This document shows positions 1 to 64,000 of a DNA stretch of 64,000 bases, piece by piece (within the stretch, counting starts at the first letter, position 1; the number at the start of each line of letters is the position of its first letter). The DNA lies in the NCBI GenBank assembly GCA_020438355.1, contig JAGQUT010000010.1:1-64000 (forward strand), in the 5' to 3' direction. This DNA comes from Solirubrobacterales bacterium. Its GTDB lineage: Bacteria; Actinomycetota; Thermoleophilia; Solirubrobacterales; 70-9. A program made the translations under genes and the position numbers. The notes below the pieces were generated by a model. It had not been told where the DNA came from. It ran no database searches and saw only the letters and a program-made list of their open reading frames with translations.

Positions 1-9
1 ATGATTTGT

Positions 10-747
10 CTATCCCGGGGCCATGCGCCGGGCAAGGCGAATCACGGCTCTGGCGTGGCGGGCGATCACTGGCCGGGTCTGCAGCCCTGATCCGAACTCG
101 ACGACAAAGGCAGTCGTGCCCAGCTCGTGGTGCTGCCAGGAGACGGCACTGCCGGGGTAGCGGCCCCGGTCACAGCTTCCACCGGTCCCGAGGCCCGAGA
201 GGCGGGCATAGAGAAACGCCCAGCGTCGCTGCCCGTCGCAGGGAGCGAGCGTCCTTCCCCAGGGCTGGTGAAACCAGACCGCCAGGTCGAAGTCGAATCG
301 GCGACTGAATCGCATCACTGCCCTGGTCTCCCGTTCGGAGGCCGGGCTCGGACCCGAGTTGTAGCCACCATCCAGACTGCCGTCCCAGCGGTAGGGGAAG
401 TTCCGGTTCAGGTCCACCCCGCGCGCGTTCTTGCGCGTTCCCGAGGCCGAGCCATCCGGATTGACCGACTTGATCGTCCAGATGCCGATTCCTTTGGGGC
501 CTCTGCGACCGGCCAGGTTCTGGCGGATCCGCGAAACGACACGCATTCCCTGAGACTCGTCCCCGTGAATCGAGCCGACCACGAGCACCCTGAAGTCAGG
601 CTCGCTTCCACCCTGTTGCCAGCTGACGATCGGCTTGCCCTGGACCGAGTAACCCACGAGCTCCCTTTCGATTCGGCCAGCTTCCGCCGAGGCCGGGGTC
701 AGAAGAAGCAGGAGCAGCGAGAGCGACAGGACGGCGCGCCGGGTCAT
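10..747 (-). CDS. Secreted M14-family zinc carboxypeptidase (MpaA-like murein peptide amidase)
   Basis: A 245-aa protein with an N-terminal signal peptide (hydrophobic residues 5-19, AEA cleavage-like site near 23). The M14 zinc ligands are visible: H61 and E64 in HGDE, then H160 in WFHQP. The NARGVDLNRNFP block (about 107-118) is typical of gamma-D-glutamyl-diaminopimelate amidases such as MpaA, and E217 in VVEFG is the expected catalytic glutamate. It probably trims peptidoglycan peptides outside the membrane. It is divergent from tag with 38 bp between starts; no Shine-Dalgarno is seen, and TAGGTT lies 6 nt before the ATG, so the transcript could be leaderless. The exact substrate is inferred. 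Confidence 0.85.
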   Translation of the reverse strand: MTRRAVLSLSLLLLLLTPASAEAGRIERELVGYSVQGKPIVSWQQGGSEPDFRVLVVGSIHGDESQGMRVVSRIRQNLAGRRGPKGIGIWTIKSVNPDGSASGTRKNARGVDLNRNFPYRWDGSLDGGYNSGPSPASERETRAVMRFSRRFDFDLAVWFHQPWGRTLAPCDGQRRWAFLYARLSGLGTGGSCDRGRYPGSAVSWQHHELGTTAFVVEFGSGLQTRPVIARHARAVIRLARRMAPG

Positions 748-785
748 TCGCCAAACCTATCCCCTGCCGCTGCCAGAATGGCCCG

Positions 786-1358
786 GTGAGCGCTCTCGAG
801 GACGACGGAATCAGCCGCTGCGGATGGGCCAACGGCAGCGAAATGATGCGGGCCTACCACGACGAGGAGTGGGGAGTGAGACTCGAAGGGGAGCAGGCCA
901 TGTTCGAGCGTCTCTCCCTCGAGGCCTTTCAGGCAGGCCTCAGCTGGGCGACGATCCTGCGCAAGCGGGAAGCCTTTCGCGAGGCATTCAGGGAATTCGA
1001 CCTCGACTATTGCGCCGGACTTTCTGACCGGGAAGTCGAGACCCTGATGGGCAACGAGGGAATCGTCAGGGCCCGGGCAAAGATCGAGGCGACCAGGTCC
1101 AATGCGATCGCGGCGATCGAACTGAGGGGAGATGGGGGCCTCGAGGCGCTGATCGCCGAATTTGGTCCGGCAAGCCAGCCCGCGCCCAAGGTTCAGGCCG
1201 ATGTTCCGACCAGCTCCGAGGAGTCGGCCGAGTTGGCCGCGGAGCTTCGACGCCGCGGTTTCAAATTCGTCGGGCCGACCAACATGTTCGCCCTGATGGA
1301 AGCGACCGGCCTGGTGAACACCCACCTGACCAGCTGTTTCCGGCGCGATGAGGTCTGA
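786..1358 (+). CDS. tag: DNA-3-methyladenine glycosylase I
   Basis: A 190-aa base-excision repair enzyme that removes 3-methyladenine from alkylated DNA. It has the full Tag signature: RCGW at 11-14, YHDEEWG at 24-30, the E46/GLSW block and NTHLTSCF near the end. C12, H25, H180 and C184 match the family's structural zinc site (Cys4, His17, His175, Cys179 in E. coli Tag). Start is GTG at 786; no upstream in-frame ATG fits. The last 166 bp are also read on the other strand by the neighbouring MBL hydrolase gene. Confidence 0.93.
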   Translation: MSALEDDGISRCGWANGSEMMRAYHDEEWGVRLEGEQAMFERLSLEAFQAGLSWATILRKREAFREAFREFDLDYCAGLSDREVETLMGNEGIVRARAKIEATRSNAIAAIELRGDGGLEALIAEFGPASQPAPKVQADVPTSSEESAELAAELRRRGFKFVGPTNMFALMEATGLVNTHLTSCFRRDEV

Positions 1359-2164
1359 GGGTCTTGCTCTGAACGGCCGAATTCGACCGGTACCCCTGGC
1401 TCAAGCCATCTGACTCGCTCCCGAAAGGAGAGCGGGGCCTTCGAGAACTCGGCTTCGATCTCTTCTCTTCCCTGCCGGAAGTGCTTCCACCCTTCGAAGT
1501 GGATCGGCACGATGTTGCGGGGGCCGACCCGGTCGCAGAGCCTGACCGCGTCGGCCGCGGTCATCGTGTACCTGAGGGGACCAGAGACGGGAAACCGCAC
1601 ACCTCCGAGATGCACGATCGCGGTGTCGACGTCAATGCGCCCCGCCACCTCGAGAACTCCCGGGTAAAGCACTGTGTCTCCGGTAATCCAGAGCGAGCCG
1701 GGCTGTCCCTCCCACTCCAGCGAGAAGCCGATCACGTCTCCGGTGATCGGTCGGCTCAGTGGGGGACCGTGCCGGCAGGGGGTCGCAGTCACCGTAATGG
1801 TCGGCTTCCCTTCAGCTTCGAAGATCGTCGATTGCCAGTCGTCGAGTCCGATCGCTACCGCGTGCCCGGCCAGAGTCTGCGCGCCGGAAACAGTTGTAAG
1901 TACCTTCCCGGCATCGGGGAGCATCGCCCGGCCCGCGGCATCGAGGTTGTCCTCGTGATGCTCGTGAGAAAGCAGGACCGCATCGATCCTGCCGAGTTCA
2001 TCTAGCCCGACCGCGGGGTCACTGAGCTTCTCGGACCTGGTGCCCCAGCCGAAGGCGTACTTGCCGCCGGCCGGGTCGAATGTCGGGTCAGTCAGTAGGC
2101 GCCAGCCGTCGATCTCGATCAGGACCGTCGGGCCGCCTATGTGGGTCAGGCTGAATCCGCTCAT
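1193..2164 (-). CDS. MBL-fold metal-dependent hydrolase with a C-terminal antisense extension
   Basis: A 323-aa metallo-beta-lactamase-fold protein. It begins with the usual beta-hairpin (THIGGPTVLIEIDG) and carries a variant metal motif, HEHHEDNLD at 67-75, then RHGP and GDTV metal-binding regions. The family core appears to end near residue 268; the last 55 residues are Ser/Arg-rich, low-complexity and exactly antisense to the conserved 3' end of tag, so they are probably a read-through tail after loss of an earlier stop. The start overlaps the end of the desaturase gene by 77 bp on the same strand, suggesting translational coupling. Substrate unknown. Confidence 0.8.
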   Translation of the reverse strand: MSGFSLTHIGGPTVLIEIDGWRLLTDPTFDPAGGKYAFGWGTRSEKLSDPAVGLDELGRIDAVLLSHEHHEDNLDAAGRAMLPDAGKVLTTVSGAQTLAGHAVAIGLDDWQSTIFEAEGKPTITVTATPCRHGPPLSRPITGDVIGFSLEWEGQPGSLWITGDTVLYPGVLEVAGRIDVDTAIVHLGGVRFPVSGPLRYTMTAADAVRLCDRVGPRNIVPIHFEGWKHFRQGREEIEAEFSKAPLSFRERVRWLEPGVPVEFGRSEQDPQTSSRRKQLVRWVFTRPVASIRANMLVGPTNLKPRRRSSAANSADSSELVGTSA

Positions 2165-3050
2165 TCTTCGAGGCTACCTCCGCCACTGGATCCCCGGAAA
2201 CCCCCGGTTCCCATCCCGGACCCTTGAAGGCGTAGCCAAACCGGTCGTGCCAGTTGTCGGCCGCCTGGACGTCACGCCAGATGTTCAGGTACTCGCCGTA
2301 GGCCACCTTGACCGGATGGAAGGTGTTGATGTTCTTGGTCAGGCCGTACCTGACCCGTTCCTCCTCCGGCTCGAAGCTGCCGAACATGCGGTCCCAGATG
2401 ATCAGGATGCCGCCGTAGTTCTTGTCGAGGTACTGCTCCTGGGAGCCGTGATGAACCCTGTGGTGGCTGGGCGTGTTGAAGATGAACTCGATCGGCCGCG
2501 GCAGCTTCTTGACCGCCTCGGTGTGGAGGAGGAACTGGTAGAGCAGGCTCCATGAGAAGGCCAGATAGATCATCCACGGCTCGAAGAGCAGGGCCCCGGG
2601 CATCCAGAAGAAGATCGAGCTGAACGGCGACCAGTCCTGTCTCAGAGCGGTCGAGAAGTTGTAGTGCTCGGAGGAGTGGTGGACCACATGCATCGCCCAG
2701 AAGAGTCGGATCCGGTGATGGCTGCGGTGGAACGTGTAGTAGGCCAGATCGTCGACGAAGAAGAGCAGCACCCAGGTCCACCAGTCGGAGGGCGAGAGCT
2801 GGATCGGACTGATCGAGTAGATCGCCGCGTAGATGACCAGCACGACCAGCTTCCAGGCGCCGGCGATGAAGAGATGGCCGACCCCCATGCTGAGGCTTGT
2901 CGCGGTATCCCTGGCCTCGAATCCGATCGGAGCTTCCGGATTCTCCGCCGCGTCTTCGGCGTGCTCCTGCGCCGCATGCCGCAGGGTGAGGTACTCCAGC
3001 CCCATCGCCAGGAAGAAGAACGGGATCGCATAAATGATCAGATCGCCCAT
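2088..3050 (-). CDS. Sterol desaturase / fatty acid hydroxylase superfamily membrane protein
   Basis: A 320-aa di-iron membrane oxygenase-like protein. All three histidine clusters of the superfamily are present: HRSHH, HVVHHSSEHYN and HHRVHHG. Hydrophobic segments at about 5-20, 55-80, 90-105 and 150-175 would place the di-iron site in the cytoplasm. The substrate is unknown (sterol, hopanoid, carotenoid or fatty acid). The hydrophilic final 25-30 residues are encoded within the start of the MBL gene and may be non-family sequence. It lies 21 bp downstream of a GntR regulator gene on the same strand, with a GntR-type operator in the gap. Confidence 0.85.
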   Translation of the reverse strand: MGDLIIYAIPFFFLAMGLEYLTLRHAAQEHAEDAAENPEAPIGFEARDTATSLSMGVGHLFIAGAWKLVVLVIYAAIYSISPIQLSPSDWWTWVLLFFVDDLAYYTFHRSHHRIRLFWAMHVVHHSSEHYNFSTALRQDWSPFSSIFFWMPGALLFEPWMIYLAFSWSLLYQFLLHTEAVKKLPRPIEFIFNTPSHHRVHHGSQEQYLDKNYGGILIIWDRMFGSFEPEEERVRYGLTKNINTFHPVKVAYGEYLNIWRDVQAADNWHDRFGYAFKGPGWEPGVSGDPVAEVASKNERIQPDPHRRPDGPDRDRRLAPTD

Positions 3051-3055
3051 CTGAA

Positions 3056-3072
3056 AAGTGGTTATACCAGTT
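3056..3072. promoter_or_regulatory. Candidate FadR/GntR operator upstream of the desaturase gene
   Basis: Read on the minus strand this is AACTGGTATAACCACTT, an imperfect dyad with core TGGTATAACCA (3059-3069). The core fits the general FadR-subfamily GntR consensus TNGTNNNACNA at every fixed position. It sits in the 21-bp gap between the stop of the adjacent GntR gene and the desaturase ATG, and includes a TATAAC that could be a -10 box. Binding is inferred, not shown. Confidence 0.5.
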
Positions 3073-3758
3073 TAGGGGCCCGCGCGTTCTATGTCGGCTC
3101 TGAGCATGTGCCCGGCTACTTCGGCGGCGGTATCGGGGTCACCGGCTCCGATTGCCCGGCCGAGGCGGGCGATCAGGGCGCCGTCCTGGGGGCGAACCCG
3201 GTCAGCCACTTCACCAACCCCGAGCATGCCAAGCAGCGAGTTCAGGGACAGCCTGTAGGCAATGTTCTCCGAGCCGCCAACCACTGCCAGCCAGAACTCG
3301 GCAAACGCCTGGTCCACTGCTTCGTCCTCACCTGAACCAGCGAGGGCAGCAGCCGTCTCCCCCAGACTCTCGATCTGACTACGGCTGGCCTGATCAGCCC
3401 GGCCCGCGCAGAGGCGCGCCGCGTCAACACCGATCGAAGCACGCATCTCGAGCACCGAGCGGACGATCTCCGCGGGTGGAGCGACCTGGTCACCGCCGAT
3501 GTCGAGCAGAACCTCCAGACCACCCGAATCACGCCAGTCGAGGACCCGGGTCGCGCCTCCGTGAGTGATGCGGACCAGGCCGGCCTGCTCGAGGCGCTTG
3601 AGCGCTTCCCGGACAGCGTGACGGTTCACTCCGAACTCCTCTGCCAGCACCCGTTCGGAAGGGATCCGGTCACCGGGGGCGAGCTCACCGCTGAGTATCT
3701 GGCGCCGCAGCGCATCGTGAACCCGGAGGGAGACGGTTTCTGATCCGGTTTCCGGCAT
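3072..3758 (-). CDS. FadR-subfamily GntR transcriptional regulator
   Basis: A 228-aa regulator. An N-terminal winged helix-turn-helix (about 8-75) contains the GntR hallmarks LRRQILSGELAPGDRIPSE and NRHAVREALKRLE; a helical FCD-type ligand domain follows (about 95-225). FCD proteins usually respond to organic acids or acyl-CoAs and bind Zn or Ni. A GGGAG Shine-Dalgarno lies 7 nt before the ATG. It is followed directly by the desaturase gene, so it probably controls that gene; the effector is unknown. Confidence 0.88.
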   Translation of the reverse strand: MPETGSETVSLRVHDALRRQILSGELAPGDRIPSERVLAEEFGVNRHAVREALKRLEQAGLVRITHGGATRVLDWRDSGGLEVLLDIGGDQVAPPAEIVRSVLEMRASIGVDAARLCAGRADQASRSQIESLGETAAALAGSGEDEAVDQAFAEFWLAVVGGSENIAYRLSLNSLLGMLGVGEVADRVRPQDGALIARLGRAIGAGDPDTAAEVAGHMLRADIERAGP

Positions 3759-3829
3759 CGTCGGATTCTCCCAGACGGTCCGGCTCTGAGGGTCTTGTAG
3801 GTTGAAACCGTTCCCTTAGAAAGGTAAGA

Positions 3830-4324
3830 ATGGCGCGTCTAAGACTTGTCCTGGCGGGAATCGGCCTGACGGTTGGATGCCAGGCTCTCATCCGCCGGTT
3901 GCTGCTCCGGCAGTTTCGACACAGTGTCGATTCCCTGAACCGGGGTGACTATCGTCCGCTCCTTGATGGCTTCGCCGACGACGCCGTCCTCCACTTCAAT
4001 GATGCCCCTCATCGCTGGGCCGGAGAGCACCGGGGCAGAGACCAGATCGAGATCTTCCTCCAGGATTTCGTCGCCGCCGGACTTCAGGGTGAAATCAGGG
4101 AATTCTGGACGTCCGGTCCGCCCTGGGCCTTGACGGCAGTTGCCCGGTTCGATGACCATGCGACCGGGGCCGGTGGAGAAGAGCTCTACTCAAACCAGAC
4201 CATGATCATGGTTCGTACCCGGTGGGGGAAGGTCACGGAGCAAAGGGACTTCTACGTGGATACCGGGCGAATGATCGACTTCGACCGCAAGTTGACTGAG
4301 ATGGGAATCGATTCGGTGCGATGA
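3830..4324 (+). CDS. SnoaL/NTF2-like domain protein with an N-terminal hydrophobic segment
   Basis: A 164-aa protein with a hydrophobic start (about 5-18) followed by an alpha+beta cone fold typical of the SnoaL-like/NTF2-like group: helix with VDSLNRGDYRPLLDGFADDAVLHF, then the strands around REFWTSGPPWALTAVARF. This fold covers polyketide cyclases, isomerases and many uncharacterised proteins, so no reaction is assigned. An AAGG Shine-Dalgarno sits 5 nt before the ATG. Its TGA overlaps the ATG of the downstream hydrolase (ATGA), so the two are translationally coupled. Confidence 0.7.
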   Translation: MARLRLVLAGIGLTVGCQALIRRLLLRQFRHSVDSLNRGDYRPLLDGFADDAVLHFNDAPHRWAGEHRGRDQIEIFLQDFVAAGLQGEIREFWTSGPPWALTAVARFDDHATGAGGEELYSNQTMIMVRTRWGKVTEQRDFYVDTGRMIDFDRKLTEMGIDSVR

Positions 4325-5121
4325 GCCGACAGTTCACCCCGGAATATCGCGGCGGGTCCGGTCCGCCTTTGGTTCTGATCCACGGGTTTACTGACACCTG
4401 GCGGACCTGGGAGCTCGTCATCCCTACTCTCGAGAAGAGTTTTGATGTCCTCGCCGTGACCCTGCCCGGGCACGCCGGCGGACCTGCCGGACCGGACACG
4501 TACACACCTGAGACGCTCCCCGATGGCGTCGCCAAGGCGATGGACAAAGCCGGTTTTGAAGCCGCCCATCTGGTCGGAAACTCGCTCGGAGGTTTCGTTG
4601 CCCTGCAGCTGGCGGCCCGCGGACGCGCCCTCAGCGTCACCGGCCTCGCACCAGCGGGCGGCTGGTCACCGGAGTTCCAGAACCAGTACGCGCTCGATTA
4701 CTTCATCACCCAGCAGGCACTGGTCAAGAAGGCCGCTGCCTTCGCCGACCAGATCGCGGCCACCCCGGAGGGCCGCAGGCAGGCGACCCGCTTCATCGTC
4801 GAGGACGACAGCCTGATCACCGCCGGGATGGTCGTTCACCAGCTGGTAGGCGCCGCCAGCTGTCCCGGGGCCCAGCCGATGATCGAACTCGCCCGCAGGG
4901 AAGGATTCGAACTTGACGCCGAGGCGATCACCTGCGCCGTCCGCCTGATCTGGGGAACCGAAGACAAGCTCCTGCGCTGGCCCGACACCGCGGTCCGTTT
5001 CAGGGAAGAGTGGCTACCCACCGCGGAGTTCATCGAACTCGAAGGGGTCGGGCACTGCCCCCAGCTCGAGGTTCCGGTCGAAGTCGCCGCCCTGATCAGC
5101 GGAACCGCGGCGCTCGCCTGA
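4321..5121 (+). CDS. Alpha/beta-fold hydrolase
   Basis: A 266-aa hydrolase. The catalytic triad can be read directly: S88 in GNSLGG, D215 in WGTEDK and H245 in GVGHCPQ; HGF at 21-23 supplies the oxyanion hole. Its size and motifs match small-molecule esterases, epoxide hydrolases or C-C hydrolases; the acid residue position fits an esterase-like enzyme. Start overlaps the upstream SnoaL-like gene by 4 bp, suggesting the pair acts on related compounds. It converges on the methyltransferase gene with only 1 bp between stops. Confidence 0.85.
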   Translation: MSRQFTPEYRGGSGPPLVLIHGFTDTWRTWELVIPTLEKSFDVLAVTLPGHAGGPAGPDTYTPETLPDGVAKAMDKAGFEAAHLVGNSLGGFVALQLAARGRALSVTGLAPAGGWSPEFQNQYALDYFITQQALVKKAAAFADQIAATPEGRRQATRFIVEDDSLITAGMVVHQLVGAASCPGAQPMIELARREGFELDAEAITCAVRLIWGTEDKLLRWPDTAVRFREEWLPTAEFIELEGVGHCPQLEVPVEVAALISGTAALA

Positions 5122-5122
5122 A

Positions 5123-5842
5123 TCAGGGCTTGCGCCCGAAGATCACGGCGAAACCGTGGTCCTTGAACAGGCAATCAACATCGGTGAAGCCGATCTCCTC
5201 GAGCCAGCCGAGCTGAGTCGACAGCGTACTCAGATGGTCGTGGCTCATCCTCTCGACGGTGTCCGCCCACTCTGCATCGGTTAGACCCTTTTCGAATGAC
5301 TGCTGCCGGTGCCACTCCGCGTAATGCTCCTGGAGTTCAGGGGTCTCGCCCAACACGTGCTCGGCGTTCACGAAGATCCCGCCCGAAGTGAGCTCTCGAC
5401 AGGTCGCCTCGTAAACGGTGCGCTTTCCCTCGTCGGTCATGTGGTGAATCGCCAGGGCAGAGATGACCGCATCCCACGGCCCCGCGGGGATCCCCTCATA
5501 CATGTCGCCGGTGACCGTCATGGCCCGGTCTCCGAGCAGGTCGTGGGCCTGTTCCAGCATTCTCGGCGAGAAATCGAAAAGCGTGAAGTCCGCATCCGGG
5601 AACTCCGCCTGAACCACAGCCGAAAGCATCCCCGTTCCTGCTCCAAGATCAAGAATCCGCAGCCCGGAGCCAGCCCCGCCGGAACCCTTCCCGGCCAGCC
5701 CGACCGCTTCCGGGACCATCCCATAGAAGCGGTCGAGCTGAGGGATCAGTTTTTCGCGCGGGCCGCGGTACGTTGCGGCCTGCCGGTCGAAAACGGTGGT
5801 GGCGCGCGCCAACCTAGAAGCCGCGCCTTTCTGCCTTCGCAC
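5123..5842 (-). CDS. Class I SAM-dependent methyltransferase
   Basis: A 239-aa Rossmann-fold methyltransferase. Motif I is ILDLGAGTG (about 63-71), an acidic ribose-binding region follows at LFDFSPRML, and ALAIHHM corresponds to the post-motif II region common in small-molecule methyltransferases. The N-terminal VFDRQAATYRG element is common in UbiE/TehB-like proteins. The GTG start at 5842 overlaps the end of the acylase gene by 29 bp; an in-frame TTG at 5812, just past the acylase stop, is an alternative. Substrate unknown. Confidence 0.85.
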   Translation of the reverse strand: MRRQKGAASRLARATTVFDRQAATYRGPREKLIPQLDRFYGMVPEAVGLAGKGSGGAGSGLRILDLGAGTGMLSAVVQAEFPDADFTLFDFSPRMLEQAHDLLGDRAMTVTGDMYEGIPAGPWDAVISALAIHHMTDEGKRTVYEATCRELTSGGIFVNAEHVLGETPELQEHYAEWHRQQSFEKGLTDAEWADTVERMSHDHLSTLSTQLGWLEEIGFTDVDCLFKDHGFAVIFGRKP

Positions 5843-8258
5843 CGCCGCCGAAGCGCTTCACCTTCAAACCGGGTGACCGCTTCTGCTGGAAGGGGCAGAA
5901 CCGGTCCATCGCCCAGCCCTTCTTCGAGTAGAGCCTGGTCTGGTCGGCGTAATGCTTCGACTTGGGGTTCTCCGACTGCGAGTAGGTGAGGATCATGCTG
6001 GCCTTCGGGCACTTCGCTCCCGTCAGGTGAACAGCCTGGATGAAGCTCGACCCGTCGCTTATCTCGGTGATTCCCTCACCCGGGACCCAGGGACCGTAAA
6101 CCGGATTGAAGGAACCGTATGGCTCGTAGTCGCCGGCCGGAATCGGGATCTTCTGACCCTGGCGGGTCACCGTCTGGTACTCGCGCCTGGTCGCGTCGAA
6201 CGGAATCCCCTGCGTGATGAACTCGTTGATCGTGTCGGCCAGTACCACCGGCAGATCCGGATTTGAGGTATTCAGCCCGGAGGGAGTACCAACCGGATCG
6301 GTGTAATCAAACGGGTTCGAGTAGACCGGACCGGCGCTCCCGAAGTAGAGGCGGTTTGCGAAGCGCTGGAAGAACAGTCCGCCGGTCGAGTCGAGGTTGT
6401 TCCTGCCGTCCCAGTTCGCCAGCGCGTCACAGGCGGCTGCTGTGTTCTGAGCGCCGCTGGTGCCGACCACGACCGGGTTCGCGTCGCAGTACGCGACGAC
6501 CTGTTCGAGCAGCAGCTCGGCAGACTGGACCCGGTTGTTGTAGAGCATCGCCTTGAGACTGGACAGCGTGAACTTGCCGTTGTCCAGCTTCTCGTTGACC
6601 ATCCTGTGGGCTAGGCGCGTGCGCTCGGACTGGGCGATCCGCTCCTCCCCGATGATCCTGTCGTAGCCCTCGAGCGGCTTGTCCACGTTCGAGAGCCAGT
6701 AGGAATCGTTCGAGTTCTCCACGTAGTCGGAGCGCAACAGGTAAGGCATCTCCGTCGCGGGCAGCAGGCCGGGGCCGGCGGCGCCCTTTGCCTTCTTGCT
6801 CATGTCACAGCTCGAATCGGCTCCGTCGAAGACGGGCAGCCGGAAGGACGGCCATGCGATCGCTCCGATACCGGTGTTGCACTGGGCGATCCGCTCGTCC
6901 GAGGCGTTCGGCACCGCGCCGATGTCCGCGTAGAGCGCCCGGCCCTTCGAATCGGAGGCGATCGTGTTCACCCACGGAATGCCCTGGTACTTCTTGAGGA
7001 TCCTGAGGACCTCCGGAACGCTCTGGGCGCGGCTCACCGAGTAGAAGTGGTTGATCATCCGGAAGTTGCCGGAGTTCGCGTCAAAGAGCGAGTAGGCAGT
7101 GGTCGGCGACCATGCGAACAGCGGAGTGCCCTGGACCGAATTCGTGATGTACCCGTGCTCGGTCGAGTAGAGGGTGCGCTCCCGCCGGACGCCCTCGTCA
7201 TCGGTTACCGAGACGGTCGTCTTCTTCATCGGCTTGGACTGTCCGTCCACGATGTAGCGGGTGGGGTCTTCCGGATCAAGCGTCTCCTGGAAGACGATGA
7301 ACCGACGCGCCGTAGAAACCGTATGGCTCCAGGCCATGTTCCTGGTGTGGCCGATCAGCACCACGGGAACTCCAAGAAGACTCGCACCTGAAACGTTCAG
7401 CTGGCCTGGGATCGTCAGCTGTGCTTCGAAGAAACGCTGGGCACCCTGCCAGGGGAAGTGCGGGTTCCCGAGCAGGAGCCCCTTGCCACCCTGGACAGCA
7501 TTCTTTCCGAGAGCGACGGCGTTGGAACCGAGCCCGCCGGTGAAGTTTCCGAAGTCCGGACCGAAGTCTTCAGCGGTGATCTCAGAGACATCGGGACCGT
7601 CATCCGCCTGGCTCCCCGCCTTGAGAAGTTCGACCTGTGGAGGTTGCGCCTGGGCAATGCCATCCATCGAGGGGTCGGTCGAGCCGTAGCCAAGCAGCTG
7701 GTAGAAGCGCATGTACGCATCCAGGACGGAGATCGGCTTCACCCAGGCCTCGCCGCGACAGCGCGGGTCGGGGAGCTTGCCCACACCGGTCTTCTTCAGG
7801 TAGGCGTTGTAGCCGGCGACGTAGCCCTTGACCACTTCGCGCACCACCGGCAGCGGTCCGTTCGGCGGCTTCAGCTTCATCATCTTCTGGACCGTCCCCT
7901 CCTTGCGGACTCTCTTCCAGAAGAAGTCGGAATCGAGGTTGGAGATGCCGTTGGGTGCGGCGGTTTCGGCGCCGAAGTGAAGGGAACGCTCGCCGCGAAC
8001 GGTCGTGTAGGTGTCAGCCAGAGTGCACAGCTGGTGAGTGGCGATCGACCAGCCGTAGCCGTAGCCGAGACCGTACGGCTTGTCCGCGAGGATCCTCGGG
8101 ATGCCGTATTCGGTGGTGCGGATTGTCACCCTCGGCGGCTTCTTGGCGGCCTGTGCCTGACTGGCGAGTGGCACCGCGATCAGGGCCAGCAGCATCAGCA
8201 AGAGACCTGCTCCCAGCGCAAAATGACGAGCGATACCGGACGAAGACACCTGCCGCAT
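5814..8258 (-). CDS. Secreted penicillin acylase family protein (Ntn-hydrolase), paralogue 1
   Basis: An 814-aa precursor: signal peptide (hydrophobic 14-32, cleavage near AQA), then the alpha chain beginning TIRTTEYGIPRI, and the autocatalytic site GLGSNAVAL whose S245 would become the N-terminal nucleophile of the beta chain. GNPHFPW and SHTVSTARR are typical beta-chain elements of penicillin / acyl-homoserine-lactone / cephalosporin acylases. It likely hydrolyses an amide outside the membrane; the substrate cannot be read from sequence. AAAGGAG lies 4 nt before the ATG. A second paralogue with the same layout lies at 30831-33347. Confidence 0.88.
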   Translation of the reverse strand: MRQVSSSGIARHFALGAGLLLMLLALIAVPLASQAQAAKKPPRVTIRTTEYGIPRILADKPYGLGYGYGWSIATHQLCTLADTYTTVRGERSLHFGAETAAPNGISNLDSDFFWKRVRKEGTVQKMMKLKPPNGPLPVVREVVKGYVAGYNAYLKKTGVGKLPDPRCRGEAWVKPISVLDAYMRFYQLLGYGSTDPSMDGIAQAQPPQVELLKAGSQADDGPDVSEITAEDFGPDFGNFTGGLGSNAVALGKNAVQGGKGLLLGNPHFPWQGAQRFFEAQLTIPGQLNVSGASLLGVPVVLIGHTRNMAWSHTVSTARRFIVFQETLDPEDPTRYIVDGQSKPMKKTTVSVTDDEGVRRERTLYSTEHGYITNSVQGTPLFAWSPTTAYSLFDANSGNFRMINHFYSVSRAQSVPEVLRILKKYQGIPWVNTIASDSKGRALYADIGAVPNASDERIAQCNTGIGAIAWPSFRLPVFDGADSSCDMSKKAKGAAGPGLLPATEMPYLLRSDYVENSNDSYWLSNVDKPLEGYDRIIGEERIAQSERTRLAHRMVNEKLDNGKFTLSSLKAMLYNNRVQSAELLLEQVVAYCDANPVVVGTSGAQNTAAACDALANWDGRNNLDSTGGLFFQRFANRLYFGSAGPVYSNPFDYTDPVGTPSGLNTSNPDLPVVLADTINEFITQGIPFDATRREYQTVTRQGQKIPIPAGDYEPYGSFNPVYGPWVPGEGITEISDGSSFIQAVHLTGAKCPKASMILTYSQSENPKSKHYADQTRLYSKKGWAMDRFCPFQQKRSPGLKVKRFGGGAKAERRGF

Positions 8259-8328
8259 GATTCTCCTTTGGTTGATTCCCTCCCGGGCAGAATACTCCGG
8301 GAGCAGGCCTCGCGGCTATGGTTCGACC

Positions 8329-8787
8329 ATGAGCTCTCCTGCGGATCAAGGATCCGAGCCGGTTGGCCACCTGACCGGCAAATGCGCCTGCGGAAAAGTC
8401 TCCTTCGAGGTCAACCAGCCCCTGATCGGAGCCGCGTACTGCTACTGCAAGCGCTGTCAGAGGCGTACCGGGACCGGCGTGTCCGTCACGGGCCTGACCC
8501 AGCCAGGCTCCTTCACGATCACCGAGGGTGTCGAATCAGTCCACGGTTACGAACCGGGTGACGGCGGATTCGACAAGTACTTCTGCGAGGAATGCGGAGG
8601 CCATCTCTACACCAGCCATCCGGAGAACCCGGACATCCTGGCGATCAGGATGGGGGCGCTGGACCAGGACCCGGGAATCAGGCCGCTGGCCCATCAGTTC
8701 ACCGACTACGCAGCACCCTGGTTCCCGGTCCCGGACGACGACCTCCCTAAGTTCCCGGAACGCCTTGACTGGAGCCAGGTTCTCTGA
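8329..8787 (+). CDS. GFA / CENP-V family zinc-binding protein
   Basis: A 152-aa protein of the glutathione-dependent-formaldehyde-activating (GFA) fold. Zinc-binding cysteines appear in the family order: CACGKVSFE, CYCKRCQRRTG and CEECGGHL. The family is broad and many members have no proven enzyme activity. I chose ATG 8329 over an in-frame upstream ATG at 8257, because the latter would overlap the acylase leader and the added residues look non-coding. TATGGT lies 6 nt before the ATG with no Shine-Dalgarno, a leaderless pattern. The 3' end overlaps the convergent SRPBCC gene by 41 bp. Confidence 0.85.
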   Translation: MSSPADQGSEPVGHLTGKCACGKVSFEVNQPLIGAAYCYCKRCQRRTGTGVSVTGLTQPGSFTITEGVESVHGYEPGDGGFDKYFCEECGGHLYTSHPENPDILAIRMGALDQDPGIRPLAHQFTDYAAPWFPVPDDDLPKFPERLDWSQVL

Positions 8788-9265
8788 GTAGCGCATCGAG
8801 TTTGGCGTAACCCTCGTTGACGCCGGTCTCCATGCCGGACTGAAGCAGTCCGTCCCGGTGCTCCTTCGCTTCGAACGTGGTGAGGGTGACGAGGCGGGTC
8901 TGGCCTCCTTCGATCGGAATCAGGTCGAGCCGGTCGATCGAGGGCGGCGGCTGTGGTTCCATCACGAAGCTGAATGTCTGGACGATCAGGTTCGGCTCCT
9001 CGACCTCCAGGAACTCGCCGAAGAAGATGTATTCATTTCCGCCCGGGTCGCGGTGGATGTATCGGTACTTCCCGCCTGGCCGGACGTCGTACTCCTCCAC
9101 GGTCATCTCCAGCTCGTCCGGTCCCATCCATTGCACCAGTAGCTCAGGGTCGACCCAGTACTGGAAGACGACCTCGGGAGGGGCGTCGAGGATTCGCTCG
9201 GTCCGAATCTCGAGGTCGCTTGGTGTGGTCACCAACGTCTTGTGAAGTTCTGTCAGCTCGCTCAT
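8747..9265 (-). CDS. SRPBCC / AHSA1-type START-like domain protein
   Basis: A 172-aa member of the SRPBCC superfamily. The AHSA1 pattern is clear: RTERILDAPPEVVFQYWVDPELLVQWMGP, then the RPGGKYRY strand and TLTTFEAKEHRDGLLQSGME. Such proteins bind hydrophobic ligands in a helix-grip pocket; many are paired with ArsR regulators in actinobacteria. Here the ATG overlaps the stop of the upstream ArsR gene by 4 bp, giving the typical coupled ArsR-SRPBCC pair. The ligand is unknown. Confidence 0.85.
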   Translation of the reverse strand: MSELTELHKTLVTTPSDLEIRTERILDAPPEVVFQYWVDPELLVQWMGPDELEMTVEEYDVRPGGKYRYIHRDPGGNEYIFFGEFLEVEEPNLIVQTFSFVMEPQPPPSIDRLDLIPIEGGQTRLVTLTTFEAKEHRDGLLQSGMETGVNEGYAKLDALLREPGSSQGVPGT

Positions 9266-9615
9266 CCATTTTCCTCCTGCTTGTGTTTGTCGATCAGGTT
9301 CTCCAGCCGGTTCAGTTGCTGGTGACGTCGGCGCCTGAACTCGTCAAGCCAGAACGCTGCCTCATCGAATCCTTCGTAGCTGAGTTCGCACCACCGGGTT
9401 CTGCCCCGCTTGTCCGTGACCACCAGTTCTGCTTCCTCAAGTACGCGGACGTGCTTTCGCGCCCCGGTCAGCGTGATTCCCGTGGAGCTCGCGAGTTCCG
9501 TTATCGAGGCTCCCCCTCGCCCGAGCTGCTCGACCATCGCCATCCGGGCGGGGTCGGCGAGGGCGGAGAACTTGTCCGCCGCAGCCCTGGAAGCGCTGTT
9601 CAAATACTGAACCAT
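9262..9615 (-). CDS. ArsR-family winged-helix repressor
   Basis: A 117-aa ArsR/SmtB-fold regulator with the recognition region SITELASSTGITLTGARKHVRVLEEAELV. No cysteine pair typical of arsenic or metal sensors is visible, so it probably responds to a non-metal signal, as do other ArsR proteins paired with SRPBCC genes. A GTG at 9624 is in frame, but it overlaps the last bases of a near-consensus -10 box, so I chose ATG 9615, which lies 7 nt after TATAGT and would be the 5' end of the mRNA. Likely autoregulated through the palindrome at the start site. Confidence 0.85.
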   Translation of the reverse strand: MVQYLNSASRAAADKFSALADPARMAMVEQLGRGGASITELASSTGITLTGARKHVRVLEEAELVVTDKRGRTRWCELSYEGFDEAAFWLDEFRRRRHQQLNRLENLIDKHKQEENG

Positions 9616-9650
9616 TTGGTTCACTATACAGGCGAACTGAGATCCGTCAA
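9608..9650 (-). promoter_or_regulatory. Promoter and palindromic operator of the arsR-SRPBCC operon
   Basis: On the minus strand, TTGACG (9650-9645) and TATAGT (9628-9623) form a -35/-10 pair with a 16-bp spacer. Immediately after it, TGAACCAAATGGTTCA (9623-9608) is a perfect palindrome with 7-bp arms and a 2-bp centre covering the predicted transcription start and the ATG at 9615. This is a classic arrangement for an autorepressor and implies a leaderless transcript. Confidence 0.7.
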
Positions 9651-9696
9651 GGTTGCGACGCTGATCGTGGCGCCAGCCGACCGGACAAACGGCCGG

Positions 9697-12030
9697 TCAG
9701 CGGGTGTAGGTGACTTCCTGGCTCGCTTCGCGCTTGCTGTTCTGCGGGTAGGGATCCAGTTCGACCGGAGCGGTGGCGATCGCCTGGGTCCGCAGGTCGG
9801 ACCATGTGAGGCCCTCACGGAGCAGCGCGGGAACTCCCAGCGCGGCGGCCGTGGCCATTTCCACGGCCTGCAGGATCACGCCGTAGGCGAGCGCGGCGTC
9901 GGTCGAAACGCCCCATCCCTTGTGAAGCACAAAGACGACGGCCAGCTGGAAGACACCGATGTTGGACGGCGTCGCGGGCACGATGGCGGTGACGTTCACC
10001 GCCAGCAGAACGGCCGCGGAAGCGGCGAGCCCGGCCTGGCTTTCGAGGCCGAGAGCGAACATGAGAGCCCAGCAGGAGAGCAGCTGGATAACCCAGGCAA
10101 ACAGCTGAAGGGCAACCGCCGGAGCGCCGTTCCGGGGGTGGCGAAAGACCGTCAGTCCGCGACGGACCTGGAGCATTACCGAGTGAACGACCGCTCCGAT
10201 CCGCGCTATCCGGCCTTTCCCGCCCTGGCTCTTCAGCAGCGTCGGGGCGGTTATCACCGCGAGGAGCAGGAAGGCAGGAATCATGCTGTAGAGCAGGATC
10301 TGCTTCGTGGCACCGTGGAAGACGGTGTCCATTGCGCTGAGCACGAAAACCCCGAGCAGCAGGATGGCGAGGATGTTCAGCATGGTCTGGGAGACGATCG
10401 TTCCGATCACCACCGGCAGCGTTTCCTTGGCCCGTCCCGTGTGACGGGCAAGACTTATTGCCCTCGCAGGCTCGCCGAGGCGGGCGGGAAGGGTCGCCGA
10501 CATCAGGACCCCGATCATCGTGGCCGAAGCGAAGTCCCTTCTCTTGAGACCCGAGTGGGGCAATGCGGACTTCGCGATGAAGAACCACGACCAGGCGCGG
10601 AAGAAGAGCGAAGAGGCCATGAGCGCCAGCGCCACAAGCACCCACGAAATGTCCGAGCGGACAAGCTTGTCGGCGACCTGGTCGACCCCGATCTTCTGCG
10701 CGGCAATTGCTGTCAGACCCAGTCCGAAAAGCGCAACCATTCCCAGGGCGGCCTTGCGGAGCCAGCTGCGGCCACCGGCACCCTTTGGAGCGGGCGGGTC
10801 CAGAGAGGGAAGCTTTACGGCCGGAGCCCAGGGCAGGCCGTCAGAGGGCGTGATGCCGAAGCGCCGCCTCGCCCTGTCGACCGACTCCTCGGGCTCGGGA
10901 ACTTCAATGGCCCTCTCGTAGACCTCGGTCACCTGGTCGGCGACGTTCTGCCAGGAGTACCTCTGGGCACTTTCCCTCGCAGCCTCCCCCATCCTGGCCA
11001 GCCGTTCAGGCTCATGGTGGGCTCGCTGGAGTTCCTCGGCAAGAGCCTGGGGGTCTGCCGGGGGCACGAGGACCCCGTCGTGGTGGTTTGTCACCACGTC
11101 GCTGTAACCGGCTATTCCGGAGGCGATAACCGGTGTGCCGACCGCGAAGGCTTCCGTGAGGATCATCCCGAACGACTCGCCCGAGAGGGAAGGTGCGACC
11201 AGAACGTCCGCGTCGTGAAGTTGCTGCCAGAGCTCTTCATTGGACACCCGGCCGAGCAGATCAAGGTGGTCGTTCAGCTCCGGGTGGGCGAGGATCCGCT
11301 GGACATCCGCGGGGTCAGCACCAATTACGGAGAGGCGGGCCGGGACGTGGTCGACCAGGGCGGAGAAGGCCCTGAGAAGCACCGGCAGTCCCTTGCGTTC
11401 GTCGGGCCGGCCAACGAACAGGGCCCGAAGGTGATCGGTCTGCGGTTTCGGACCGGTCGGGGCGGCGTCCACGTCCACCCCGTTCGGGACGATCGTGTAG
11501 TTGCCACCGAACCAGCGTCGCCCGGTCCAGGCCGCGGCCTGAGAGACGGCTATCCGGCCGGAGAGCTTGTTCAGCACCCGACGCGCACCGGCGGCGTTGG
11601 CGAGGAAATTGGGGACGGGCTTGGTCGAGTACGCGTGGAAGGTTCCGACCACCGGCACATCCGAGGAGAGGCAGGTGTCCCAGCCGTTTACCGGAGTCAT
11701 CGGCTCATGCAGATGGACCACGTCGAAGTTGCCCTGCTCGATCGCCCGCCGCGTACGGACGATGCCCTCGGGAAAGACTGGAATGTTCGAAACCGAACCG
11801 TTGGCGTTGATCCCGAAGGTGCGACCAACCGGAATCAGGTAGTCCGGAATTTCGCGATCCTCCGCTTCGGCACGATGAAGCACCTTCGAGAGGCGGTCCG
11901 GTGGATCAAAGGGAGCGATCACACGGACGTAGTGGCCCCGGGAGATGTACTCCTCGGCGAGTGACTGGACGTGCCGGTTTACGCCGCCCTGATAAGTCCA
12001 CGAATACGGTGTGACGAGGGCGATTCGCAC
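9697..12030 (-). CDS. GT4 glycosyltransferase fused to a flippase-like (LPG synthase TM / UPF0104) membrane domain
   Basis: A 777-aa two-domain protein. Residues 1-385 form a GT4 GT-B glycosyltransferase resembling phosphatidylinositol mannosyltransferases: HLHEP at 107-111, nucleotide-binding R212/K213 and the retaining E-x7-E pair E285/E293. A Pro-rich linker (about 395-425) leads to a polytopic domain (about 430-735, roughly 7-8 segments) with the ATLPARLGEPAR and PATPSNIGVFQ elements of the flippase-like / MprF N-terminal family. The domains are usually separate genes; a fusion suggests that a lipid is glycosylated and then moved across the membrane by one protein. It lies 42 bp downstream of the polytopic phosphatase-like gene. 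Confidence 0.85.
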   Translation of the reverse strand: MRIALVTPYSWTYQGGVNRHVQSLAEEYISRGHYVRVIAPFDPPDRLSKVLHRAEAEDREIPDYLIPVGRTFGINANGSVSNIPVFPEGIVRTRRAIEQGNFDVVHLHEPMTPVNGWDTCLSSDVPVVGTFHAYSTKPVPNFLANAAGARRVLNKLSGRIAVSQAAAWTGRRWFGGNYTIVPNGVDVDAAPTGPKPQTDHLRALFVGRPDERKGLPVLLRAFSALVDHVPARLSVIGADPADVQRILAHPELNDHLDLLGRVSNEELWQQLHDADVLVAPSLSGESFGMILTEAFAVGTPVIASGIAGYSDVVTNHHDGVLVPPADPQALAEELQRAHHEPERLARMGEAARESAQRYSWQNVADQVTEVYERAIEVPEPEESVDRARRRFGITPSDGLPWAPAVKLPSLDPPAPKGAGGRSWLRKAALGMVALFGLGLTAIAAQKIGVDQVADKLVRSDISWVLVALALMASSLFFRAWSWFFIAKSALPHSGLKRRDFASATMIGVLMSATLPARLGEPARAISLARHTGRAKETLPVVIGTIVSQTMLNILAILLLGVFVLSAMDTVFHGATKQILLYSMIPAFLLLAVITAPTLLKSQGGKGRIARIGAVVHSVMLQVRRGLTVFRHPRNGAPAVALQLFAWVIQLLSCWALMFALGLESQAGLAASAAVLLAVNVTAIVPATPSNIGVFQLAVVFVLHKGWGVSTDAALAYGVILQAVEMATAAALGVPALLREGLTWSDLRTQAIATAPVELDPYPQNSKREASQEVTYTR

Positions 12031-12072
12031 AAAGAGGAAGGATAAAGCAGGGAGCGGAAGCCCGGTTAACCG

Positions 12073-14046
12073 TTAAGGAGCCTTCTTCGAAGTTCTTGAC
12101 GTGGTCCAGGCAAAACCCAGTGCCAGAGCCAGATACAGGGTTCCAACCTGAATGAAAAGTGCCCCCGAATCGTTGGTCAGAGCTCCAACCAGCGAACCGG
12201 CGGCAGCCCCGGCCAACCCGGCCCTGACCATCGGCACGTCGGCGACCCAGCCCAGAACGGTGGTTCTTTTCCAGATCCCGATGCCGATCACTGCCAGAGC
12301 GGCGAGGGTCACCGGCACCCTTGAAACCTTCGTGAAACTCTCGATCGTCGCATCGAGCCGACGACCGATCACGTCGAAGAAAGAGCCCCCCGAACCTCCC
12401 ACGACAGACCTCACGAAGTGGGTCTCGGAACCGGTGATGATGTCCGCCAGGCCGATCAGAAGCAACGCCAGCAGCGCGACTGCCAGCCCGACCCAGGCCA
12501 GCCTCGGACGCCCGACAGCGAAGGAGGCAGCGACCACCGCGGCCACTGGAAAGACGATTGCGGCCCCGACGTCCGCGCCAAACCTGCCGGCAGCGAAGAC
12601 AACGGTGGCAATCAGCCCCAGCCCGAGAAACCAGGCTGCCGAGCGTCGCGGCCCGGTCGCTTTCCAGGCGAGCGCCGCTCCCGTCCCGACCGAGGTCAGG
12701 ATCATCAGGGTCGACTCGAGTTCGTTGCCGATTCCATAGAAGCGGGCACCAAGCCCCGGGTTGGGACCAATCACCGCCCTCGGGGTCAGGGCCGAACCGG
12801 CCAGCATGTCGATGCCATACGGAATGACCGTCAAGGCACAGGCCAGAGCGAGCGACTGCCAGCCGGGGGCGAACCGCATCAGTAGCGCCCCGATCATCAC
12901 CGGCATGATCGTGGCGATGGTCCTCTCCACCGTCAGGGACGGTTCGAGCGCCGCGGTCAGCAGGAGGACCCCCGGCAACAGGACCGTCGAAAGACAGAGC
13001 AGCCGGACGGCCGGCCGGGCGTAGAGGCCCCTCGTAGCCAGGGCTACCAGTCCGGCGATCGCAATCCAGAACATGAGCGGAATCGCGAGGGCGGCTCCGC
13101 GCCGCTTGCCAACCTCCTCGTACCGGCTCTCGAGGTCCGACAGCTGCTCGAGGTCAAGTTCACCGCCTGACTCGATCGGCTGACCGGTCATCAACTTCGG
13201 GGGCCTGATTCCGAAATGACCAAGGATCGTCGGGGCAAGATCCGTTGACAGCACGTAACCCTCGGTCCTGGTGCTGCCGGATTCGAGCATTCCCGAGGTC
13301 CCGGGGCCGGCGATGGCGATCGTCAGCTGACCGCCGGATTCGGCAGGGGGCCTTTCGACGAAAATCTGGAGATCTGCGCTCCGGCGACGTTCGGAGGCTT
13401 CGATCGCACTGTCCAATGGCATCGAAAGGACCGTGACCGGGTCCGGGCATCCCCTGATTGCAGATCGTGAGCCTGGTGAATCCGGCTCGATCATGGAGGC
13501 GGGACCTCCGCAGACCCTTGGAGCCCGGGCGACGACCCCATCCCGCCTGACCACCGACAGCGACGCGGTACCAGCCGACTCCGCGGCCGCCGCGGCCAGC
13601 GCATTTCGGGCAAGAACCGAGGCCAGAAGACCGGGGATCACCGGACTCTCGGTCGATTTCGCGCGGCGGAGTACTTTCTCCCATCCCTGCGCCGATTCTC
13701 CGCCCGGGTACACTCGGTCTAACGGTGTGTCATACGAGGTGTCAAACGCCCTTGCTCCCTGCGACACGTCGAGCCAGGTCTGCTGCGCCGAGACCTCCCC
13801 CAGGCCGGGATTCATGAGCCCGAGAGCGGCGCCCTCAAGGGCTGTCAGATCTTCGGGGCTCGTGCCCTGAGGCAGAACGATGATCGAAACCTGGCCGTGA
13901 TGGCCGGCTGCGGTGTCCTTCACCGACTGATCGGCAGCCTCGGAAAGCGGCGGAGCGAGAGTCCCTCCGGTGCCCAGGGCCAGGAGCGCCAGGAAAGCAA
14001 TTCCTGCAGCCCACGCCCTCCTCCCCGGTATCTTCAGATGCCGCAT
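12073..14046 (-). CDS. Polytopic membrane protein with a phosphatase-superfamily-like extracellular region
   Basis: A 657-aa protein: signal/TM segment (about 11-33), an extracytoplasmic region to about 320, then about ten hydrophobic segments to the end. DLAPTILGHFGIRPP (about 268-282) resembles the C-terminal part of alkaline-phosphatase/sulfatase-fold enzymes, but the metal-binding Asp/His motifs of that fold are not seen, so this part may be degenerate. The membrane half includes RFYGIGNELES and LTNDSGALFIQVG. I do not recognise a named family. It precedes the GT4-flippase gene in what looks like one operon, which suggests a role in envelope glycan or lipid export. Confidence 0.65.
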   Translation of the reverse strand: MRHLKIPGRRAWAAGIAFLALLALGTGGTLAPPLSEAADQSVKDTAAGHHGQVSIIVLPQGTSPEDLTALEGAALGLMNPGLGEVSAQQTWLDVSQGARAFDTSYDTPLDRVYPGGESAQGWEKVLRRAKSTESPVIPGLLASVLARNALAAAAAESAGTASLSVVRRDGVVARAPRVCGGPASMIEPDSPGSRSAIRGCPDPVTVLSMPLDSAIEASERRRSADLQIFVERPPAESGGQLTIAIAGPGTSGMLESGSTRTEGYVLSTDLAPTILGHFGIRPPKLMTGQPIESGGELDLEQLSDLESRYEEVGKRRGAALAIPLMFWIAIAGLVALATRGLYARPAVRLLCLSTVLLPGVLLLTAALEPSLTVERTIATIMPVMIGALLMRFAPGWQSLALACALTVIPYGIDMLAGSALTPRAVIGPNPGLGARFYGIGNELESTLMILTSVGTGAALAWKATGPRRSAAWFLGLGLIATVVFAAGRFGADVGAAIVFPVAAVVAASFAVGRPRLAWVGLAVALLALLLIGLADIITGSETHFVRSVVGGSGGSFFDVIGRRLDATIESFTKVSRVPVTLAALAVIGIGIWKRTTVLGWVADVPMVRAGLAGAAAGSLVGALTNDSGALFIQVGTLYLALALGFAWTTSRTSKKAP

Positions 14047-14968
14047 GACATCCGCAACGATAGGTCAGAGTCCCGTCGCCGTTCCCGAAGTCGAGCACGC
14101 CCGGGTTGGCGAAGTCGAAATCGCCTTCGATGTTCACGGCAACCCGGAAGACCCCGTTCTGCTGGTCATACCGGGCCTGGGCACCCAGATGGTCTACTGG
14201 GATCTGCCGCTGGTCGAGATGCTGACCGACCGCGGTTTCCGGGTCGTGAGGATCGACAACAGGGACAACGGCGCATCAACGATCCTCAGACACAAGGGCA
14301 AGCCGGCCCTGCCGGCGATGATGATGGGCATCCCTCACGGGCTGGCCTACACGCTCAACGACATGGCCGCGGACGCGGTCGGGGTACTGGACCATCTCGG
14401 TGTCGATGGCGCCCACGTGATCGGCTACTCAATGGGCGGAATGATCGCCCAGACCATGGCAATCGACCATCCGGGGCGGGTTCTGTCCCTCACCTCGATG
14501 ATGTCGAGGACCGGATCCCGAACCGACGCTGTACCGGGAGTCCGCGAACTCGCAGCCCTTATGCGAACCAGACCGACCGACAGCCTCGAGAGCTACCTGA
14601 ACGGGATGGAGGCAATTGCGACCGTGATCGGATCACCTGATTTTCCGACCAACAGGGAGCGGCTGCGCCAGATGGCCACGGTCGCATTTCATCGAGGAAT
14701 CAATCTCGCAGGAACCGCCAGGCAGCTCCACGCGATCAACTGCCAGCCGAAGCGCGACCGAGCCCTGGCGCGCCTGGACGTGCCGACCGTCGTTCTTCAC
14801 GGTTCGGCCGACAAGCTTGTTTTCCCACGCGGCGGCAGGTCGACCGCCAGGGCTATCCCCGACGCCGAGCTGAGGATCTACGAGGGAATGGGTCACGACA
14901 TCCCCGAGCAGCTCTGGCCCCAGTTCGTCTACGAGATCGACCGCGTCGCCCAGCGCGCCGGCAAGTAG
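14045..14968 (+). CDS. Alpha/beta hydrolase (lipase/esterase-like)
   Basis: A 307-aa alpha/beta-hydrolase. The nucleophile elbow is GYSMGG; later HGSADKL and GMGHDIP carry the expected acid and histidine. IDNRDNGAS and PGLGTQM resemble proteins annotated as lipase LipV/EstB-like or aclacinomycin methylesterase-like. An in-frame ATG at 13970 exists but lies inside the neighbouring gene, so I chose 14045. This start codon and that of the divergent membrane-protein gene overlap within the tetranucleotide CATG. Confidence 0.8.
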   Translation: MTSATIGQSPVAVPEVEHARVGEVEIAFDVHGNPEDPVLLVIPGLGTQMVYWDLPLVEMLTDRGFRVVRIDNRDNGASTILRHKGKPALPAMMMGIPHGLAYTLNDMAADAVGVLDHLGVDGAHVIGYSMGGMIAQTMAIDHPGRVLSLTSMMSRTGSRTDAVPGVRELAALMRTRPTDSLESYLNGMEAIATVIGSPDFPTNRERLRQMATVAFHRGINLAGTARQLHAINCQPKRDRALARLDVPTVVLHGSADKLVFPRGGRSTARAIPDAELRIYEGMGHDIPEQLWPQFVYEIDRVAQRAGK

Positions 14969-14978
14969 CCGACACCGC

Positions 14979-15010
14979 GGGGCAGCAGGCCTGCGAGCAG
15001 GCCTGCTCCC
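14979..15010. terminator. Hairpin with two copies of a 10-bp palindrome
   Basis: The palindrome GCAGGCCTGC occurs at 14985-14994 and again at 14997-15006. The segment folds as GGG-(GC)-AGCAGGCC against GGCCTGCTCCC. It follows the alpha/beta hydrolase stop and precedes fprA, so it may be an intrinsic terminator without a clear T-tract, or a protein-binding site with two half-turn-spaced copies. Confidence 0.4.
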
Positions 15011-15039
15011 GGCCGTTATTCCTTATGCTGGATGGTCGC

Positions 15040-16470
15040 ATGAGTAACCCAGGCACTCCCGAAAACCCGCTTCGCGTCGCGATCATCGGGGCCGGTCCGT
15101 CCGGCTTCTACGCGGCGGACCAGATCATCAAGGATCCGGAAACCCACGCCCAGGTGGATCTGTTCGATCGCCTGCCCACGCCTTACGGGCTGGTTCGCGG
15201 CGGCGTTGCGCCGGATCACCCCAAGATCAAGTCGGTGACCCGGGTCTACGAACGGACGGCCGCCAAGGAAGGCTTCCGCTTCTTCGGCAACGTGGAGGTC
15301 GGCAGGGACCTGAACGTCGAGGACTTCGAGAAGCACTACCACGCGATCATCTACACCTTCGGGGCCGAAGCCGACCGCGAACTCGGCATCCCGGGCGAGG
15401 ACCTCCCCGGAAGCTTTGCTGCCACCGCCTTCGTCGGCTGGTACAACGCTCACCCCGATTACGCCGACCGGGACTTCAAGCTCGACCAGGCCAAACGGGC
15501 CGTTGTGATCGGAAACGGCAACGTCGCGCTCGACGTCGCCCGGATGCTGGCCCTCGATGATGCTGAGCTGCGCAGGACGGACACCGCCGATCACGCGATT
15601 GAGCTGCTTGACCGCTCCACGATCGAGGAGATCGTCGTGCTTGGCCGCCGCGGGCCCGCCCAGGCCGCATTCACCAACCCTGAAGTCAAGGAACTCGGGG
15701 AACTCGAGGAAGCCGACGTGATCGTCGACCCGGCCGAGGTCGAGCTTGACCCGGCCAGCCAGGCCTGGATCGAATCCGACGAGGCCGACAAGACCGCAAG
15801 GGTCAACGTGGAGATCGTCAAGGAGTACGCCTCTCGCGCACCTTCCGGCAAGCCGAAGCGAATCGTCCTGCGGTTCCTCGCGTCTCCGGTCGAGATCAAG
15901 GGTGGCGACAAGGTCGAATCGATCGTGATCGGCAGGAACGAACTGGTCGAGCAGGACGGTGGCCTTCGCGCCAGAGACACCGGCGAGCGCGAAGAGCTCG
16001 ATTGCGACCTGATCCTCAGGTCGGTCGGCTACACCGGCATCCCGTTGAGGGGAGTTCCCTTCGACGAGCGTCGCGGAACCATTCTCAACGAGCACGGCAG
16101 GGTTCTGGAAAGCCACGGGGGCGACCACCGCACCGGCCATTACACGGCCGGCTGGATCAAGCGCGGGCCTTCCGGAGTTATCGGTACCAACAAGAAGTGC
16201 GCGACCGAGACGGTCCAGCACCTCCTCGAGGACGTGAACAACGGACGGTTGCTCGAGCCGGAATCTCCCGAGCCCGACGCAATCGAGGCACTCCTGGCCG
16301 AGCGCGGCTCCAACTTCGTCACCTTCAGCGGCTGGCAGAAGATCGACGCGGAAGAAGTCGGCCGCGGCGAGCCGCATGGCAGGCCGAGGGTCAAGTTCGT
16401 CCGGATCGATGAAATGCTCGACACGGCCGTCAGGGAGGCCGAAGCCGGCGCTCCGGCGGGAGGCGAGTGA
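15040..16470 (+). CDS. fprA: FprA-type ferredoxin-NADP+ reductase (adrenodoxin reductase family)
   Basis: A 476-aa FAD enzyme that moves electrons between NADPH and ferredoxin. The FAD-binding GAGPSGFYAAD (near residue 18) and PTPYGLVRGGVAPDHP blocks are diagnostic of the adrenodoxin-reductase/FprA family; GNGNVALDVARML is the NADP-binding site, and RGPSGVIGTNKKCA the C-terminal FAD contact. I chose ATG 15040 over in-frame ATG 15025, because the core begins soon after it. Its stop overlaps the ATG of bolA, linking it to Fe-S/redox genes downstream. Confidence 0.92.
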   Translation: MSNPGTPENPLRVAIIGAGPSGFYAADQIIKDPETHAQVDLFDRLPTPYGLVRGGVAPDHPKIKSVTRVYERTAAKEGFRFFGNVEVGRDLNVEDFEKHYHAIIYTFGAEADRELGIPGEDLPGSFAATAFVGWYNAHPDYADRDFKLDQAKRAVVIGNGNVALDVARMLALDDAELRRTDTADHAIELLDRSTIEEIVVLGRRGPAQAAFTNPEVKELGELEEADVIVDPAEVELDPASQAWIESDEADKTARVNVEIVKEYASRAPSGKPKRIVLRFLASPVEIKGGDKVESIVIGRNELVEQDGGLRARDTGEREELDCDLILRSVGYTGIPLRGVPFDERRGTILNEHGRVLESHGGDHRTGHYTAGWIKRGPSGVIGTNKKCATETVQHLLEDVNNGRLLEPESPEPDAIEALLAERGSNFVTFSGWQKIDAEEVGRGEPHGRPRVKFVRIDEMLDTAVREAEAGAPAGGE

Positions 16471-16700
16471 TGGCTGCCGACCTGGAAGAACTCGCAGGGA
16501 TGATCGAAGCGGCGCTGCCGGGCGCCAGCGCGACAGTGATCGACGAAACCGGGACAGGCGACCACCTCCGGGCCGAGGTTTCCGCACCCCAGTTCGAGGG
16601 CAGGAGCCGGATCGACCAGCACCGGATGGTCAAGGCCGCGGTCCGGGAGCGATTCGATGACGGCACGATCCACGCGCTGACGATCAAGATCCTCGACTGA
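16470..16700 (+). CDS. BolA family protein
   Basis: A 76-aa BolA-fold protein. The class signature is in the segment from SRIDQHRMVKAAV to TIHALTIKI, including the conserved histidine regions that coordinate a shared [2Fe-2S] cluster with CGFS glutaredoxins. A monothiol glutaredoxin gene follows 49 bp downstream, matching the common BolA-Grx partnership in Fe-S trafficking. The ATG overlaps the fprA TGA (TGATG). A GTG directly before the ATG is in frame but less likely. Confidence 0.88.
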   Translation: MAADLEELAGMIEAALPGASATVIDETGTGDHLRAEVSAPQFEGRSRIDQHRMVKAAVRERFDDGTIHALTIKILD

Positions 16701-16749
16701 CAGATGCGGCACCCCGGGTCGGGTGAACTCATCGCGTAACATCATTTCC

Positions 16750-17157
16750 ATGGCTGATCAGGAACTCACAGACCGCGTTCGCGAACTGATCGCGGAGAAC
16801 GACGTACTGCTCTTCATGAAGGGCACTCCCTCGCAGCCGCGATGCGGTTTTTCGCTGCGGACCGTCCAGGTTCTGGACTCGATGGGTGTCGAGTACGGAG
16901 CGATTGACGTCTTGCCTGCCCTTCAGCCGCTGCGCGAGGTGACCACCGAGATCTCCGACTGGGAGACCTTCCCGCAGCTCTATGTCAACGGCGAACTGCT
17001 CGGCGGCTGTGACATCGTCGAGGAGATGTTCGAAAACGGCGAACTTGCCGAGGCGCTCGGTGTCGAGCAGCCAGCCGAACCTGCTCCGGCGGAAGCACAG
17101 GCCCCAGCCAGCGACGAGCCCTACAAGAGCCCGCCCATGACGATCGAGGGTTCCTAG
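16750..17157 (+). CDS. grxD: Grx4-type monothiol glutaredoxin
   Basis: A 135-aa protein with the CGFS active site at residues 32-35, KGTPSQPRCGF before it and the glutathione-binding TFPQLYVNGELLGGCDIVEEM region. Such glutaredoxins carry and deliver [2Fe-2S] clusters, with BolA as partner. An Ala/Pro/Glu-rich tail of about 25 residues follows the fold. TAACAT lies 7 nt before the ATG and no Shine-Dalgarno is visible, so it may have its own leaderless promoter as well as read-through from bolA. Its TAG overlaps the stop of the convergent membrane-anchored gene (CTAG). Confidence 0.92.
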   Translation: MADQELTDRVRELIAENDVLLFMKGTPSQPRCGFSLRTVQVLDSMGVEYGAIDVLPALQPLREVTTEISDWETFPQLYVNGELLGGCDIVEEMFENGELAEALGVEQPAEPAPAEAQAPASDEPYKSPPMTIEGS

Positions 17158-18365
17158 GAACCATCCCCTGCGCGGGAATTGTCGGATCCCGCGTGCGTGC
17201 CGAAAGCCCGGGCCGGATCGTTGGCGGCCGCCTTTCCGTTCGCCGGGGAGAACCCGACGAGCTGGAGCACGCCGTCCACCCTCGTCGCAGTCGCGCTGTA
17301 GTTGCTTCCCGCCTTGAACGAATCGAACGGGAAGTCGGATGGCACCATCAGCTCCACGGTCGAATCGATCTGACCGGTCGAATCGACGACGAGGCTGATC
17401 ACGCCGTTTTCGGGATCCAGTGACTCCAGACGGCCGCTGAACTCGATCTCGTCGGCCTCGGACACGGGTTCGATGGTCTCGAGCTGGATCGAGAGTTCCG
17501 ACGGATCAACCCCCGCCCTGGTAACGAAGTTCTCAGGGTCGGGGACGTCAAGCCGGAGTCCCGCATCCACCGCCGTGCCCTGCTCGACTCCCGCCAGGGT
17601 TGCCGGGTCCGCCGCATACACCGGAAGCGATGCCCCTCGTCCCGAAAGGACGACGAGTCCGGCGTTCGGGTTCACGTAACTGACGACGGCCTTCAGCTCG
17701 GAGGTCTTGGCTATGTCGACCGCAGAGCGGCCATCGGACTCGGTCAGGGTGCCGTTCGAGAGTGGCAGCACCCGGGTAGAGACGACCAGCCCGGGATCGG
17801 GCACGGTCGATGCAAAGATGGTGACGAGATCACCCCCGGAGTTGACCCAGTAGGTCTTGGTCGAAGGAGAATTGGCCAAGACGGTCCCCTCGAGAAGCAC
17901 ACCGTCAGGTTCAGGTTCCGGGTCGGGATCGGGGTCGGGTTTGGGATTCGTGTCGTCGGGCGTTCCGGCAGGTTCGACCGGCGGATCTTCCTCTACAGGT
18001 TCCTCAACCGGCGTCTCAGGGGCGGGCGTCTCGACTACGACGGTGGCCGGAGCGGAAACAACCGTGGTCTCTCCGGAGTTGGCCTGGCCACCCCCTTTGG
18101 AACCTGCTGGCGAGCCGAGAGGCGGCGCCACCGCGGTGGTCGTCGTCTCCGCGGATTCACCTTCCTCGGTCGCCGTGCCTGGAATCAGCAGGGTGATCGG
18201 GCTCGCGGCACCGGTGATCATCGGCCCGATCGCCAAGCCGACCATCAACCCGACCGCCAGGGTCGCGAGCGCAAACGCGATCAGCTCGTTCCGCTCCGGC
18301 ACCTTCACCCGGAACGGAAGCCGGCGCGGAGGTCTGGGCGACTTGCCGGGAACCGCCTTGCTCAT
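17154..18365 (-). CDS. Membrane-anchored protein with Pro/Glu/Thr-rich linker, function unknown
   Basis: A 403-aa protein: a basic N-terminus, one TM segment (about 29-50), a long low-complexity linker rich in Thr, Pro and Glu with a PDPDPDPEPEP stretch (about 65-155), then a beta-rich extracellular region built of short OB-like repeats (LEGTVLANSPSTKTYWV, FSGRLESLDPENGVISLVV). I do not recognise a named domain. It is the last gene of the run that starts with the pst genes, overlapping the zinc-ribbon gene upstream by 4 bp. An envelope role is likely from topology only. Confidence 0.7.
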   Translation of the reverse strand: MSKAVPGKSPRPPRRLPFRVKVPERNELIAFALATLAVGLMVGLAIGPMITGAASPITLLIPGTATEEGESAETTTTAVAPPLGSPAGSKGGGQANSGETTVVSAPATVVVETPAPETPVEEPVEEDPPVEPAGTPDDTNPKPDPDPDPEPEPDGVLLEGTVLANSPSTKTYWVNSGGDLVTIFASTVPDPGLVVSTRVLPLSNGTLTESDGRSAVDIAKTSELKAVVSYVNPNAGLVVLSGRGASLPVYAADPATLAGVEQGTAVDAGLRLDVPDPENFVTRAGVDPSELSIQLETIEPVSEADEIEFSGRLESLDPENGVISLVVDSTGQIDSTVELMVPSDFPFDSFKAGSNYSATATRVDGVLQLVGFSPANGKAAANDPARAFGTHAGSDNSRAGDGS

Positions 18366-19159
18366 CTCGCTGGCTGGTCTCCCGGAAAGTCCGGCTCGTC
18401 AGGGCGAATCATGCCCTCGAACGAGTTCATGTCCTCGGGCTGATCCAGGTCCTCAGGCTCGGGTCCATCGTCCTCGAAAGTGGCCGGCTCCGGATCGACG
18501 AGATCCTCCAGCGGGGCCTGGGCATGGGGCTCGAAGAAATGAGACGAGCCGTTTCCGTTCGCGCTCTCGGTTACCTCTCCAGGCTCATGCGCGTGAACCG
18601 GTGGTTCGGTCGGCAGATGACCAGCCATCGGTTCCGGGCGGGAAGTCGGGCCAGGAGTTACCGGTCGGTGATCGTGATCGATCACCGACGTGTCGGAGAA
18701 GACGGGGGTCCGTTCCGCCGGTGCTTCAGGACGGGATCCGTTCGGGCTTCCGTTGCCGTTCCGTGGCGGCGGGGTCGTGGTGCCAGCCGGGAGAACCATT
18801 GCCGAACCCTGGGGCTGGGCAACGTTCCGGCCGCAACGCCAGCAGTAGATGGCTCCGCGGGCATGCAGCGAACCGCAACCGGCACAGGCTCCCGCGGCCC
18901 CCGCTTCCTGCAGCCGGGTGATCCTCTCGATCTCGGCCAGCTCGGCATCCACCACCTGGAGACGGGCCGCCATCTTGGCGAGCACGTCGAGCCGGAAATA
19001 GTCCCTGGCCGCCATCTCATAGGCGGCCCCACCGAGATCCCACTGCATCTCGGTGAAGGTGGTCCGGAGTTCGTCCCGTCGCTGCTCGAGCACGGTCTTC
19101 GGTTTTTCTTCGGGCGCGGGAGCCTTGGTCGACCGGCCAGGGAGGTTGAAGGAAGCCAT
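18362..19159 (-). CDS. Zinc-ribbon protein, function unknown
   Basis: A 265-aa soluble-looking protein. The first 90 residues are helical and probably coiled-coil (LEQRRDELRTTFTEMQW to AELAEIERITRLQ), followed by a zinc ribbon, CAGCGSLHARGAIYCWRCG, at about 95-113. The remainder is acidic and low-complexity. It overlaps its neighbours on both sides (1 bp and 4 bp), so it is cotranslated with them. The zinc ribbon resembles that of the next upstream protein, suggesting they work in one complex. No known family recognised. Confidence 0.7.
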   Translation of the reverse strand: MASFNLPGRSTKAPAPEEKPKTVLEQRRDELRTTFTEMQWDLGGAAYEMAARDYFRLDVLAKMAARLQVVDAELAEIERITRLQEAGAAGACAGCGSLHARGAIYCWRCGRNVAQPQGSAMVLPAGTTTPPPRNGNGSPNGSRPEAPAERTPVFSDTSVIDHDHRPVTPGPTSRPEPMAGHLPTEPPVHAHEPGEVTESANGNGSSHFFEPHAQAPLEDLVDPEPATFEDDGPEPEDLDQPEDMNSFEGMIRPDEPDFPGDQPAR

Positions 19160-20208
19160 CAGCCGATCTCCACGGCGTTTCCGGAACCGCCTCCGGGTGC
19201 CTTGTTGTCCTTCGGCGGCGCTTCGCCGGGGGTCTCAATGGTCGGCGGGAGCTTCTTCAGCGCCTCCTGGGTCTCCTCAGCGGTGCCGCTGTTCAATTCC
19301 TCAAGAGCCTCCTTACTGGCCTGAACGGGGGCCGTGCTCTTGGTCTCGCCCTCATCGAGGATGATCGATTCCTCGCCTTCTTCATCCCCTCCTCCGCCGG
19401 AGCTCTTGGCCGCTGCGGGGGTTGAAGCCTCGGCAGCCACCTCGATCACCTGAGCATCCGGGAAGCTGGAGCTGAGCGACGAAAGCGCCGTCTGCGCCTC
19501 CGACTTGCTGGCGTACTGGCCCGAGTAGAACACGTAGTTGCCGGCCGGCAATGAGCCGAATTCGTCTGAATCGAGGACTCCCACGTCAGTCGCACCCTGG
19601 GCGGTGAGGTCGGTCTTGGTCGACTCGACCACCGACGGGTCGGTTCCGTCCTTGGACAGCGTCGCCAGTTCGACGGTGAATCCTTCCTCACCGGCAGGCC
19701 AGTCGGACTGGAAGGAAACCGCGACGTCGGTTGAGGTCGAGGTACCTCCGGAGCTGGTTGTCGGAAGCCCCGTCGTGGCCACGATCGGGGCCTGACTGTT
19801 TCCGCTGTTGCCCTGCTTTCCGATCAGCACACCGAAGATCAGGATCAGGGCGAACGCCATGAGTCCTGCCGCTGCCATCAGCGGAGTGACTTCCCTCACC
19901 GGCCGCGGGTCCGGGTCCGGGTTCCCCATGGAGTAACCCGGATTCACCGGCGGGGGTGGTGGGCCGGCCGGGAGCCCCGGTTTTTCTGCGTGCCCCCTGT
20001 CGCCCAGGTACTCGTCGAAGTCGACCCGTGGGCCCCCGCGACGGGTGCCGCATTCCAGGCAGTAGCGCTGGTCTGTCGCCATGGGGTGACCACAACCCGA
20101 GCACCGGACCGTTTCCGGCGGCCGCTGGACCCTTGTCACTTCGTTGCTGGTCGTCCCCTGCGCCGCCTCGGGCGGGGGCGGGGCTGTCTGCTGTTGAACT
20201 GTGTTCAC
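19159..20208 (-). CDS. Zinc-ribbon membrane protein with a SPOR-like extracellular region
   Basis: A 349-aa protein: N-terminal zinc ribbon CSGCGHPMATDQRYCLECG (36-54), a Pro-rich linker, one TM segment (about 109-130), and an extracellular region in which GFTVELATLSKDG to GNYVFYSGQYASKSEAQTAL looks like a SPOR-type fold (a family that binds denuded glycan strands), then an acidic tail. GTG start with AGGAG about 11 nt upstream. It lies 17 bp after the lipoprotein gene in the pst run. The SPOR assignment is by eye and uncertain. Confidence 0.65.
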   Translation of the reverse strand: MNTVQQQTAPPPPEAAQGTTSNEVTRVQRPPETVRCSGCGHPMATDQRYCLECGTRRGGPRVDFDEYLGDRGHAEKPGLPAGPPPPPVNPGYSMGNPDPDPRPVREVTPLMAAAGLMAFALILIFGVLIGKQGNSGNSQAPIVATTGLPTTSSGGTSTSTDVAVSFQSDWPAGEEGFTVELATLSKDGTDPSVVESTKTDLTAQGATDVGVLDSDEFGSLPAGNYVFYSGQYASKSEAQTALSSLSSSFPDAQVIEVAAEASTPAAAKSSGGGGDEEGEESIILDEGETKSTAPVQASKEALEELNSGTAEETQEALKKLPPTIETPGEAPPKDNKAPGGGSGNAVEIG

Positions 20209-20225
20209 TTAACTCACGCTCCTGG

Positions 20226-20957
20226 TCAGAAAGTGGTGGGAGGCGCGAAGACCTCGATTTTCGCCCCGGTCGGGTCGCCAATGAAATAGATGCGGTAGGG
20301 CTCTGCCTTGCCGTCGGTCTTGAGTTTGGGAATAACGCCGCGACCGGCCGCGACCACCTTGCCGCCCTTGGTCGCTACAGCGGTGAGAAGCAGGTCAACC
20401 TGTTCGATTTCCGACTTGTTGGTCACCTCGCCGCTGACGAAGAGGCCAGAAACCGTGTCGTTCTGAAGCTTCGGTGGAGTGACGACGATCTCCGGCACCT
20501 TGGCCGGGTACTTGCCCTCCCCCGCGCCGATCTCATAATTGAATGTGGCCGGCTTGCCGGTCGCCAGCACCTGGTCGTTCACCCAGTAGCCCGTCTCTCC
20601 CGGGCCGATAAGGCCGATGCCGAGGAGTCCGTCCTCGAGTCCTTCGATGTTGTTCCTGTAGACGGATTTGCCCTTCGCATCCTTGACGTTCACCACGATC
20701 GGCACGTCGACCTGACCCTGACCGGATTCGTTTTCGACCTTCAGGACGATCGCCGTCCCGTACTGGTCGGTGAACATGTACTTGTCCAGAACCTTGATGC
20801 TCTTGTTCGAAGCACCGATCTCGATCTTCTCGACCTTTGCGAGTTTTCCGCCTTCGGCTTCGAGCTTCGCGCTCTTGCTCTGCGTCGACTCACAACCGGA
20901 AACGACAAGCGCGATGCCAGCCAGAAGTACCCAGGCGATCCCTGCCCGCCGCCTCAT
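20226..20957 (-). CDS. Lipoprotein with DUF4352-like Ig-fold region
   Basis: A 243-aa lipoprotein: hydrophobic signal with the lipobox VVSGC, the modified cysteine at residue 22. The mature part has two beta-sandwich-like halves; [23 protein letters not shown] and [21 protein letters not shown] are typical of extracellular Ig-like/DUF4352 domains. Its ATG overlaps the pstB stop by 4 bp, so it is translationally coupled to the phosphate transporter. A function in the Pst system (assembly, sensing or envelope anchoring) is inferred from position only. Confidence 0.75.
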
Positions 20958-21883
20958 CCGAAGTCTCCCCTGACGTAGTCCTTCGTCCGCTCCGCCTGCG
21001 GAGCATTGAACACCTGCTCGGCCACGCCGTATTCGACGAGGTCACCGAGGTACATGAAGGCAACCCGGTCCGCGACGCGCTCGGCCTGCTGGAGGTTGTG
21101 GGTGACGATGACGATCGCGATCTCGTCCTTCAACTCGACGATCGTCTCCTCGATGATCGAGGTCGAGATCGGATCCAGGGCAGAGCAGGGCTCGTCGAGC
21201 AGCAGTACCTCGGGCATCACGGCCAGCGAACGCGCGATGCAGAGTCGCTGCTGCTGGCCGCCCGAGAGCGCCAGCGCTGGCTGATTCAGGATGTCCTTCA
21301 CTTCGCTCCAGAGGCCAGCGCGCTTCAGGGAGTCGACCACCAACGGTTCGAGTTCCTTCTTTCGAGGCCGCTTCGATCCCCGTTCGCGGAGGCCGTAGGC
21401 GATGTTGTCGAAGATGCTCATCGGGAAAGGGTTGGGCTGCTGGAAAAGCATCCCGACGCGGCGACGAAGGTAGGTGTCGTCGTAGAGATCGGTGTCGGTT
21501 CCGTCCAGGAGGATTCGGCCCTCGCGCTTCGCGGTCGGGGTCAGGTCCACGAGCTTGTTCAGCGACCTGAGCAGGGTGGTCTTGCCGCAGCCGGAGGGAC
21601 CAATGAGTGCCAGAACCTCACCGGCGTTGACCGGCAGGGAAACTTCCTTGACCGCCTTCTTGTCCCCGAAACTGATGCTGAGCGATTCCGTCCGCATGAT
21701 CTGCTCGAACCACTCGGGCTGCGTGTCATCGAAGTAGGGGACTTCCTCCTGCTGAAGCAGAGGGTCCGGTTCCTGGATTCTTTCCGCGACGCTTATCGGC
21801 TCGGTGGTCCCACCCACCTGAATTTGCCTCAGCGGCGGAACGTAACCGTTGTCCGATGCCTTCTCTTCGTCGATTACACCCAC
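20954..21883 (-). CDS. pstB: Phosphate ABC transporter ATP-binding protein PstB
   Basis: A 309-aa ATPase energising phosphate uptake. Walker [11 protein letters not shown]-loop FQQPNPFPM, signature LSGGQQQRL, Walker [13 protein letters not shown] and the H-loop VTHNL are all intact. The core begins at about residue 63. A GTG at 21883 overlapping the pstA stop by 10 bp gives 62 extra N-terminal residues whose composition looks coding (acidic and aromatic, not Arg/Pro-rich); ATG 21697 is the alternative and would leave a 177-bp gap. The N-terminal extension is unusual for PstB. Confidence 0.92.
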
Positions 21884-22842
21884 TTGTGCTGTCCTCTCTT
21901 GGCAATCCAGTTGACGGCCAGGTTCAGCCCGACCACGATCATCAGCAGCACGAACGCAGCGGCATACGCCTTCTCCGGCGCGTTGCCCTCGCCCGCCGGA
22001 GAGTTCTGGAAGACGTAGCTGGTGAGCGTGCTGCCCGTTCCCTTGAGCACGTCTATGACGGGCAGGCCTCCTTCGGGCGCAAGCTGCAGCGATGCCCCGA
22101 GCAGTACGACCACGACTGCGGTGTCGCCGGCGATCCGGGCCATGCCGAGGGTCGCTCCGGTCGCTATTCCGCTTCTCGCACTGGGCATCAGCACCCGGCG
22201 AATGGTCGAGGCCTTGTCTTTGCCGAGCGCGTAAGAGGCCTCCCGGACATGCTTGGGAATCGAGTTGAGCGCCTCTCTCGTTCCGCCCACCACGAAAGGA
22301 AGCGCAATCAGGGACATCACAGCCCCGGCCGCAAAGAACGAGCGGCCGAACACCTCGCCACCGGCGGCAGTGAACGAGAAGGGAGCCATGAAGCCCTGCT
22401 GAAAAACGAGCAGGCCAAAGATCGCCAGCACGATCGACGGGGCTCCGACGATAATCTCGACGCCCGCCTCGACGAAGCGGGCGAGGGGTGCCGGCCTGCC
22501 GTACTCGGTCAGCCAGACCGCGGTGCCGATTCCGATCGGTGTCGCGATCGCCGCACCCATCACGGTCAGGATCACGGTGCCGATGATCGGGTCGAGGAAG
22601 CCGCCAGTCTTGTCCTGTTCCAGGGATGCCTCGGGGCTCTGGGTCACCACGTCGAGGTTCAAGTAAGAGAGGCCTTTCCAGGCCATGAAGAGGGTGATCA
22701 CGGCGGCGATCACGCAAAGCGAGAGTCCCGCTGCCCAGGCGAGGAAAACCCCGATACGGTCGGAGAGACTCCAGAGTCCCGGTGTCCGCACCTTCTTCTT
22801 TCGCGCCCTCGCCTGCGCCTGCTTCTTCCGGCTGGTGGCCAT
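21874..22842 (-). CDS. pstA: Phosphate ABC transporter permease PstA
   Basis: A 322-aa inner-membrane permease. After a basic tail (residues 1-25) come six membrane segments; the coupling EAA-type loop is [39 protein letters not shown] and [14 protein letters not shown] are typical of PstA. It forms the transmembrane channel with PstC. Its ATG follows the pstC stop with no gap (TAGATG), and its end overlaps pstB. Confidence 0.92.
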
Positions 22843-23853
22843 CTACTTGGCCCCCACGCTGTACTTGGCGAGTGACTGGCGGGCGACCCATCCGGCGAAA
22901 GAGAGGAAAGCAGTCGAGATGATGAGGATGAAGGCGAACGCGTACATCGTCTGTCCGAAGGGCGCTACCGAAAGGCCTTCGGCGCCGTCGACGATGGTCG
23001 CCCCCAGGGGACGCGACGGCTCGAAGAAGAAGAGGATTCCGTCGAACGGATTCGGTGCGAATCCGATCGAACCGGTGACCATCGAGAGCATGATCGCCTC
23101 GCCCAGAGCCCGAGCTGATGCGAGCACGGCAGCGGCAACGATCGCGGGGCGAATCGCGCGGACGGAAACAGTCCTCAGCGCGCGGAAACGGTTGACTCCG
23201 AGGGCGAGCGCCCCTTCCCTCCAGTTGCGCGGAACCTGGCGCAACGAGTCGGTGACGATCGCGATCATGATCGGGCAGATCATCACCGTGAGGATCACTA
23301 CCCCCGCGATGACGCTCGAACCATCGAGCTGGATCACGTAGGCGACCGACTCCCTCATCTCCTCGGTAATGAAGGTGTCATTGATCCAGGGGACGATGAC
23401 CAGGATGCCTATAAGGCCGTAGATCACAGACGGCACTGCGGCGAGGAACTTGACAACGGGTTCGAGCACCCGGGCAACCGCCGTCGGGGCGAACTCGACG
23501 ATGAAGATCGATGTGAAGACGGAAACGAAGATTCCGATTGCGACTGAAGTCGCCGAAATCAGGAAGGTGGACCAGAGCAGCGGCCAGGCCCGGAGGAAGT
23601 AGACGTACTCGGCCGGGTCGGCGGGCGAATTGAAGATATTGGCGAGCTGTTCGTCGACGTTACCTCCGGCACCGAACCAGGCGAAGCCATTCGCAGCGAA
23701 GGACGGGAAGCCCTTCAGGAAGACGAAGATGACCATCCCCGCGATGAAGAGGAGGATCGACGACGCCAGCGCGCCGAGCAAAAGCTCGACGCGCCGGTTT
23801 GTCGGATCTTCTTCCTTCGGCACCGCCTTGGTGCCGAGGGATGCTGCTTCCAT
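22843..23853 (-). CDS. pstC: Phosphate ABC transporter permease PstC
   Basis: A 336-aa permease partner of PstA. The first TM segment is at about 30-52; [29 protein letters not shown] and [20 protein letters not shown] are characteristic of PstC. I chose ATG 23853, which overlaps the pstS stop by 1 nt (TAATG), rather than an in-frame start at 23925 inside pstS. Confidence 0.92.
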
Positions 23854-24668
23854 TACTTGAACGGAACCCAGCTGGTCGCTGCGATCTGGAGCGCCCTGGG
23901 GTTGTTGCGGATCCAGCGGATCCACTTGGCGGCAGCACCGGTAGGTGCGCCCCTGGAGACCAGGAACAGCGGCCGGGTACCGGGGTACTGGCCCGACTTG
24001 GCCGCCCGCAGGTTGCAGGGAACGCCCTTGTAGCTGACGATGTGCACGCCCTTCTGGAAGGCGAGCGACAGGTAGCCGATCGCCAGCGGGTCACGCTCGA
24101 GCTGCTGCTCGATCAGGCCGTTCGACGCCTTCGCCGTGGCACCGGAGAATGTCTTCTTCGGGGCCATGAAGATCTTGTCGAACGCGTCCTGGGTTCCAGA
24201 TGCCGCGGTGCGAACCACTACGTTGATCGTGCCGCTCTTCGATGAGCCCGGAACCAGATTCCAGTTCCTGACGTCACCGGAGAACACGTTCTGCACCTGT
24301 TCCTGGGTCATGTTCGCGATCGGGTTGCTTGGGTGGGTCGCGATGCAGAGTGCGTCCTTGGCGATCTCGTTGAAAACGATTCCGCCCGGGTCGCTCGGCT
24401 TCGGGATACGGGATGACATCCCGAGGGTGACCCGGCCGCGGGCGACGTCGGCAACGCCGATGTCAGAACCGCCCTGGAGGATCTTGAACTTGACGCAGCT
24501 CTTGCAGGACTTGATGTAGCCCTTCGCGAGCTGTGTCGCCAGCGGCGCAACCGTGGTCGATCCGCTAATCGTGATGGTGGGCTTTGCCTGGGCCACACCC
24601 GGCAGCGCCACGAGGGCGAGACAGGCGATCAGGAAAAGTCCCAGCACAGAACCTTTTGAGTTCTTCAT
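23853..24668 (-). CDS. pstS: Phosphate-binding protein PstS
   Basis: A 271-aa secreted substrate-binding protein. Signal peptide to about residue 28 (AQA cleavage-like), with no lipobox cysteine, so it is secreted or retained by other means, unlike the usual lipoprotein PstS of Gram-positives. Phosphate-binding signatures follow: ISGSTTVAPL, GGSDIGVADVARGRV and RTAASGTQDAF. AAGGAGAAGA precedes the ATG. It is 40 bp downstream of a secreted protein gene that carries the probable operon promoter. Confidence 0.92.
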   Translation of the reverse strand: MKNSKGSVLGLFLIACLALVALPGVAQAKPTITISGSTTVAPLATQLAKGYIKSCKSCVKFKILQGGSDIGVADVARGRVTLGMSSRIPKPSDPGGIVFNEIAKDALCIATHPSNPIANMTQEQVQNVFSGDVRNWNLVPGSSKSGTINVVVRTAASGTQDAFDKIFMAPKKTFSGATAKASNGLIEQQLERDPLAIGYLSLAFQKGVHIVSYKGVPCNLRAAKSGQYPGTRPLFLVSRGAPTGAAAKWIRWIRNNPRALQIAATSWVPFK

Positions 24669-24708
24669 TCTCTTCTCCTTGTTCTTTTCTCTTTACGAGG
24701 TCTCTGGC

Positions 24709-25434
24709 TCAGGAGGCCTGGGCGAGAGCGCGCGCCTTGGCGCACTTCCGCTTTGCGGTGGCCCTGGCCTTGCGGGTCTTCGCCTTCTTGACCTTGGCGC
24801 AGGCGGCCTTCGCCTTGGCCTTGGGGTTCAGGACCTTGCAGCGGATCGCGGAGTTGTCCAGGACGAACGGTTCCGCGGTCCCGTACCACTTGCGGATGGT
24901 CGGCGGGTCAGCCAGGTCGTTGATCGTCTGGTACTCGATCATCGGGACAGCCATGAACTTCGGCTGAACGTTGGCATCACAAACTGGTGCCGAGAGCGTG
25001 AACTTACCCTCGATCATGTTGCCGGCCGAAGCCTTGGTTACAGGCGTCTTGCCGGGCGAGCCGTAGCAGGCAAAGCCGAAGGCCGGAACAGCTCCTACAC
25101 AGAAGAAGTCCTCATTGGCACCTGGCTCCCCGTCAGGCTGGAGGGCGATTACTTCGGTCTCGAAGGAATCGATCTCCCGGTTGGAAACGATGGACATGGC
25201 ATAGACGTCCTGGTTGCAACCGAAATCGAACTTGTAGGCGTCGTCGAAGATCGAGTTGTCATCAGTGGTGACTTCCCCTGAACACTTGAGTTCGACGATT
25301 TCCTCGTCCTCCGCTCCGGCAGTAGCGGGCGACATCGCCCAGAACGATCCGATCACGGCCAGCATGAGACCGAGAGCGAAGATGAGCAGGTGTTTGCCCT
25401 CCCTTTTCCCCCAGCCAATTGAGTAATTCGACAC
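24709..25434 (-). CDS. Secreted Cys-containing protein of unknown function, first gene of the pst run
   Basis: About 241 residues: signal peptide (hydrophobic about 15-38, ATA/AGA cleavage region), a mature domain with scattered cysteines (LKCSGEV, FDFGCNQDV, FFCVGAV, FACYG, APVCDAN) likely forming disulfides, and a strongly basic Lys/Ala/Arg C-terminus (about 205-240). AAGGAG directly abuts an ATG at 25443, which is too close, but is 9 nt from the GTG at 25434, so I chose the GTG. I do not recognise a family. Position behind a Pho-box-like promoter suggests phosphate-starvation induction. The basic tail could bind polyphosphate, teichoic acid or DNA. Confidence 0.7.
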   Translation of the reverse strand: MSNYSIGWGKREGKHLLIFALGLMLAVIGSFWAMSPATAGAEDEEIVELKCSGEVTTDDNSIFDDAYKFDFGCNQDVYAMSIVSNREIDSFETEVIALQPDGEPGANEDFFCVGAVPAFGFACYGSPGKTPVTKASAGNMIEGKFTLSAPVCDANVQPKFMAVPMIEYQTINDLADPPTIRKWYGTAEPFVLDNSAIRCKVLNPKAKAKAACAKVKKAKTRKARATAKRKCAKARALAQAS

Positions 25435-25456
25435 TTGCTTCATCTCCTTGTCGGTC

Positions 25457-25477
25457 AGCGTGAGCCTTTCTCACGCT
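25457..25477 (-). other. Perfect hairpin in the leader of the pst-run transcript
   Basis: AGCGTGAG and CTCACGCT form an 8-bp perfect stem with a 5-nt loop, about 14 nt upstream of the AAGGAG sequence. It lies between the predicted transcription start near 25505 and the first gene. It may stabilise the mRNA or limit ribosome access. Confidence 0.5.
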
Positions 25478-25511
25478 TCGGGAGCAAGTGTCCTTCGGCC
25501 TCTGGCCGAGG

Positions 25512-25552
25512 ATGTTACGAAGTTGGCACAGGGATGGGAACGTTTTGTGAAC
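25512..25552 (-). promoter_or_regulatory. Candidate Pho box and promoter of the pst run
   Basis: On the minus strand, two adjacent 11-nt units, GTTCACAAAAC (25552-25542) and GTTCCCATCCC (25541-25531), resemble the direct-repeat PhoP-binding units known from Streptomyces (GTTCACC-type, 11-nt period). A TAACAT -10-like box lies at 25517-25512, placing the -35 region (TTCCCA, 25540-25535) inside the second unit, as in known Pho promoters. Confidence 0.55.
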
Positions 25553-25590
25553 GCACGTCATCTTTCAGCCGCGAGGCTGATTCAGGAACG

Positions 25591-25633
25591 GAGTTGACCC
25601 GGGATATGGCCCGGAAAGTCCGGGCGGCAACTC
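25591..25633 (-). terminator. Hairpin downstream of erpA
   Basis: GAGTTG (25591-25596) pairs with CAACTC (25628-25633), with further CCCGG/CCGGG pairing inside. It lies 18 nt past the erpA stop. There is no T-tract, so termination is uncertain. Confidence 0.4.
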
Positions 25634-25650
25634 AGGTCGGCGTCAGTAGA

Positions 25651-26028
25651 TCAGGCGGTGGCTGTGGCGGCCTCGGCGTCGTCCTTCACCTGGAAGGATG
25701 AGCCGCAGCCGCAGGCTGCAACGACGTTCGGGTTGTTGACCTGAAACCCGGCGCCGGTCAGACCTTCGACGTAATCGACTTCCGAGCCGAAGACGAACTG
25801 CATGCTGACCTTGTCGACGATCACCGAAACTCCACGGTCTTCGAAGACATGGTCATCCTCGTCGCGGGAATCAAAGGCGAGCGCGTACTGGAATCCGGAG
25901 CAGCCTCCTCCGCGAACGGCAACGCGAAGCGACTGCTCTTCACTCTCCGGCGAGTCACCGATCAGTTCGGCGATCTTGTCGGCGGCGGCTTCGGTCAACG
26001 TGATTGCGGCTTCGGGCTTTTCGGACAT
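25651..26028 (-). CDS. erpA: Iron-sulfur cluster insertion protein ErpA/IscA
   Basis: A 125-aa A-type carrier of Fe-S clusters. The three cluster-binding cysteines are present: C43 in GGGCSGF and C106/C108 in ACGCGSSF. I chose ATG 26028; upstream in-frame starts would add residues not seen in the family. An Ala/Thr/Glu-rich tail follows. It is divergent from degV, with a CRP-type palindrome in the 67-bp gap. Confidence 0.92.
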   Translation of the reverse strand: MSEKPEAAITLTEAAADKIAELIGDSPESEEQSLRVAVRGGGCSGFQYALAFDSRDEDDHVFEDRGVSVIVDKVSMQFVFGSEVDYVEGLTGAGFQVNNPNVVAACGCGSSFQVKDDAEAATATA

Positions 26029-26061
26029 GCTTAAAGAGTAGCGCTTCGGTTCCATGATCCC

Positions 26062-26077
26062 GGTGACTTGCGTCACC
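26062..26077. promoter_or_regulatory. Candidate CRP/FNR-family operator between erpA and degV
   Basis: GGTGACTTGCGTCACC has perfect 6-bp arms and contains GTGA-N6-TCAC, the core of the CRP-type consensus TGTGA-N6-TCACA. It is centred in the divergent intergenic region. Confidence 0.5.
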
Positions 26078-26095
26078 TTCTGATAGAACCGTTAC

Positions 26096-26983
26096 GTGTC
26101 CGCCGAGAGCTCAATCGCGCTGGTGACCGATTCGACTGCCTCGCTCACGCCTGAGGATCGTGAGCGGCTCGACATCAGCGTGGTCAACCTTTACGTGATC
26201 CTCAACGGTGAGCAGCGACCGGAGAACGAGATCGATGACTACGCAGCCTTCTACAAGGCTGTGCTCGAGTCTCCCCAGCTCACCACGACATCCCAGCCTT
26301 CGATCGGGGATTTCATGGAGGTCTACGGGCCGCTCCTCGATCAGGGCAAGGACGTGATCTCGCTTCACCTTTCCGGAGGGATCTCGGGAACCTGCGAAGC
26401 AGCCCGCCAGGCTGCAGCCCAGCTTGAGGCAGACGGCCGAGGCGGCGAGAGAATCACCGTGGTCGATTCGCGAACCACAGGTGGCGCCCTCGCCTTCTGC
26501 AACCTCGCTGCTTCCAACGCGATCAAGGAGGGCAAGGATGTCGCCGGCGTGGTCGAGCAGGTGATGGCCTGCCGCGACGAGCTTGACACCCTGATCCTGG
26601 TCGACACCCTCGACTACCTTCGAAAGGGCGGCCGGATCGGTGGCGCCCAGGCCTGGATCGGTGGCGCCCTGAAGATCAAGCCGCTGATCACCCTGCGCGA
26701 AACCGTCGAGCCAGTGGACAAGGTTCGAACCTCCGCTCGCGCGATGCAGCGGCTGAAGGACTTCGCCAGTGAGAAGGCCGCCTCGGGAGAGGAGATCACC
26801 TGGACAGCACAGCACATCCAGGCACCCGAACTGGCGGCCGAACTCGCCGCTCACTGTCGGGAAGTCTTCCAGTGCGAGGGTGCCTTCCTCGACGAGATGT
26901 CGACCGTTCTCGGATGTCACGCCGGGCCGGGGCTGGTTGCGATCGGCACCGTCCCCACAGCTGCGGTCGGTTCGAAGTTCTGA
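26096..26983 (+). CDS. DegV family fatty-acid-binding protein
   Basis: A 295-aa protein of the DegV/EDD fold. VTDSTASLTPEDRE at the start and HLSGGISGTCEAARQAA and DTLDYLRKGGRIGGAQAWIG are family hallmarks. Members bind a fatty acid in the domain cleft and in some bacteria (FakB) present it to a fatty acid kinase FakA; no FakA is seen here. GTG start at 26096. Its stop overlaps the start of the ACT-domain gene (TGATG). Confidence 0.9.
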   Translation: MSAESSIALVTDSTASLTPEDRERLDISVVNLYVILNGEQRPENEIDDYAAFYKAVLESPQLTTTSQPSIGDFMEVYGPLLDQGKDVISLHLSGGISGTCEAARQAAAQLEADGRGGERITVVDSRTTGGALAFCNLAASNAIKEGKDVAGVVEQVMACRDELDTLILVDTLDYLRKGGRIGGAQAWIGGALKIKPLITLRETVEPVDKVRTSARAMQRLKDFASEKAASGEEITWTAQHIQAPELAAELAAHCREVFQCEGAFLDEMSTVLGCHAGPGLVAIGTVPTAAVGSKF

Positions 26984-27510
26984 TGAATCTCGCAGTGACG
27001 GCGATCGGCCGTGACCGACCCGGAATCGTCGCCGCGATCACCAGTGCCCTGCTTGAAGCGGGCGGCAATGTCGATGACTCCCAGATGTCGATCCTTCACG
27101 GCCACTTCGCCGTGATGCTGATCGTCTCGGTTCCGGAAGACGCCTCGCTCGAATCGCTGGAAGCCCGGCTCGACGAGGTGGGCCGTGACTTCGAACTCGG
27201 AGGCGTCACGGTCAGCCCCGTTGAGGAACTGGGCCGCGGTGCCGGGCCGACCCACGTCCTGACTGTTTACGGCGCCGACCGCCCCGGAATAGTCCACGAC
27301 ACTGCGAAGACCCTCGCCGAGCTGAACGTCAACATCACCGACCTCAGAACCCGTCGTACCGGCGACTCCTCGTCCCCGCTCTACACGCTCATGGTGGAGG
27401 TAGCCGTACCGGAAGGGGTCGGTCCCGAACTCGACCGTGCCCTGGACGGACTCAGGGAATCGAAGCAGCTGGAAGCCCGGCTCTCCGAGCTCGAGTCCGA
27501 GGTCTTCTAG
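26983..27510 (+). CDS. Tandem ACT-domain regulatory protein (GcvR-like)
   Basis: A 175-aa protein of two ACT domains. The first begins LAVTAIGRDRPGIVAAITSALLEAGGN, the second THVLTVYGADRPGIVHDTAKTLAELNVN; both keep the DRPGI loop typical of amino-acid-binding ACT domains. It resembles GcvR-type proteins and lacks any catalytic domain. Start overlaps the degV stop. It could bind glycine or another amino acid. Confidence 0.85.
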   Translation: MNLAVTAIGRDRPGIVAAITSALLEAGGNVDDSQMSILHGHFAVMLIVSVPEDASLESLEARLDEVGRDFELGGVTVSPVEELGRGAGPTHVLTVYGADRPGIVHDTAKTLAELNVNITDLRTRRTGDSSSPLYTLMVEVAVPEGVGPELDRALDGLRESKQLEARLSELESEVF

Positions 27511-27531
27511 TGACCTGCAACTGAGGTTCTG

Positions 27532-28059
27532 GTGCCGATGGCTGCGCGCGAGGTTCTCACCTACCCCGATCCGATCCTGAAGACGGTCTGCTCGCCTGCC
27601 CAGACCGGTCCCGCCGAGCGCGAAGAGACCGAGAGGGTGATCGACGACCTGCTCGACACGATGAACTCCTTTGATCACTGCGTCGGACTGGCGGCGCCCC
27701 AGATCGGCGAGCCGGTACGAATCGCAGTGGTCGACATCACCGGCCATCCGAAGGCAAAGGACGAACACGGGCTGATGGTTCTGGTCAACCCGAGGGTCGT
27801 CCACCGCTCTGAGGGCAGCAAGGTGAGCCGGGAGGGTTGCCTTTCCCTGCCCGACCTGACTGCCAACGTCCGGCGGCCCCGCAAAGCGACGGTCGAGTTT
27901 CAGGATGGTCAGCGGGGCCTCGAGATGAATCAGGTCCAGCTCTCCGGATTCGAGGCCCGTTGCGTCCTCCACGAGATCGACCACCTCGACGGAATCCTCT
28001 TCCTCGACCGGGTCGCCTCGATAACTGACGACCTCTTCCGCCGCCAGAACTATCAGTAG
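27532..28059 (+). CDS. def: Peptide deformylase
   Basis: A 175-aa metalloenzyme removing the N-formyl group from new proteins. Motif I GLAAPQIG (52-59), motif II EGCLSLP (C103 metal ligand) and motif III HEIDHLDG (H147, E148, H151) are all intact. GAGG lies 5 nt before GTG 27532 and 11 nt before an in-frame ATG at 27538; I kept the GTG but either is possible. It follows the ACT-domain gene by 21 bp. Confidence 0.93.
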   Translation: MPMAAREVLTYPDPILKTVCSPAQTGPAEREETERVIDDLLDTMNSFDHCVGLAAPQIGEPVRIAVVDITGHPKAKDEHGLMVLVNPRVVHRSEGSKVSREGCLSLPDLTANVRRPRKATVEFQDGQRGLEMNQVQLSGFEARCVLHEIDHLDGILFLDRVASITDDLFRRQNYQ

Positions 28060-28157
28060 TCGGCGAGCTTCCGTGGCAACGCGGCTGGTGGGGCGACCCT
28101 CCCCGTAATTCGGCGGTGGATGCCAGGGGCCTCCAGCCGTTCGCTGGCGAGGAGACA

Positions 28158-28210
28158 GGCCGGAAATGGCCGCGATAGTACGCGGGTACGTGAAGCTGCC
28201 GTTTCCGGCC
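28158..28210 (+). other. Long stem-loop in the def / DUF3618 intergenic region
   Basis: In the 197-bp gap between the convergent def and DUF3618 genes, GGCCGGAAATGGC (28158-28170) pairs with GCCGTTTCCGGCC (28198-28210) over 13 bp with one G-U pair; the 27-nt loop contains GTACGCGGGTAC, a nested 4-bp hairpin. No T-tract follows. It may be a bidirectional terminator or a structured RNA. The rest of the gap shows nothing I recognise. Confidence 0.4.
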
Positions 28211-28256
28211 GCCGACGAAGTCAGCGGATGGCTGGTGGCTTCTGGCGCCGCCCGCG

Positions 28257-28613
28257 CTACCGGCGGCGGAGGGCCATTAGGCCGCCCACTACGAAACCGG
28301 TGGCTACCGCGCCCACGATGATCTGCTTGCGGTGCTTGCGAAGCTGGGACTTCCAGTCGGTCAGTTCGGTGACCCGGTCACGGAGCTGGTCGACAGACTG
28401 CCCGAGTTCGGCGCGCTGGGCGTCGATGTCAGCCCGGATCTGCGCGGAGGTGCGCTTCGGGGGTGGCGGGGCATACGGGGAACCCGGGGTGCCGGGGGGC
28501 GGTGCAGGGGTGCCTTCAGCCGGGGCGAAAGCATTCGGCTTGTTCGGGGCCGGGGCTTCCGGACCGATGCCCTCGGGGCGAAACGGCTTGTCAGGTTCGA
28601 TCGGGTCGCTCAT
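28257..28613 (-). CDS. DUF3618-type membrane protein
   Basis: A 118-aa protein: a Pro-rich first half, then the DUF3618 core (SAQIRADIDAQRAELGQSVDQLRDRV), a basic stretch and a C-terminal TM segment (about 98-113) ending in Arg residues. DUF3618 proteins in actinobacteria usually occur with a holin-like protein and a DUF4235 protein, as here. Its ATG overlaps the upstream gene by 4 bp. Function is unknown; envelope-stress or membrane roles are only speculation. Confidence 0.85.
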   Translation of the reverse strand: MSDPIEPDKPFRPEGIGPEAPAPNKPNAFAPAEGTPAPPPGTPGSPYAPPPPKRTSAQIRADIDAQRAELGQSVDQLRDRVTELTDWKSQLRKHRKQIIVGAVATGFVVGGLMALRRR

Positions 28614-29074
28614 GAAGTCTCGTCTCCGGGGGTGAGCAGGGCCTTGGTCTTCTGCGCTTCCTCGATCGCCTCGGTGGGGATCGGTGCGCCGGTCTTTTCG
28701 AAGGAGTTGTAGGCGAAGTAGCCGGCGCCGGCGGCGATCAGAATGAAGATCACACCTTCGAGCAGGTAACCGGCCCAGGCACCCCAGCCAAAAAGGGAGG
28801 CGACGCCAAGCGCGAACGAGTGCATCAAGAGGATAAGGGCGAGGAAGGCGAATACTCCGGCGGCGATTCCGACGGCCGAGCCGCGGGCCAGAGTGGTTAC
28901 CTTCTCGCTGACTTCGGTCTTTGCGAGCTCGATCTCCTCGCGGATCAGGTTGGAGGTGCGCTCCGAGACCTCGAAGACCATCTCGCCAACCGTCTTGTCC
29001 GAGGCGGGACGGTTCGGGTCGGGCCTCCCTGAAGGGCGCTGGTTCGGCGGCGGCTGGTAATCCTGCGGTGCCAC
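28610..29074 (-). CDS. Phage-holin-family (Act-type) membrane protein
   Basis: A 154-aa protein. A Pro-rich N-terminus leads to VGEMVFEVSERTSNLIREEIELAKTEV, an amphipathic helix typical of the putative actinobacterial holin superfamily, followed by two TM segments (about 67-90 and 99-122). The name derives from topology; no phage genes are near. GTG start 3 nt after the stop of the small upstream gene. Second of a three-gene operon. Confidence 0.85.
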   Translation of the reverse strand: MAPQDYQPPPNQRPSGRPDPNRPASDKTVGEMVFEVSERTSNLIREEIELAKTEVSEKVTTLARGSAVGIAAGVFAFLALILLMHSFALGVASLFGWGAWAGYLLEGVIFILIAAGAGYFAYNSFEKTGAPIPTEAIEEAQKTKALLTPGDETS

Positions 29075-29077
29075 GGT

Positions 29078-29212
29078 CTATTCCGGCGGGTCCTCGTTGA
29101 AGAACCGGCGGTAGGCCACGGCGGCGAGACGTGCCGCGATCAGGCTGGCCAGCGCGCTACTCGCGGTGAGCATGATGCTCCAGGTGATTCTTCTGACGAT
29201 GTCGTTATCCAT
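29078..29212 (-). CDS. Small membrane protein, DUF4235-like
   Basis: A 44-residue protein not expected in simple gene lists. It has one TM segment (about 10-32, rich in Ala, Leu and Ser) and ends with YRRFFNEDPPE, a tail resembling DUF4235 proteins. It starts at ATG 29212 and is directly upstream of the holin-family and DUF3618 genes, completing the usual actinobacterial trio. The short length versus DUF4235 (about 80-100 residues) is odd. Confidence 0.65.
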   Translation of the reverse strand: MDNDIVRRITWSIMLTASSALASLIAARLAAVAYRRFFNEDPPE

Positions 29213-29282
29213 GTCCCGTTCACAATACCCAAGCCTCCGGAGAACGAATAACTCAGGAGTTGCCAGACAGATCCGGTGCGGC

Positions 29283-29882
29283 TCAGCGGCGCTGGAGCCC
29301 CTCGCAGATTGTCTTGACGATCAGTTCCTTCGCTTCGTCAAAATCGCGATCGCTGCCGGGAATCACACCGAATATCCATCCGGAGAGCAGCTGTTCGATG
29401 GCGCCGTAGAAGACCATCGCAGCGAAAGCGGGGTCGATGTCTTCCCTGAAAACTCCCGTCTTCTGACCGTCGGCCACGATCCTGCCGATCAGTTCGTATG
29501 CGCGGTTGATTTCTTCGAGGTGAGTCCGCCCGAAAGAGTTGGCAGCCCTGGTGACCTCGACGATGATCACCTTCATCAGGTCGGGGTCGTAGCGGTAGGA
29601 GTCGATGATGAAGCCGGCCACCGCCCCGAGCTTTTCCTCGTGGGTGAGACTGCTTTGGTCCGCCTCGTCGATTGCTTCGATCAGCAGCGACCAGCGCTGG
29701 ACGAACAGTTCGTTGAGGACGTTTTCCTTGGAGGAGAAGTAGTGGTAGACGAGGCCGTATGCGACATCAGCCTCGTCGGCGATGTCGGCCACCCTGGTCG
29801 AGTGGAAACCCTGGCGGGCAAACACGCGGACAGCCGCGTCGAGGATCTGTCGCCGCCGCTCGGGCGCCGCCTCACGAGCCAT
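29283..29882 (-). CDS. TetR-family regulator (FadR-like TetR)
   Basis: A 199-aa repressor. The N-terminal HTH (about 10-55) has RRRQILDAAVRVFARQGF and the recognition helix VAYGLVYHYFSSKENVL. The C-terminal domain (DLMKVIIVEVTRAANSF) resembles TetR-type fatty-acid regulators that respond to acyl-CoA. It overlaps the upstream nitrilase gene by 11 bp and is probably cotranscribed with it. A palindrome at 30719-30736 in front of that gene is the likely operator. Confidence 0.88.
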   Translation of the reverse strand: MAREAAPERRRQILDAAVRVFARQGFHSTRVADIADEADVAYGLVYHYFSSKENVLNELFVQRWSLLIEAIDEADQSSLTHEEKLGAVAGFIIDSYRYDPDLMKVIIVEVTRAANSFGRTHLEEINRAYELIGRIVADGQKTGVFREDIDPAFAAMVFYGAIEQLLSGWIFGVIPGSDRDFDEAKELIVKTICEGLQRR

Positions 29883-30693
29883 TTGGGGTTCCTTCCTTGA
29901 AGAGGTGGGTTCGTCGATGCCTTACGGCAGGCAGTTTGGCCCGGATCTCGGCCTGTTGCTCGAAGTCGAGGTCGGCGCAGGCGAACCCTTCTCCACTATC
30001 GATCTCGGCCAGAACCTCGCCCCAGGGCCCGACGATCATCGAGTGCCCCCAGGAGTCATATGAAGGTGAAGCGGTGCCGACCTGGTTGGCGGCGAGAACG
30101 AATGCCTGGTTCTCGATCGCCCGGGCTCTCAGGAGCACTTCCCAGTGGTCCTTTCCGGTCGCCGCAGTGAAGGCTGAAGGGACCGAGTAAAGGGTCGCCC
30201 CAAGGTCGAGCAGCGCCCGGTAGAGCTCGGGGAACCGAAGGTCGTAACAGATGGTCATGCCCAGCCGCTGACCTCCGAGGTAAGCCGCGGTGATCGTGTC
30301 ACCGGCCGTTTCATGGTCGGACTCGCGGTACTCGACGCCGCCTGCTTCGACGTCGAACATGTGGATCTTGTCGTAGGTGGCCACGATCTCTCCGGTCGGT
30401 GAGATCAGCACGGAAGAGTTGGTCGGCATCCCCCCGGTACTTCGGGTGAAACTGCCGGCTAGCAGATGTACTCCCAGCTCCGAAGCCCATCCACGGGCAG
30501 CGCTGATGGCTTCTCCTTCAAGCGACTCCGCACCCTCGGAGAGGGTCTGGCCATCAGCAAGTAGCGGCCACTTCTCCGGCAGCACGATGAACTCCGCCCG
30601 CTCAGCGGCAGCTGCCCGGACCAGGTCACCGGCAACTTCCAGGTTGCGGGCGCGGTCGGCACCCGAGTTGATCTGTACGACGGCAGCACGCAT
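29872..30693 (-). CDS. Carbon-nitrogen hydrolase (nitrilase superfamily, Nit1/Nit2-like)
   Basis: A 273-aa amidase with the Glu-Lys-Cys triad: E40 in LPEKW, K109 in YDKIHMFD and C149 in TICYDLRFPE. The pattern is closest to Nit1/Nit2 deaminated-glutathione or omega-amidase enzymes, but substrate is not certain. ATG 30693 was chosen over a TTG 6 nt earlier. It leads an operon with a TetR gene and carries a strong palindrome 26 bp upstream. Confidence 0.88.
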   Translation of the reverse strand: MRAAVVQINSGADRARNLEVAGDLVRAAAAERAEFIVLPEKWPLLADGQTLSEGAESLEGEAISAARGWASELGVHLLAGSFTRSTGGMPTNSSVLISPTGEIVATYDKIHMFDVEAGGVEYRESDHETAGDTITAAYLGGQRLGMTICYDLRFPELYRALLDLGATLYSVPSAFTAATGKDHWEVLLRARAIENQAFVLAANQVGTASPSYDSWGHSMIVGPWGEVLAEIDSGEGFACADLDFEQQAEIRAKLPAVRHRRTHLFKEGTPNGS

Positions 30694-30718
30694 GGACAAA
30701 TGAAAAGACGCGCCAAAT

Positions 30719-30736
30719 TGATTGACACGTCAATCA
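30719..30736. promoter_or_regulatory. Candidate TetR operator upstream of the nitrilase-tetR operon
   Basis: TGATTGACACGTCAATCA is an 18-bp perfect palindrome with 8-bp arms around AC. It contains TTGAC-N2-GTCAA, similar in shape to operators of fatty-acid TetR regulators. TATTAT, a possible -10 for the minus-strand gene, lies directly upstream at about 30748-30743. Confidence 0.55.
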
Positions 30737-30749
30737 GGACAATAATAGG

Positions 30750-30805
30750 TGCGATCCGCCCTGCGACGGATCGCAACCCCGGGATGGCGTTTAGCCACCC
30801 CGGGG
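30750..30805 (-). terminator. Two tandem hairpins between the nitrilase and acylase 2 genes
   Basis: TGCGATCCG (30750-30758) pairs with CGGATCGCA (30767-30775) and CCCCGGGATGGC (30777-30788) pairs with GCCACCCCGGGG (30794-30805) with one mismatch and a 5-nt loop. They follow the acylase 2 stop. No T-tract, so Rho-independent termination is not certain, but the strong stem makes it likely. Confidence 0.55.
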
Positions 30806-30830
30806 GTGCTTCCACTTTCTGCGGTCCCGC

Positions 30831-33347
30831 TTACCAGCCGTTCTTGACGGCCTTGGAGCCGCCATTCAGGTTGGTGACCTTGAGACCGGGTGAGTTCTTC
30901 TGCTGACCAGGGCAGAAGCGGTCGGTCAGCCACTTGTGCTGCGAGAACAGCTTCGTCTGGTCCGCGTAATGCGGCGACAGCTCATTCGTCGCGGCCTGCG
31001 AGTAGGTCAGGATCGTCTTGACGTCCGGGCACTTCGACCCGTTCATCGAGGCCATGATGATGAAGCTGGACCCGTGACGGACGCTGTCGTACTCGCCGGT
31101 GGTCGTGTTCTTGACACCGGTGATCACGTTGAAGACGCCCTGTCCACCAGGACCACCCGGGATCGGGATCTTCTCGTCGTTCTTTGTCACGTACTGGTAC
31201 TCGCGCCACTTCGCATCCAGCGGAATGCTCTTGCTCTCCATGTATGCGATGGAATCGACCAGAGCCTGGCCAACCTGTGGCTTGGTTGTGTCGAGTCCGT
31301 TCGGCGTGTGGACCGGATCGCCCAGTGAGAACGGATCGGTCCAGGGTCCTCCCGGGACTGACAGCAGGCGCCCGATGACCTCGCGGCCAAGGTAGGCGCC
31401 GGGCGAGTCGAGTCCGTCGGCCAGGTCCCAGTTCTCGAGCACCGTGCAGGCCGCGCTGACATCAACCGTGTTGATCGTCGGATTGGCCTTGCAGTAGGTG
31501 ACGAGCGGCGGGATCAGCAGCTCGGCCCCGTAGTGGCGGTCGTTATTGATGAACTCCCGCAGGGTGTCGGGGGTGAACTTGCCCCCGTTCTGGAGGCGTT
31601 CCTCGATCTGGTTCAGACCGTTACGGGTACGAAGCGACCTTGCGGTCTGCTCGTTACCGATGATGCTCGGGAAGCCCTCCAGCGGGGCCTCCGGGTTCGA
31701 GAGCCAGTAGCTGTCGTTCATGTTCGAGCCGTAGTCCTTGCGGATCTGGATCGGCATCTGGCTCGGAGGCAGGACACCGGTCGCGACTGCGCCAGGCGCC
31801 TTCTGCATGTCGCAGCTGCTGGTCGAACCGTCGAGGACGGCCACCTTGGCTGAGCCCCAGGCCACGTCACCGAGGCCGGGGGTGTTGCATTCGGTGATCC
31901 GTTCGTCGGTCAGGTTAGGCACGACCGAGACGTCGGCGTACATCGCGTTGCCCTTCGAGTCGGCAGCGATCGTGTTGACCCACGGCACTCCCTGGTTCTG
32001 CTCCAGCGCCTTCCTCATGTCGGCCACGCTCTGGGCGCGGTTGAACGCGAAGAACTGGTTCACGACCCTGAGGCTGTTCGCATTGGCGTCGAACAGCGAA
32101 TAGGCGTAATCCTCGTTCCAGCCGAACAGCGGCTGCTTCTGGACCGAGGTAGCGATCGGACCGTGCTTGGTCGAGTAAAGGGTCCGGGTTTCGGTGTCCC
32201 CGTTGCCCTTGTCGACCGTGATCGTGGTCTCCTTCATCGCCTTCTGTTCGCCATCGACGATGTACTTGGTCGGATCGCCCGGGACCAGCGTCTCCCGGAA
32301 GAAGTTGAACCGACGGGCGGTCGAGACGGTGTGGCTCCAGGCCACGCCCTGGGTGTGTCCGATCTGGATGACCGGGCTGCCCAGGAGGCTCCCACCGGAA
32401 ACGTTGATCTTGCCGGGTATGGTCAGCTGCGACTGGAAGAAGCGCTCCGAACCCGACCACGGGAAGTGGGGGTTGCCGTAGAGCATGCCCTTACCGGTCG
32501 AAGTTGACTCGGAACCGAGAGAGACGGCGTTTGAGCCGATAGCGGCCGGCTTGTTGAGGGCTTCGAAGTCCTCGGCCGTGACGTTTTCTTCACTCGGAGA
32601 CGAATCCGCGCTGGCCATCATCAGTGGCGGAGACGCGTTGGCGATGCCGTCAACGGCAGCACCGGCACCCGCCATTGTGGCGAGCTCGTAGAAGCGGAGC
32701 CAGACGTCGAGGGCGTTGATCTTGCGCACCCAGGGCTGGTCCTTGCAGACGCTGTCCTGGATCTTCGACTTGTTGCGGTCCAGCCAGGCGTTGTAACCCT
32801 TGACGTAACCGTCGACTACCTGCCTGACCTCTTCGCGCGGACCGTTCGGCGGCTTCATCTTGAGCGCCTTGGGGATGATGTTCTCGGCGATTACGCGCTT
32901 GTGCGCGAAGTCCGATTCAAGGTTGGTGAACTCGATTCCGTTGCCGGTCAGCATCCACTTGCCGTCAGCGCCGAAGTACTTCGAGCGCTCGCCACGAACC
33001 GTGGTGTAGATGTCAGCCATGGAGCAGATGTTCTCCTTGGCCAGCGACCAGCCGTAGCCATAGCCGAGCCCACGCCAGCTGTCGGCGATGATCCGCGGGA
33101 TTCCACCTTCGGTGGTCCTCACGGTCACTCCGGGCCGGTTCAGCTCCTTCTTGCGCTCACGCTCAGCCTTGGCCTTGAGGCGCTTCGTCTGCTTCTTGAT
33201 GCAGTTCTTCTTCGCCTTGCCCTTCTTCTTCTTGCAGATCTGCTTCGCCTGCTTCGAAATGCTGGGCTTGGCCGTTGCCTGGCCGGCTGTCACGGCAAAC
33301 GCCATCGAAACGGCGAGGCCGATGATCAGCATTCTGATCAGCTTCAA
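30831..33347 (-). CDS. Secreted penicillin acylase family protein (Ntn-hydrolase), paralogue 2
   Basis: An 838-aa precursor paralogous to the gene at 5814. Signal peptide (about 6-26), a very basic Lys-rich insert (about 31-68) absent from paralogue 1, then TVRTTEGGIPRI, the autocatalytic IGSNAVSLG (S272 as nucleophile) and GNPHFPW and SHTVSTARR. Start is TTG 33347 with GGAGA 4-5 nt upstream; ATG 33332 is an alternative. Substrate unknown; the Lys-rich stretch could bind anionic cell-wall polymers. A hairpin (GAAGGGCC / GGCCCTTC, 33367-33387) lies in its leader. Confidence 0.88.
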   Translation of the reverse strand: MKLIRMLIIGLAVSMAFAVTAGQATAKPSISKQAKQICKKKKGKAKKNCIKKQTKRLKAKAERERKKELNRPGVTVRTTEGGIPRIIADSWRGLGYGYGWSLAKENICSMADIYTTVRGERSKYFGADGKWMLTGNGIEFTNLESDFAHKRVIAENIIPKALKMKPPNGPREEVRQVVDGYVKGYNAWLDRNKSKIQDSVCKDQPWVRKINALDVWLRFYELATMAGAGAAVDGIANASPPLMMASADSSPSEENVTAEDFEALNKPAAIGSNAVSLGSESTSTGKGMLYGNPHFPWSGSERFFQSQLTIPGKINVSGGSLLGSPVIQIGHTQGVAWSHTVSTARRFNFFRETLVPGDPTKYIVDGEQKAMKETTITVDKGNGDTETRTLYSTKHGPIATSVQKQPLFGWNEDYAYSLFDANANSLRVVNQFFAFNRAQSVADMRKALEQNQGVPWVNTIAADSKGNAMYADVSVVPNLTDERITECNTPGLGDVAWGSAKVAVLDGSTSSCDMQKAPGAVATGVLPPSQMPIQIRKDYGSNMNDSYWLSNPEAPLEGFPSIIGNEQTARSLRTRNGLNQIEERLQNGGKFTPDTLREFINNDRHYGAELLIPPLVTYCKANPTINTVDVSAACTVLENWDLADGLDSPGAYLGREVIGRLLSVPGGPWTDPFSLGDPVHTPNGLDTTKPQVGQALVDSIAYMESKSIPLDAKWREYQYVTKNDEKIPIPGGPGGQGVFNVITGVKNTTTGEYDSVRHGSSFIIMASMNGSKCPDVKTILTYSQAATNELSPHYADQTKLFSQHKWLTDRFCPGQQKNSPGLKVTNLNGGSKAVKNGW

Positions 33348-33571
33348 GTTCTCTCCAGTCTGTGGCGAAGGGCCCCTGCGGCCCTTCAGTTCTCCAGTCC
33401 CTCAAACCCCCGAAAACACTCTTCGGAGCGCTTCCAGCATACAACCGCGTTCCGTACGCCCGCATTCCCGGAGTTCATCCGTGTTCCTTGATCCGGAACC
33501 GAAAACGGCGCTATCCTGCCTCGTACGGGCAGTCCGCCCGGGGGAGAAACCAGAGGGAAGTGGGGAGAGAA

Positions 33572-36172
33572 GTGAACCGAGTCAATCTGTCGTTCGTCCT
33601 GGCGGCTGTTGCTGCGATCGCGTTTCTGATTCCGGCCGGCGCCAGCGCCGCAGGCAGTTCCGCCGCAAAGGGCAGCCTCAAGCTGACCTCCAAGAGGCAG
33701 GCAGACGTCAAGAAGGCAGGCAAGGTCAAGATTCGAATCAGGATCACCGTCCCCCGAAAGGCACCGAAGAGCCAGCGCACCAAACCGGTCAAGGTGAAGG
33801 TCGAAGGCAAGGCTTCGGTGGTCTGGTCCCCCCGATCCAACCGCGCCTTCTCGGGCACCTTCTCCGTGAAGCCGAACCGGACGAAGACCGTGACACTCAG
33901 GCTCAATGCTTACGGCCGAAAGGTCGTCGGCGACTGCGGCACCCCGAAGCTGAGCGTGACCGCTAGGTACCGGATGCGGAGCAAACCGGAGATCCTCCGC
34001 CAGAGCACGAGCCTCTCCCCCCAGAAGTCGCTTTGCGCGGTGCCGGCCGATATCGATCTGAGCCAGGCCGACAAGTGCGACTTCATCGCCGGGACCGATA
34101 ACGCCTGTCTCGCGCCTTTCCCGAACGACTTCTACACACGGGAAGATTCGACTTCGGAGACCGGCAAGCGGCTTGATCTCGACCCCGAGTCAACCCCGCA
34201 GAACAGCGACGGTGTCCACGTATCGGTCGTCCCGCTGAACCAGTCGGACGGCTTCAGCCCCGGGCCACTACTTTCGGTGAAGATCCCCGGACTTGACAAC
34301 CAGCCGGCCTTCGACCAGTCGGGAATCGTCTCGATCAAGGAGATGAGCCGGACCTACGAGCCTTCCCAGCCCGTCGTGCTGATCGATGCCGAGAGTGGTG
34401 AAAGGCAGCTGATCTGGGCTGAACTCGACAGCCAGGCGACCACCGATGCGGACCGCAACCTGATCATCCGCCCCGGCAAGAATCTGCGGAACGGTCACCG
34501 CTACATCGTCGCGATGAGAAACCTGAAAGACGCCGATGGCAACTTGATCCCGGCGCCGGCTGCCTTCCGGCTCTACCGGGACTCGGACCGGACGTCCAAC
34601 CCGACGATCGAGAGCCGTCGTGAGCATTTCGAGTCGATCTTCTCGGACCTGGCCGAGGCGGGGATCGGGCGCAAGTCGCTCTACCTGGCCTGGGACTTCA
34701 CGGTCGCCAGCACCGAGAACCTGACCGGGCGCATGCTTTCGATCCGGAACCGCGCTTTCGCCGAACTCGGCGACACGAACCTGACCGACGGCACCGTTCA
34801 GGGCAACGCACCCTCCTTCACGGTTACCAGCGTGACCGACTACACCGGCAACAAGACCGGCCAGGGAGTCGAAGACATCAGAGTCGTGAAAGGCACCTTC
34901 GAGGTCCCCTGTTTCCTGAATCAGACCGCCTGCCCCTCCGGGTCCACCTTCAACCTCGACGAGGACCAGAAGCCGATCCGCATCGAAGGCAACACGATGA
35001 ACGCCCGGTTCTCATGCAACATCCCGCGCTCGGTCGTCGGTGATGGCGAAGGCGGTGGCGATGACACCACATTCCTGAGGAAAGCCCGGCCTTCGCTTTA
35101 CGGCCACGGACTCTTCGGGTCCATTAACGAGGTCACGACCGGGAACGTTCGTCAGCTCGGCGTCGAGAACAATGTCCTCGTTTGCGGCACCGACTGGATC
35201 GGCATGGCGAGCGAAGACGTGCCATTCGCGGCGCTGCCGGCGCTGCTTGACCTGAGCAAATTCCCGGCGCTGCCCGACCGTCTGCAGCAGGGCTTCCTCA
35301 ACTTCCTCTTCCTCGGACGCCTGCTGATACATCCGGACGGCTTCGCGGCCGCCGACGCATTCAAGATCGGCGGCAACTCGGTCATCGACACCGACGACCT
35401 CTTCTACTACGGCAACAGCCAGGGCGGAATCGCCGGCGGTGCGTTGACGGCAGTGGCGACCGACTTCACGAGGTCGGTTCTCTACGTGCCCGGCATGAAC
35501 TACTCGACCCTGCTTACCCGCAGCACGGACTTCGAGGACTACGCGACGATCCTTTACCCGAGGTATCAGGACGAGCTCGAGCGGCCCTCGATCTTCGCCC
35601 TGATGCAGACCATGTGGGACCGGGGCGAGCCGAACGGCTACGCCAACAACATGACCAGCAACCCGCTGCCGGGCACCCCCGCCCACAACGTGATGATCGA
35701 GATGTCCTACGGTGACCATCAGGTGGCCAACGTGGCCACAGAAGTGGAAGCGAGGACAATCGGCGCGCCGCTACGGGTCGGGGCGGGTGGCCTGAACGAT
35801 GGCGTGGTGTCGGCCGACCGCCATCCGGAAGGCCTGATCGAGCCGTTCTACGGCCACGAGACACTAGGGGACCTGGCGGGACCGGCAGCGAACGGAAACG
35901 CGTTCTTCGTCTGGGACATCGGTCCGCAGCGGCTCGAATCGGGGGTCCTCTACGGAACAGACCCGGCTCCCCTGACCAACACGTCGCCGACTACCGGCGG
36001 CTCGGACACGCCGCTAGGTGAAACCAGCGGTATCGATCCTCACGACACGGTTATCGAGGAGTCGCCGCTGATCCGCAAGCAGATCGCGGACTTCCTGAAG
36101 ACCGACGGCAAGGTGACCAATCCCTGCGGGACCAACCCCTGCTGGGCCGCCGGCTGGATGGGAATGCCCTGA
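33572..36172 (+). CDS. Large secreted alpha/beta-hydrolase, bacterial virulence-factor-lipase-like
   Basis: An 866-aa secreted protein. GTG 33572 has GGGGAGAGA upstream and gives a clean signal peptide (about 5-27, ASA site); longer in-frame starts give no signal. A basic beta-rich domain (about 30-150) precedes LAPFPNDFYTREDSTSETGKR, typical of the Lipase_bact_N-like family. The hydrolase core has the nucleophile elbow YGNSQGG at about residue 612 and a late GHETLGD. It likely cleaves lipids or esters outside the cell. It diverges from the acylase 2 gene across a 224-bp gap. Confidence 0.8.
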   Translation: MNRVNLSFVLAAVAAIAFLIPAGASAAGSSAAKGSLKLTSKRQADVKKAGKVKIRIRITVPRKAPKSQRTKPVKVKVEGKASVVWSPRSNRAFSGTFSVKPNRTKTVTLRLNAYGRKVVGDCGTPKLSVTARYRMRSKPEILRQSTSLSPQKSLCAVPADIDLSQADKCDFIAGTDNACLAPFPNDFYTREDSTSETGKRLDLDPESTPQNSDGVHVSVVPLNQSDGFSPGPLLSVKIPGLDNQPAFDQSGIVSIKEMSRTYEPSQPVVLIDAESGERQLIWAELDSQATTDADRNLIIRPGKNLRNGHRYIVAMRNLKDADGNLIPAPAAFRLYRDSDRTSNPTIESRREHFESIFSDLAEAGIGRKSLYLAWDFTVASTENLTGRMLSIRNRAFAELGDTNLTDGTVQGNAPSFTVTSVTDYTGNKTGQGVEDIRVVKGTFEVPCFLNQTACPSGSTFNLDEDQKPIRIEGNTMNARFSCNIPRSVVGDGEGGGDDTTFLRKARPSLYGHGLFGSINEVTTGNVRQLGVENNVLVCGTDWIGMASEDVPFAALPALLDLSKFPALPDRLQQGFLNFLFLGRLLIHPDGFAAADAFKIGGNSVIDTDDLFYYGNSQGGIAGGALTAVATDFTRSVLYVPGMNYSTLLTRSTDFEDYATILYPRYQDELERPSIFALMQTMWDRGEPNGYANNMTSNPLPGTPAHNVMIEMSYGDHQVANVATEVEARTIGAPLRVGAGGLNDGVVSADRHPEGLIEPFYGHETLGDLAGPAANGNAFFVWDIGPQRLESGVLYGTDPAPLTNTSPTTGGSDTPLGETSGIDPHDTVIEESPLIRKQIADFLKTDGKVTNPCGTNPCWAAGWMGMP

Positions 36173-36228
36173 GCCAGGCGGGCCTCAGGCCCGGATAAAG
36201 GCTGCCCCGGTTTGTATGGTGAACCGTC

Positions 36229-37254
36229 GTGGCTTCGAAGCGACAAAAGAAACGGGCCGAACGCACGCGAGCCCAGATGCCCCGCTGGATGTTCGAAACC
36301 CGGACCCACCGCTGGCATGAGGCCGGCCTTGGCGAAGAAATCACCGTCGACTCGCAGGGCCGGACCTGGCCGAAGCTGCTGCTGTTTTCGGTTCTGATAG
36401 CCGCGGTCCTTTTCGCCTTCAATCACCGGCAGGACATTGCCCCGGGATACGGCACCGAGGCAAGAATCCTCACCGCGATTCTGCTTTTCATCCTGGGCTG
36501 GGGTTTCGCTTCGGCGCTGGGACGCACCCTCACCCCGTTCATCATGCGCCGGTTGGATCCCGGCACCGCTGGCACCCTTGGCTTCGCGATCCGGCTGGTC
36601 ACGATCCTCCTGGTCGGCCTGGTCGCCCTCGGCATCGCCGGAGTCAAGCCGCAGACCCTTGCGGTTGGTGGTGCGGCGACCGCGATCGTTCTCGGTCTTG
36701 CCGCCCAGCAGACCCTGGGCAACATCTTTGCCGGGGTCGTCCTCCAGAGCACCAGGCCCTTCCGGGTCGGAGAGCGGGTGCGCCTGACCGGTGGTCCAAT
36801 GGCGGGTTCAGTGGAGGGAACGGTCAGCTCGCTCGGGCTTTTCTACACGACGATCCTCAAGGGCCAGGACCGGATGATGATCCCCAACAGCCTGCTGCTG
36901 CTACTGGCCGTGGAGCCGCTCCGGGAGCCCGATTCGATCGACATCCGGGCCCGCTTCGACAGCCACCTGAGTCCGGCCACGGTTCAGGACATGCTCAACC
37001 AGGCGATCACCGTCCAGACCCTGCGACCTCCCCGGATCGAACTCGAGGAAGTCGACCGCGACGAAGTGGTACTCCGAATCAGCGCCACTCCCGTGAAGCC
37101 GTCAGACGGAGCGAAGCTTGCGGAGCAGGTCGTGTCTGTGACCCGCGGCACTTTCGAGTACGAGACACCTGACACCGGCGAGATGGATCAGGCACGAAAG
37201 GAATCGGGTCCAGACCAGAAGCCCGACCCCGACGTTCCTCACGGGCATTCCTGA
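36229..37254 (+). CDS. MscS-family mechanosensitive ion channel
   Basis: A 341-aa channel. After a basic cytoplasmic start come hydrophobic segments at about 48-65, 80-100 and 118-140, then the pore-lining TM3 with Ala/Gly packing (AVGGAATAIVLGLAAQQTLGN) and the MscS beta domain (GERVRLTGGPMAGSVEGTVSSLG, MMIPNS). It would release solutes under osmotic downshock. GTG start with TATGGT 8 nt upstream and no Shine-Dalgarno. It has more TM segments than E. coli MscS, like many actinobacterial members. Confidence 0.88.
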   Translation: MASKRQKKRAERTRAQMPRWMFETRTHRWHEAGLGEEITVDSQGRTWPKLLLFSVLIAAVLFAFNHRQDIAPGYGTEARILTAILLFILGWGFASALGRTLTPFIMRRLDPGTAGTLGFAIRLVTILLVGLVALGIAGVKPQTLAVGGAATAIVLGLAAQQTLGNIFAGVVLQSTRPFRVGERVRLTGGPMAGSVEGTVSSLGLFYTTILKGQDRMMIPNSLLLLLAVEPLREPDSIDIRARFDSHLSPATVQDMLNQAITVQTLRPPRIELEEVDRDEVVLRISATPVKPSDGAKLAEQVVSVTRGTFEYETPDTGEMDQARKESGPDQKPDPDVPHGHS

Positions 37255-37262
37255 AAAGGCAC

Positions 37263-39182
37263 TCAACGCTTGAACGGGATGAAGTAGCCCAGTCCGTCCA
37301 CGTTATCTCCGGTCGCGGCTGTGAGCGTCACGAAGGTCTTGCGACCTGAAAGCACTCCCCTGGCATTCCTCTTGACCTTCGGCTTCAGGATCACATCCTT
37401 GAACTTGCCGGCACCAAGTGGACCGACCGTCCTGCATTTCTTGCCGGCCAGGTCCTTCCCGGTCACACAAACCTTGACCTTTCCGGATGCGCCGGTTCCC
37501 TTGTTGAAGGCCCTCGCCTTGATCCGGATCACCTTTCCGGGTCGGGCGGTCGGGGCCTTGCCCTTGTCGAAGACGTAGACCTTTGCGGTGGGGGCCTTTA
37601 CCTTCACCGTGCTGGCCGAACTGGCGAGGGGGTCCTGGGCGCGGGCGCGGTAGTCGTCGGCGTCGGCGGCGGTCTGGTTGGGAGGTCCGAAGTAGCGGAT
37701 CCGGTTCACTGAGAGCTTCTCCGGTTCCGCCCCGATGCCGAAGATGGGGTCAGTGTTCGGGTAGACGCCGTCGATGCCGAAGCCACTGGCACCGTAGGCC
37801 TTCAGATCACCACCGCATTGGCGTTCCCCGGCGTTGTCGGTAGGAGTGGAGTCATCGAGGTAGTACCCCTTGAAGCCCTTGAACGCCGGGAAAGTCTCCG
37901 GGGTGGCGGAACTTTCGGCGGTCGCGAGGGTGGTCGTGGTCCCCTTGTCGCCACTTACCTGCTGCCAGGCGTAGGTGCCGTCACTGAAGTCCTCGTGATC
38001 GAAGAGGTCAATCGAGTCGTCGCCTGGCTGCCCGTTCACCTGGCCAGGTACGCCGTCGATCGTGACCCCGGTGAGGTTCTTCTGGTCCCGGTAGGTCATG
38101 CCGAGGGCCGCGTCGCTGTAATCGGTCCAGACGTACATTTGCGGGATCGGGTGGACTCGGACGTTCACACGGCGGTCCTCCCGGTCCGGGTAGTAGAGGT
38201 GGACGTCTTCGACGTATGGACCCGAGTTCGCACCCATGTATGAGCGGATCGCCCTGACCGGTCCGTCGATCACCGTGACATAGGTCCCTTCGTCGTCGGT
38301 GTTGAAGTCATTGCCGGGGTCGGTGTCGAGCTTCCAGTTGGCGGAGAAGGTGAACTCGCTCCGTCCGCAGCTGCTCAGGCCGCCGGCCGAGACGCCTTCC
38401 CGATCGAGAATGTCGATGCCAGGCGCTTCGCCAGCCGTGATCTTCAACTCGTCTTCACGCCAGCGGTCAATGGAATGGAGTTCGTAGTTGGCGGTCTTGA
38501 CGGTCGAGTCTTCGGGGTTGGGAGTGTTGGTCCACCCGTAATCGTCGATCAGGGTGTCGCCAGGCTCGAAGTTGAGCAGGTTGAAGTCGTAGTCGACGTA
38601 ATCCTTACCGGCCGACGGATCAAGATTTCCGCTCGCCTTGAACAGGTAGACGTAGGCTGAGCCGCCTCCGGCCGGGTCGTTCACGGCGACCTTCGTGGCC
38701 GTCGAGGCGTCGACGCCCTGGGGTGCGACCGCCGAGCCGGGTGCCTGGCTGCCGGCGTCTCCGCCCAGGAAGACCAGCTCGTCATCGGCGTCGAAGTTCG
38801 CGTTCGCATCGGCCCCCGAGCGGGTCTTGGGGTCAGCGTAGATCTCCACATCGAAGCTGCGGATGTCCTCGTCGACTCCGACCTGCCCGTTGATGTAGCC
38901 GACCGGTATGTCCGGGTAAAGGCTGCGGGCGCTGACCACGTGACGTTCGTCAACCTGGACCGGGATCTGCTTCCACTTCCCGTTCCACTTGAATCCGACG
39001 ATCTTTCCGGGCCGCACGTTCAGCTTTGTTGGAAGCGACGCTCCCTTCAGCACGACCGGATCGGTCGGCCGGTCGGCCGGAGCCGCTCCGGACTGGCCGG
39101 CGAAGCCGAATGAGGTGATCGCGGCGAGGCCAAGCACAGCCCCGGCCCGCGCGAACATCCTGAACGCGAGGTCCCTTCCCAT
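37263..39182 (-). CDS. Large secreted protein of unknown function
   Basis: A 639-aa protein with a signal peptide (about 9-34, AAPA). The body is acidic and Asp-rich with repeats of DDELVFLGGDAG-like and YLDDS-like segments, aromatic beta strands (VEDVHLYYPDREDRRVNVRV) and many acidic loops suggestive of calcium binding. Residues about 535-639 form a separate basic Ig-like domain (VRPGKVIRIKARAFNKG-like, VCVTGKDLAGKKC with a disulfide-like Cys pair). I recognise no catalytic motif. It converges on the MscS gene, 8 bp apart. Confidence 0.65.
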   Translation of the reverse strand: MGRDLAFRMFARAGAVLGLAAITSFGFAGQSGAAPADRPTDPVVLKGASLPTKLNVRPGKIVGFKWNGKWKQIPVQVDERHVVSARSLYPDIPVGYINGQVGVDEDIRSFDVEIYADPKTRSGADANANFDADDELVFLGGDAGSQAPGSAVAPQGVDASTATKVAVNDPAGGGSAYVYLFKASGNLDPSAGKDYVDYDFNLLNFEPGDTLIDDYGWTNTPNPEDSTVKTANYELHSIDRWREDELKITAGEAPGIDILDREGVSAGGLSSCGRSEFTFSANWKLDTDPGNDFNTDDEGTYVTVIDGPVRAIRSYMGANSGPYVEDVHLYYPDREDRRVNVRVHPIPQMYVWTDYSDAALGMTYRDQKNLTGVTIDGVPGQVNGQPGDDSIDLFDHEDFSDGTYAWQQVSGDKGTTTTLATAESSATPETFPAFKGFKGYYLDDSTPTDNAGERQCGGDLKAYGASGFGIDGVYPNTDPIFGIGAEPEKLSVNRIRYFGPPNQTAADADDYRARAQDPLASSASTVKVKAPTAKVYVFDKGKAPTARPGKVIRIKARAFNKGTGASGKVKVCVTGKDLAGKKCRTVGPLGAGKFKDVILKPKVKRNARGVLSGRKTFVTLTAATGDNVDGLGYFIPFKR

Positions 39183-39224
39183 GAGATAGAGACTACAGCG
39201 TGTTCATGAACCCGTGGGCGGCTC

Positions 39225-39917
39225 TCAGCGCCGGCGTTCGACCTCTTCCACCATCAACTTCGTATGGAGTGCGGCAATCAGGTCCTTGAGTGGCTCGACG
39301 CCTGCTTCGATCAGCTCGACGGCGGTTTCTGCCGGCATCTCGCCCTCGAGCCTTTCCATAAGGACGTCGACTTCCTCCTTGACCAGTGCCTCGAGCGCAT
39401 GCTTGTAGCGCAGGGTGTCGTAGACGGTGAAACCGATCTGCTCGTCGTAACCGCCCGCCCGGAAACGTGACATCGCTTCGATGATGGTCACGTCCGAAGG
39501 TGAGTAACCGCGTGAGTTCGGGGTGAGAATTCCGATCTCGGCCAGCCGTTCCAGCGCCTTCTTCGGCACCCCGTACTTCCTGACCTCGGCGGCGCTGGTT
39601 CTGGTCTGCTCCCGGGCCAGCGCCCGTTCGAGAATCCGGTCCTCGACCTCAAGCATCGCCTCGGCCTGGTCAGGCTCCTCCTCCAGCACCTTCTTGATCG
39701 CCCTCAGCGGCATGTACCGCTCCTCCTGGAGGCGCTTGATCAGCCTGATGCGATCAACTGTTTCGGGCCGGTACCAGGCCATGTTCCGGCTGGTCTTGAC
39801 TGGCTCCGGAAGCAGTCCTTCTCGGAGGTAGTGCTTGATCGTGGGGGCAGGAACTCCGGAGGCCTCGACGAGACCGGACATCTTGAGCAGCTTCTCGTCG
39901 GTGGCCTGCTGGGTCAC
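39225..39917 (-). CDS. MerR-family transcriptional regulator
   Basis: A 230-aa regulator. The N-terminal MerR HTH is LVEASGVPAPTIKHYLREGLLPEPVK (about 16-41), followed by a long coiled-coil dimer helix. The C-terminal domain is all-helical without metal-binding cysteines. In position and partners it resembles LiuR, the MerR regulator of leucine/isovalerate catabolic operons. Its start overlaps the CoA-transferase stop by 4 bp, so it is the last gene of the seven-gene acyl-CoA operon. Confidence 0.87.
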   Translation of the reverse strand: MTQQATDEKLLKMSGLVEASGVPAPTIKHYLREGLLPEPVKTSRNMAWYRPETVDRIRLIKRLQEERYMPLRAIKKVLEEEPDQAEAMLEVEDRILERALAREQTRTSAAEVRKYGVPKKALERLAEIGILTPNSRGYSPSDVTIIEAMSRFRAGGYDEQIGFTVYDTLRYKHALEALVKEEVDVLMERLEGEMPAETAVELIEAGVEPLKDLIAALHTKLMVEEVERRR

Positions 39918-41179
39918 GCCCGGAACTCGGTCTTTCCCGCGACTCCCGGACCGGCGGCAGCACCGGTCTCGAAGAGTCCGTCGATTTCCTCGCCGCTGAA
40001 CCCGGCGGCTGCAAGTACTTCACGGGTGTCCGCGCCGATCGCGGGAGCAGCACTCGCCGGGGCGGCCGGCGTGCCGCTCATCCGGATCGGCGACCCGATC
40101 TGACGGACCGGCCCGATCCCGGGCTGGTCGAATTCGACGATCATTCCGCGCTCGCGGAACAGCTCGGAATCGAGAGCCTCATCAAGTTCGAGGATCGGCT
40201 CGATGCAGCAGTCGTAAGTGTCGTTGAACGCTTTCCACTCATCGCGGGTCCTTTCCCTGAACACCGCCGCGACCTTCTCCCAGGCTTCGCCACCGGGTCG
40301 TTCGAACTGGAGCTCGATCAGGTCCTCATGCCCGGTGCCCTCGCAGAATGCGCGCCAGAACTTCGGCTCGAGAGCACCACAGCTGACCCATCCGTCGGCA
40401 GCTTCGTAGGTCAGGTAGCAGAGGATGCCGCCGGCGAGCATCACTTCTCCCCGCCTGGGGCTGTTGCCATCCACCAGGGTGGCTCCCGCGGCCATCGCCA
40501 GCCAGGCGAAGGCCCCGTCGGTCATCGAGATGTCCACCATCTGGCCCTTGCCGCTCCGGCCCTTTTCGATCAGGGCAGCGAGGATGCCGAAAGCAGCGTT
40601 CATCGCCCCGCCGCCAAGGTCGCCGATCTGTCCGGCCGGCTGGATCGGGGGCCCGCCCGCCTGGCCGGTCATGGCAAGCATGCCGGTCGCGCCGAGGTAG
40701 TTGATGTCATGCCCGGCCCGGTCCCGTGCGGGGCCGTCCTGGCCGTAACCGCTGATCGAGCAATAGACGAGACCCTCGTTCAGGTCCTTCAGGGTTCCGT
40801 AATCGACACCCAGCTTCTCGGCCACTCCCGGCCTGAAACCTTCCAGGACGACATCGGCCCCGGGTACGAGCCGGTAGAACGCTTCCCTGCCCGCATCGCT
40901 CTTGAGATCCAGGCGGATCGAACGCTTGCCTCGGTTCAGCGACAGGTAAAGACCGGATCTCGTGGCCCCGGTGTCGGGGTCGACGTCTCCCGGGGCTCCT
41001 TCGGCATCCGTTTCATGGAGCGGAGGTGCGTAGCGGATGTAGTCGCCGGGACCCGTGTCCTCGACCTTGATGACTTCCGCGCCGAAGTCGACCAGCATCT
41101 GCGAACAGAAGCCGCCCGGAAGGAGCCGGGTCAGGTCGAGGGCCGTGATCCCCTCCAGTGGGAGTGCCCTCTCGCTCAC
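39914..41179 (-). CDS. CaiB/BaiF (class III) CoA-transferase / alpha-methylacyl-CoA racemase family
   Basis: A 421-aa enzyme of the Frc/CaiB/AMACR family. LDLTRLLPGGFCSQMLVDFGAEVIKVED is the family N-terminus; the catalytic aspartate lies in GHDINYLGATG, and GQIGDLGGGAMNAAFGILAAL follows. Members either transfer CoA between carboxylic acids or racemise 2-methylacyl-CoA; the AMACR-like HDINYL motif slightly favours racemase. Chosen start is GTG 41179, overlapping the OsmC stop by 4 bp. It would activate or epimerise a substrate for the surrounding acyl-CoA enzymes. Confidence 0.88.
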   Translation of the reverse strand: MSERALPLEGITALDLTRLLPGGFCSQMLVDFGAEVIKVEDTGPGDYIRYAPPLHETDAEGAPGDVDPDTGATRSGLYLSLNRGKRSIRLDLKSDAGREAFYRLVPGADVVLEGFRPGVAEKLGVDYGTLKDLNEGLVYCSISGYGQDGPARDRAGHDINYLGATGMLAMTGQAGGPPIQPAGQIGDLGGGAMNAAFGILAALIEKGRSGKGQMVDISMTDGAFAWLAMAAGATLVDGNSPRRGEVMLAGGILCYLTYEAADGWVSCGALEPKFWRAFCEGTGHEDLIELQFERPGGEAWEKVAAVFRERTRDEWKAFNDTYDCCIEPILELDEALDSELFRERGMIVEFDQPGIGPVRQIGSPIRMSGTPAAPASAAPAIGADTREVLAAAGFSGEEIDGLFETGAAAGPGVAGKTEFRA

Positions 41180-41589
41180 CGAGGCTCCACCGTGACCGGG
41201 AAGTTGACCGAGTTGGCCACGAAGCAGGCTTTGTGTGCCCGATCGTGGAGGCCGGCGATGAAATCTTCGTCGGGGCGCTCCCCCTCGAACTCGATTTCCG
41301 GCCGCAGAACGGCCGAGGTGAACCGGTCCTCCTCGAGAACGATCTCGGCGTTGTCCACGTAGGCGGAAACCGGGTGTCGCTTGGCCCGCGCGTAGGCGAT
41401 GAACCAAAGCATGTGGCAGGAGGAAATCGCCCCGACCATCATCTCCTCCGGGTTCGCCTTGTCCGGATCGCCGCCGAATCCCGGCGCCGAGGATCCGTGA
41501 AGCACTTCGGTGCCCATCTCCACCCGGTGCGCCCGGATGTCCTCGCCGCCCTCCCAGACCAGCCTGGTGCTGAAGGTTTCGGCGGACAT
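41176..41589 (-). CDS. OsmC-family peroxiredoxin-like protein
   Basis: A 137-aa OsmC fold with both redox cysteines, C58 in SSCHM and C122 in HKACFVANS, and E49 in the PEEMMVG motif. OsmC proteins reduce organic or fatty-acid hydroperoxides through the Cys pair. It sits 1 bp after the BKACE stop and overlaps the CoA-transferase start, so it may protect or remove peroxides arising from acyl-CoA oxidation. A stray gene in such an operon is unusual. Confidence 0.88.
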   Translation of the reverse strand: MSAETFSTRLVWEGGEDIRAHRVEMGTEVLHGSSAPGFGGDPDKANPEEMMVGAISSCHMLWFIAYARAKRHPVSAYVDNAEIVLEEDRFTSAVLRPEIEFEGERPDEDFIAGLHDRAHKACFVANSVNFPVTVEPR

Positions 41590-41590
41590 C

Positions 41591-42478
41591 TCAGTTGCCG
41601 CCCGCGGGCTTCAGGCCGAGCATTTCCCTGGCCTCGTCGATGCTTGCGACCCGGCGGCCGGCGTCCTCGACCATCTGCCTTGCCTTGCTGACCAGGTCGC
41701 CGTTGGACTTGCACATGGTTCCGTCAGGAAGGTAGAGGTTGTCCTCCACCCCGGCCCGCACATTTCCGCCGAGGGTGATCGCGGCGGCAAGCAGCTTCCA
41801 CTGGTCACGCGAGATTCCGATCACCTGCCAGTTGTTCGGTCCCTCCGGTCCGCCGGGAACCTGATCGGCCATCACCGAGACGTTGCGAGGCGTCGGACGG
41901 ATGCCGCCGGTGACTCCCATCACCAGTGATATCTGGAGCGGATCCTTGACCAGCCCCATGTCGATCAACGGATCGAGGTTGGCGACGTGACCGGCATCGA
42001 AGCACTCATGTTCAGGCTTGATCCCCAGGTCGTTCATGGCGGTGATGAACTGAATGATCTCGTCGAAGGAGTTCTCGAAGACCGCCTTGAAGACGAAATC
42101 CTTTCGCCGTCGCGAGTACTTCGCGTAGTTCATCGAGCTCATGTTGAGCGCCGCGACGTCGGGCCTGCATGCATCCAGATACTCGATCCGCTTCTCGACA
42201 GGAACGCCGATCGCGCCGGTCGAGTAATTGATGATCACGTCGGGGCATTCGGCCTTGATCGCCTCGGTGATCGCCCGGAAATCCTCGACCTCCCAGGACG
42301 GCGTGCCGTCGGGCTTGCGGGCGTGGATGTGGATCTGGCTGGCGCCCTCGTCAACCGAGCGCCTCGCCTCGGCCGCGTACTCCTCGGGTGTGTAGGGAAT
42401 CGCCGGGCACTGGTCCCGGTTGGCGATCACTCCGGAGATCGAGTTGCTGATGATCACCGGGTCTTCAAACTTGCTCAC
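41591..42478 (-). CDS. Beta-keto acid cleavage enzyme (BKACE, DUF849)
   Basis: A 295-aa TIM-barrel protein. The zinc-binding QIHIHARKPDG at about 47-57, NYSTGAIG, SSMNYA and TLGGNVRAGVEDN near the end are characteristic of BKACE. The family splits a beta-keto acid with acetyl-CoA into acetoacetate and a CoA-ester. Exact substrate depends on pocket residues I cannot assign. GTG start with GGAGG 8 nt upstream. It sits among acyl-CoA genes. Confidence 0.9.
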   Translation of the reverse strand: MSKFEDPVIISNSISGVIANRDQCPAIPYTPEEYAAEARRSVDEGASQIHIHARKPDGTPSWEVEDFRAITEAIKAECPDVIINYSTGAIGVPVEKRIEYLDACRPDVAALNMSSMNYAKYSRRRKDFVFKAVFENSFDEIIQFITAMNDLGIKPEHECFDAGHVANLDPLIDMGLVKDPLQISLVMGVTGGIRPTPRNVSVMADQVPGGPEGPNNWQVIGISRDQWKLLAAAITLGGNVRAGVEDNLYLPDGTMCKSNGDLVSKARQMVEDAGRRVASIDEAREMLGLKPAGGN

Positions 42479-42508
42479 TGAAAATTCCTCCGTTTTCGTT
42501 GAGCCGGA

Positions 42509-42814
42509 TCAGGCGGCGCCAACGGTCTTGTTGATTGCGGCAACCAGCTCCTCGAGTTCAGGCACCAGTTCGTCCGGCGGATCGATCACGTGGTTGTACG
42601 CGCCACCGGTCCAGTGGCCCCGAAACATGATGTGTGGTTGCGAGAGCATGCCCTTCTTTGTCGACAGCTCGGCTGAATCGATCTCGTGGATGTGGATCCG
42701 GACCGACCTGACCTCGTTGAACCCGAGGAATTCCACGATGGTTCCGTCGAAACGGACCACACCATGCATCTGCTCCTGATCGTGGGGCAGCAGCACCTCG
42801 ATGACTTCGCTCAT
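42509..42814 (-). CDS. Small protein of unknown function in the acyl-CoA operon
   Basis: A 101-aa, acidic, mixed alpha/beta protein (IEVLLPHDQEQMHGVVRF, VRSVRIHIHEIDSAEL, a C-terminal helix VPELEELVAAINK). It has no cysteines, TM segment or recognised motif. The first 80 residues could form a small PH-like beta fold. Its ATG overlaps the carboxyltransferase stop by 4 bp, and it is followed by BKACE. An accessory subunit of the carboxylase (comparable in size to epsilon subunits of actinobacterial acyl-CoA carboxylases) is possible but unproven. Confidence 0.65.
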   Translation of the reverse strand: MSEVIEVLLPHDQEQMHGVVRFDGTIVEFLGFNEVRSVRIHIHEIDSAELSTKKGMLSQPHIMFRGHWTGGAYNHVIDPPDELVPELEELVAAINKTVGAA

Positions 42815-44415
42815 ACCGGCATCACTCCGTGCTTCTTCCACGGTCGCTCGACATGCTTGTCCCTGGCCATCTTCAGGCCGCGGATCACCGTCTGACGGGT
42901 CTCACGTGGGTCGATGATGTCGTCGATCATCGCGTTGCCCGCAGCGATGTACGGGTCGATCTGCTGACGCACTGCGTTCAGCATCGCTTCCCTTGTGGCT
43001 TCGGGATCATCAGCGGCGTCGATTGCAGAGCGGCCGATGATGTTGACCGCGCCTTCCGCTCCCATGACCGAAATCTCGGCGCCGGGCCAGGCGACGATCA
43101 GGTCGGGCTCGTAGGCCCGGCCGCACATCACGTAGTAGCCGGCACCGTAGGCCTTGCGAACCAGAACGGTGATCTTCGGCACCGTCGCCCGGCTGACCGC
43201 GTAGAGCATCTTGGCGCCATGCCGGATGATGCCCTGCTGCTCGACCTTGGAGCCGACCAGGAATCCCGGCACGTCCTGGAGGAACAGCAGCGGAATGCTG
43301 AAGGCATCGCAGAGGTTGATGAACCTTGCCGCCTTGTCGGCCGAATCGACGTCGAGGACTCCACCCAGATGCTTCGGCTGGTTGGCCACGATTCCGACCG
43401 ACTGGCCTCCCATGCGGGCGAAACAGGTGATCAGCGACTTGGCGAACTTCGGCTTGATGTCGAAGTAGTCGCCGTCGTCGACGATCTCCTCGATCACGTC
43501 GTACATGTTGTACGGCGTTCGCGGTGACTCCGGGATGATCTCAAGCAGCTTGTCCGAGCCGCGATCCTCGGGGTCCGAGCATTCGAGCACGGGCGGCTTC
43601 TGCTCGCAGTTCGACGGGAAGTAACTGAGGTACTTCTTGACCGCCTCGATGCATTCCGGGTCATCCTTGACCTCGAGGTCACCCACGCCCGACTTGCGGC
43701 AGTGAACCTTGGCTCCGCCGAGATCTTCCATCTCGATTTCCTCACCGGTGACTGCCTTGACCAGATGCGGCCCGGCCAGCGCCATCGCTCCCTGCCCTAC
43801 CACCATGGGAACGAAGTCGGACAGGCCGGGGATGTAAGCGGTACCGGCGGCGCAGGGTCCCATCATCGCCGCAACCATCGGAACCACTCCCGACATCTGG
43901 ACTTCCTCACGGAACAGATGACCGGATCCGGCAAACAGCGAACCCGCTGCTTCCTGGATCCGGGCACCGGCGGAGTCAAGCAGCCAGACCAGTGGCATCC
44001 GCTTCTGCAGCGCCATCTCCCTGATCCTGGTCACCTTGATCTCGCCGGTCTGGCCCATCGAACCGGCCATCACCGTGAAGTCATATGCGACGACCGCCAC
44101 CGGGCGGCCATCGACGTCTCCCCAGCCGGTCACGACGCCGTCGGCCGGGGCTTCCTTGCTCTGCATCGCAGGCTGCGAGTAATGCGGACGCCCGTGAATG
44201 CCGATCTCGTTGAACGTGCCCTCGTCTACCAGGAGGTCAATCCGTTCGCGCGCGGTCAGTTTGCCGCGGGCGTGCTGGGCCTCGATCTTCTTGAGGCCAC
44301 CTCCGAGCCTTGCCTTGCCCCGGCGTTCATGGAGCTGTTCGGTGAGCGCGGTCAGAGGCGCGGTGCCGGGCAGCAGGTTCTGCGGAGCCTCGGCCCCGTT
44401 CTCGTTCTCGCTCAT
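42811..44415 (-). CDS. Acyl-CoA carboxylase carboxyltransferase (beta) subunit
   Basis: A 534-aa crotonase-fold carboxyltransferase. LLDSAGARIQEAAGSLFAG and MMGPCAAGTAYIPGLSDF form the N-half CoA/biotin site; GFLVGSKVEQQGIIRHGAK and KAYGAGYYVMCGRAYEP the C-half oxyanion sites. The ALAGPHLVKAVTGEEIEMEDLGGA block recalls methylcrotonyl-CoA carboxylase, while other parts look propionyl/acetyl-type; substrate is open. Its ATG overlaps the crotonase stop by 1 nt. No biotin carboxylase subunit is in the window. Confidence 0.88.
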   Translation of the reverse strand: MSENENGAEAPQNLLPGTAPLTALTEQLHERRGKARLGGGLKKIEAQHARGKLTARERIDLLVDEGTFNEIGIHGRPHYSQPAMQSKEAPADGVVTGWGDVDGRPVAVVAYDFTVMAGSMGQTGEIKVTRIREMALQKRMPLVWLLDSAGARIQEAAGSLFAGSGHLFREEVQMSGVVPMVAAMMGPCAAGTAYIPGLSDFVPMVVGQGAMALAGPHLVKAVTGEEIEMEDLGGAKVHCRKSGVGDLEVKDDPECIEAVKKYLSYFPSNCEQKPPVLECSDPEDRGSDKLLEIIPESPRTPYNMYDVIEEIVDDGDYFDIKPKFAKSLITCFARMGGQSVGIVANQPKHLGGVLDVDSADKAARFINLCDAFSIPLLFLQDVPGFLVGSKVEQQGIIRHGAKMLYAVSRATVPKITVLVRKAYGAGYYVMCGRAYEPDLIVAWPGAEISVMGAEGAVNIIGRSAIDAADDPEATREAMLNAVRQQIDPYIAAGNAMIDDIIDPRETRQTVIRGLKMARDKHVERPWKKHGVMPV

Positions 44416-45212
44416 CAGCGTCCCTTCCATTCAGGCTCGCGTTTTTCGAAGAAGGCCTTCACGCCCTCGATCGCGTCTTCGCTGGAAAGCTCGATCGCGA
44501 GCTGTGAGCGGAGGTAGTCGAGGGCGGCGGCCAGGTCCATGTCCATCTGACGCCACATCGCGTCCTTGCCCAGCTTCATCACCAGCGGCGACTTCGAAGC
44601 CAGCATCCGGGTCCAGTCATCGAGCACCATGTCGAATTCCTTGCCCTTCGCAACGTGGTTGACGATGCCGGCTTCCTTCGCTTCGGTCGCGCTCATGCGA
44701 CCACCGAGCAGCAGCATCTCGTTCGCCTTCTTGCGGGGAACGTTGCGGTAGATCAGCGCCATGATCATGAACGGGAAGAGGCCGACGTTGATCTCGGGGG
44801 TGCCGAAGGTTGCCTTCTCGCTCGAGAGGATCAGGTCACAGGCAAGGGCGAGCCCAAGCGAACCGGCAAGCACGTGACCGCGGGCGGCGACGATCGAAGG
44901 CTTGCCGAGCTGGCCCAGAAGCTTGAATGCCTCGACGAAGTTTTCCGCCCCCTCGAACTTCTGGACGGCGTTGGCGTCACCGCCGAAGGCAGCGAGGTTG
45001 CCACCGGCCGAAAAGACCTTTTCATGTGAGGAAGCGAGAACGACGACTCTTACCGCTTCGTCGGTCCGGGCCTGGTGAAGGGCCTGGATCAGTTCGCTCA
45101 GCAGCTGGTCTGAGAGGGCATTTCGGGTCTCGGGATCGTCCAGCGTGATGGTCGCGACGTAGTCGGCGACCTCGTACCGGATCTTCTCGAAGGAAGGGCT
45201 GGCTTGGGTCAT
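44415..45212 (-). CDS. Enoyl-CoA hydratase/isomerase (crotonase) family protein with an altered active site
   Basis: A 265-aa crotonase-fold enzyme. The oxyanion loop FSAGGNLAAFGG and the second catalytic glutamate (E140 in TPEINVG) are present, but the first, in the usual GGGCELAMMCD block, is glycine here (G120 in AGSLGLALACD), and the IPGAGGTQ loop is replaced by LFPFMIM. Hydratase activity is thus uncertain; isomerase or another CoA reaction is possible. I chose ATG 45212; longer forms would run into the divergent promoter. First gene of the seven-gene minus-strand operon. Confidence 0.86.
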   Translation of the reverse strand: MTQASPSFEKIRYEVADYVATITLDDPETRNALSDQLLSELIQALHQARTDEAVRVVVLASSHEKVFSAGGNLAAFGGDANAVQKFEGAENFVEAFKLLGQLGKPSIVAARGHVLAGSLGLALACDLILSSEKATFGTPEINVGLFPFMIMALIYRNVPRKKANEMLLLGGRMSATEAKEAGIVNHVAKGKEFDMVLDDWTRMLASKSPLVMKLGKDAMWRQMDMDLAAALDYLRSQLAIELSSEDAIEGVKAFFEKREPEWKGR

Positions 45213-45242
45213 GGCGGCAAAGATACCAGCTAGTCGAGAGTA

Positions 45243-45264
45243 GAAAGTGTTACTGTCCACTTTC
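45243..45264. promoter_or_regulatory. Candidate operator between the acyl-CoA operon and the acyl-CoA dehydrogenase
   Basis: GAAAGTG (45243-45249) and CACTTTC (45258-45264) are perfect 7-bp inverted arms around TTACTGTC in the 121-bp divergent gap. A shared regulator, probably the local MerR protein, could bind here; this is inferred from position. Confidence 0.45.
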
Positions 45265-45333
45265 AGAATTTGTAGGAAAGGTGCCTGTCGGCTGTACGCC
45301 CGGGCACGGCGAGCAAATACCGAGGAGACACGC

Positions 45334-46536
45334 GTGGCCACCGATACCGTCATCAAGCCCGACTTCGAAGCAGCACAGAAGCACTTCATCTTCACCCAGG
45401 AGCACGAGGACCTCAGGGAGTCGATGGAGGACTGGGTCAAGAAGGAGCTCTACCCGCACCGCATGGAGTGGGAAAAGACCAAGTGGCCCGATTCGGCCAT
45501 CCAGCGCGCCGGCGAGCTCGGCTACCTGGGCCTCTGCTTCCCCGAGGAATACGGCGGACAGGGCGGCGACTACTACTACTCACTGGTCCGGGCCGAAGCA
45601 CTTTCCTACGCCGGCTCAGGTGGTCTCGGAATGGGCTTCGCCGTTCAGACCGACATGGTCCTCCCCCCGATCGAGATGCTCGGAACCGAAGAGCAGAAGC
45701 AGACCTACCTCAAGCCCGGCATCGAGGGCACCCGGATCGGCTGCCTCGGCATCACCGAGCCCGGAGCCGGTTCCGATGTCGCTGGCATCCGCACCACGGC
45801 GATTCTCGATGGTGACGAGTACGTGATCAACGGCTCCAAGACCTTCATCACCAACGCCGCCCGGGCCGACTTCATCGTCCTCGTGACGAAGACCGATCCG
45901 GACGCGGGCCACAACGGCATCACCCTGTTGCTGATCGACATCCGTGACGAAGAGGGCAACGAGCTGCCCGGCTTCTCCGTCGCCCAGAACCTCGAGAAGA
46001 TGGGCATGGAGGCTTCGGACACCTGCGAGATCGCCTTCGAGGACATGCGGGTCCCGGCGGACTCCGTACTCGGCGAGGTTGGCAAGGGCTTCTACCACAT
46101 CACCTGGGAGCTCCAGGGCGAGCGCCTGGTCGCCGCGGCTGGCTCGAATGCTGGTGCCGAGCGCCTGCTCGAGACCACCATCCAGTACGCCAAGGAGCGC
46201 GAGGCCTTCGGCCGGCCGATCGGCAAGTTCCAGACGATCCGCCACAAGATCGCCGCGATGGCGACAAAGATCGAGGCCAGCAAGCAGTTCACTTACACGG
46301 TGGCCTGGCGTTTCGCCAACGGTGAGTACCCGGTGCGGGAGATCTCGATGGCGAAACTGCTCTCCGCCCAGATGGCCTGCGAGGTCGCCGATGACGCGAT
46401 CCAGGTCCATGGTGGCTGGGGCTACATGAAGGAGTACGAGGTCGAGCGTCACTACCGCGACGTTCGTCTCAACCGGATCGGTGCCGGCACCGACGAAGTC
46501 ATGCTCGAAGTGATCGGTCGCTCCTACGGCCTCTAG
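45334..46536 (+). CDS. Acyl-CoA dehydrogenase, isovaleryl/long-chain type
   Basis: A 400-aa flavoprotein that introduces an alpha,beta double bond into an acyl-CoA. CLGITEPGAGSDVAG and NGSKTFITNA are the FAD/substrate signatures; GGWGYMKEYEVERHYRDVR is the C-terminal helix. The usual YEGT catalytic glutamate is absent (IGAGTDEV instead), while E263 in GERLVAAA matches the alternative catalytic position of isovaleryl-CoA and long-chain dehydrogenases. GTG start has GAGGAG 6 nt upstream. It is divergent from the acyl-CoA operon. Confidence 0.9.
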   Translation: MATDTVIKPDFEAAQKHFIFTQEHEDLRESMEDWVKKELYPHRMEWEKTKWPDSAIQRAGELGYLGLCFPEEYGGQGGDYYYSLVRAEALSYAGSGGLGMGFAVQTDMVLPPIEMLGTEEQKQTYLKPGIEGTRIGCLGITEPGAGSDVAGIRTTAILDGDEYVINGSKTFITNAARADFIVLVTKTDPDAGHNGITLLLIDIRDEEGNELPGFSVAQNLEKMGMEASDTCEIAFEDMRVPADSVLGEVGKGFYHITWELQGERLVAAAGSNAGAERLLETTIQYAKEREAFGRPIGKFQTIRHKIAAMATKIEASKQFTYTVAWRFANGEYPVREISMAKLLSAQMACEVADDAIQVHGGWGYMKEYEVERHYRDVRLNRIGAGTDEVMLEVIGRSYGL

Positions 46537-46557
46537 ACAACTGCCACGCCATTTTGG

Positions 46558-46592
46558 AAAGGCCCTTCACCCCGAGCGGGTGAGGGGCCTTT
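46558..46592 (+). terminator. Rho-independent terminator after the acyl-CoA dehydrogenase
   Basis: AAAGGCCCTTCACCC (46558-46572) pairs with GGGTGAGGGGCCTTT (46578-46592) over 15 bp (one G-U) with a 5-nt loop, followed by TCTTTTCT. Clear intrinsic terminator 21 nt past the stop codon. Confidence 0.9.
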
Positions 46593-46616
46593 TCTTTTCT
46601 CCCCTACCCTTCGCAC

Positions 46617-48083
46617 ATGGCAGCGGGAATCGAAGAGCTTGACGTCGTAATCGTCGGGGCCGGCATTTCCGGGATCTCGATGGCCCATCAGCTCGGCCTT
46701 GACCACCCCGGCCTGAGCTACGCGATCATCGAGAACCGCCAGCGGATCGGCGGTACATGGGATCTTTTCCGCTACCCCGGCATCCGGTCTGACTCCGGGA
46801 TGGGGACTTTCGCCTTCTCCTTTCGCCCCTGGACCGGAACCCGCCACTTCGGGACCGGGCAGGAAATCAGAAACTACCTCGAGGAGACCGCCGCCGAGTA
46901 CGGAATCGACCGTCACATCCGGTTCGAACAGAAGGTGACAGCCGCCGCCTGGGACAGCGAATCCGCGAGGTGGACCGTGACCATTCAGGCTTCCGGCGAG
47001 GGTGGCGACACCGGCGAGACAACGCAGATCCGTTCCCGCTTCCTTGTCGGCTGCACCGGCTACTACCGCTACGACCGTGGTTTCTCGCCTCGATTCGAGG
47101 GCGAAGAAGATTTCAAGGGTGACCTCTTCCACGCCCAGCAGTGGCCGGAAGACATGCCCGTCGAGGGTCGCAAGATCGTGATTGTCGGCAGCGGCGCCAC
47201 CGCAGTTACCGTGGTTCCGGCACTGGCTGAAGCCGGCGCGGAAGTCACCATGCTGCAGCGCTCGCCGAGCTACGTGGTGAGCGTCCCCAACTCAGGCGGC
47301 ATCGGGGACTGGATCAAACGCTTCTTCTCCCGCAAGCGGGCCGCCTGGCTGATCCGCTGGATGGGTGTCCTCACAGAGATAGCCCAGTTCAACCTCTCCC
47401 GGCGCTACCCGAACTTCTTCCGCCGGATGTTCATAAGCGGCGCTCGCAAGCAGTTGCCGGCCGGCTTCGAGAAGAGGCACCTCAACCCCGCATATGACCC
47501 CTGGGTCCAGCGCGTCTGCTTCGCCCCCGACGGCGATTACTACGAGGCGATCTCCTCCGGGCGGGCGAAGATAGAGACCGGAAACATCGAGCGCGTCTCA
47601 TCCGACCGGATTCATCTGCGGGAAGGTGGCGAGCTCGAAGCCGACGTCATCGTCAAGGCCACCGGGCTCGACATCCTGATCTTCGGGGAGATCGAGATGA
47701 CTGTAGATGGCGAACCCGTAGATCCGGCCGATCACCTGGTCTACAAGGGCGCGATGCTTTCCGGGGTGCCCAACTTCATCTTCGTGGTCGGCTACACGAA
47801 CGCCTCCTGGACGCTGAAGTCGGAGCTGATCGCACGTTTCGCGAGCCGCTTCATCTCCGAGGTCGAGGCCTCGGGCGCCGAGAGCGGCATGCCCGTGGCA
47901 CCTCCCGGGCCGATGAAGACCGTTCCCCTGCTGAACCTCGATTCGGGCTACATCAAGCGGGCACGATCCCGCCTTCCCCAGGCCGGGGACCGCTCGCCCT
48001 GGGTGCTTCACATGAACTATTTCTCCGACCGTCGCGAGTTGCTCCAGGCGGACCTTCATGACGGCGCGATCCGCTACTCGTAG
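46617..48083 (+). CDS. Flavin-containing monooxygenase, Baeyer-Villiger type
   Basis: A 488-aa FAD/NADPH monooxygenase. The FAD site VGAGISGISMAHQL is at about 13-26, a second Rossmann motif VGSGATAVTVVP at about 195, and FKGDLFHAQQW fits the Baeyer-Villiger fingerprint FxGxxxHxxxW exactly. It would insert oxygen next to a ketone or oxidise N/S heteroatoms. TACCCT lies 6 nt before the ATG with no Shine-Dalgarno (leaderless pattern). Substrate unknown. Confidence 0.87.
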   Translation: MAAGIEELDVVIVGAGISGISMAHQLGLDHPGLSYAIIENRQRIGGTWDLFRYPGIRSDSGMGTFAFSFRPWTGTRHFGTGQEIRNYLEETAAEYGIDRHIRFEQKVTAAAWDSESARWTVTIQASGEGGDTGETTQIRSRFLVGCTGYYRYDRGFSPRFEGEEDFKGDLFHAQQWPEDMPVEGRKIVIVGSGATAVTVVPALAEAGAEVTMLQRSPSYVVSVPNSGGIGDWIKRFFSRKRAAWLIRWMGVLTEIAQFNLSRRYPNFFRRMFISGARKQLPAGFEKRHLNPAYDPWVQRVCFAPDGDYYEAISSGRAKIETGNIERVSSDRIHLREGGELEADVIVKATGLDILIFGEIEMTVDGEPVDPADHLVYKGAMLSGVPNFIFVVGYTNASWTLKSELIARFASRFISEVEASGAESGMPVAPPGPMKTVPLLNLDSGYIKRARSRLPQAGDRSPWVLHMNYFSDRRELLQADLHDGAIRYS

Positions 48084-48092
48084 GATGCCTTC

Positions 48093-48587
48093 ATGAGAAA
48101 TCGCAGTCGCCGCCTGATGCTCGGACTCGCCGCCATCGCCCTCGTTGCCGTCGGCGGTGTCGGCGCCACCCTCGCCATTTCCGCGACCAGTGACCCACCC
48201 GCCCCGAAGTACAACTCGCTCGCCCGCGTGGTCAATCCGATCGGGGCCCCGGGCCGCGCACTGGGCCTCTCTCGCGTGGTGATCCAGCCCGGGGCGAAGA
48301 TCCCTCTTCACCTTCACCAGGGGACGCAGCTCGGCTACATCCAGTCCGGCACCCTGACCTACACGGTGGAGTCAGGCCAGGCGAAGGTGATGAGTGGACC
48401 CGGTGATGACGCGAAGCTTGTCCGGCTGATCAAGTCCGGTCAGACCGCGAGGATCAAGTCCGGTCAGTGGCTGATCGAACAGCCTTCTAACCACCACAGG
48501 GCGGCCAACAACGGAAGCGAACCGGTCGTGATCCTGCTCTCGAACCTTCTGCTGAAGGACGCAAAGCCTTCGAAGCTCCTGCCCTGA
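48093..48587 (+). CDS. Cupin-domain protein with N-terminal membrane anchor
   Basis: A 164-aa protein: a signal or anchor (about 8-31), then a cupin barrel with GAKIPLHLHQGTQLGYIQSGTLTYTV, whose two histidines and the later NHHRAAN could bind a metal. The role is open (dioxygenase, isomerase or ligand binder). It starts 9 bp after the monooxygenase stop with AGGA upstream, so the two may act together on an extracytoplasmic substrate. It converges on mscL, 2 bp apart. Confidence 0.8.
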   Translation: MRNRSRRLMLGLAAIALVAVGGVGATLAISATSDPPAPKYNSLARVVNPIGAPGRALGLSRVVIQPGAKIPLHLHQGTQLGYIQSGTLTYTVESGQAKVMSGPGDDAKLVRLIKSGQTARIKSGQWLIEQPSNHHRAANNGSEPVVILLSNLLLKDAKPSKLLP

Positions 48588-48589
48588 GG

Positions 48590-48988
48590 TCAGGCGACCG
48601 GAGTTACCTCGGCGGTGCAGTGTGCGCACCGGGTGGCCTTTACGGGTATCTCGGAAAGGCATTCGGGGCAGTCCCGGTGAGTGTCTTCCTCCAGACCCTT
48701 AAGGCGGTTGATCGGCACGACCACGAAGAAGTAGACGACCGCTGAGACCGAAAGAAACGCGATCAGCGCGTTGATGAAGTTGCCGTAAGTGAACTCGGAG
48801 CCGTTGATCGTGAACGACAACGCCGAGAAGTCCGGCTCGCCGAAGATCGCCGCCACGACCGGGGTCAACAGGTCGGCCACCATCGAGTTGACCAGGGCGG
48901 TGAATGCCGCGCCGATTACGACAGCCACCGCGAGGTCAATCACATTCCCCCGGCTGATGAACTCCTTGTACCCCTGAATCATCTTCAT
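48590..48988 (-). CDS. mscL: Large-conductance mechanosensitive channel MscL with a C-terminal zinc ribbon
   Basis: A 132-aa pentameric osmotic-release channel. The N-terminal EFISRGNVIDLAVAVVIGAAF is the TM1 signature; the pore glycine and TM2 (about 75-95) follow. In place of the usual charged tail, the C-terminus has CPECLSEIPVKATRCAHC, a CxxC-x11-CxxC zinc ribbon. Start ATG 48988 or ATG 48982. Confidence 0.92.
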   Translation of the reverse strand: MKMIQGYKEFISRGNVIDLAVAVVIGAAFTALVNSMVADLLTPVVAAIFGEPDFSALSFTINGSEFTYGNFINALIAFLSVSAVVYFFVVVPINRLKGLEEDTHRDCPECLSEIPVKATRCAHCTAEVTPVA

Positions 48989-49039
48989 GCCCGGCGAAAC
49001 TACCCGGCGGCCCCGACGTGAATCAGGGCCGCCGATACT

Positions 49040-49570
49040 TCAGCGGGGTCGGGCGGTGAAGGTGGTGGTTCCGGAGCAGATGAAGATCCTGGCTCCGTAG
49101 AGATCAGGGACCAGGAAGGAAAAGTTGAGGCTGAGCTTTCCCGACACGGCCTTTCCGTTTTTCCGAAGCCTCACCTCGTAGTTCTTGGTCGCCTTTATGC
49201 CCATGTTCATCGCGGCTGGCTGAAGGTCCTTGCTCTTCACCGTCTTCCCGACGCGAGCCGGCGCGGCAGGCTGGAAGAGCTCCCCGCCAGCCCTCGACGA
49301 GTAGTTGCCGGTGGTTTCCAGGCAAATGGTCGGGACCAGCGTCCTGATGCCTTTGGCAGCGTTTCCGGTGAGGTTGAAGGTCACTTGGTTACCGCCTTTG
49401 GTCTTGCCCTTGTAGGGCGTCGCTCCAGCGAAGTCGGCCGCGAACATGAACCAGGCCAGGAACAGCCCGGTAAAGACGATGAGCCCTGCCCTGAAACCGC
49501 CATCCGCCAGGCGAGCCCGTGGACGCGGGTTGATGACGGGATTGCGTTGCTCGGGTTTAGGGATGTTCAT
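49040..49570 (-). CDS. Secreted or membrane-anchored protein of unknown function
   Basis: A 176-aa protein with one hydrophobic segment (about 28-49) acting as signal or anchor, then an extracellular beta-rich region beginning ATPYKGKTKGG with a Cys pair (TICLETTG, FICSGTTT) that could form a disulfide. No catalytic motif. ATG 49570; longer in-frame forms would add sequence that does not look coding. Followed upstream by a 187-bp gap before the divergent SDR gene, which shows a TATAGT (49717-49722) that could be a -10 box. Confidence 0.6.
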   Translation of the reverse strand: MNIPKPEQRNPVINPRPRARLADGGFRAGLIVFTGLFLAWFMFAADFAGATPYKGKTKGGNQVTFNLTGNAAKGIRTLVPTICLETTGNYSSRAGGELFQPAAPARVGKTVKSKDLQPAAMNMGIKATKNYEVRLRKNGKAVSGKLSLNFSFLVPDLYGARIFICSGTTTFTARPR

Positions 49571-49757
49571 GGTGCGTGACCTCCGGTTTGCGGGATTGCT
49601 GATGGCAGCAGGTTCCAGAACGGCCCTTGCGGCGAGTTTGCGGGGACTTTGCGGACTCCCGCCGCGCCTGACACGATTCGTTGGGTACGACCGGGTGTGC
49701 CCCGCTCGATTGGCTCTATAGTGCGGCGCGCAACCAATCCAAGGAGTGTTTCTTTCG

Positions 49758-50591
49758 ATGGGACTACTTGAAGGCAAGAACGCGATCGTCACCGGCTCCG
49801 CCCGGGGCATCGGACGGGCTACTGCCGAACTTTTCGCCGCCCAGGGCGCCAGGGTTCTGATCAACGATCTCGACGCCGACGTCGCCGAGCAGACTGCGTC
49901 CGAAATCGACGGTGAGACCGCCGTCTTCGGTGGCGACCTGACCAAGGGCGACGCCTGCGACAAGCTCGTGGCGACCGCACAGGAAGCTTTCGGCTCGGTC
50001 GACATCGTGGTCAACAACGCCGGCTACACCTGGGACGGTGTCGCTCACAAGATGAGTGATGACCAGTTCCAGGCGATGCTCGACATCCACACGATCGTCC
50101 CGTTCCGGGTCGCTCGCGCCCTCGCCCCGGCATGGCGTGAAGCCGCCAAGGCCGAAGCAGCCGAAGGAAACGAGTACTTCCGCAAGCTGATCAACATCAG
50201 TTCGGTTTCCGGCACGATGGGTAACGCCGGTCAGGTCAACTACAGCGCCGCCAAGTCGGCCGTGGTCGGACTGACCAAGACGCTCGCCAAGGAGTGGGGC
50301 CAGTTCAAGATCAACGTGAACGCGGTTGCCTTCGGGTTCGTCGAGACCCGCCTCACCGCCGCCAAAGAAGGTGACGCCGAGACGATTACCGCCCCTGACG
50401 GCGAGGAAATCCAGCTCGGCATTCCCGAGCAGATGCGTGCGATGGCCTCGATGATCATTCCGCTCGGCCGTCCTGCATCGCCGGAGGAAGCTGCCGGTCC
50501 GGTCCTCTTCCTCGGCTCGAACCTCTCCGATTATGTTCACGGCCAGGTCCTGAACGTGACCGGCGGCCAGTTCGGCGGCATGTACACGTAA
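49758..50591 (+). CDS. Short-chain dehydrogenase/reductase (SDR)
   Basis: A 277-aa NAD(P)-dependent oxidoreductase. Cofactor motif TGSARGIGR, NNAG at the beta4 loop and the catalytic YSAAK with the serine of ISSVSG are intact; the PLGRPASPEEAAGPVLFLGS tail and VNVTGG-like end are typical of FabG-like enzymes. The aspartate after beta2 (INDLD) suggests NAD preference. AAGGAG lies 11 nt before ATG 49758. It has its own terminator. Substrate unknown. Confidence 0.88.
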   Translation: MGLLEGKNAIVTGSARGIGRATAELFAAQGARVLINDLDADVAEQTASEIDGETAVFGGDLTKGDACDKLVATAQEAFGSVDIVVNNAGYTWDGVAHKMSDDQFQAMLDIHTIVPFRVARALAPAWREAAKAEAAEGNEYFRKLINISSVSGTMGNAGQVNYSAAKSAVVGLTKTLAKEWGQFKINVNAVAFGFVETRLTAAKEGDAETITAPDGEEIQLGIPEQMRAMASMIIPLGRPASPEEAAGPVLFLGSNLSDYVHGQVLNVTGGQFGGMYT

Positions 50592-50617
50592 AGAAGTCGC
50601 CGCACTTCTTGAGCCCG

Positions 50618-50647
50618 AAAAGGGCCCCGGTTTCCCGGGGCCCTTTT
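50618..50647. terminator. Bidirectional intrinsic terminator between the SDR and M1 peptidase genes
   Basis: AAAAGGGCCCCGG (50618-50630) pairs with CCGGGGCCCTTTT (50635-50647) over 13 bp with a 4-nt loop, followed on the plus strand by CTTTGTTTCTTTTT. On the minus strand the stem also ends in TTTT, so it can serve both convergent genes. Confidence 0.9.
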
Positions 50648-50669
50648 CTTTGTTTCTTTTTGCTGCCCG

Positions 50670-52742
50670 CTAGGGGATGAAGCTCGACGGAGTGATCGTC
50701 GGCATCCCGGACTGAAGAAGCCACTGCTGCCAGTAGTCCTCGAGAAGCTCGAGTTCAGCCCCCGTGAAATCGCTGATCTCAAGGGCCAGATCGATTGCCT
50801 GCTGGGTGGTGATGACGCCGTAGCTGTATCTCGCCATCAACTCCTGCGCATACTCGGTGAATTTCGAATCACCGACGATCTGCCGATAACCCTCCAATGC
50901 CATTCCCGGTCGCGTGTACGAGGGGAATGAATTGAACATGTTCGCCGGGTCGCCACCCACGGTGGCAGGTGGCTGGGTCCACTTGCTGCTCTCGGGGTTC
51001 GTGTAGTTGTTGGTCCACTGGACGGCCGGATTGGCAGCGGAGACGCTCCTCCAGGCACCCCAGGTGGCCCAGCCTTCGTTGAACCAGATTTCCAGCCAGG
51101 TGGCCGGACCGACCGTGTTGCCAAACCACTGGTGGGTCCACTCGTGAGCCTGGGTGCCGGCCGAAATGCTCGGGCCGGAGCCACTACCTGCGTAATGCGA
51201 CTTGCCGACGTTCTCCAGGGCATAGCCGAGCTGTGGCACCCATCCGGCGATGTCGCCCCCTGAATCGAGCGGGTACTCGCCGAAGATAGGGGTGAACAGG
51301 TCGATGATTCCCTGCTGGGCCGCGAAGCGTGTTTCCAGAGCGGTGATCTGGTCCGGAGTGGCCTGGTCGTCGTAGTAGTTGTAAGCCGGGATCGTCTCCA
51401 GAGGTACGGTTCCCGTCTTGTCAACCGACGTTACCGTGCCCTGGATCATCGGCGCGACCGTGGCTGTCGTCAGGTAGGTGGCGGTGGGCAGATCTGTGTT
51501 CCAGACCCACGTCCTTGTGCCGTTCCCGTTGTCGGTGTTGGAGACCAACTCTCCCGTCCCCAGCGCGACATGGGTTCCAGGGGCTGTGGTGGTCGTCGTG
51601 AACGTAGCCTTGTCGTACGGAATGTTGTTGCTGGGGAACCAGCTCATGGCACCGATCGGCTCGTTCACCGTGAAGGAGCCGTGACAGTTCAGGTTCGCCG
51701 GATCGGCCGGGCTACCGGACCGGCAGTACCTGACCCAGCCTTCCCAGGAGCCGTCCGGGTCGGTGACCAGATCCACGTACCCGCTGTATTCGACCGTTAC
51801 CTCGAAGGTGTCACCGTCCGCGATCCACTGCTGGGGTCGCGGCTTCACTACCAGCTTGGCATCGGCGTAGGTCGTGGAGGGCTGGACGAAGACGTCCCGT
51901 AGCTCCCAGGGGGAGGAGACACCATTGACCAGGACGTCATCGATTGACATCGAATTCGGATCGAAGTCGAGGCTGAAGGCAGACAGGTCCTCGGTCGCCA
52001 CTGCCTCCATCGTCGTGCTGGTGCCCGCGGCGAAAGTGTTGGCCGAGGGGCTGTAATCGAGGGTTATGTCGTAGTGGAGGGCGTCGTAACCGCCGTTTCC
52101 GATCCCGGTGAACAGAGGGTCGTTGCCGGTCGTTGCGCCCGGTCCATACCCGGCGTTGTCACCGGTGGTTCCCGTTGGACCTGTTGGACCCGTAGGCCCG
52201 GTCTGGCCGGTTTCGCCGGTCGGACCTTTGGGACCGCTGGGTCCCGTTCCACCAGTGGAACCGGTCGGTCCGGTCGTTCCAGGGTCACCCTTCGGGCCCT
52301 TGCCGGCTCCTACGACCCTGACCGACTTCGATGCACAGCTGCGGTATTTGCGAGCCTGGTAGCAGGAGACAACGAAGTACCGACCCTTGCCGATCGACCT
52401 GCGGATTTTTGCTGCCGCCAGAACTGTCTTGGTTCCCCTGGCCGGAAGCCCGCCGGTAAGGTTTCTGAATCCGATTCTGATCGGACCAGCCGACCTGTTG
52501 CTGGATAGAGACATGACGACCCTGCCCTTGACCCGACGGGCCATAGGGTTCCGGATCTTCGTGGCGACTATGTACTGACTGCCCTGCGCCATCTTGCCGG
52601 CAGCAGTTACACCTACTGCCCTGGGCTTGCCGGCGGCATCACTGGAGCTGACCAGCGGGGTGCAGGTGAACAGAAGCAAGACCGCCACTGTCACAGCGAC
52701 GATCAACCCTGAAGCGGAAACCCTCGGGGAACTCAAGGCCAT
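50670..52742 (-). CDS. Secreted M1-family metallopeptidase with N-terminal stalk and collagen-like linker
   Basis: A 690-aa protein: signal peptide (about 9-37), a beta-rich stalk domain (about 40-145), a collagen-like Gly-X-Y linker (about 149-195) and an M1 peptidase domain (about 215-690). The catalytic motif HEWTH is at 533-537 with the third zinc ligand E556 in NEGWATW, the M1 spacing of 18 residues; GYALEN replaces the usual GAMEN. It likely acts as an aminopeptidase held away from the cell by the stalk. GAGGAG lies 8-9 nt before ATG 52742. The stalk is paralogous to that of the next gene. Confidence 0.88.
52158..52298 (-). repeat. Collagen-like Gly-X-Y repeat encoding the M1 peptidase linker
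   Basis: About 16 Gly-X-Y triplets, mostly GPT, GET and GTT, encoded in the peptidase gene between the stalk and catalytic domains. Short GGTCCG/GGACCT-type codon repeats are visible. The repeats are likely to vary in number by slippage. Confidence 0.85.
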
Positions 52743-52867
52743 CGTTAAATCTCCTCCTCGAACATGCCTGAAGGCCGCTTCCCGGTGAACCAGCAGCTCC
52801 AGGTAATGCTCTCTCCTACCCGTTGGTCCGAATTTCTATCCCGAATCACTTTCGGTTTCCGGACCCG

Positions 52868-54608
<1,741 letters not shown>

Positions 54609-54658
54609 TGGCTGGAATGAATCCTATCTCCGGGCTACCCGCCGGTAAGGTCACATGC

Positions 54659-55564
54659 GTGAGCATCCACGCTGAATCAAGGCCCCTCGAGACGCCGCTA
54701 CCTGGCGGTGGACAGGGCGCGACCGTAACCGTCGAGCCGATGATCACCGGCACCTTCAGCGGCCCCCCGATTCTCCACGACAGTCCGAAGGGGAAGGCCG
54801 GCTCGCTGGCGATCCTTCGATCGACGAGGGCTGAACGCACGCCGAGTCCGATTCCTTCCTTTCTGATCCGTCACCCTTCGGCTGGCCTGATCCTGGTCGA
54901 CACGGGCCTCCACCCCTCGGTCGCCTCAGACCCGACCGAAAACCTCGGGCGCTTCACAAACTGGCTAATGCGCCCTTCGATGGAACCGGGCCAGGACGTC
55001 CTCTCCCAGCTTCGAGACAAAGGCATCAGCCCTTCGGACATACGAATGGTCCTCTTCACCCACCTCCACTACGACCATGCTTCGGCGATCTCCGAGTTCC
55101 CCGATTCGACATTGATCGTCAACTCGGTCGAGTGGCAGTACGCGGCGACGGTCCGGAACCCGGAGTTCAAGGGCTACCGGCGCCAGCAGTACGACTACGC
55201 CTTTGATTTCCGCACGATCTCCTTTGATTCCGACCAGGTCAACTCGTACGCGAGCTTCGGGCGAACACTTGACCTGTTCGGCGACGGCTCGATCAGGCTC
55301 GCCTTCACTCCGGGTCATTCCCCCGGCCACCAGTCGATCATCTGCCGGCTGAAGGAACGGGACATGGTCATCAGCGGCGACGCGATCTACGAGGAGCGTC
55401 AACTGGAAGCCGGAGCGAACCTCCCCGGCACGATGCACGACGAGCACAACTACAAGCGCTCGCTGCAGGAGCTGCGCCTCTTTCGCCGGAACTACCCGTC
55501 AGCCGTCATTACTGCCGGCCACGACACGGAGTTCTACGAAAACGCCCCCGAAGTCTGGGAGTAA
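54659..55564 (+). CDS. MBL-fold hydrolase, N-acyl homoserine lactonase family
   Basis: About 301 residues. The metal motif THLHYDHAS, the second histidine GHSPGH, the bridging aspartate SGDAIYE and the last histidine AGHDTEF follow AiiA-type lactonases. It may hydrolyse a lactone; acyl-homoserine lactones are only one option. GTG 54659 was chosen (TAAGGT / AAGG upstream); ATG 54617 and TTG 54608 are in frame but lie in the divergent SDR leader. Confidence 0.82.
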   Translation: MSIHAESRPLETPLPGGGQGATVTVEPMITGTFSGPPILHDSPKGKAGSLAILRSTRAERTPSPIPSFLIRHPSAGLILVDTGLHPSVASDPTENLGRFTNWLMRPSMEPGQDVLSQLRDKGISPSDIRMVLFTHLHYDHASAISEFPDSTLIVNSVEWQYAATVRNPEFKGYRRQQYDYAFDFRTISFDSDQVNSYASFGRTLDLFGDGSIRLAFTPGHSPGHQSIICRLKERDMVISGDAIYEERQLEAGANLPGTMHDEHNYKRSLQELRLFRRNYPSAVITAGHDTEFYENAPEVWE

Positions 55565-55572
55565 GTCGAGAC

Positions 55573-56346
55573 CTACGGCTCGATGGTGCGGCCCGGCTCG
55601 GGCGCCTTCACCTTTTCGCGCAACGCCTGCTTCACTCCGCGCCTGCCCTTCTCGTCCAGGGCCGTGTACATCTTTTTGACCTGGTCGAAGACCTCCTTCG
55701 AGCAGTCGAGCTGCTGCTCGCGGGTGGGCTCGGCGACGACCGGGAAGACCATCGGCTCGCCGAACTGGACCGTGACCTTCGGCAGCACCAGTTTTCGCCA
55801 CTTGCGGACCGAAGCCGACCCGTGGATAGCGACCGGCACAACGGGAACACCGTTCTCGAGGGCGATCCTGCCGATACCGGGCTTGGCTTCACCTAGTCCA
55901 CCCGTCCGTGACCGTCCGCCTTCGGCGTAGACGAGCACGCAACCGTCGTTCTCGAGGATGCGGTTGGCGGTGGTGAAAGCTTCTTCGTCCTTGTAGCCGC
56001 GACGCACCGGGAACACGCCGCCGTATTTGAAGATCTGGGTCAGGCCGGGAGCGCCGAAGAGCTGTGACTTGGCCATGAAGCGGATCTTCCTTCGCAGGTA
56101 GACACCGGCGAAGAAGTGGTCCATGTTTGAGAAGTGGTTCGGTGCCAGCAGTACGGGCCCTTCGGTCGGCACATTCTCCGTTCCAATCGCCCGTGTCCGG
56201 TAGAGCCCGACGGCGACTGGGGTGAGTACTGCCCTGACCGCCTCGTAGACCCAGTTCGGCTCGTGATTCCGCGACCGCTCGTGTATGTGGTCGAAGTACT
56301 CGGCAGGGCGGGGATCTTTGTACTTCTGCGGTTTGAGCTCTGACAT
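55573..56346 (-). CDS. plsC: 1-acyl-sn-glycerol-3-phosphate acyltransferase
   Basis: A 257-aa PlsC-family acyltransferase. NHFSNMD carries the H-x4-D catalytic motif, and YAEGGRSRTG matches the EGTRS substrate-phosphate motif. It makes phosphatidic acid in phospholipid synthesis. It lies 35 bp downstream of glpK in an operon with a GT2 gene, so glycerol phosphorylation and lipid assembly may be coordinated. Confidence 0.88.
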   Translation of the reverse strand: MSELKPQKYKDPRPAEYFDHIHERSRNHEPNWVYEAVRAVLTPVAVGLYRTRAIGTENVPTEGPVLLAPNHFSNMDHFFAGVYLRRKIRFMAKSQLFGAPGLTQIFKYGGVFPVRRGYKDEEAFTTANRILENDGCVLVYAEGGRSRTGGLGEAKPGIGRIALENGVPVVPVAIHGSASVRKWRKLVLPKVTVQFGEPMVFPVVAEPTREQQLDCSKEVFDQVKKMYTALDEKGRRGVKQALREKVKAPEPGRTIEP

Positions 56347-56381
56347 GGGTTAGGCCTCGTTACCCCAGTACCCGAATCGGG

Positions 56382-57845
56382 TTACACGGACCACTGCCGG
56401 GATCTCTCCACGGCGCGGTGCCAGTCGGCCAGAAGTGAACCGGCCTGGTCGCGGCTCATCTTCGGTTCGTAACGAGCTGCCGGTCTCCACATGCTCCGGA
56501 CCTGGTCGATGGTCCAGGCGCCGCTTCCGAGTCCGGCGAGGCAGGCCGCCCCGAAGGCCGTCGTCTCGCTGATCTCCGGGATCTCGACCGGCACCCCGAG
56601 CATGTCGGCCTGGAACTGCATCAGCCACTTGTTGTTGACCGCCCCGCCATCGGCCCGCAGTATTTCCAGCTTTTCGCCGGAGGCTTGTTCCTGCGCCCTG
56701 ACGGCATCGACTGTCTGGTAGGCGATCGCCTCCAGTGCTGCCCTTGCGATGTGGGCACGACTGGTGCCGCGGGTCAGGCCGACGATCGTCCCCCGCGCGT
56801 AGGGATCCCACCATGGTGACCCGAGGCCTGTCAGTGCGGGGACGAAGTACACGCCCTCGTTGCTGTCCAGCGAAGCGGCCAGCGCTTCCGTCTCGCTGGC
56901 GTCCTTGATGATGCCTAGCCCGTCACGCAACCACTGGACCGCAGAGCCGGTGACGAACACGGATGCTTCAAGCGCGTAGTCCACCTCTACTTCGCCGTCC
57001 GGCTCGCCGATTCCCCAGGCGACCGTGCCAAGCAGGCCCTCCCCCGGGTCCGGCTTCTCCTGACCAGCGTTCAACAGGACAAAGCTGCCCGTCCCGTAGG
57101 TGTTCTTGGCCATGCCCGGCTCATGGCACATCTGGCCGAACAGGGCTGCCTGCTGGTCGCCTGCGATCCCCGCGACGGGAACTTCGCCTCCGAACCCGGA
57201 AGTCACGCCGAACATCCCCGACGATGGCCGAACTTCCGGAAGGGAACCGGGGTCGACCTCGAAGATCTCACAGAGTTCGGGACACCAGTCCAGGCTTCCC
57301 GTGTCAAAGAGCATTGTTCGTGAAGCGTTGCTCAGGTCGGTCACGTGTTCCGAGCACATCCGGTGGACAAGCCACGAGTCGACAGTCCCGAAGGCCGCCC
57401 TCTCGGCTCCCTCGACGTTCTGCCTCAACCACTCGATTTTGGTCGCCGAGAAGTAAGGATCGAGGACCAGCCCGGTCCGTTCCCGGACCAGAGGCTCAAC
57501 ACCTTCGGCCTTGAGTTCGTCACAGCGTGAGGCACCCCTGCGGTCCTGCCAGACGAGGGCATGGTGAAGCGGCTTGCCGGTCGCGGGATCCCAGGCGACA
57601 ACCGTTTCGCGCTGATTGGTGATCCCGATCGCGTCGAGGTCCGGTCCACTGATTCCGGCGCCGGCGAGAGCCCTCGCGGCGACCCCCCAACTGACTTCCC
57701 AGATCTCCTCGGCATCGTGTTCAACCCAGCCTGGCTTCGGGAAATGCTGCCGGAACTCCGCGTACCCGCGACCGGCGATCCGTCCTTCATCGTTGAAGAC
57801 CAGCGCGGTCGAGCCGGTGGTTCCCTGATCGATCGCGAGGATCAA
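56382..57845 (-). CDS. glpK: Glycerol kinase
   Basis: A 487-aa FGGY kinase converting glycerol to sn-glycerol-3-phosphate. IDQGTTGS, the ITNQRET motif, TWLVWQDRR-like LVWQDRRGA and GTGSFVLLN and ADGGAVNN signatures are present. TTG 57845 overlaps the GT2 stop (TTGA) and has GGAGG 8 nt upstream, so it is preferred over GTG 57890, which would add an atypical N-terminus. Next gene downstream is plsC. Confidence 0.92.
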   Translation of the reverse strand: MILAIDQGTTGSTALVFNDEGRIAGRGYAEFRQHFPKPGWVEHDAEEIWEVSWGVAARALAGAGISGPDLDAIGITNQRETVVAWDPATGKPLHHALVWQDRRGASRCDELKAEGVEPLVRERTGLVLDPYFSATKIEWLRQNVEGAERAAFGTVDSWLVHRMCSEHVTDLSNASRTMLFDTGSLDWCPELCEIFEVDPGSLPEVRPSSGMFGVTSGFGGEVPVAGIAGDQQAALFGQMCHEPGMAKNTYGTGSFVLLNAGQEKPDPGEGLLGTVAWGIGEPDGEVEVDYALEASVFVTGSAVQWLRDGLGIIKDASETEALAASLDSNEGVYFVPALTGLGSPWWDPYARGTIVGLTRGTSRAHIARAALEAIAYQTVDAVRAQEQASGEKLEILRADGGAVNNKWLMQFQADMLGVPVEIPEISETTAFGAACLAGLGSGAWTIDQVRSMWRPAARYEPKMSRDQAGSLLADWHRAVERSRQWSV

Positions 57846-58573
57846 GCCGGCTTCCTCCCGTCCGGACCCCGGCCGCCTCTCCTCGCCCACCAGACCCTGG
57901 CGAAGTCGACCAGCTGCCGGAACCGGTGGACGAAACCTTTGAAGCTCTTGCCTGTCGCTTTGTGGGCCAGGTCGATCTCGTACTCGCCGAGCCGGTAGCC
58001 GGCGCGCACCGCGTCAATCGTCATGCCGGTCTCCATTCCGTATGCGGGAGCGAAAGGCAGGACGGCCCGCAGAACATCGATGCTCATTGCCCTCTGTCCT
58101 GAGATCGGGGCCTGGGGCTCTGCCCCGCAACGCTGGCGGATGGCCCAGGCGGAAAATCCCAGAGCGAAACCGAAACCACCACCGACCCGCCTGGCAAACA
58201 TCGCCACCGCCAGGTCGCATTCGTCTTGCTTCACCGCCTCGACCAGCGGTCCCAGTTCACCGGCAGATCCGGCGAGGTCGCCGTCGCAGAGCAGGACGAA
58301 CCGGGGCTGATCGGGGTCGCTCAGCATCGCTTCGGCACAGGCGGTCATGTTGCCCCCCTTGCCGTGTGACCGACCCCGGCTCACCACCCTCGCTCCGGCG
58401 GCCATTGCGGCATCTGCCGTGCCGTCGTCGGAGGCGTCGTCGGCAACCCAGACCGTGGCTCCCGGGAAAGTCTCTTTCAGGGAAGCGATCGTCGCGCCGA
58501 TCACGTCGGCCTCGTTTCGGGCCGCGATCAGAACGGCAAGTGTGTTGGCGCCAGGGCTCTCCACCGGGGGCAC
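57842..58573 (-). CDS. Family 2 glycosyltransferase
   Basis: About 243 residues. The GT-A fold begins TLAVLIAARNEADVIG; DDASDDGTAD is the nucleotide-binding region, LLCDGDLAG the DxD motif, and HKATGKSFKGFVHRFRQ a basic tail. Similar GT2 enzymes transfer sugars to lipid carriers. GTG 58573 is chosen (GTG 58564 is also possible); an ATG at 58639 would run through the divergent biotin carrier gene. The stop overlaps the glpK start. Confidence 0.82.
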   Translation of the reverse strand: MPPVESPGANTLAVLIAARNEADVIGATIASLKETFPGATVWVADDASDDGTADAAMAAGARVVSRGRSHGKGGNMTACAEAMLSDPDQPRFVLLCDGDLAGSAGELGPLVEAVKQDECDLAVAMFARRVGGGFGFALGFSAWAIRQRCGAEPQAPISGQRAMSIDVLRAVLPFAPAYGMETGMTIDAVRAGYRLGEYEIDLAHKATGKSFKGFVHRFRQLVDFARVWWARRGGRGPDGRKPA

Positions 58574-58618
58574 TTTATCGGCGCCGTGACCGGCCTCCTT
58601 CGAATAGAGTTCCGGCTC

Positions 58619-58831
58619 ATGGCGAACATCGAAGCTCACATCACCGGGAACGTCTGGAAGATCCAGGTCAAAGTTGGAGACGAGGTCTCCGAAGACGACG
58701 AGGTGATCATCCTCGAATCGATGAAGATGGAGATCCCGGTCGAATCCGAGGACGACGGCGTGGTCAAGGAAATCCTCTGTGAAGAGGGCCAGTCCGTGAC
58801 CGAAGGCGACGTCCTGATCGTTCTCGAGTAG
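58619..58831 (+). CDS. Biotin carboxyl carrier protein (TB7.3-like)
   Basis: A 70-aa single biotinyl domain with ESMKME, K as the biotinylated lysine. It is close in size and sequence to the stand-alone biotin/lipoyl carrier of actinobacteria (Rv3221c/TB7.3). It would carry CO2 between biotin carboxylase and a carboxyltransferase; neither partner is adjacent. It overlaps nothing and is followed 5 bp later by a crotonase gene. TAGAGT lies 8 nt before the ATG with no Shine-Dalgarno. Confidence 0.9.
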   Translation: MANIEAHITGNVWKIQVKVGDEVSEDDEVIILESMKMEIPVESEDDGVVKEILCEEGQSVTEGDVLIVLE

Positions 58832-58836
58832 CGCCA

Positions 58837-59640
58837 GTGGACGTCGATACCGGCACGGAAAAGGTCCGGCTCGACTTCCCGGCCGAGGCGGTAGCCCGCC
58901 TCACCATTTCGAATCCTCCCAAGCGGAACGCACTGGATCACGAGATCCTCGACGCGATCACCGCGACGGTGCCCCGTCTCGACAGCGGTATCGAAGTCCG
59001 GTGCCTGGTCATCACCGGCGAAGACCCGGTCTTTTCGGCCGGCTACGACATCGGCGGAATTCCGCCGGAGAGCTTTGAGCAGGATGCCGAAGCCCTGGTC
59101 GCCCATCCCTTCACCGCTGCCCTCGACGCGATCGAGGCCTTCCCCTGGCCCACCGTCGCCGCCCTGAACGGGCACTGCCTCGGTGGCGCATTGGAGATGG
59201 CCGTCACCTGTGACCTCAGGGTTTCAGCCCCGAAAGCGAAAATGGGGATGCCGCCAGCCAAGCTCGGCCTGATCTACGGACACACCGGCCTGATCCGTTT
59301 CGTCCGCTCGATCGGCCTTCCCCGCACCAGGGAGCTCTTCTTCACGGGCGACATGCTGGGCGCCGAAAGGGCCGACGAGATAGGCCTGGTCAACCGGGTC
59401 TTCGAAGGTGACTTCGAGGAACAGTCGGTTGCCTTTGCTGCTGGCATCGCCGCGAATGCCCCGCTTTCGATGAGTGGCAACAAGCAGGCGCTCCGGACCA
59501 TCACCGACAACCCGGTCCTCTCGGAAGATCAGGTCAGGGAGCTGGTCGAACTCCGCGAGTCATGCTTCGCTTCAGAGGACTTTCTGGAGGGCATCACCGC
59601 CTTCGCGGAGAAGCGCAAACCGAACTGGACCGGTCGCTAG
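58837..59640 (+). CDS. Crotonase-family acyl-CoA decarboxylase-like protein (methylmalonyl/ethylmalonyl-CoA type)
   Basis: A 267-aa crotonase. The first glutamate is kept (GGALEMAVTCD), but the second, normally in a PEIxLG block, is missing (MPPAKLGLIYGHTGL); tyrosine in LIYGHTG matches the catalytic Tyr of E. coli methylmalonyl-CoA decarboxylase YgfG. FAEKRKPNWTGR matches the YgfG C-terminus. It likely decarboxylates methylmalonyl- or ethylmalonyl-CoA, perhaps as a side-product repair enzyme. GTG start 5 bp after the biotin carrier stop. Confidence 0.82.
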   Translation: MDVDTGTEKVRLDFPAEAVARLTISNPPKRNALDHEILDAITATVPRLDSGIEVRCLVITGEDPVFSAGYDIGGIPPESFEQDAEALVAHPFTAALDAIEAFPWPTVAALNGHCLGGALEMAVTCDLRVSAPKAKMGMPPAKLGLIYGHTGLIRFVRSIGLPRTRELFFTGDMLGAERADEIGLVNRVFEGDFEEQSVAFAAGIAANAPLSMSGNKQALRTITDNPVLSEDQVRELVELRESCFASEDFLEGITAFAEKRKPNWTGR

Positions 59641-59664
59641 CGCCGGAATCCAGTCCGGCCCGGA

Positions 59665-60867
59665 TCAGGAGCCCGGAAGACCGGCGCGAAGCTGAAGGGT
59701 CCGGTTGGTCGCACGGGTGAACTGTCCCCGCGGAAGCTTTCCGCTGCGAAGCCGGGAGGCGATCGCAACCCTGCCGCGGCTGGCTGACTGCCAGTCACCG
59801 TAGAGCAGGATGTCCATTCCAGCGTGGGCGGCTGCGATCGCCGCCCTTTTGGTCCCTCCGAAGTCGTTCACAGCAACGGTTCCCATCGCATCGGTGATCG
59901 TGATCCCCTGGAAGCCGAGGCGCTGACGGAGTTCACCCCGAACGATCCGGGGCTCGAACATTGCGGGCCTGGGTCCGAGTGCCGGGTAGATCGCGGAGCC
60001 GACCATGACCAGCTTTCCTCCGCTGGCGATGAAGGGCCGGTACGGCGCCATGTCGACCCTGCGCAGCGTCCGCTTGGACAGGCGGATTCGCTGGACAGCG
60101 AAGTCGGTGTTCTCGGTCGCCGCGCCGAGCCCTGGAAAGTGCTTGGCGGTAGCGGCGACCTGGGTCGCCTGGAGCGCCCGCGAAAACGGGATCGCAGTGC
60201 TGTTGACCCTGCGAACGGTGGAGCCAAAGCCGCGATCAGTGTCGGCGATCACCCCTCCCGGCCTCGCCACGTCCAGCACCGGGGCCAGGTCCACGTTGAA
60301 CCCGGCATTCCTCAGATTTCTGCCTGTCAGCCTGCCCTGTCTGCGTGAGAAGGCCGAGCCGCGGGATCCCATTTGTTCAGCCGATGTATTGGGGGCACCT
60401 GCCAACCGCTTGACGAGCCCCCCTTCCTGATCGACCATGACCATCAGGGGATATCTGCGAAGTCCCGCGGGACGCTGAACACGCTGAAGAGATGAAGTCA
60501 ACCGCCGGATCTGGCTCCGCGAGCCCAGGTTGTCGGCGAAGAGGATCACGCCGCCAATCAGGCCCTCCCTGATCTGCCTCCTGATCACGTCGGGAACGGA
60601 GCGCCCCTCGAAGCCGGCGACGACACGCTGACCGGCCAATTGCCCGGCGCTCATTCCGGCCGAGAGGTTGCGGGTCAAAGGCGGGAACGGTGAGGTCGCA
60701 GTCTCAGCGGCGACGAAGGGCCCGACGGCAGCCGGGTTGGTGGATTCGGTTGTCGTACCCGGATCTTCCCCGCGCGAGGAAAGGAGCAGCAGACCGGCCA
60801 CCCCGGCCAGCAGCAACACGAACAGCACAACCCGGCTGCGAGGCGAAATCTTCAGGACGGAAGCCAC
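59665..60867 (-). CDS. Glycoside hydrolase family 3 protein (NagZ-like), membrane-anchored
   Basis: A 400-aa protein: an N-terminal TM/signal segment (about 12-31) then a GH3 barrel with VDQEGGLVKRL, KHFPGLGAA and the nucleophile region GITITDAMG. These are beta-N-acetylhexosaminidase signatures; NagZ enzymes are usually cytoplasmic, so the exported form suggests action on wall glycans outside. GTG start with TATCAT 6 nt upstream (leaderless pattern). Specificity uncertain. Confidence 0.86.
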   Translation of the reverse strand: MASVLKISPRSRVVLFVLLLAGVAGLLLLSSRGEDPGTTTESTNPAAVGPFVAAETATSPFPPLTRNLSAGMSAGQLAGQRVVAGFEGRSVPDVIRRQIREGLIGGVILFADNLGSRSQIRRLTSSLQRVQRPAGLRRYPLMVMVDQEGGLVKRLAGAPNTSAEQMGSRGSAFSRRQGRLTGRNLRNAGFNVDLAPVLDVARPGGVIADTDRGFGSTVRRVNSTAIPFSRALQATQVAATAKHFPGLGAATENTDFAVQRIRLSKRTLRRVDMAPYRPFIASGGKLVMVGSAIYPALGPRPAMFEPRIVRGELRQRLGFQGITITDAMGTVAVNDFGGTKRAAIAAAHAGMDILLYGDWQSASRGRVAIASRLRSGKLPRGQFTRATNRTLQLRAGLPGS

Positions 60868-60898
60868 ACCTCGATGATACGCGGGGCTGCCTGGGTAA

Positions 60899-60943
60899 CT
60901 GTGTTCGATTTGCGTGGAAATAGCCCATACAAATCGAACACAG
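60899..60943. repeat. Perfect 14-bp inverted repeat in the yaaA / GH3 gap
   Basis: CTGTGTTCGATTTG (60899-60912) and CAAATCGAACACAG (60930-60943) are perfect inverted copies separated by 17 nt. It lies in the 94-bp gap downstream of yaaA and upstream of the GH3 gene. No T-tract, so not a typical terminator; it may be a protein-binding site, an RNA hairpin or a repeat-element end. Confidence 0.7.
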
Positions 60944-60961
60944 ATCCGATCTTCTGCCGGG

Positions 60962-61726
60962 TCAGGCCTTCTCGATGATGTCGAGGGTCCTGTCGGTCAG
61001 TTCCACCCGCAATCCCTCGCCTTCGAGCAGGTCTGCCAGGGACTCCAGATCTTTCGGCATCGCCTTCGCCGAGAGGGCAACACGGGCGACTTCGCCCCGC
61101 ACCGCCTTGGCCATATGGGAGATCGCCTTGCGTTTTCCTGCCGTCTCGGTGAAGCCGCGAACCGTGACCAGACGAGCCTGCTTCGGCTTCCAGGCCGCCG
61201 AGTAGGCACCGGATCGCATGTCGAGCACGAAACCACCTTCGCTGTCGTGTCCGGCCCCCTCCATCGCGTCGGAAAGGGCGTCCCGCCAGAAGGCTGGCAG
61301 ACCACCGATCTTCGGCAGCTTCGCCTTCATCGAGAATCGGTAATAGGGAATCTGGTCTCCCGGTGCGATGAAACCCCAGAGGGCCGAAGAGATCAACACG
61401 CTCCTTGAGGCCCGCCGTTTCCCGGCCGCGGGCAGAGAAGCGAAATCGAGTCGGTCGTAAAGCACCCCCGTGTACACCTCTGAGGCAGGAGCCACCGGCG
61501 ACGAAACGATCTCGGCGTCGCGGGCGATGTCTTCCGCCTGACCGACCGAGATGCCAAGCGCCTCTATCGCTTTGGTCTGCGAAGCCTTGCCCAGTTTCTC
61601 GAGCGCGGAAATCAACTCTGCCCGTTTCGACCCGAGCTGCTCCGCGAAAGCAAGGGAATCAAGGTCAAGGCGCCCCTTCCCGGAAGGGGAGGCCTTGCCC
61701 TCGGAAGGAGGAAGCAGAATCAGCAT
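60962..61726 (-). CDS. yaaA: Peroxide stress protein YaaA (DUF328)
   Basis: A 254-aa member of the YaaA/DUF328 family. LLPPSEGKA at the start, GVLYDRLDF, LISSALWGFI and PYYRFSMKAKLP are characteristic. In E. coli YaaA limits intracellular iron during peroxide stress. It lies 137 bp downstream of the response regulator gene on the same strand, with two strong hairpins in the gap that may form a structured leader. Confidence 0.9.
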   Translation of the reverse strand: MLILLPPSEGKASPSGKGRLDLDSLAFAEQLGSKRAELISALEKLGKASQTKAIEALGISVGQAEDIARDAEIVSSPVAPASEVYTGVLYDRLDFASLPAAGKRRASRSVLISSALWGFIAPGDQIPYYRFSMKAKLPKIGGLPAFWRDALSDAMEGAGHDSEGGFVLDMRSGAYSAAWKPKQARLVTVRGFTETAGKRKAISHMAKAVRGEVARVALSAKAMPKDLESLADLLEGEGLRVELTDRTLDIIEKA

Positions 61727-61775
61727 CGGGGAGAGAATCTAGCCGAGCCGCCAAGCCTGTGAACCTCCCCGGAGA

Positions 61776-61847
61776 GCCCCTTCCAACCATTCCTGGTCGC
61801 CCATGGAAGGGGCGGGTTGAGATTGGAGCACCGGCGAAGACCGGTGC
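61776..61847 (-). other. Two hairpins in the response regulator / yaaA gap
   Basis: GCCCCTTCCA (61776-61785) pairs with TGGAAGGGGC (61804-61813) over 10 bp, with ACCATTCCTGGT nested in the loop; GCACCGG (61828-61834) pairs with CCGGTGC (61841-61847). On the minus strand the second would come first, as a possible terminator of the regulator transcript, and the first would lie in the yaaA leader. Confidence 0.5.
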
Positions 61848-61863
61848 GACTGCAGTTAAGCCC

Positions 61864-62511
61864 CTAAGCCGAGATCAGGCCCTGATCGAGCGCGTAGCGG
61901 ACGAGTTCGGCCCGGCTGCCCAGGTCGAGCTTCTTCTGGATGCTGGCCCGGTGGCTCTCAACCGTGCGGACGCTGAGGAACAACTGGTCGGCAATCTCGG
62001 CGTTGGTGTGACCGAGCGCGATCAGTCGCATCACCTCGACCTCGCGATCGGAGAGGGTGCGGCCACGCCTTCCTTCAGCCCGGTCCTTGTCAGCGAGGTG
62101 CTGGTAGAGCGAAGGCTGGAGGTAGGTCTCTCCGTCTGCCGCCCTCCGCACCGCGAGCACCAGTTCGGCATCGGCGGCCTCTTTGAGCACGTAACCCATA
62201 ACCCCGGCCTGAAGGGCCTGGCGGGCGAACGCGGGCTCGTTCCGCATCGTAAGGATCACGATCTTCGTTTCCGGGGACGCGTTCTGGATGTCCGGGATCG
62301 CCTCGAGGCTGGGGCGGCCCGGCATGTTGAGATCAAGCACCAGCACGGTCGGCTTGTGGGCTCCGACGTACCGGATCGCATCGTCAGCGGTGCCCGCCTC
62401 GGCGACCACCTCGATGTCCGGCTCGGACTCGAGCAGCACCTTCAGGGCCGAGCGAACGACGGCGTGATCGTCAACGAGAACCAGAGTCAGTTTTTCCGCC
62501 GGTGATGACAT
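61864..62511 (-). CDS. NarL/FixJ-family response regulator
   Basis: A 215-aa two-component regulator. Receiver residues D14/D15, phospho-acceptor D60 (VLVLDLNMPG) and K110 are present; the C-terminal LuxR-type HTH is LSDREVEVMRLIALGHTNAEIADQL. I chose ATG 62511; longer forms would overlap the divergent promoter. It is divergent from the histidine kinase gene and forms a pair with it. Confidence 0.9.
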   Translation of the reverse strand: MSSPAEKLTLVLVDDHAVVRSALKVLLESEPDIEVVAEAGTADDAIRYVGAHKPTVLVLDLNMPGRPSLEAIPDIQNASPETKIVILTMRNEPAFARQALQAGVMGYVLKEAADAELVLAVRRAADGETYLQPSLYQHLADKDRAEGRRGRTLSDREVEVMRLIALGHTNAEIADQLFLSVRTVESHRASIQKKLDLGSRAELVRYALDQGLISA

Positions 62512-62537
62512 GCCGGATTCCACCACCGAAAGGCTAC

Positions 62538-62566
62538 CCGTACCGTCTACATCCGTTCTCCGTACC
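62538..62566. promoter_or_regulatory. Direct repeat CCGTACC in the kinase/regulator divergent gap
   Basis: CCGTACC at 62538-62544 and 62560-62566, 22 bp apart (about two helical turns), in the 107-bp gap. They may be sites for the local NarL-type regulator; inferred only. Confidence 0.35.
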
Positions 62567-62618
62567 TTTCCGCAGACTTCCGCGAGCCATTCCGGGGGTC
62601 CCGCCATACAATCAACCA

Positions 62619-63776
62619 ATGAGCGAAGCGACGGTCAGCCTCGACGAGGCTCGTCTCCGCCGTCTGATCGAGGTCGGGCGCACCCTCGTGGTCGAGAATG
62701 ACCCGGCGGAGGTGATCAATGAAGCACTCGATGCCGCGCGGGAGCTGACCGGTGCGAAGTACGCCGCGCTCGGGATCCTCGACAGCCGCAGGTCGGAACT
62801 CGAGCAGTTTCTGACTCTAGGCATCGATGACCGCCAAAAGGATCAGATCGGACATCCACCCCATGGAGGCGGGGTCCTCGGCCTGCTGATCGAGGAGCCC
62901 GTCCCCCTGATCCTCGAGGACGTCGGTGATCACCCCCGCTCCCAGGGGTTCCCGCCCGGCCATCCCGAGATGCATTCCTTCCTCGGCGTGCCAGTGCAGA
63001 TCCGCGGCGAGGCCTGGGGCAACCTCTACCTCACCGAGAAGGAAGAGGGGCTGTTCGACGAAGCCGACAAGCAGTCAGTGGTGATTCTTGCCGAGTGGAT
63101 CGCGATCGCGATTGACAACGCCCGATCGGCCGCGGCGGAGCGAGTGCGCCTGACCATCGAGGGAGCCGAACAGGAGAGGGGCCGCTGGGCCCGGGAACTT
63201 CATGACGAGACCCTCCAGAACCTGGCCGGGCTGCGGGTGCTGCTTTCCGGCACCCGACGGCGCACCGCAATGGGCCCGGTCTCGCCGATCCTCGACCAGG
63301 CGATCGAAAGGATCGACGAGACGATCGTCGAGCTTCGTCGCCTGATTGCCGACCTCCGGCCTGCCGCGCTCGACGAACTTGGCGTCGAAGCCGCACTTGC
63401 TTCGCTGGTCGAGCGTCTTTCAGCCACAGGTGTAGAGATCGACCTCTACGTCGACCTTTTTCCGGAAGATGACACCGGTGCCAGATACGAACCGCAACTC
63501 GAGGACACCACCTACAGGCTGGTCCAGGAGTCACTGAACAATGCGGTCCGGCACGGTAAAGCCGCGAGAGCGATCGTCGAGGTGATCGAGGAGGACGGCG
63601 AGATTCGGATCCGGGTGACCGATGACGGAAGCGGCTTCGATCCGAAGAGGGCCGGTGGTGGTTTCGGCCTGCTCGGCATGCGCGAGAGGGTCAGCCTCAC
63701 CGGAGGACGCTTTGACATCAGGTCGAGCGAAGACGGAACCACCATCAACGCCGCCCTTCCGGCCCGCCGGCTCTAA
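62619..63776 (+). CDS. GAF-domain sensor histidine kinase (NarL/DevS type)
   Basis: A 385-aa sensor kinase. A GAF domain (about 18-172) leads to a HisKA_3 dimerisation helix with the phospho-histidine H195 in ARELHDETLQ, and a HATPase domain (about 290-385) with N-box NNAVRHGKA, DDGSGFDPKR and GGFGLLGMRERV. No TM segment, so the ligand is cytosolic. TACAAT lies 6 nt before the ATG with no Shine-Dalgarno (leaderless pattern). Partner is the divergent response regulator. Confidence 0.9.
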   Translation: MSEATVSLDEARLRRLIEVGRTLVVENDPAEVINEALDAARELTGAKYAALGILDSRRSELEQFLTLGIDDRQKDQIGHPPHGGGVLGLLIEEPVPLILEDVGDHPRSQGFPPGHPEMHSFLGVPVQIRGEAWGNLYLTEKEEGLFDEADKQSVVILAEWIAIAIDNARSAAAERVRLTIEGAEQERGRWARELHDETLQNLAGLRVLLSGTRRRTAMGPVSPILDQAIERIDETIVELRRLIADLRPAALDELGVEAALASLVERLSATGVEIDLYVDLFPEDDTGARYEPQLEDTTYRLVQESLNNAVRHGKAARAIVEVIEEDGEIRIRVTDDGSGFDPKRAGGGFGLLGMRERVSLTGGRFDIRSSEDGTTINAALPARRL

Positions 63777-63783
63777 GCGCCGG

Positions 63784-64000
63784 TCAGTCCAGGACTTCGT
63801 GGAACCGGCCGTTGCCGAGCCGGAGGATGCGATCAAACGAGTCCGGGTCGGCGATCGTGTGGGTGATCACGAGAATCCCGCAACCCTGGTTCCTCCGACC
63901 GACCAGGCACCTCTCCAGCGCCGCTGCACCCTCCGGATCAAGATGGGCCGTCGGCTCATCGAATATCAGGAACCGGGCCCTCGACAGGAAGACCCGGGCC
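63784..64000 (-). CDS. ABC transporter ATP-binding protein, C-terminal part (CydC/CydD-like), cut by window edge
   Basis: About 71 residues before the stop, the rest beyond the window. Walker B LIFDEPTAHLDP, with the D-loop, and the H-loop VITHT are visible, followed by ILRLGNGRFHEVLD. LARVFLSRARF and EPTAHLD resemble CydC/CydD-type thiol exporters, but the family cannot be fixed from this fragment. Convergent with the kinase gene. Confidence 0.75.
   Translation of the reverse strand, partial: ARVFLSRARFLIFDEPTAHLDPEGAAALERCLVGRRNQGCGILVITHTIADPDSFDRILRLGNGRFHEVLD

What the first reader, a model, noticed from the sequence alone, without database searches (positions are those of the whole stretch)
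9697..12030. Glycosyltransferase-flippase fusion
A GT4 domain with an intact E-x7-E pair is joined to a polytopic UPF0104/flippase-like domain. Known PIM-type pathways use separate enzymes and an unidentified flippase. A natural fusion suggests lipid mannosylation (or similar) is coupled to translocation.
Basis: partly seen in the sequence, partly recalled or inferred. Interest (0 to 1): 0.52.

Follow-up and report, generated by a model that had tools for sequence, protein, structure and literature searches.

The report
PimA mannosyltransferase fused to lipid flippase
A soil-bacterium protein joins the enzyme that starts making a mannose-tipped membrane lipid to a domain shaped like a known lipid-flipping protein, which suggests that the lipid is made and turned over to the outer face of the membrane by one molecule.

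Summary
Minus-strand ORF 9697-12030 (777 aa) is a GT4 glycosyltransferase (aa 1-380) joined to an LPG_synthase_TM/UPF0104 membrane domain (aa ~424-752). It is not chance: 54 of 61 genomes of the order carry it (49 full length, 5 cut by contig ends). The GT is the PimA ortholog by sequence, fold, tree and reciprocal search; E-x7-E is invariant in 40 of 40. The membrane domain, folded alone, matches only the MprF flippase domain (Z 16.5-18.8; next 5.5) and lacks the MprF aminoacyl-transferase domain. In a sister family the two halves are separate neighbouring genes in 29 of 30 loci; the 30th has no room. A fusion-bearing species, Solirubrobacter deserti, is reported to contain PI and PIMs. Best reading: PIM1 is made on the cytoplasmic face and handed to a built-in scramblase/flippase. 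Flipping is inferred, not shown. Glycosyltransferase fusions to this domain are known as a kind (AglD, PplT proteins); my searches found no print on a PimA fusion. New variant of a known kind, and a testable candidate for the unidentified PIM flippase.

The parts
9697..12030 (-). Fusion gene, 777 aa, GTG start
   Evidence: ORF and translation; orthologs in 54 of 61 genomes of the order
10891..12030 (-). PimA-type GT4 (GT-B) mannosyltransferase domain, aa 1-380
   Evidence: Pfam; best solved relative PimA E~1e-49; fold Z 39.5 to 2gej; reciprocal search; tree
11152..11178 (-). E-x7-E motif, E285 and E293
   Evidence: Invariant in 40 of 40 orthologs, aligned with PimA E274/E282
10768..10890 (-). 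Linker, aa 381-421, Pro-rich, its second half of low confidence in the model
   Evidence: Model pLDDT about 50 around aa 411-440
9775..10761 (-). Membrane domain, LPG_synthase_TM/UPF0104 (PplT) type, aa 424-752
   Evidence: Pfam; TIGR00374 E 2e-9, below its cut-off; fold equals the MprF flippase domain, Z 16.5-18.8
10459..10497 (-). First conserved hairpin turn ATLPARLGEPARA, aa 512-524
   Evidence: P515, R517, G519, E520, R523 invariant in fused and separate forms, 35 of 35 (there numbered P92, R94, G96, E97, R100); lies around breaks between modelled helices
9955..9981 (-). Second conserved hairpin turn VPATPSNIG, aa 684-692
   Evidence: P685, N690, G692 invariant in 35 of 35 (there P262, N267, G269); break between modelled helices 668-683 and 690-706
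12073..14046 (-). Upstream gene, 657 aa, 42 bp before the fusion, probable operon partner in part of the order: weak alkaline-phosphatase-superfamily signature, then a membrane domain
   Evidence: No Pfam or NCBIfam hit alone; weak profile hits to sulfatases, phosphonate hydrolases, iPGM and SGSH_C in 12 of 30 members; directly upstream in 23 of 69 named-collection loci with room

Best explanation
A bifunctional lipid-mannosylating and lipid-translocating enzyme. The cytoplasmic N-terminal PimA-type GT4 domain transfers mannose, probably from GDP-mannose, to phosphatidylinositol to give PIM1 (inferred from orthology). The C-terminal MprF-type domain lets the product cross the bilayer to the outer leaflet. 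Selectivity may come from proximity: the lipid is released next to the scramblase groove. The fusion arose in an ancestor of most Solirubrobacterales from a gene pair that sister families still keep. Shown here: the two domains, orthology of the GT to PimA, the membrane domain's kinship to the separate genes next to PimA elsewhere, its MprF flippase fold (predicted), the conserved pairing. Inferred: substrate, donor sugar, topology, translocation.
For: PimA is the top solved relative by sequence (E 9e-50; first chain that is not PimA 4e-20) and by fold (2gej Z 39.5, 350 aligned, 35% identity; PimB' 31.9). A PimA from another actinobacterium, next to a PatA gene in its own genome and nearest M. 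smegmatis PimA in the tree (56% identity), finds this fusion as best hit in the window's genome (221 bits; next 103). Tree: fused GTs are one clade (100*) inside the PimA group, apart from 7 of 8 GT4 paralogs (98*). Equivalents of PimA H118, K202, E274 are invariant in 40 of 40, R196 kept in 35 of 40. Membrane domain: six MprF entries Z 16.5-18.8 over 258-279 residues, then a drop to 5.5. Gene pair: directly downstream PF03706 gene in 7 of 48 stand-alone-GT genomes of the phylum sample, a lower bound as the listing was cut; 29 of 30 loci of a sister family, the 30th having 97 bp. The paired genes are of the right subfamily: fused and paired membrane domains sit in one supported group (98*, 38 of 68 rows) that excludes the other two PF03706 copies of the window's genome. 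The window's genome has inositol-phosphate synthase and a CDP-alcohol phosphatidyltransferase side by side. Solirubrobacter deserti CPCC 204708, which carries the fusion (L147), is reported with PI and PIM (PMC10722151, passage).
Against: No activity is shown for any member. The PIM report is by TLC, and the same paper's species description omits PI and PIM. The membrane domain has no sequence match to MprF chains even by profile and TIGR00374 is below its cut-off; kinship to MprF rests on Pfam and on a predicted fold of moderate confidence (mean pLDDT 79), and Foldseek alone gives MprF only E 0.007-0.07. PatA (PF03279), an early enzyme of the mycobacterial pathway, is missing from the window's genome and from 10 of 11 other genomes of the order, so the downstream pathway must differ. 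Genomes without the fusion still have inositol-phosphate synthase (6 of 7), so that gene does not track it. The basic patch of PimA is only partly kept (R77/K78 positions vary; K80/K81 are R in 37 of 40). One GT-only copy exists inside the order (G580, L254). Three genomes of family f7 have the GT but no PF03706 protein.
Confidence: 0.62

Rival explanations
1. The membrane domain is only an anchor that keeps the mannosyltransferase at the membrane, with no lipid transport.
For: PimA itself is a peripheral membrane protein (PMC12041525, passage); an anchor would be an easy gain. One order member has a GT-only copy.
Against: An anchor needs one helix, not a whole MprF-type domain with two conserved hairpins and 32 invariant positions shared by fused and separate forms. 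As a separate downstream gene it cannot be a covalent anchor, yet the pair is conserved.
Confidence: 0.12
2. The GT glycosylates another lipid (phosphatidylglycerol, diacylglycerol or a polyprenyl phosphate) and the membrane domain flips that product, as proposed for GpgSDF.
For: GpgS, also GT4 with a UPF0104 partner gene, makes GlcNAc-PG (PMC12713373, passages); the GT has a weak hit to the NCBIfam model of such a synthase (60.5 bits, cut-off 480). PatA is absent.
Against: Orthology to PimA by four tests; the GpgS-type match is far weaker; PI and PIM reported in a fusion-bearing species.
Confidence: 0.15
3. The domain is an unspecific scramblase for bulk lipids (PI included) whose fusion to PimA has little to do with PIM; the GT simply profits from membrane location.
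For: P. aeruginosa MprF moves many lipids without an energy source (PMC11980842, passages).
Against: The genome has 2 other PF03706 proteins that could serve bulk lipids, and the paired subfamily stays next to PimA in the sister family. This reading overlaps with the best one.
Confidence: 0.1
4. An MprF-like aminoacyl-lipid protein.
For: Same transport fold as MprF.
Against: No aminoacyl-transferase domain found in the 777 aa; the soluble domain is a GT4.
Confidence: 0.01

Closest known systems
PimA (Rv2610c, phosphatidylinositol mannosyltransferase; 2gej, 4n9w)
   Same: N-terminal 380 aa: fold, 35% identity, E-x7-E, H118/K202/E274 equivalents
   Different: PimA is a stand-alone peripheral protein, in many actinobacteria next to PatA; here it is fused to a membrane domain and the genome has no PatA
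MprF N-terminal flippase/scramblase domain (7duw, 6lvf, 9goe, 7f47)
   Same: Predicted fold of the C-terminal domain, Z 16.5-18.8
   Different: 13-16% identity; no DUF2156 aminoacyl-transferase; order of domains reversed (enzyme first)
AglD of Haloferax (glycosyltransferase + UPF0104)
   Same: Glycosyltransferase N-terminal, UPF0104 C-terminal in one chain (PMC5898192, passages)
   Different: GT family 2 (recalled), archaeal N-glycosylation; here GT4 PimA
GpgSDF (P. aeruginosa) and HexSDF (C. difficile)
   Same: GT plus UPF0104 protein for a membrane glycolipid (PMC12713373, passages)
   Different: Separate genes with a deacetylase; other acceptor lipids
PplT domain proteins (Hauser et al. 2022 preprint)
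   Same: Cited as showing that the MprF transport domain is often fused to glycosyltransferases (PMC11980842, passages)
   Different: I could not read the preprint, so whether it lists a PimA-type fusion is unknown

Membership tests
PimA (GT4 PI mannosyltransferase) | GT-B fold nearest to PimA | tested here: met
   Foldseek ranks 1-5 all PimA; Z 39.5
PimA (GT4 PI mannosyltransferase) | E-x7-E and catalytic positions | tested here: met
   E285/E293 40 of 40; H118, K202, E274 equivalents 40 of 40; their roles are recalled
PimA (GT4 PI mannosyltransferase) | Reciprocal best match and place in tree | tested here: met
PimA (GT4 PI mannosyltransferase) | Gene next to PatA (PF03279), a usual but not universal trait | tested here: not met
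   No PF03279 in the window's genome; next to the GT in 15 of 37 and within 2 kb in 6 more stand-alone-GT genomes
PimA (GT4 PI mannosyltransferase) | Makes PIM1 from PI and GDP-mannose | not testable with these tools
   Needs an assay
LPG_synthase_TM / UPF0104 / PplT domain | Pfam PF03706 over its curated score | tested here: met
   94.4 bits, cut-off 33.4
LPG_synthase_TM / UPF0104 / PplT domain | NCBIfam TIGR00374 over its cut-off | tested here: not met
   37.1 bits, cut-off 43.2, E 2.4e-9
LPG_synthase_TM / UPF0104 / PplT domain | MprF flippase-domain fold | tested here: met
   Six MprF entries Z 16.5-18.8, next 5.5
LPG_synthase_TM / UPF0104 / PplT domain | Lipid translocation | not testable with these tools
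   Needs proteoliposomes
MprF | DUF2156 aminoacyl-transferase domain | tested here: not met
   No such Pfam hit in 777 aa
AglD | GT2 domain | tested here: not met
   GT4-type families only
GpgSDF / HexSDF | Neighbouring deacetylase gene | tested here: not met
   Five neighbouring proteins scanned: upstream gene no hit; others HTH, AHSA1, alpha/beta hydrolase, pyridine nucleotide reductase

The most novel reading that the evidence does not exclude
The membrane domain is a dedicated phosphatidylinositol-mannoside flippase, the first one tied genetically to PimA, and PIM translocation in other actinobacteria is done by members of the same UPF0104/PplT family.
Probability: 0.2. Interest if true: 0.78.

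Novelty: new variant of a known kind. Interest (0 to 1): 0.52.

Why it matters
Which protein moves PIMs to the outer leaflet is an open question in mycobacterial envelope work: a 2025 paper still calls it an unknown flippase (PMC12041525, passages). Here evolution has tied the PIM-initiating enzyme to a domain with the fold of a characterised lipid scramblase in two forms: as a gene pair in sister families and as a fusion in Solirubrobacterales. That names a candidate family and gives a single-chain protein in which synthesis and translocation can be assayed together.

Tried and rejected
Inositol-phosphate synthase by PF07994 found 1 of 37 genomes, a poor model for these proteins; PF01658 found 36 of 37, so presence of the synthase does not discriminate fusion carriers. 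My first idea that the upstream gene is a fixed partner failed: 23 of 69 loci. The G037 'split' gene was two contig ends. Profile search of the membrane domain against solved chains gave only a chance hit; the fold search decided it. I considered that the GT in the inositol operon of contig C72 (L038) is the true PimA; it is a GT4-PHP fusion with weak similarity (60 bits against 221), so I rejected that.

Print searches on the fusion or its parts; none listed a PimA fusion, but the library lacks preprints and most subscription journals, and I read only passages of the papers named.

Full report
Observation. The ORF at 12030-9697 (minus strand) encodes 777 aa. Pfam finds a complete GT4 (Glyco_transf_4, Glycos_transf_1) followed by LPG_synthase_TM, all over their cut-offs. 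Of 61 genomes of the order, 49 hold a full-length ortholog, 5 hold pieces that stop at contig ends, 7 lack it. The best 80 loci in a named collection include Solirubrobacter, Conexibacter, Patulibacter, Paraconexibacter and Svornostia and many Solirubrobacterales MAGs; 77 of 80 have both domains in one frame. In 396 genomes of the phylum, 62 match at E 1e-60; the 14 in the order are fused (one of them split between contig ends), the other 48 match over the GT part only. In a class sample, 273 of 399 genomes match at E 1e-55; I did not sort all of these, as the place list was cut.

The GT half. PimA is the nearest solved protein by sequence (E 9e-50) and by fold (Z 39.5). The tree of 48 GT rows puts 16 fused GTs as one clade within the group that holds M. 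smegmatis PimA and PimA genes linked to PatA, with 7 of 8 GT4 paralogs outside (98*); the eighth, the long-branched GT4-PHP of the own genome, falls on the 41-row side, its place unsure. A PatA-linked PimA used as query returns the fusion first in the window's genome, 221 bits against 103. In 40 orthologs the equivalents of PimA Y9, G15, G16, H118, R201, K202, E274 and E282 are invariant and R196 is R in 35, Q in 5.

The membrane half. Modelled alone from 35 sequences (mean pLDDT 79) it matches six MprF entries at Z 16.5-18.8, over 258-279 residues; the next chain is at 5.5. Foldseek alone puts five MprF chains first but with E 0.007-0.07. Five of the six alignments stay within MprF residues 35-362, the N-terminal part that holds the flippase domain; the range of 7duw runs to 847 (first and last residue only). 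The two most conserved stretches, ATLPARLGEPARA and VPATPSNIG, sit at breaks between modelled helices, which would suit the double inverted hairpin described for MprF (PMC11980842, passage). A rough look at charges finds a strongly basic loop and helix at 600-630 and neutral or acidic short loops at 567-573 and 660-667, consistent with a cytoplasmic GT; this is not a topology test.

Pair and fusion. In the phylum sample a PF03706 gene lies directly downstream of the stand-alone GT in G089, G169, G436, G363, G230, G126 (same class) and G339 (same phylum), 7 of 48, gaps -14 to 77 bp; the listing was cut, so this is a lower bound. G339 is 61% complete and its pair falls among sequences of another family, so it may be foreign. 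With a sister-family GT as query, the 30 best loci give 28 by my rule and one more (L280) on inspection; the last has 97 bp of room. These 30 loci were the best of 55 matching genomes out of 61 searched. In the tree of 68 membrane domains, the 21 fused form one clade (100*), and fused, paired and ten others form a 38-row group (98*); fused and paired are not proven to be each other's nearest. Three genomes of family f7 have a PimA-like GT and no PF03706 protein at all (G103, G241, G304), so the pairing is not universal.

Elsewhere in the phylum the GT is next to PatA instead: directly (under 150 bp) in 15 and within 2 kb in 6 more of 37 stand-alone-GT genomes examined. In the class and order PatA is all but absent: 2 of 22 genomes, E 8e-10 and 1e-19, neither near the GT.

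Setting. The window's genome has inositol-phosphate synthase, a CDP-alcohol phosphatidyltransferase, a GT4-PHP fusion and a PAP2 protein on one contig (L038). Conexibacter woesei is reported with PI as main polar lipid (PMC3035278, passage); S. deserti with PI and PIM, though its formal description leaves them out (PMC10722151, passages).

What is known. GT fusions to this domain exist: AglD and, by citation, PplT proteins. GT plus UPF0104 gene sets make glycolipids in GpgSDF and, as cited there, HexSDF. What is new here, as far as my searches go, is the PimA type, the sister-family gene pair and the order-wide fusion. Verdict: real, well supported as to parts, moderately novel; translocation is still to be shown.

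Noticed in passing
L038 (G000:C72) 2361-8482: Probable PI-synthesis operon: inositol-phosphate synthase, CDP-alcohol phosphatidyltransferase, a GT4 fused to a PHP phosphoesterase, an unannotated membrane protein and a PAP2 protein. The GT4-PHP fusion may act on a phosphoinositide.
   Followed up: partly
12073-14046: 657-aa protein without Pfam or NCBIfam family: weak alkaline-phosphatase-superfamily signature plus a membrane domain with an almost invariant RFYGIGNELE motif; a homolog is convergent with a stand-alone PimA-like GT in two genomes (L092, L096).
   Followed up: partly
L241 2847-5949: G363 has a second, divergent GT (238 bits) near a second membrane gene (116 bits) on the same strand, about 500 bp apart: a possible paralogous pair.
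   Followed up: no
L160, L191: Contigs titled 'Bifidobacterium breve' MAG carry the fusion and look like mislabelled Solirubrobacterales.
   Followed up: no
L131, L166: Conexibacter sp. CPCC 206217 holds two copies of the fusion.
   Followed up: no
L254 3389-4720: A GT-only relative inside the order (G580): the membrane half is missing and the next gene looks like an aldolase-type protein (the name is recalled).
   Followed up: partly
5814-8258: 814-aa minus-strand ORF that reads like a penicillin-acylase-type secreted hydrolase (recalled, no family search run).
   Followed up: no
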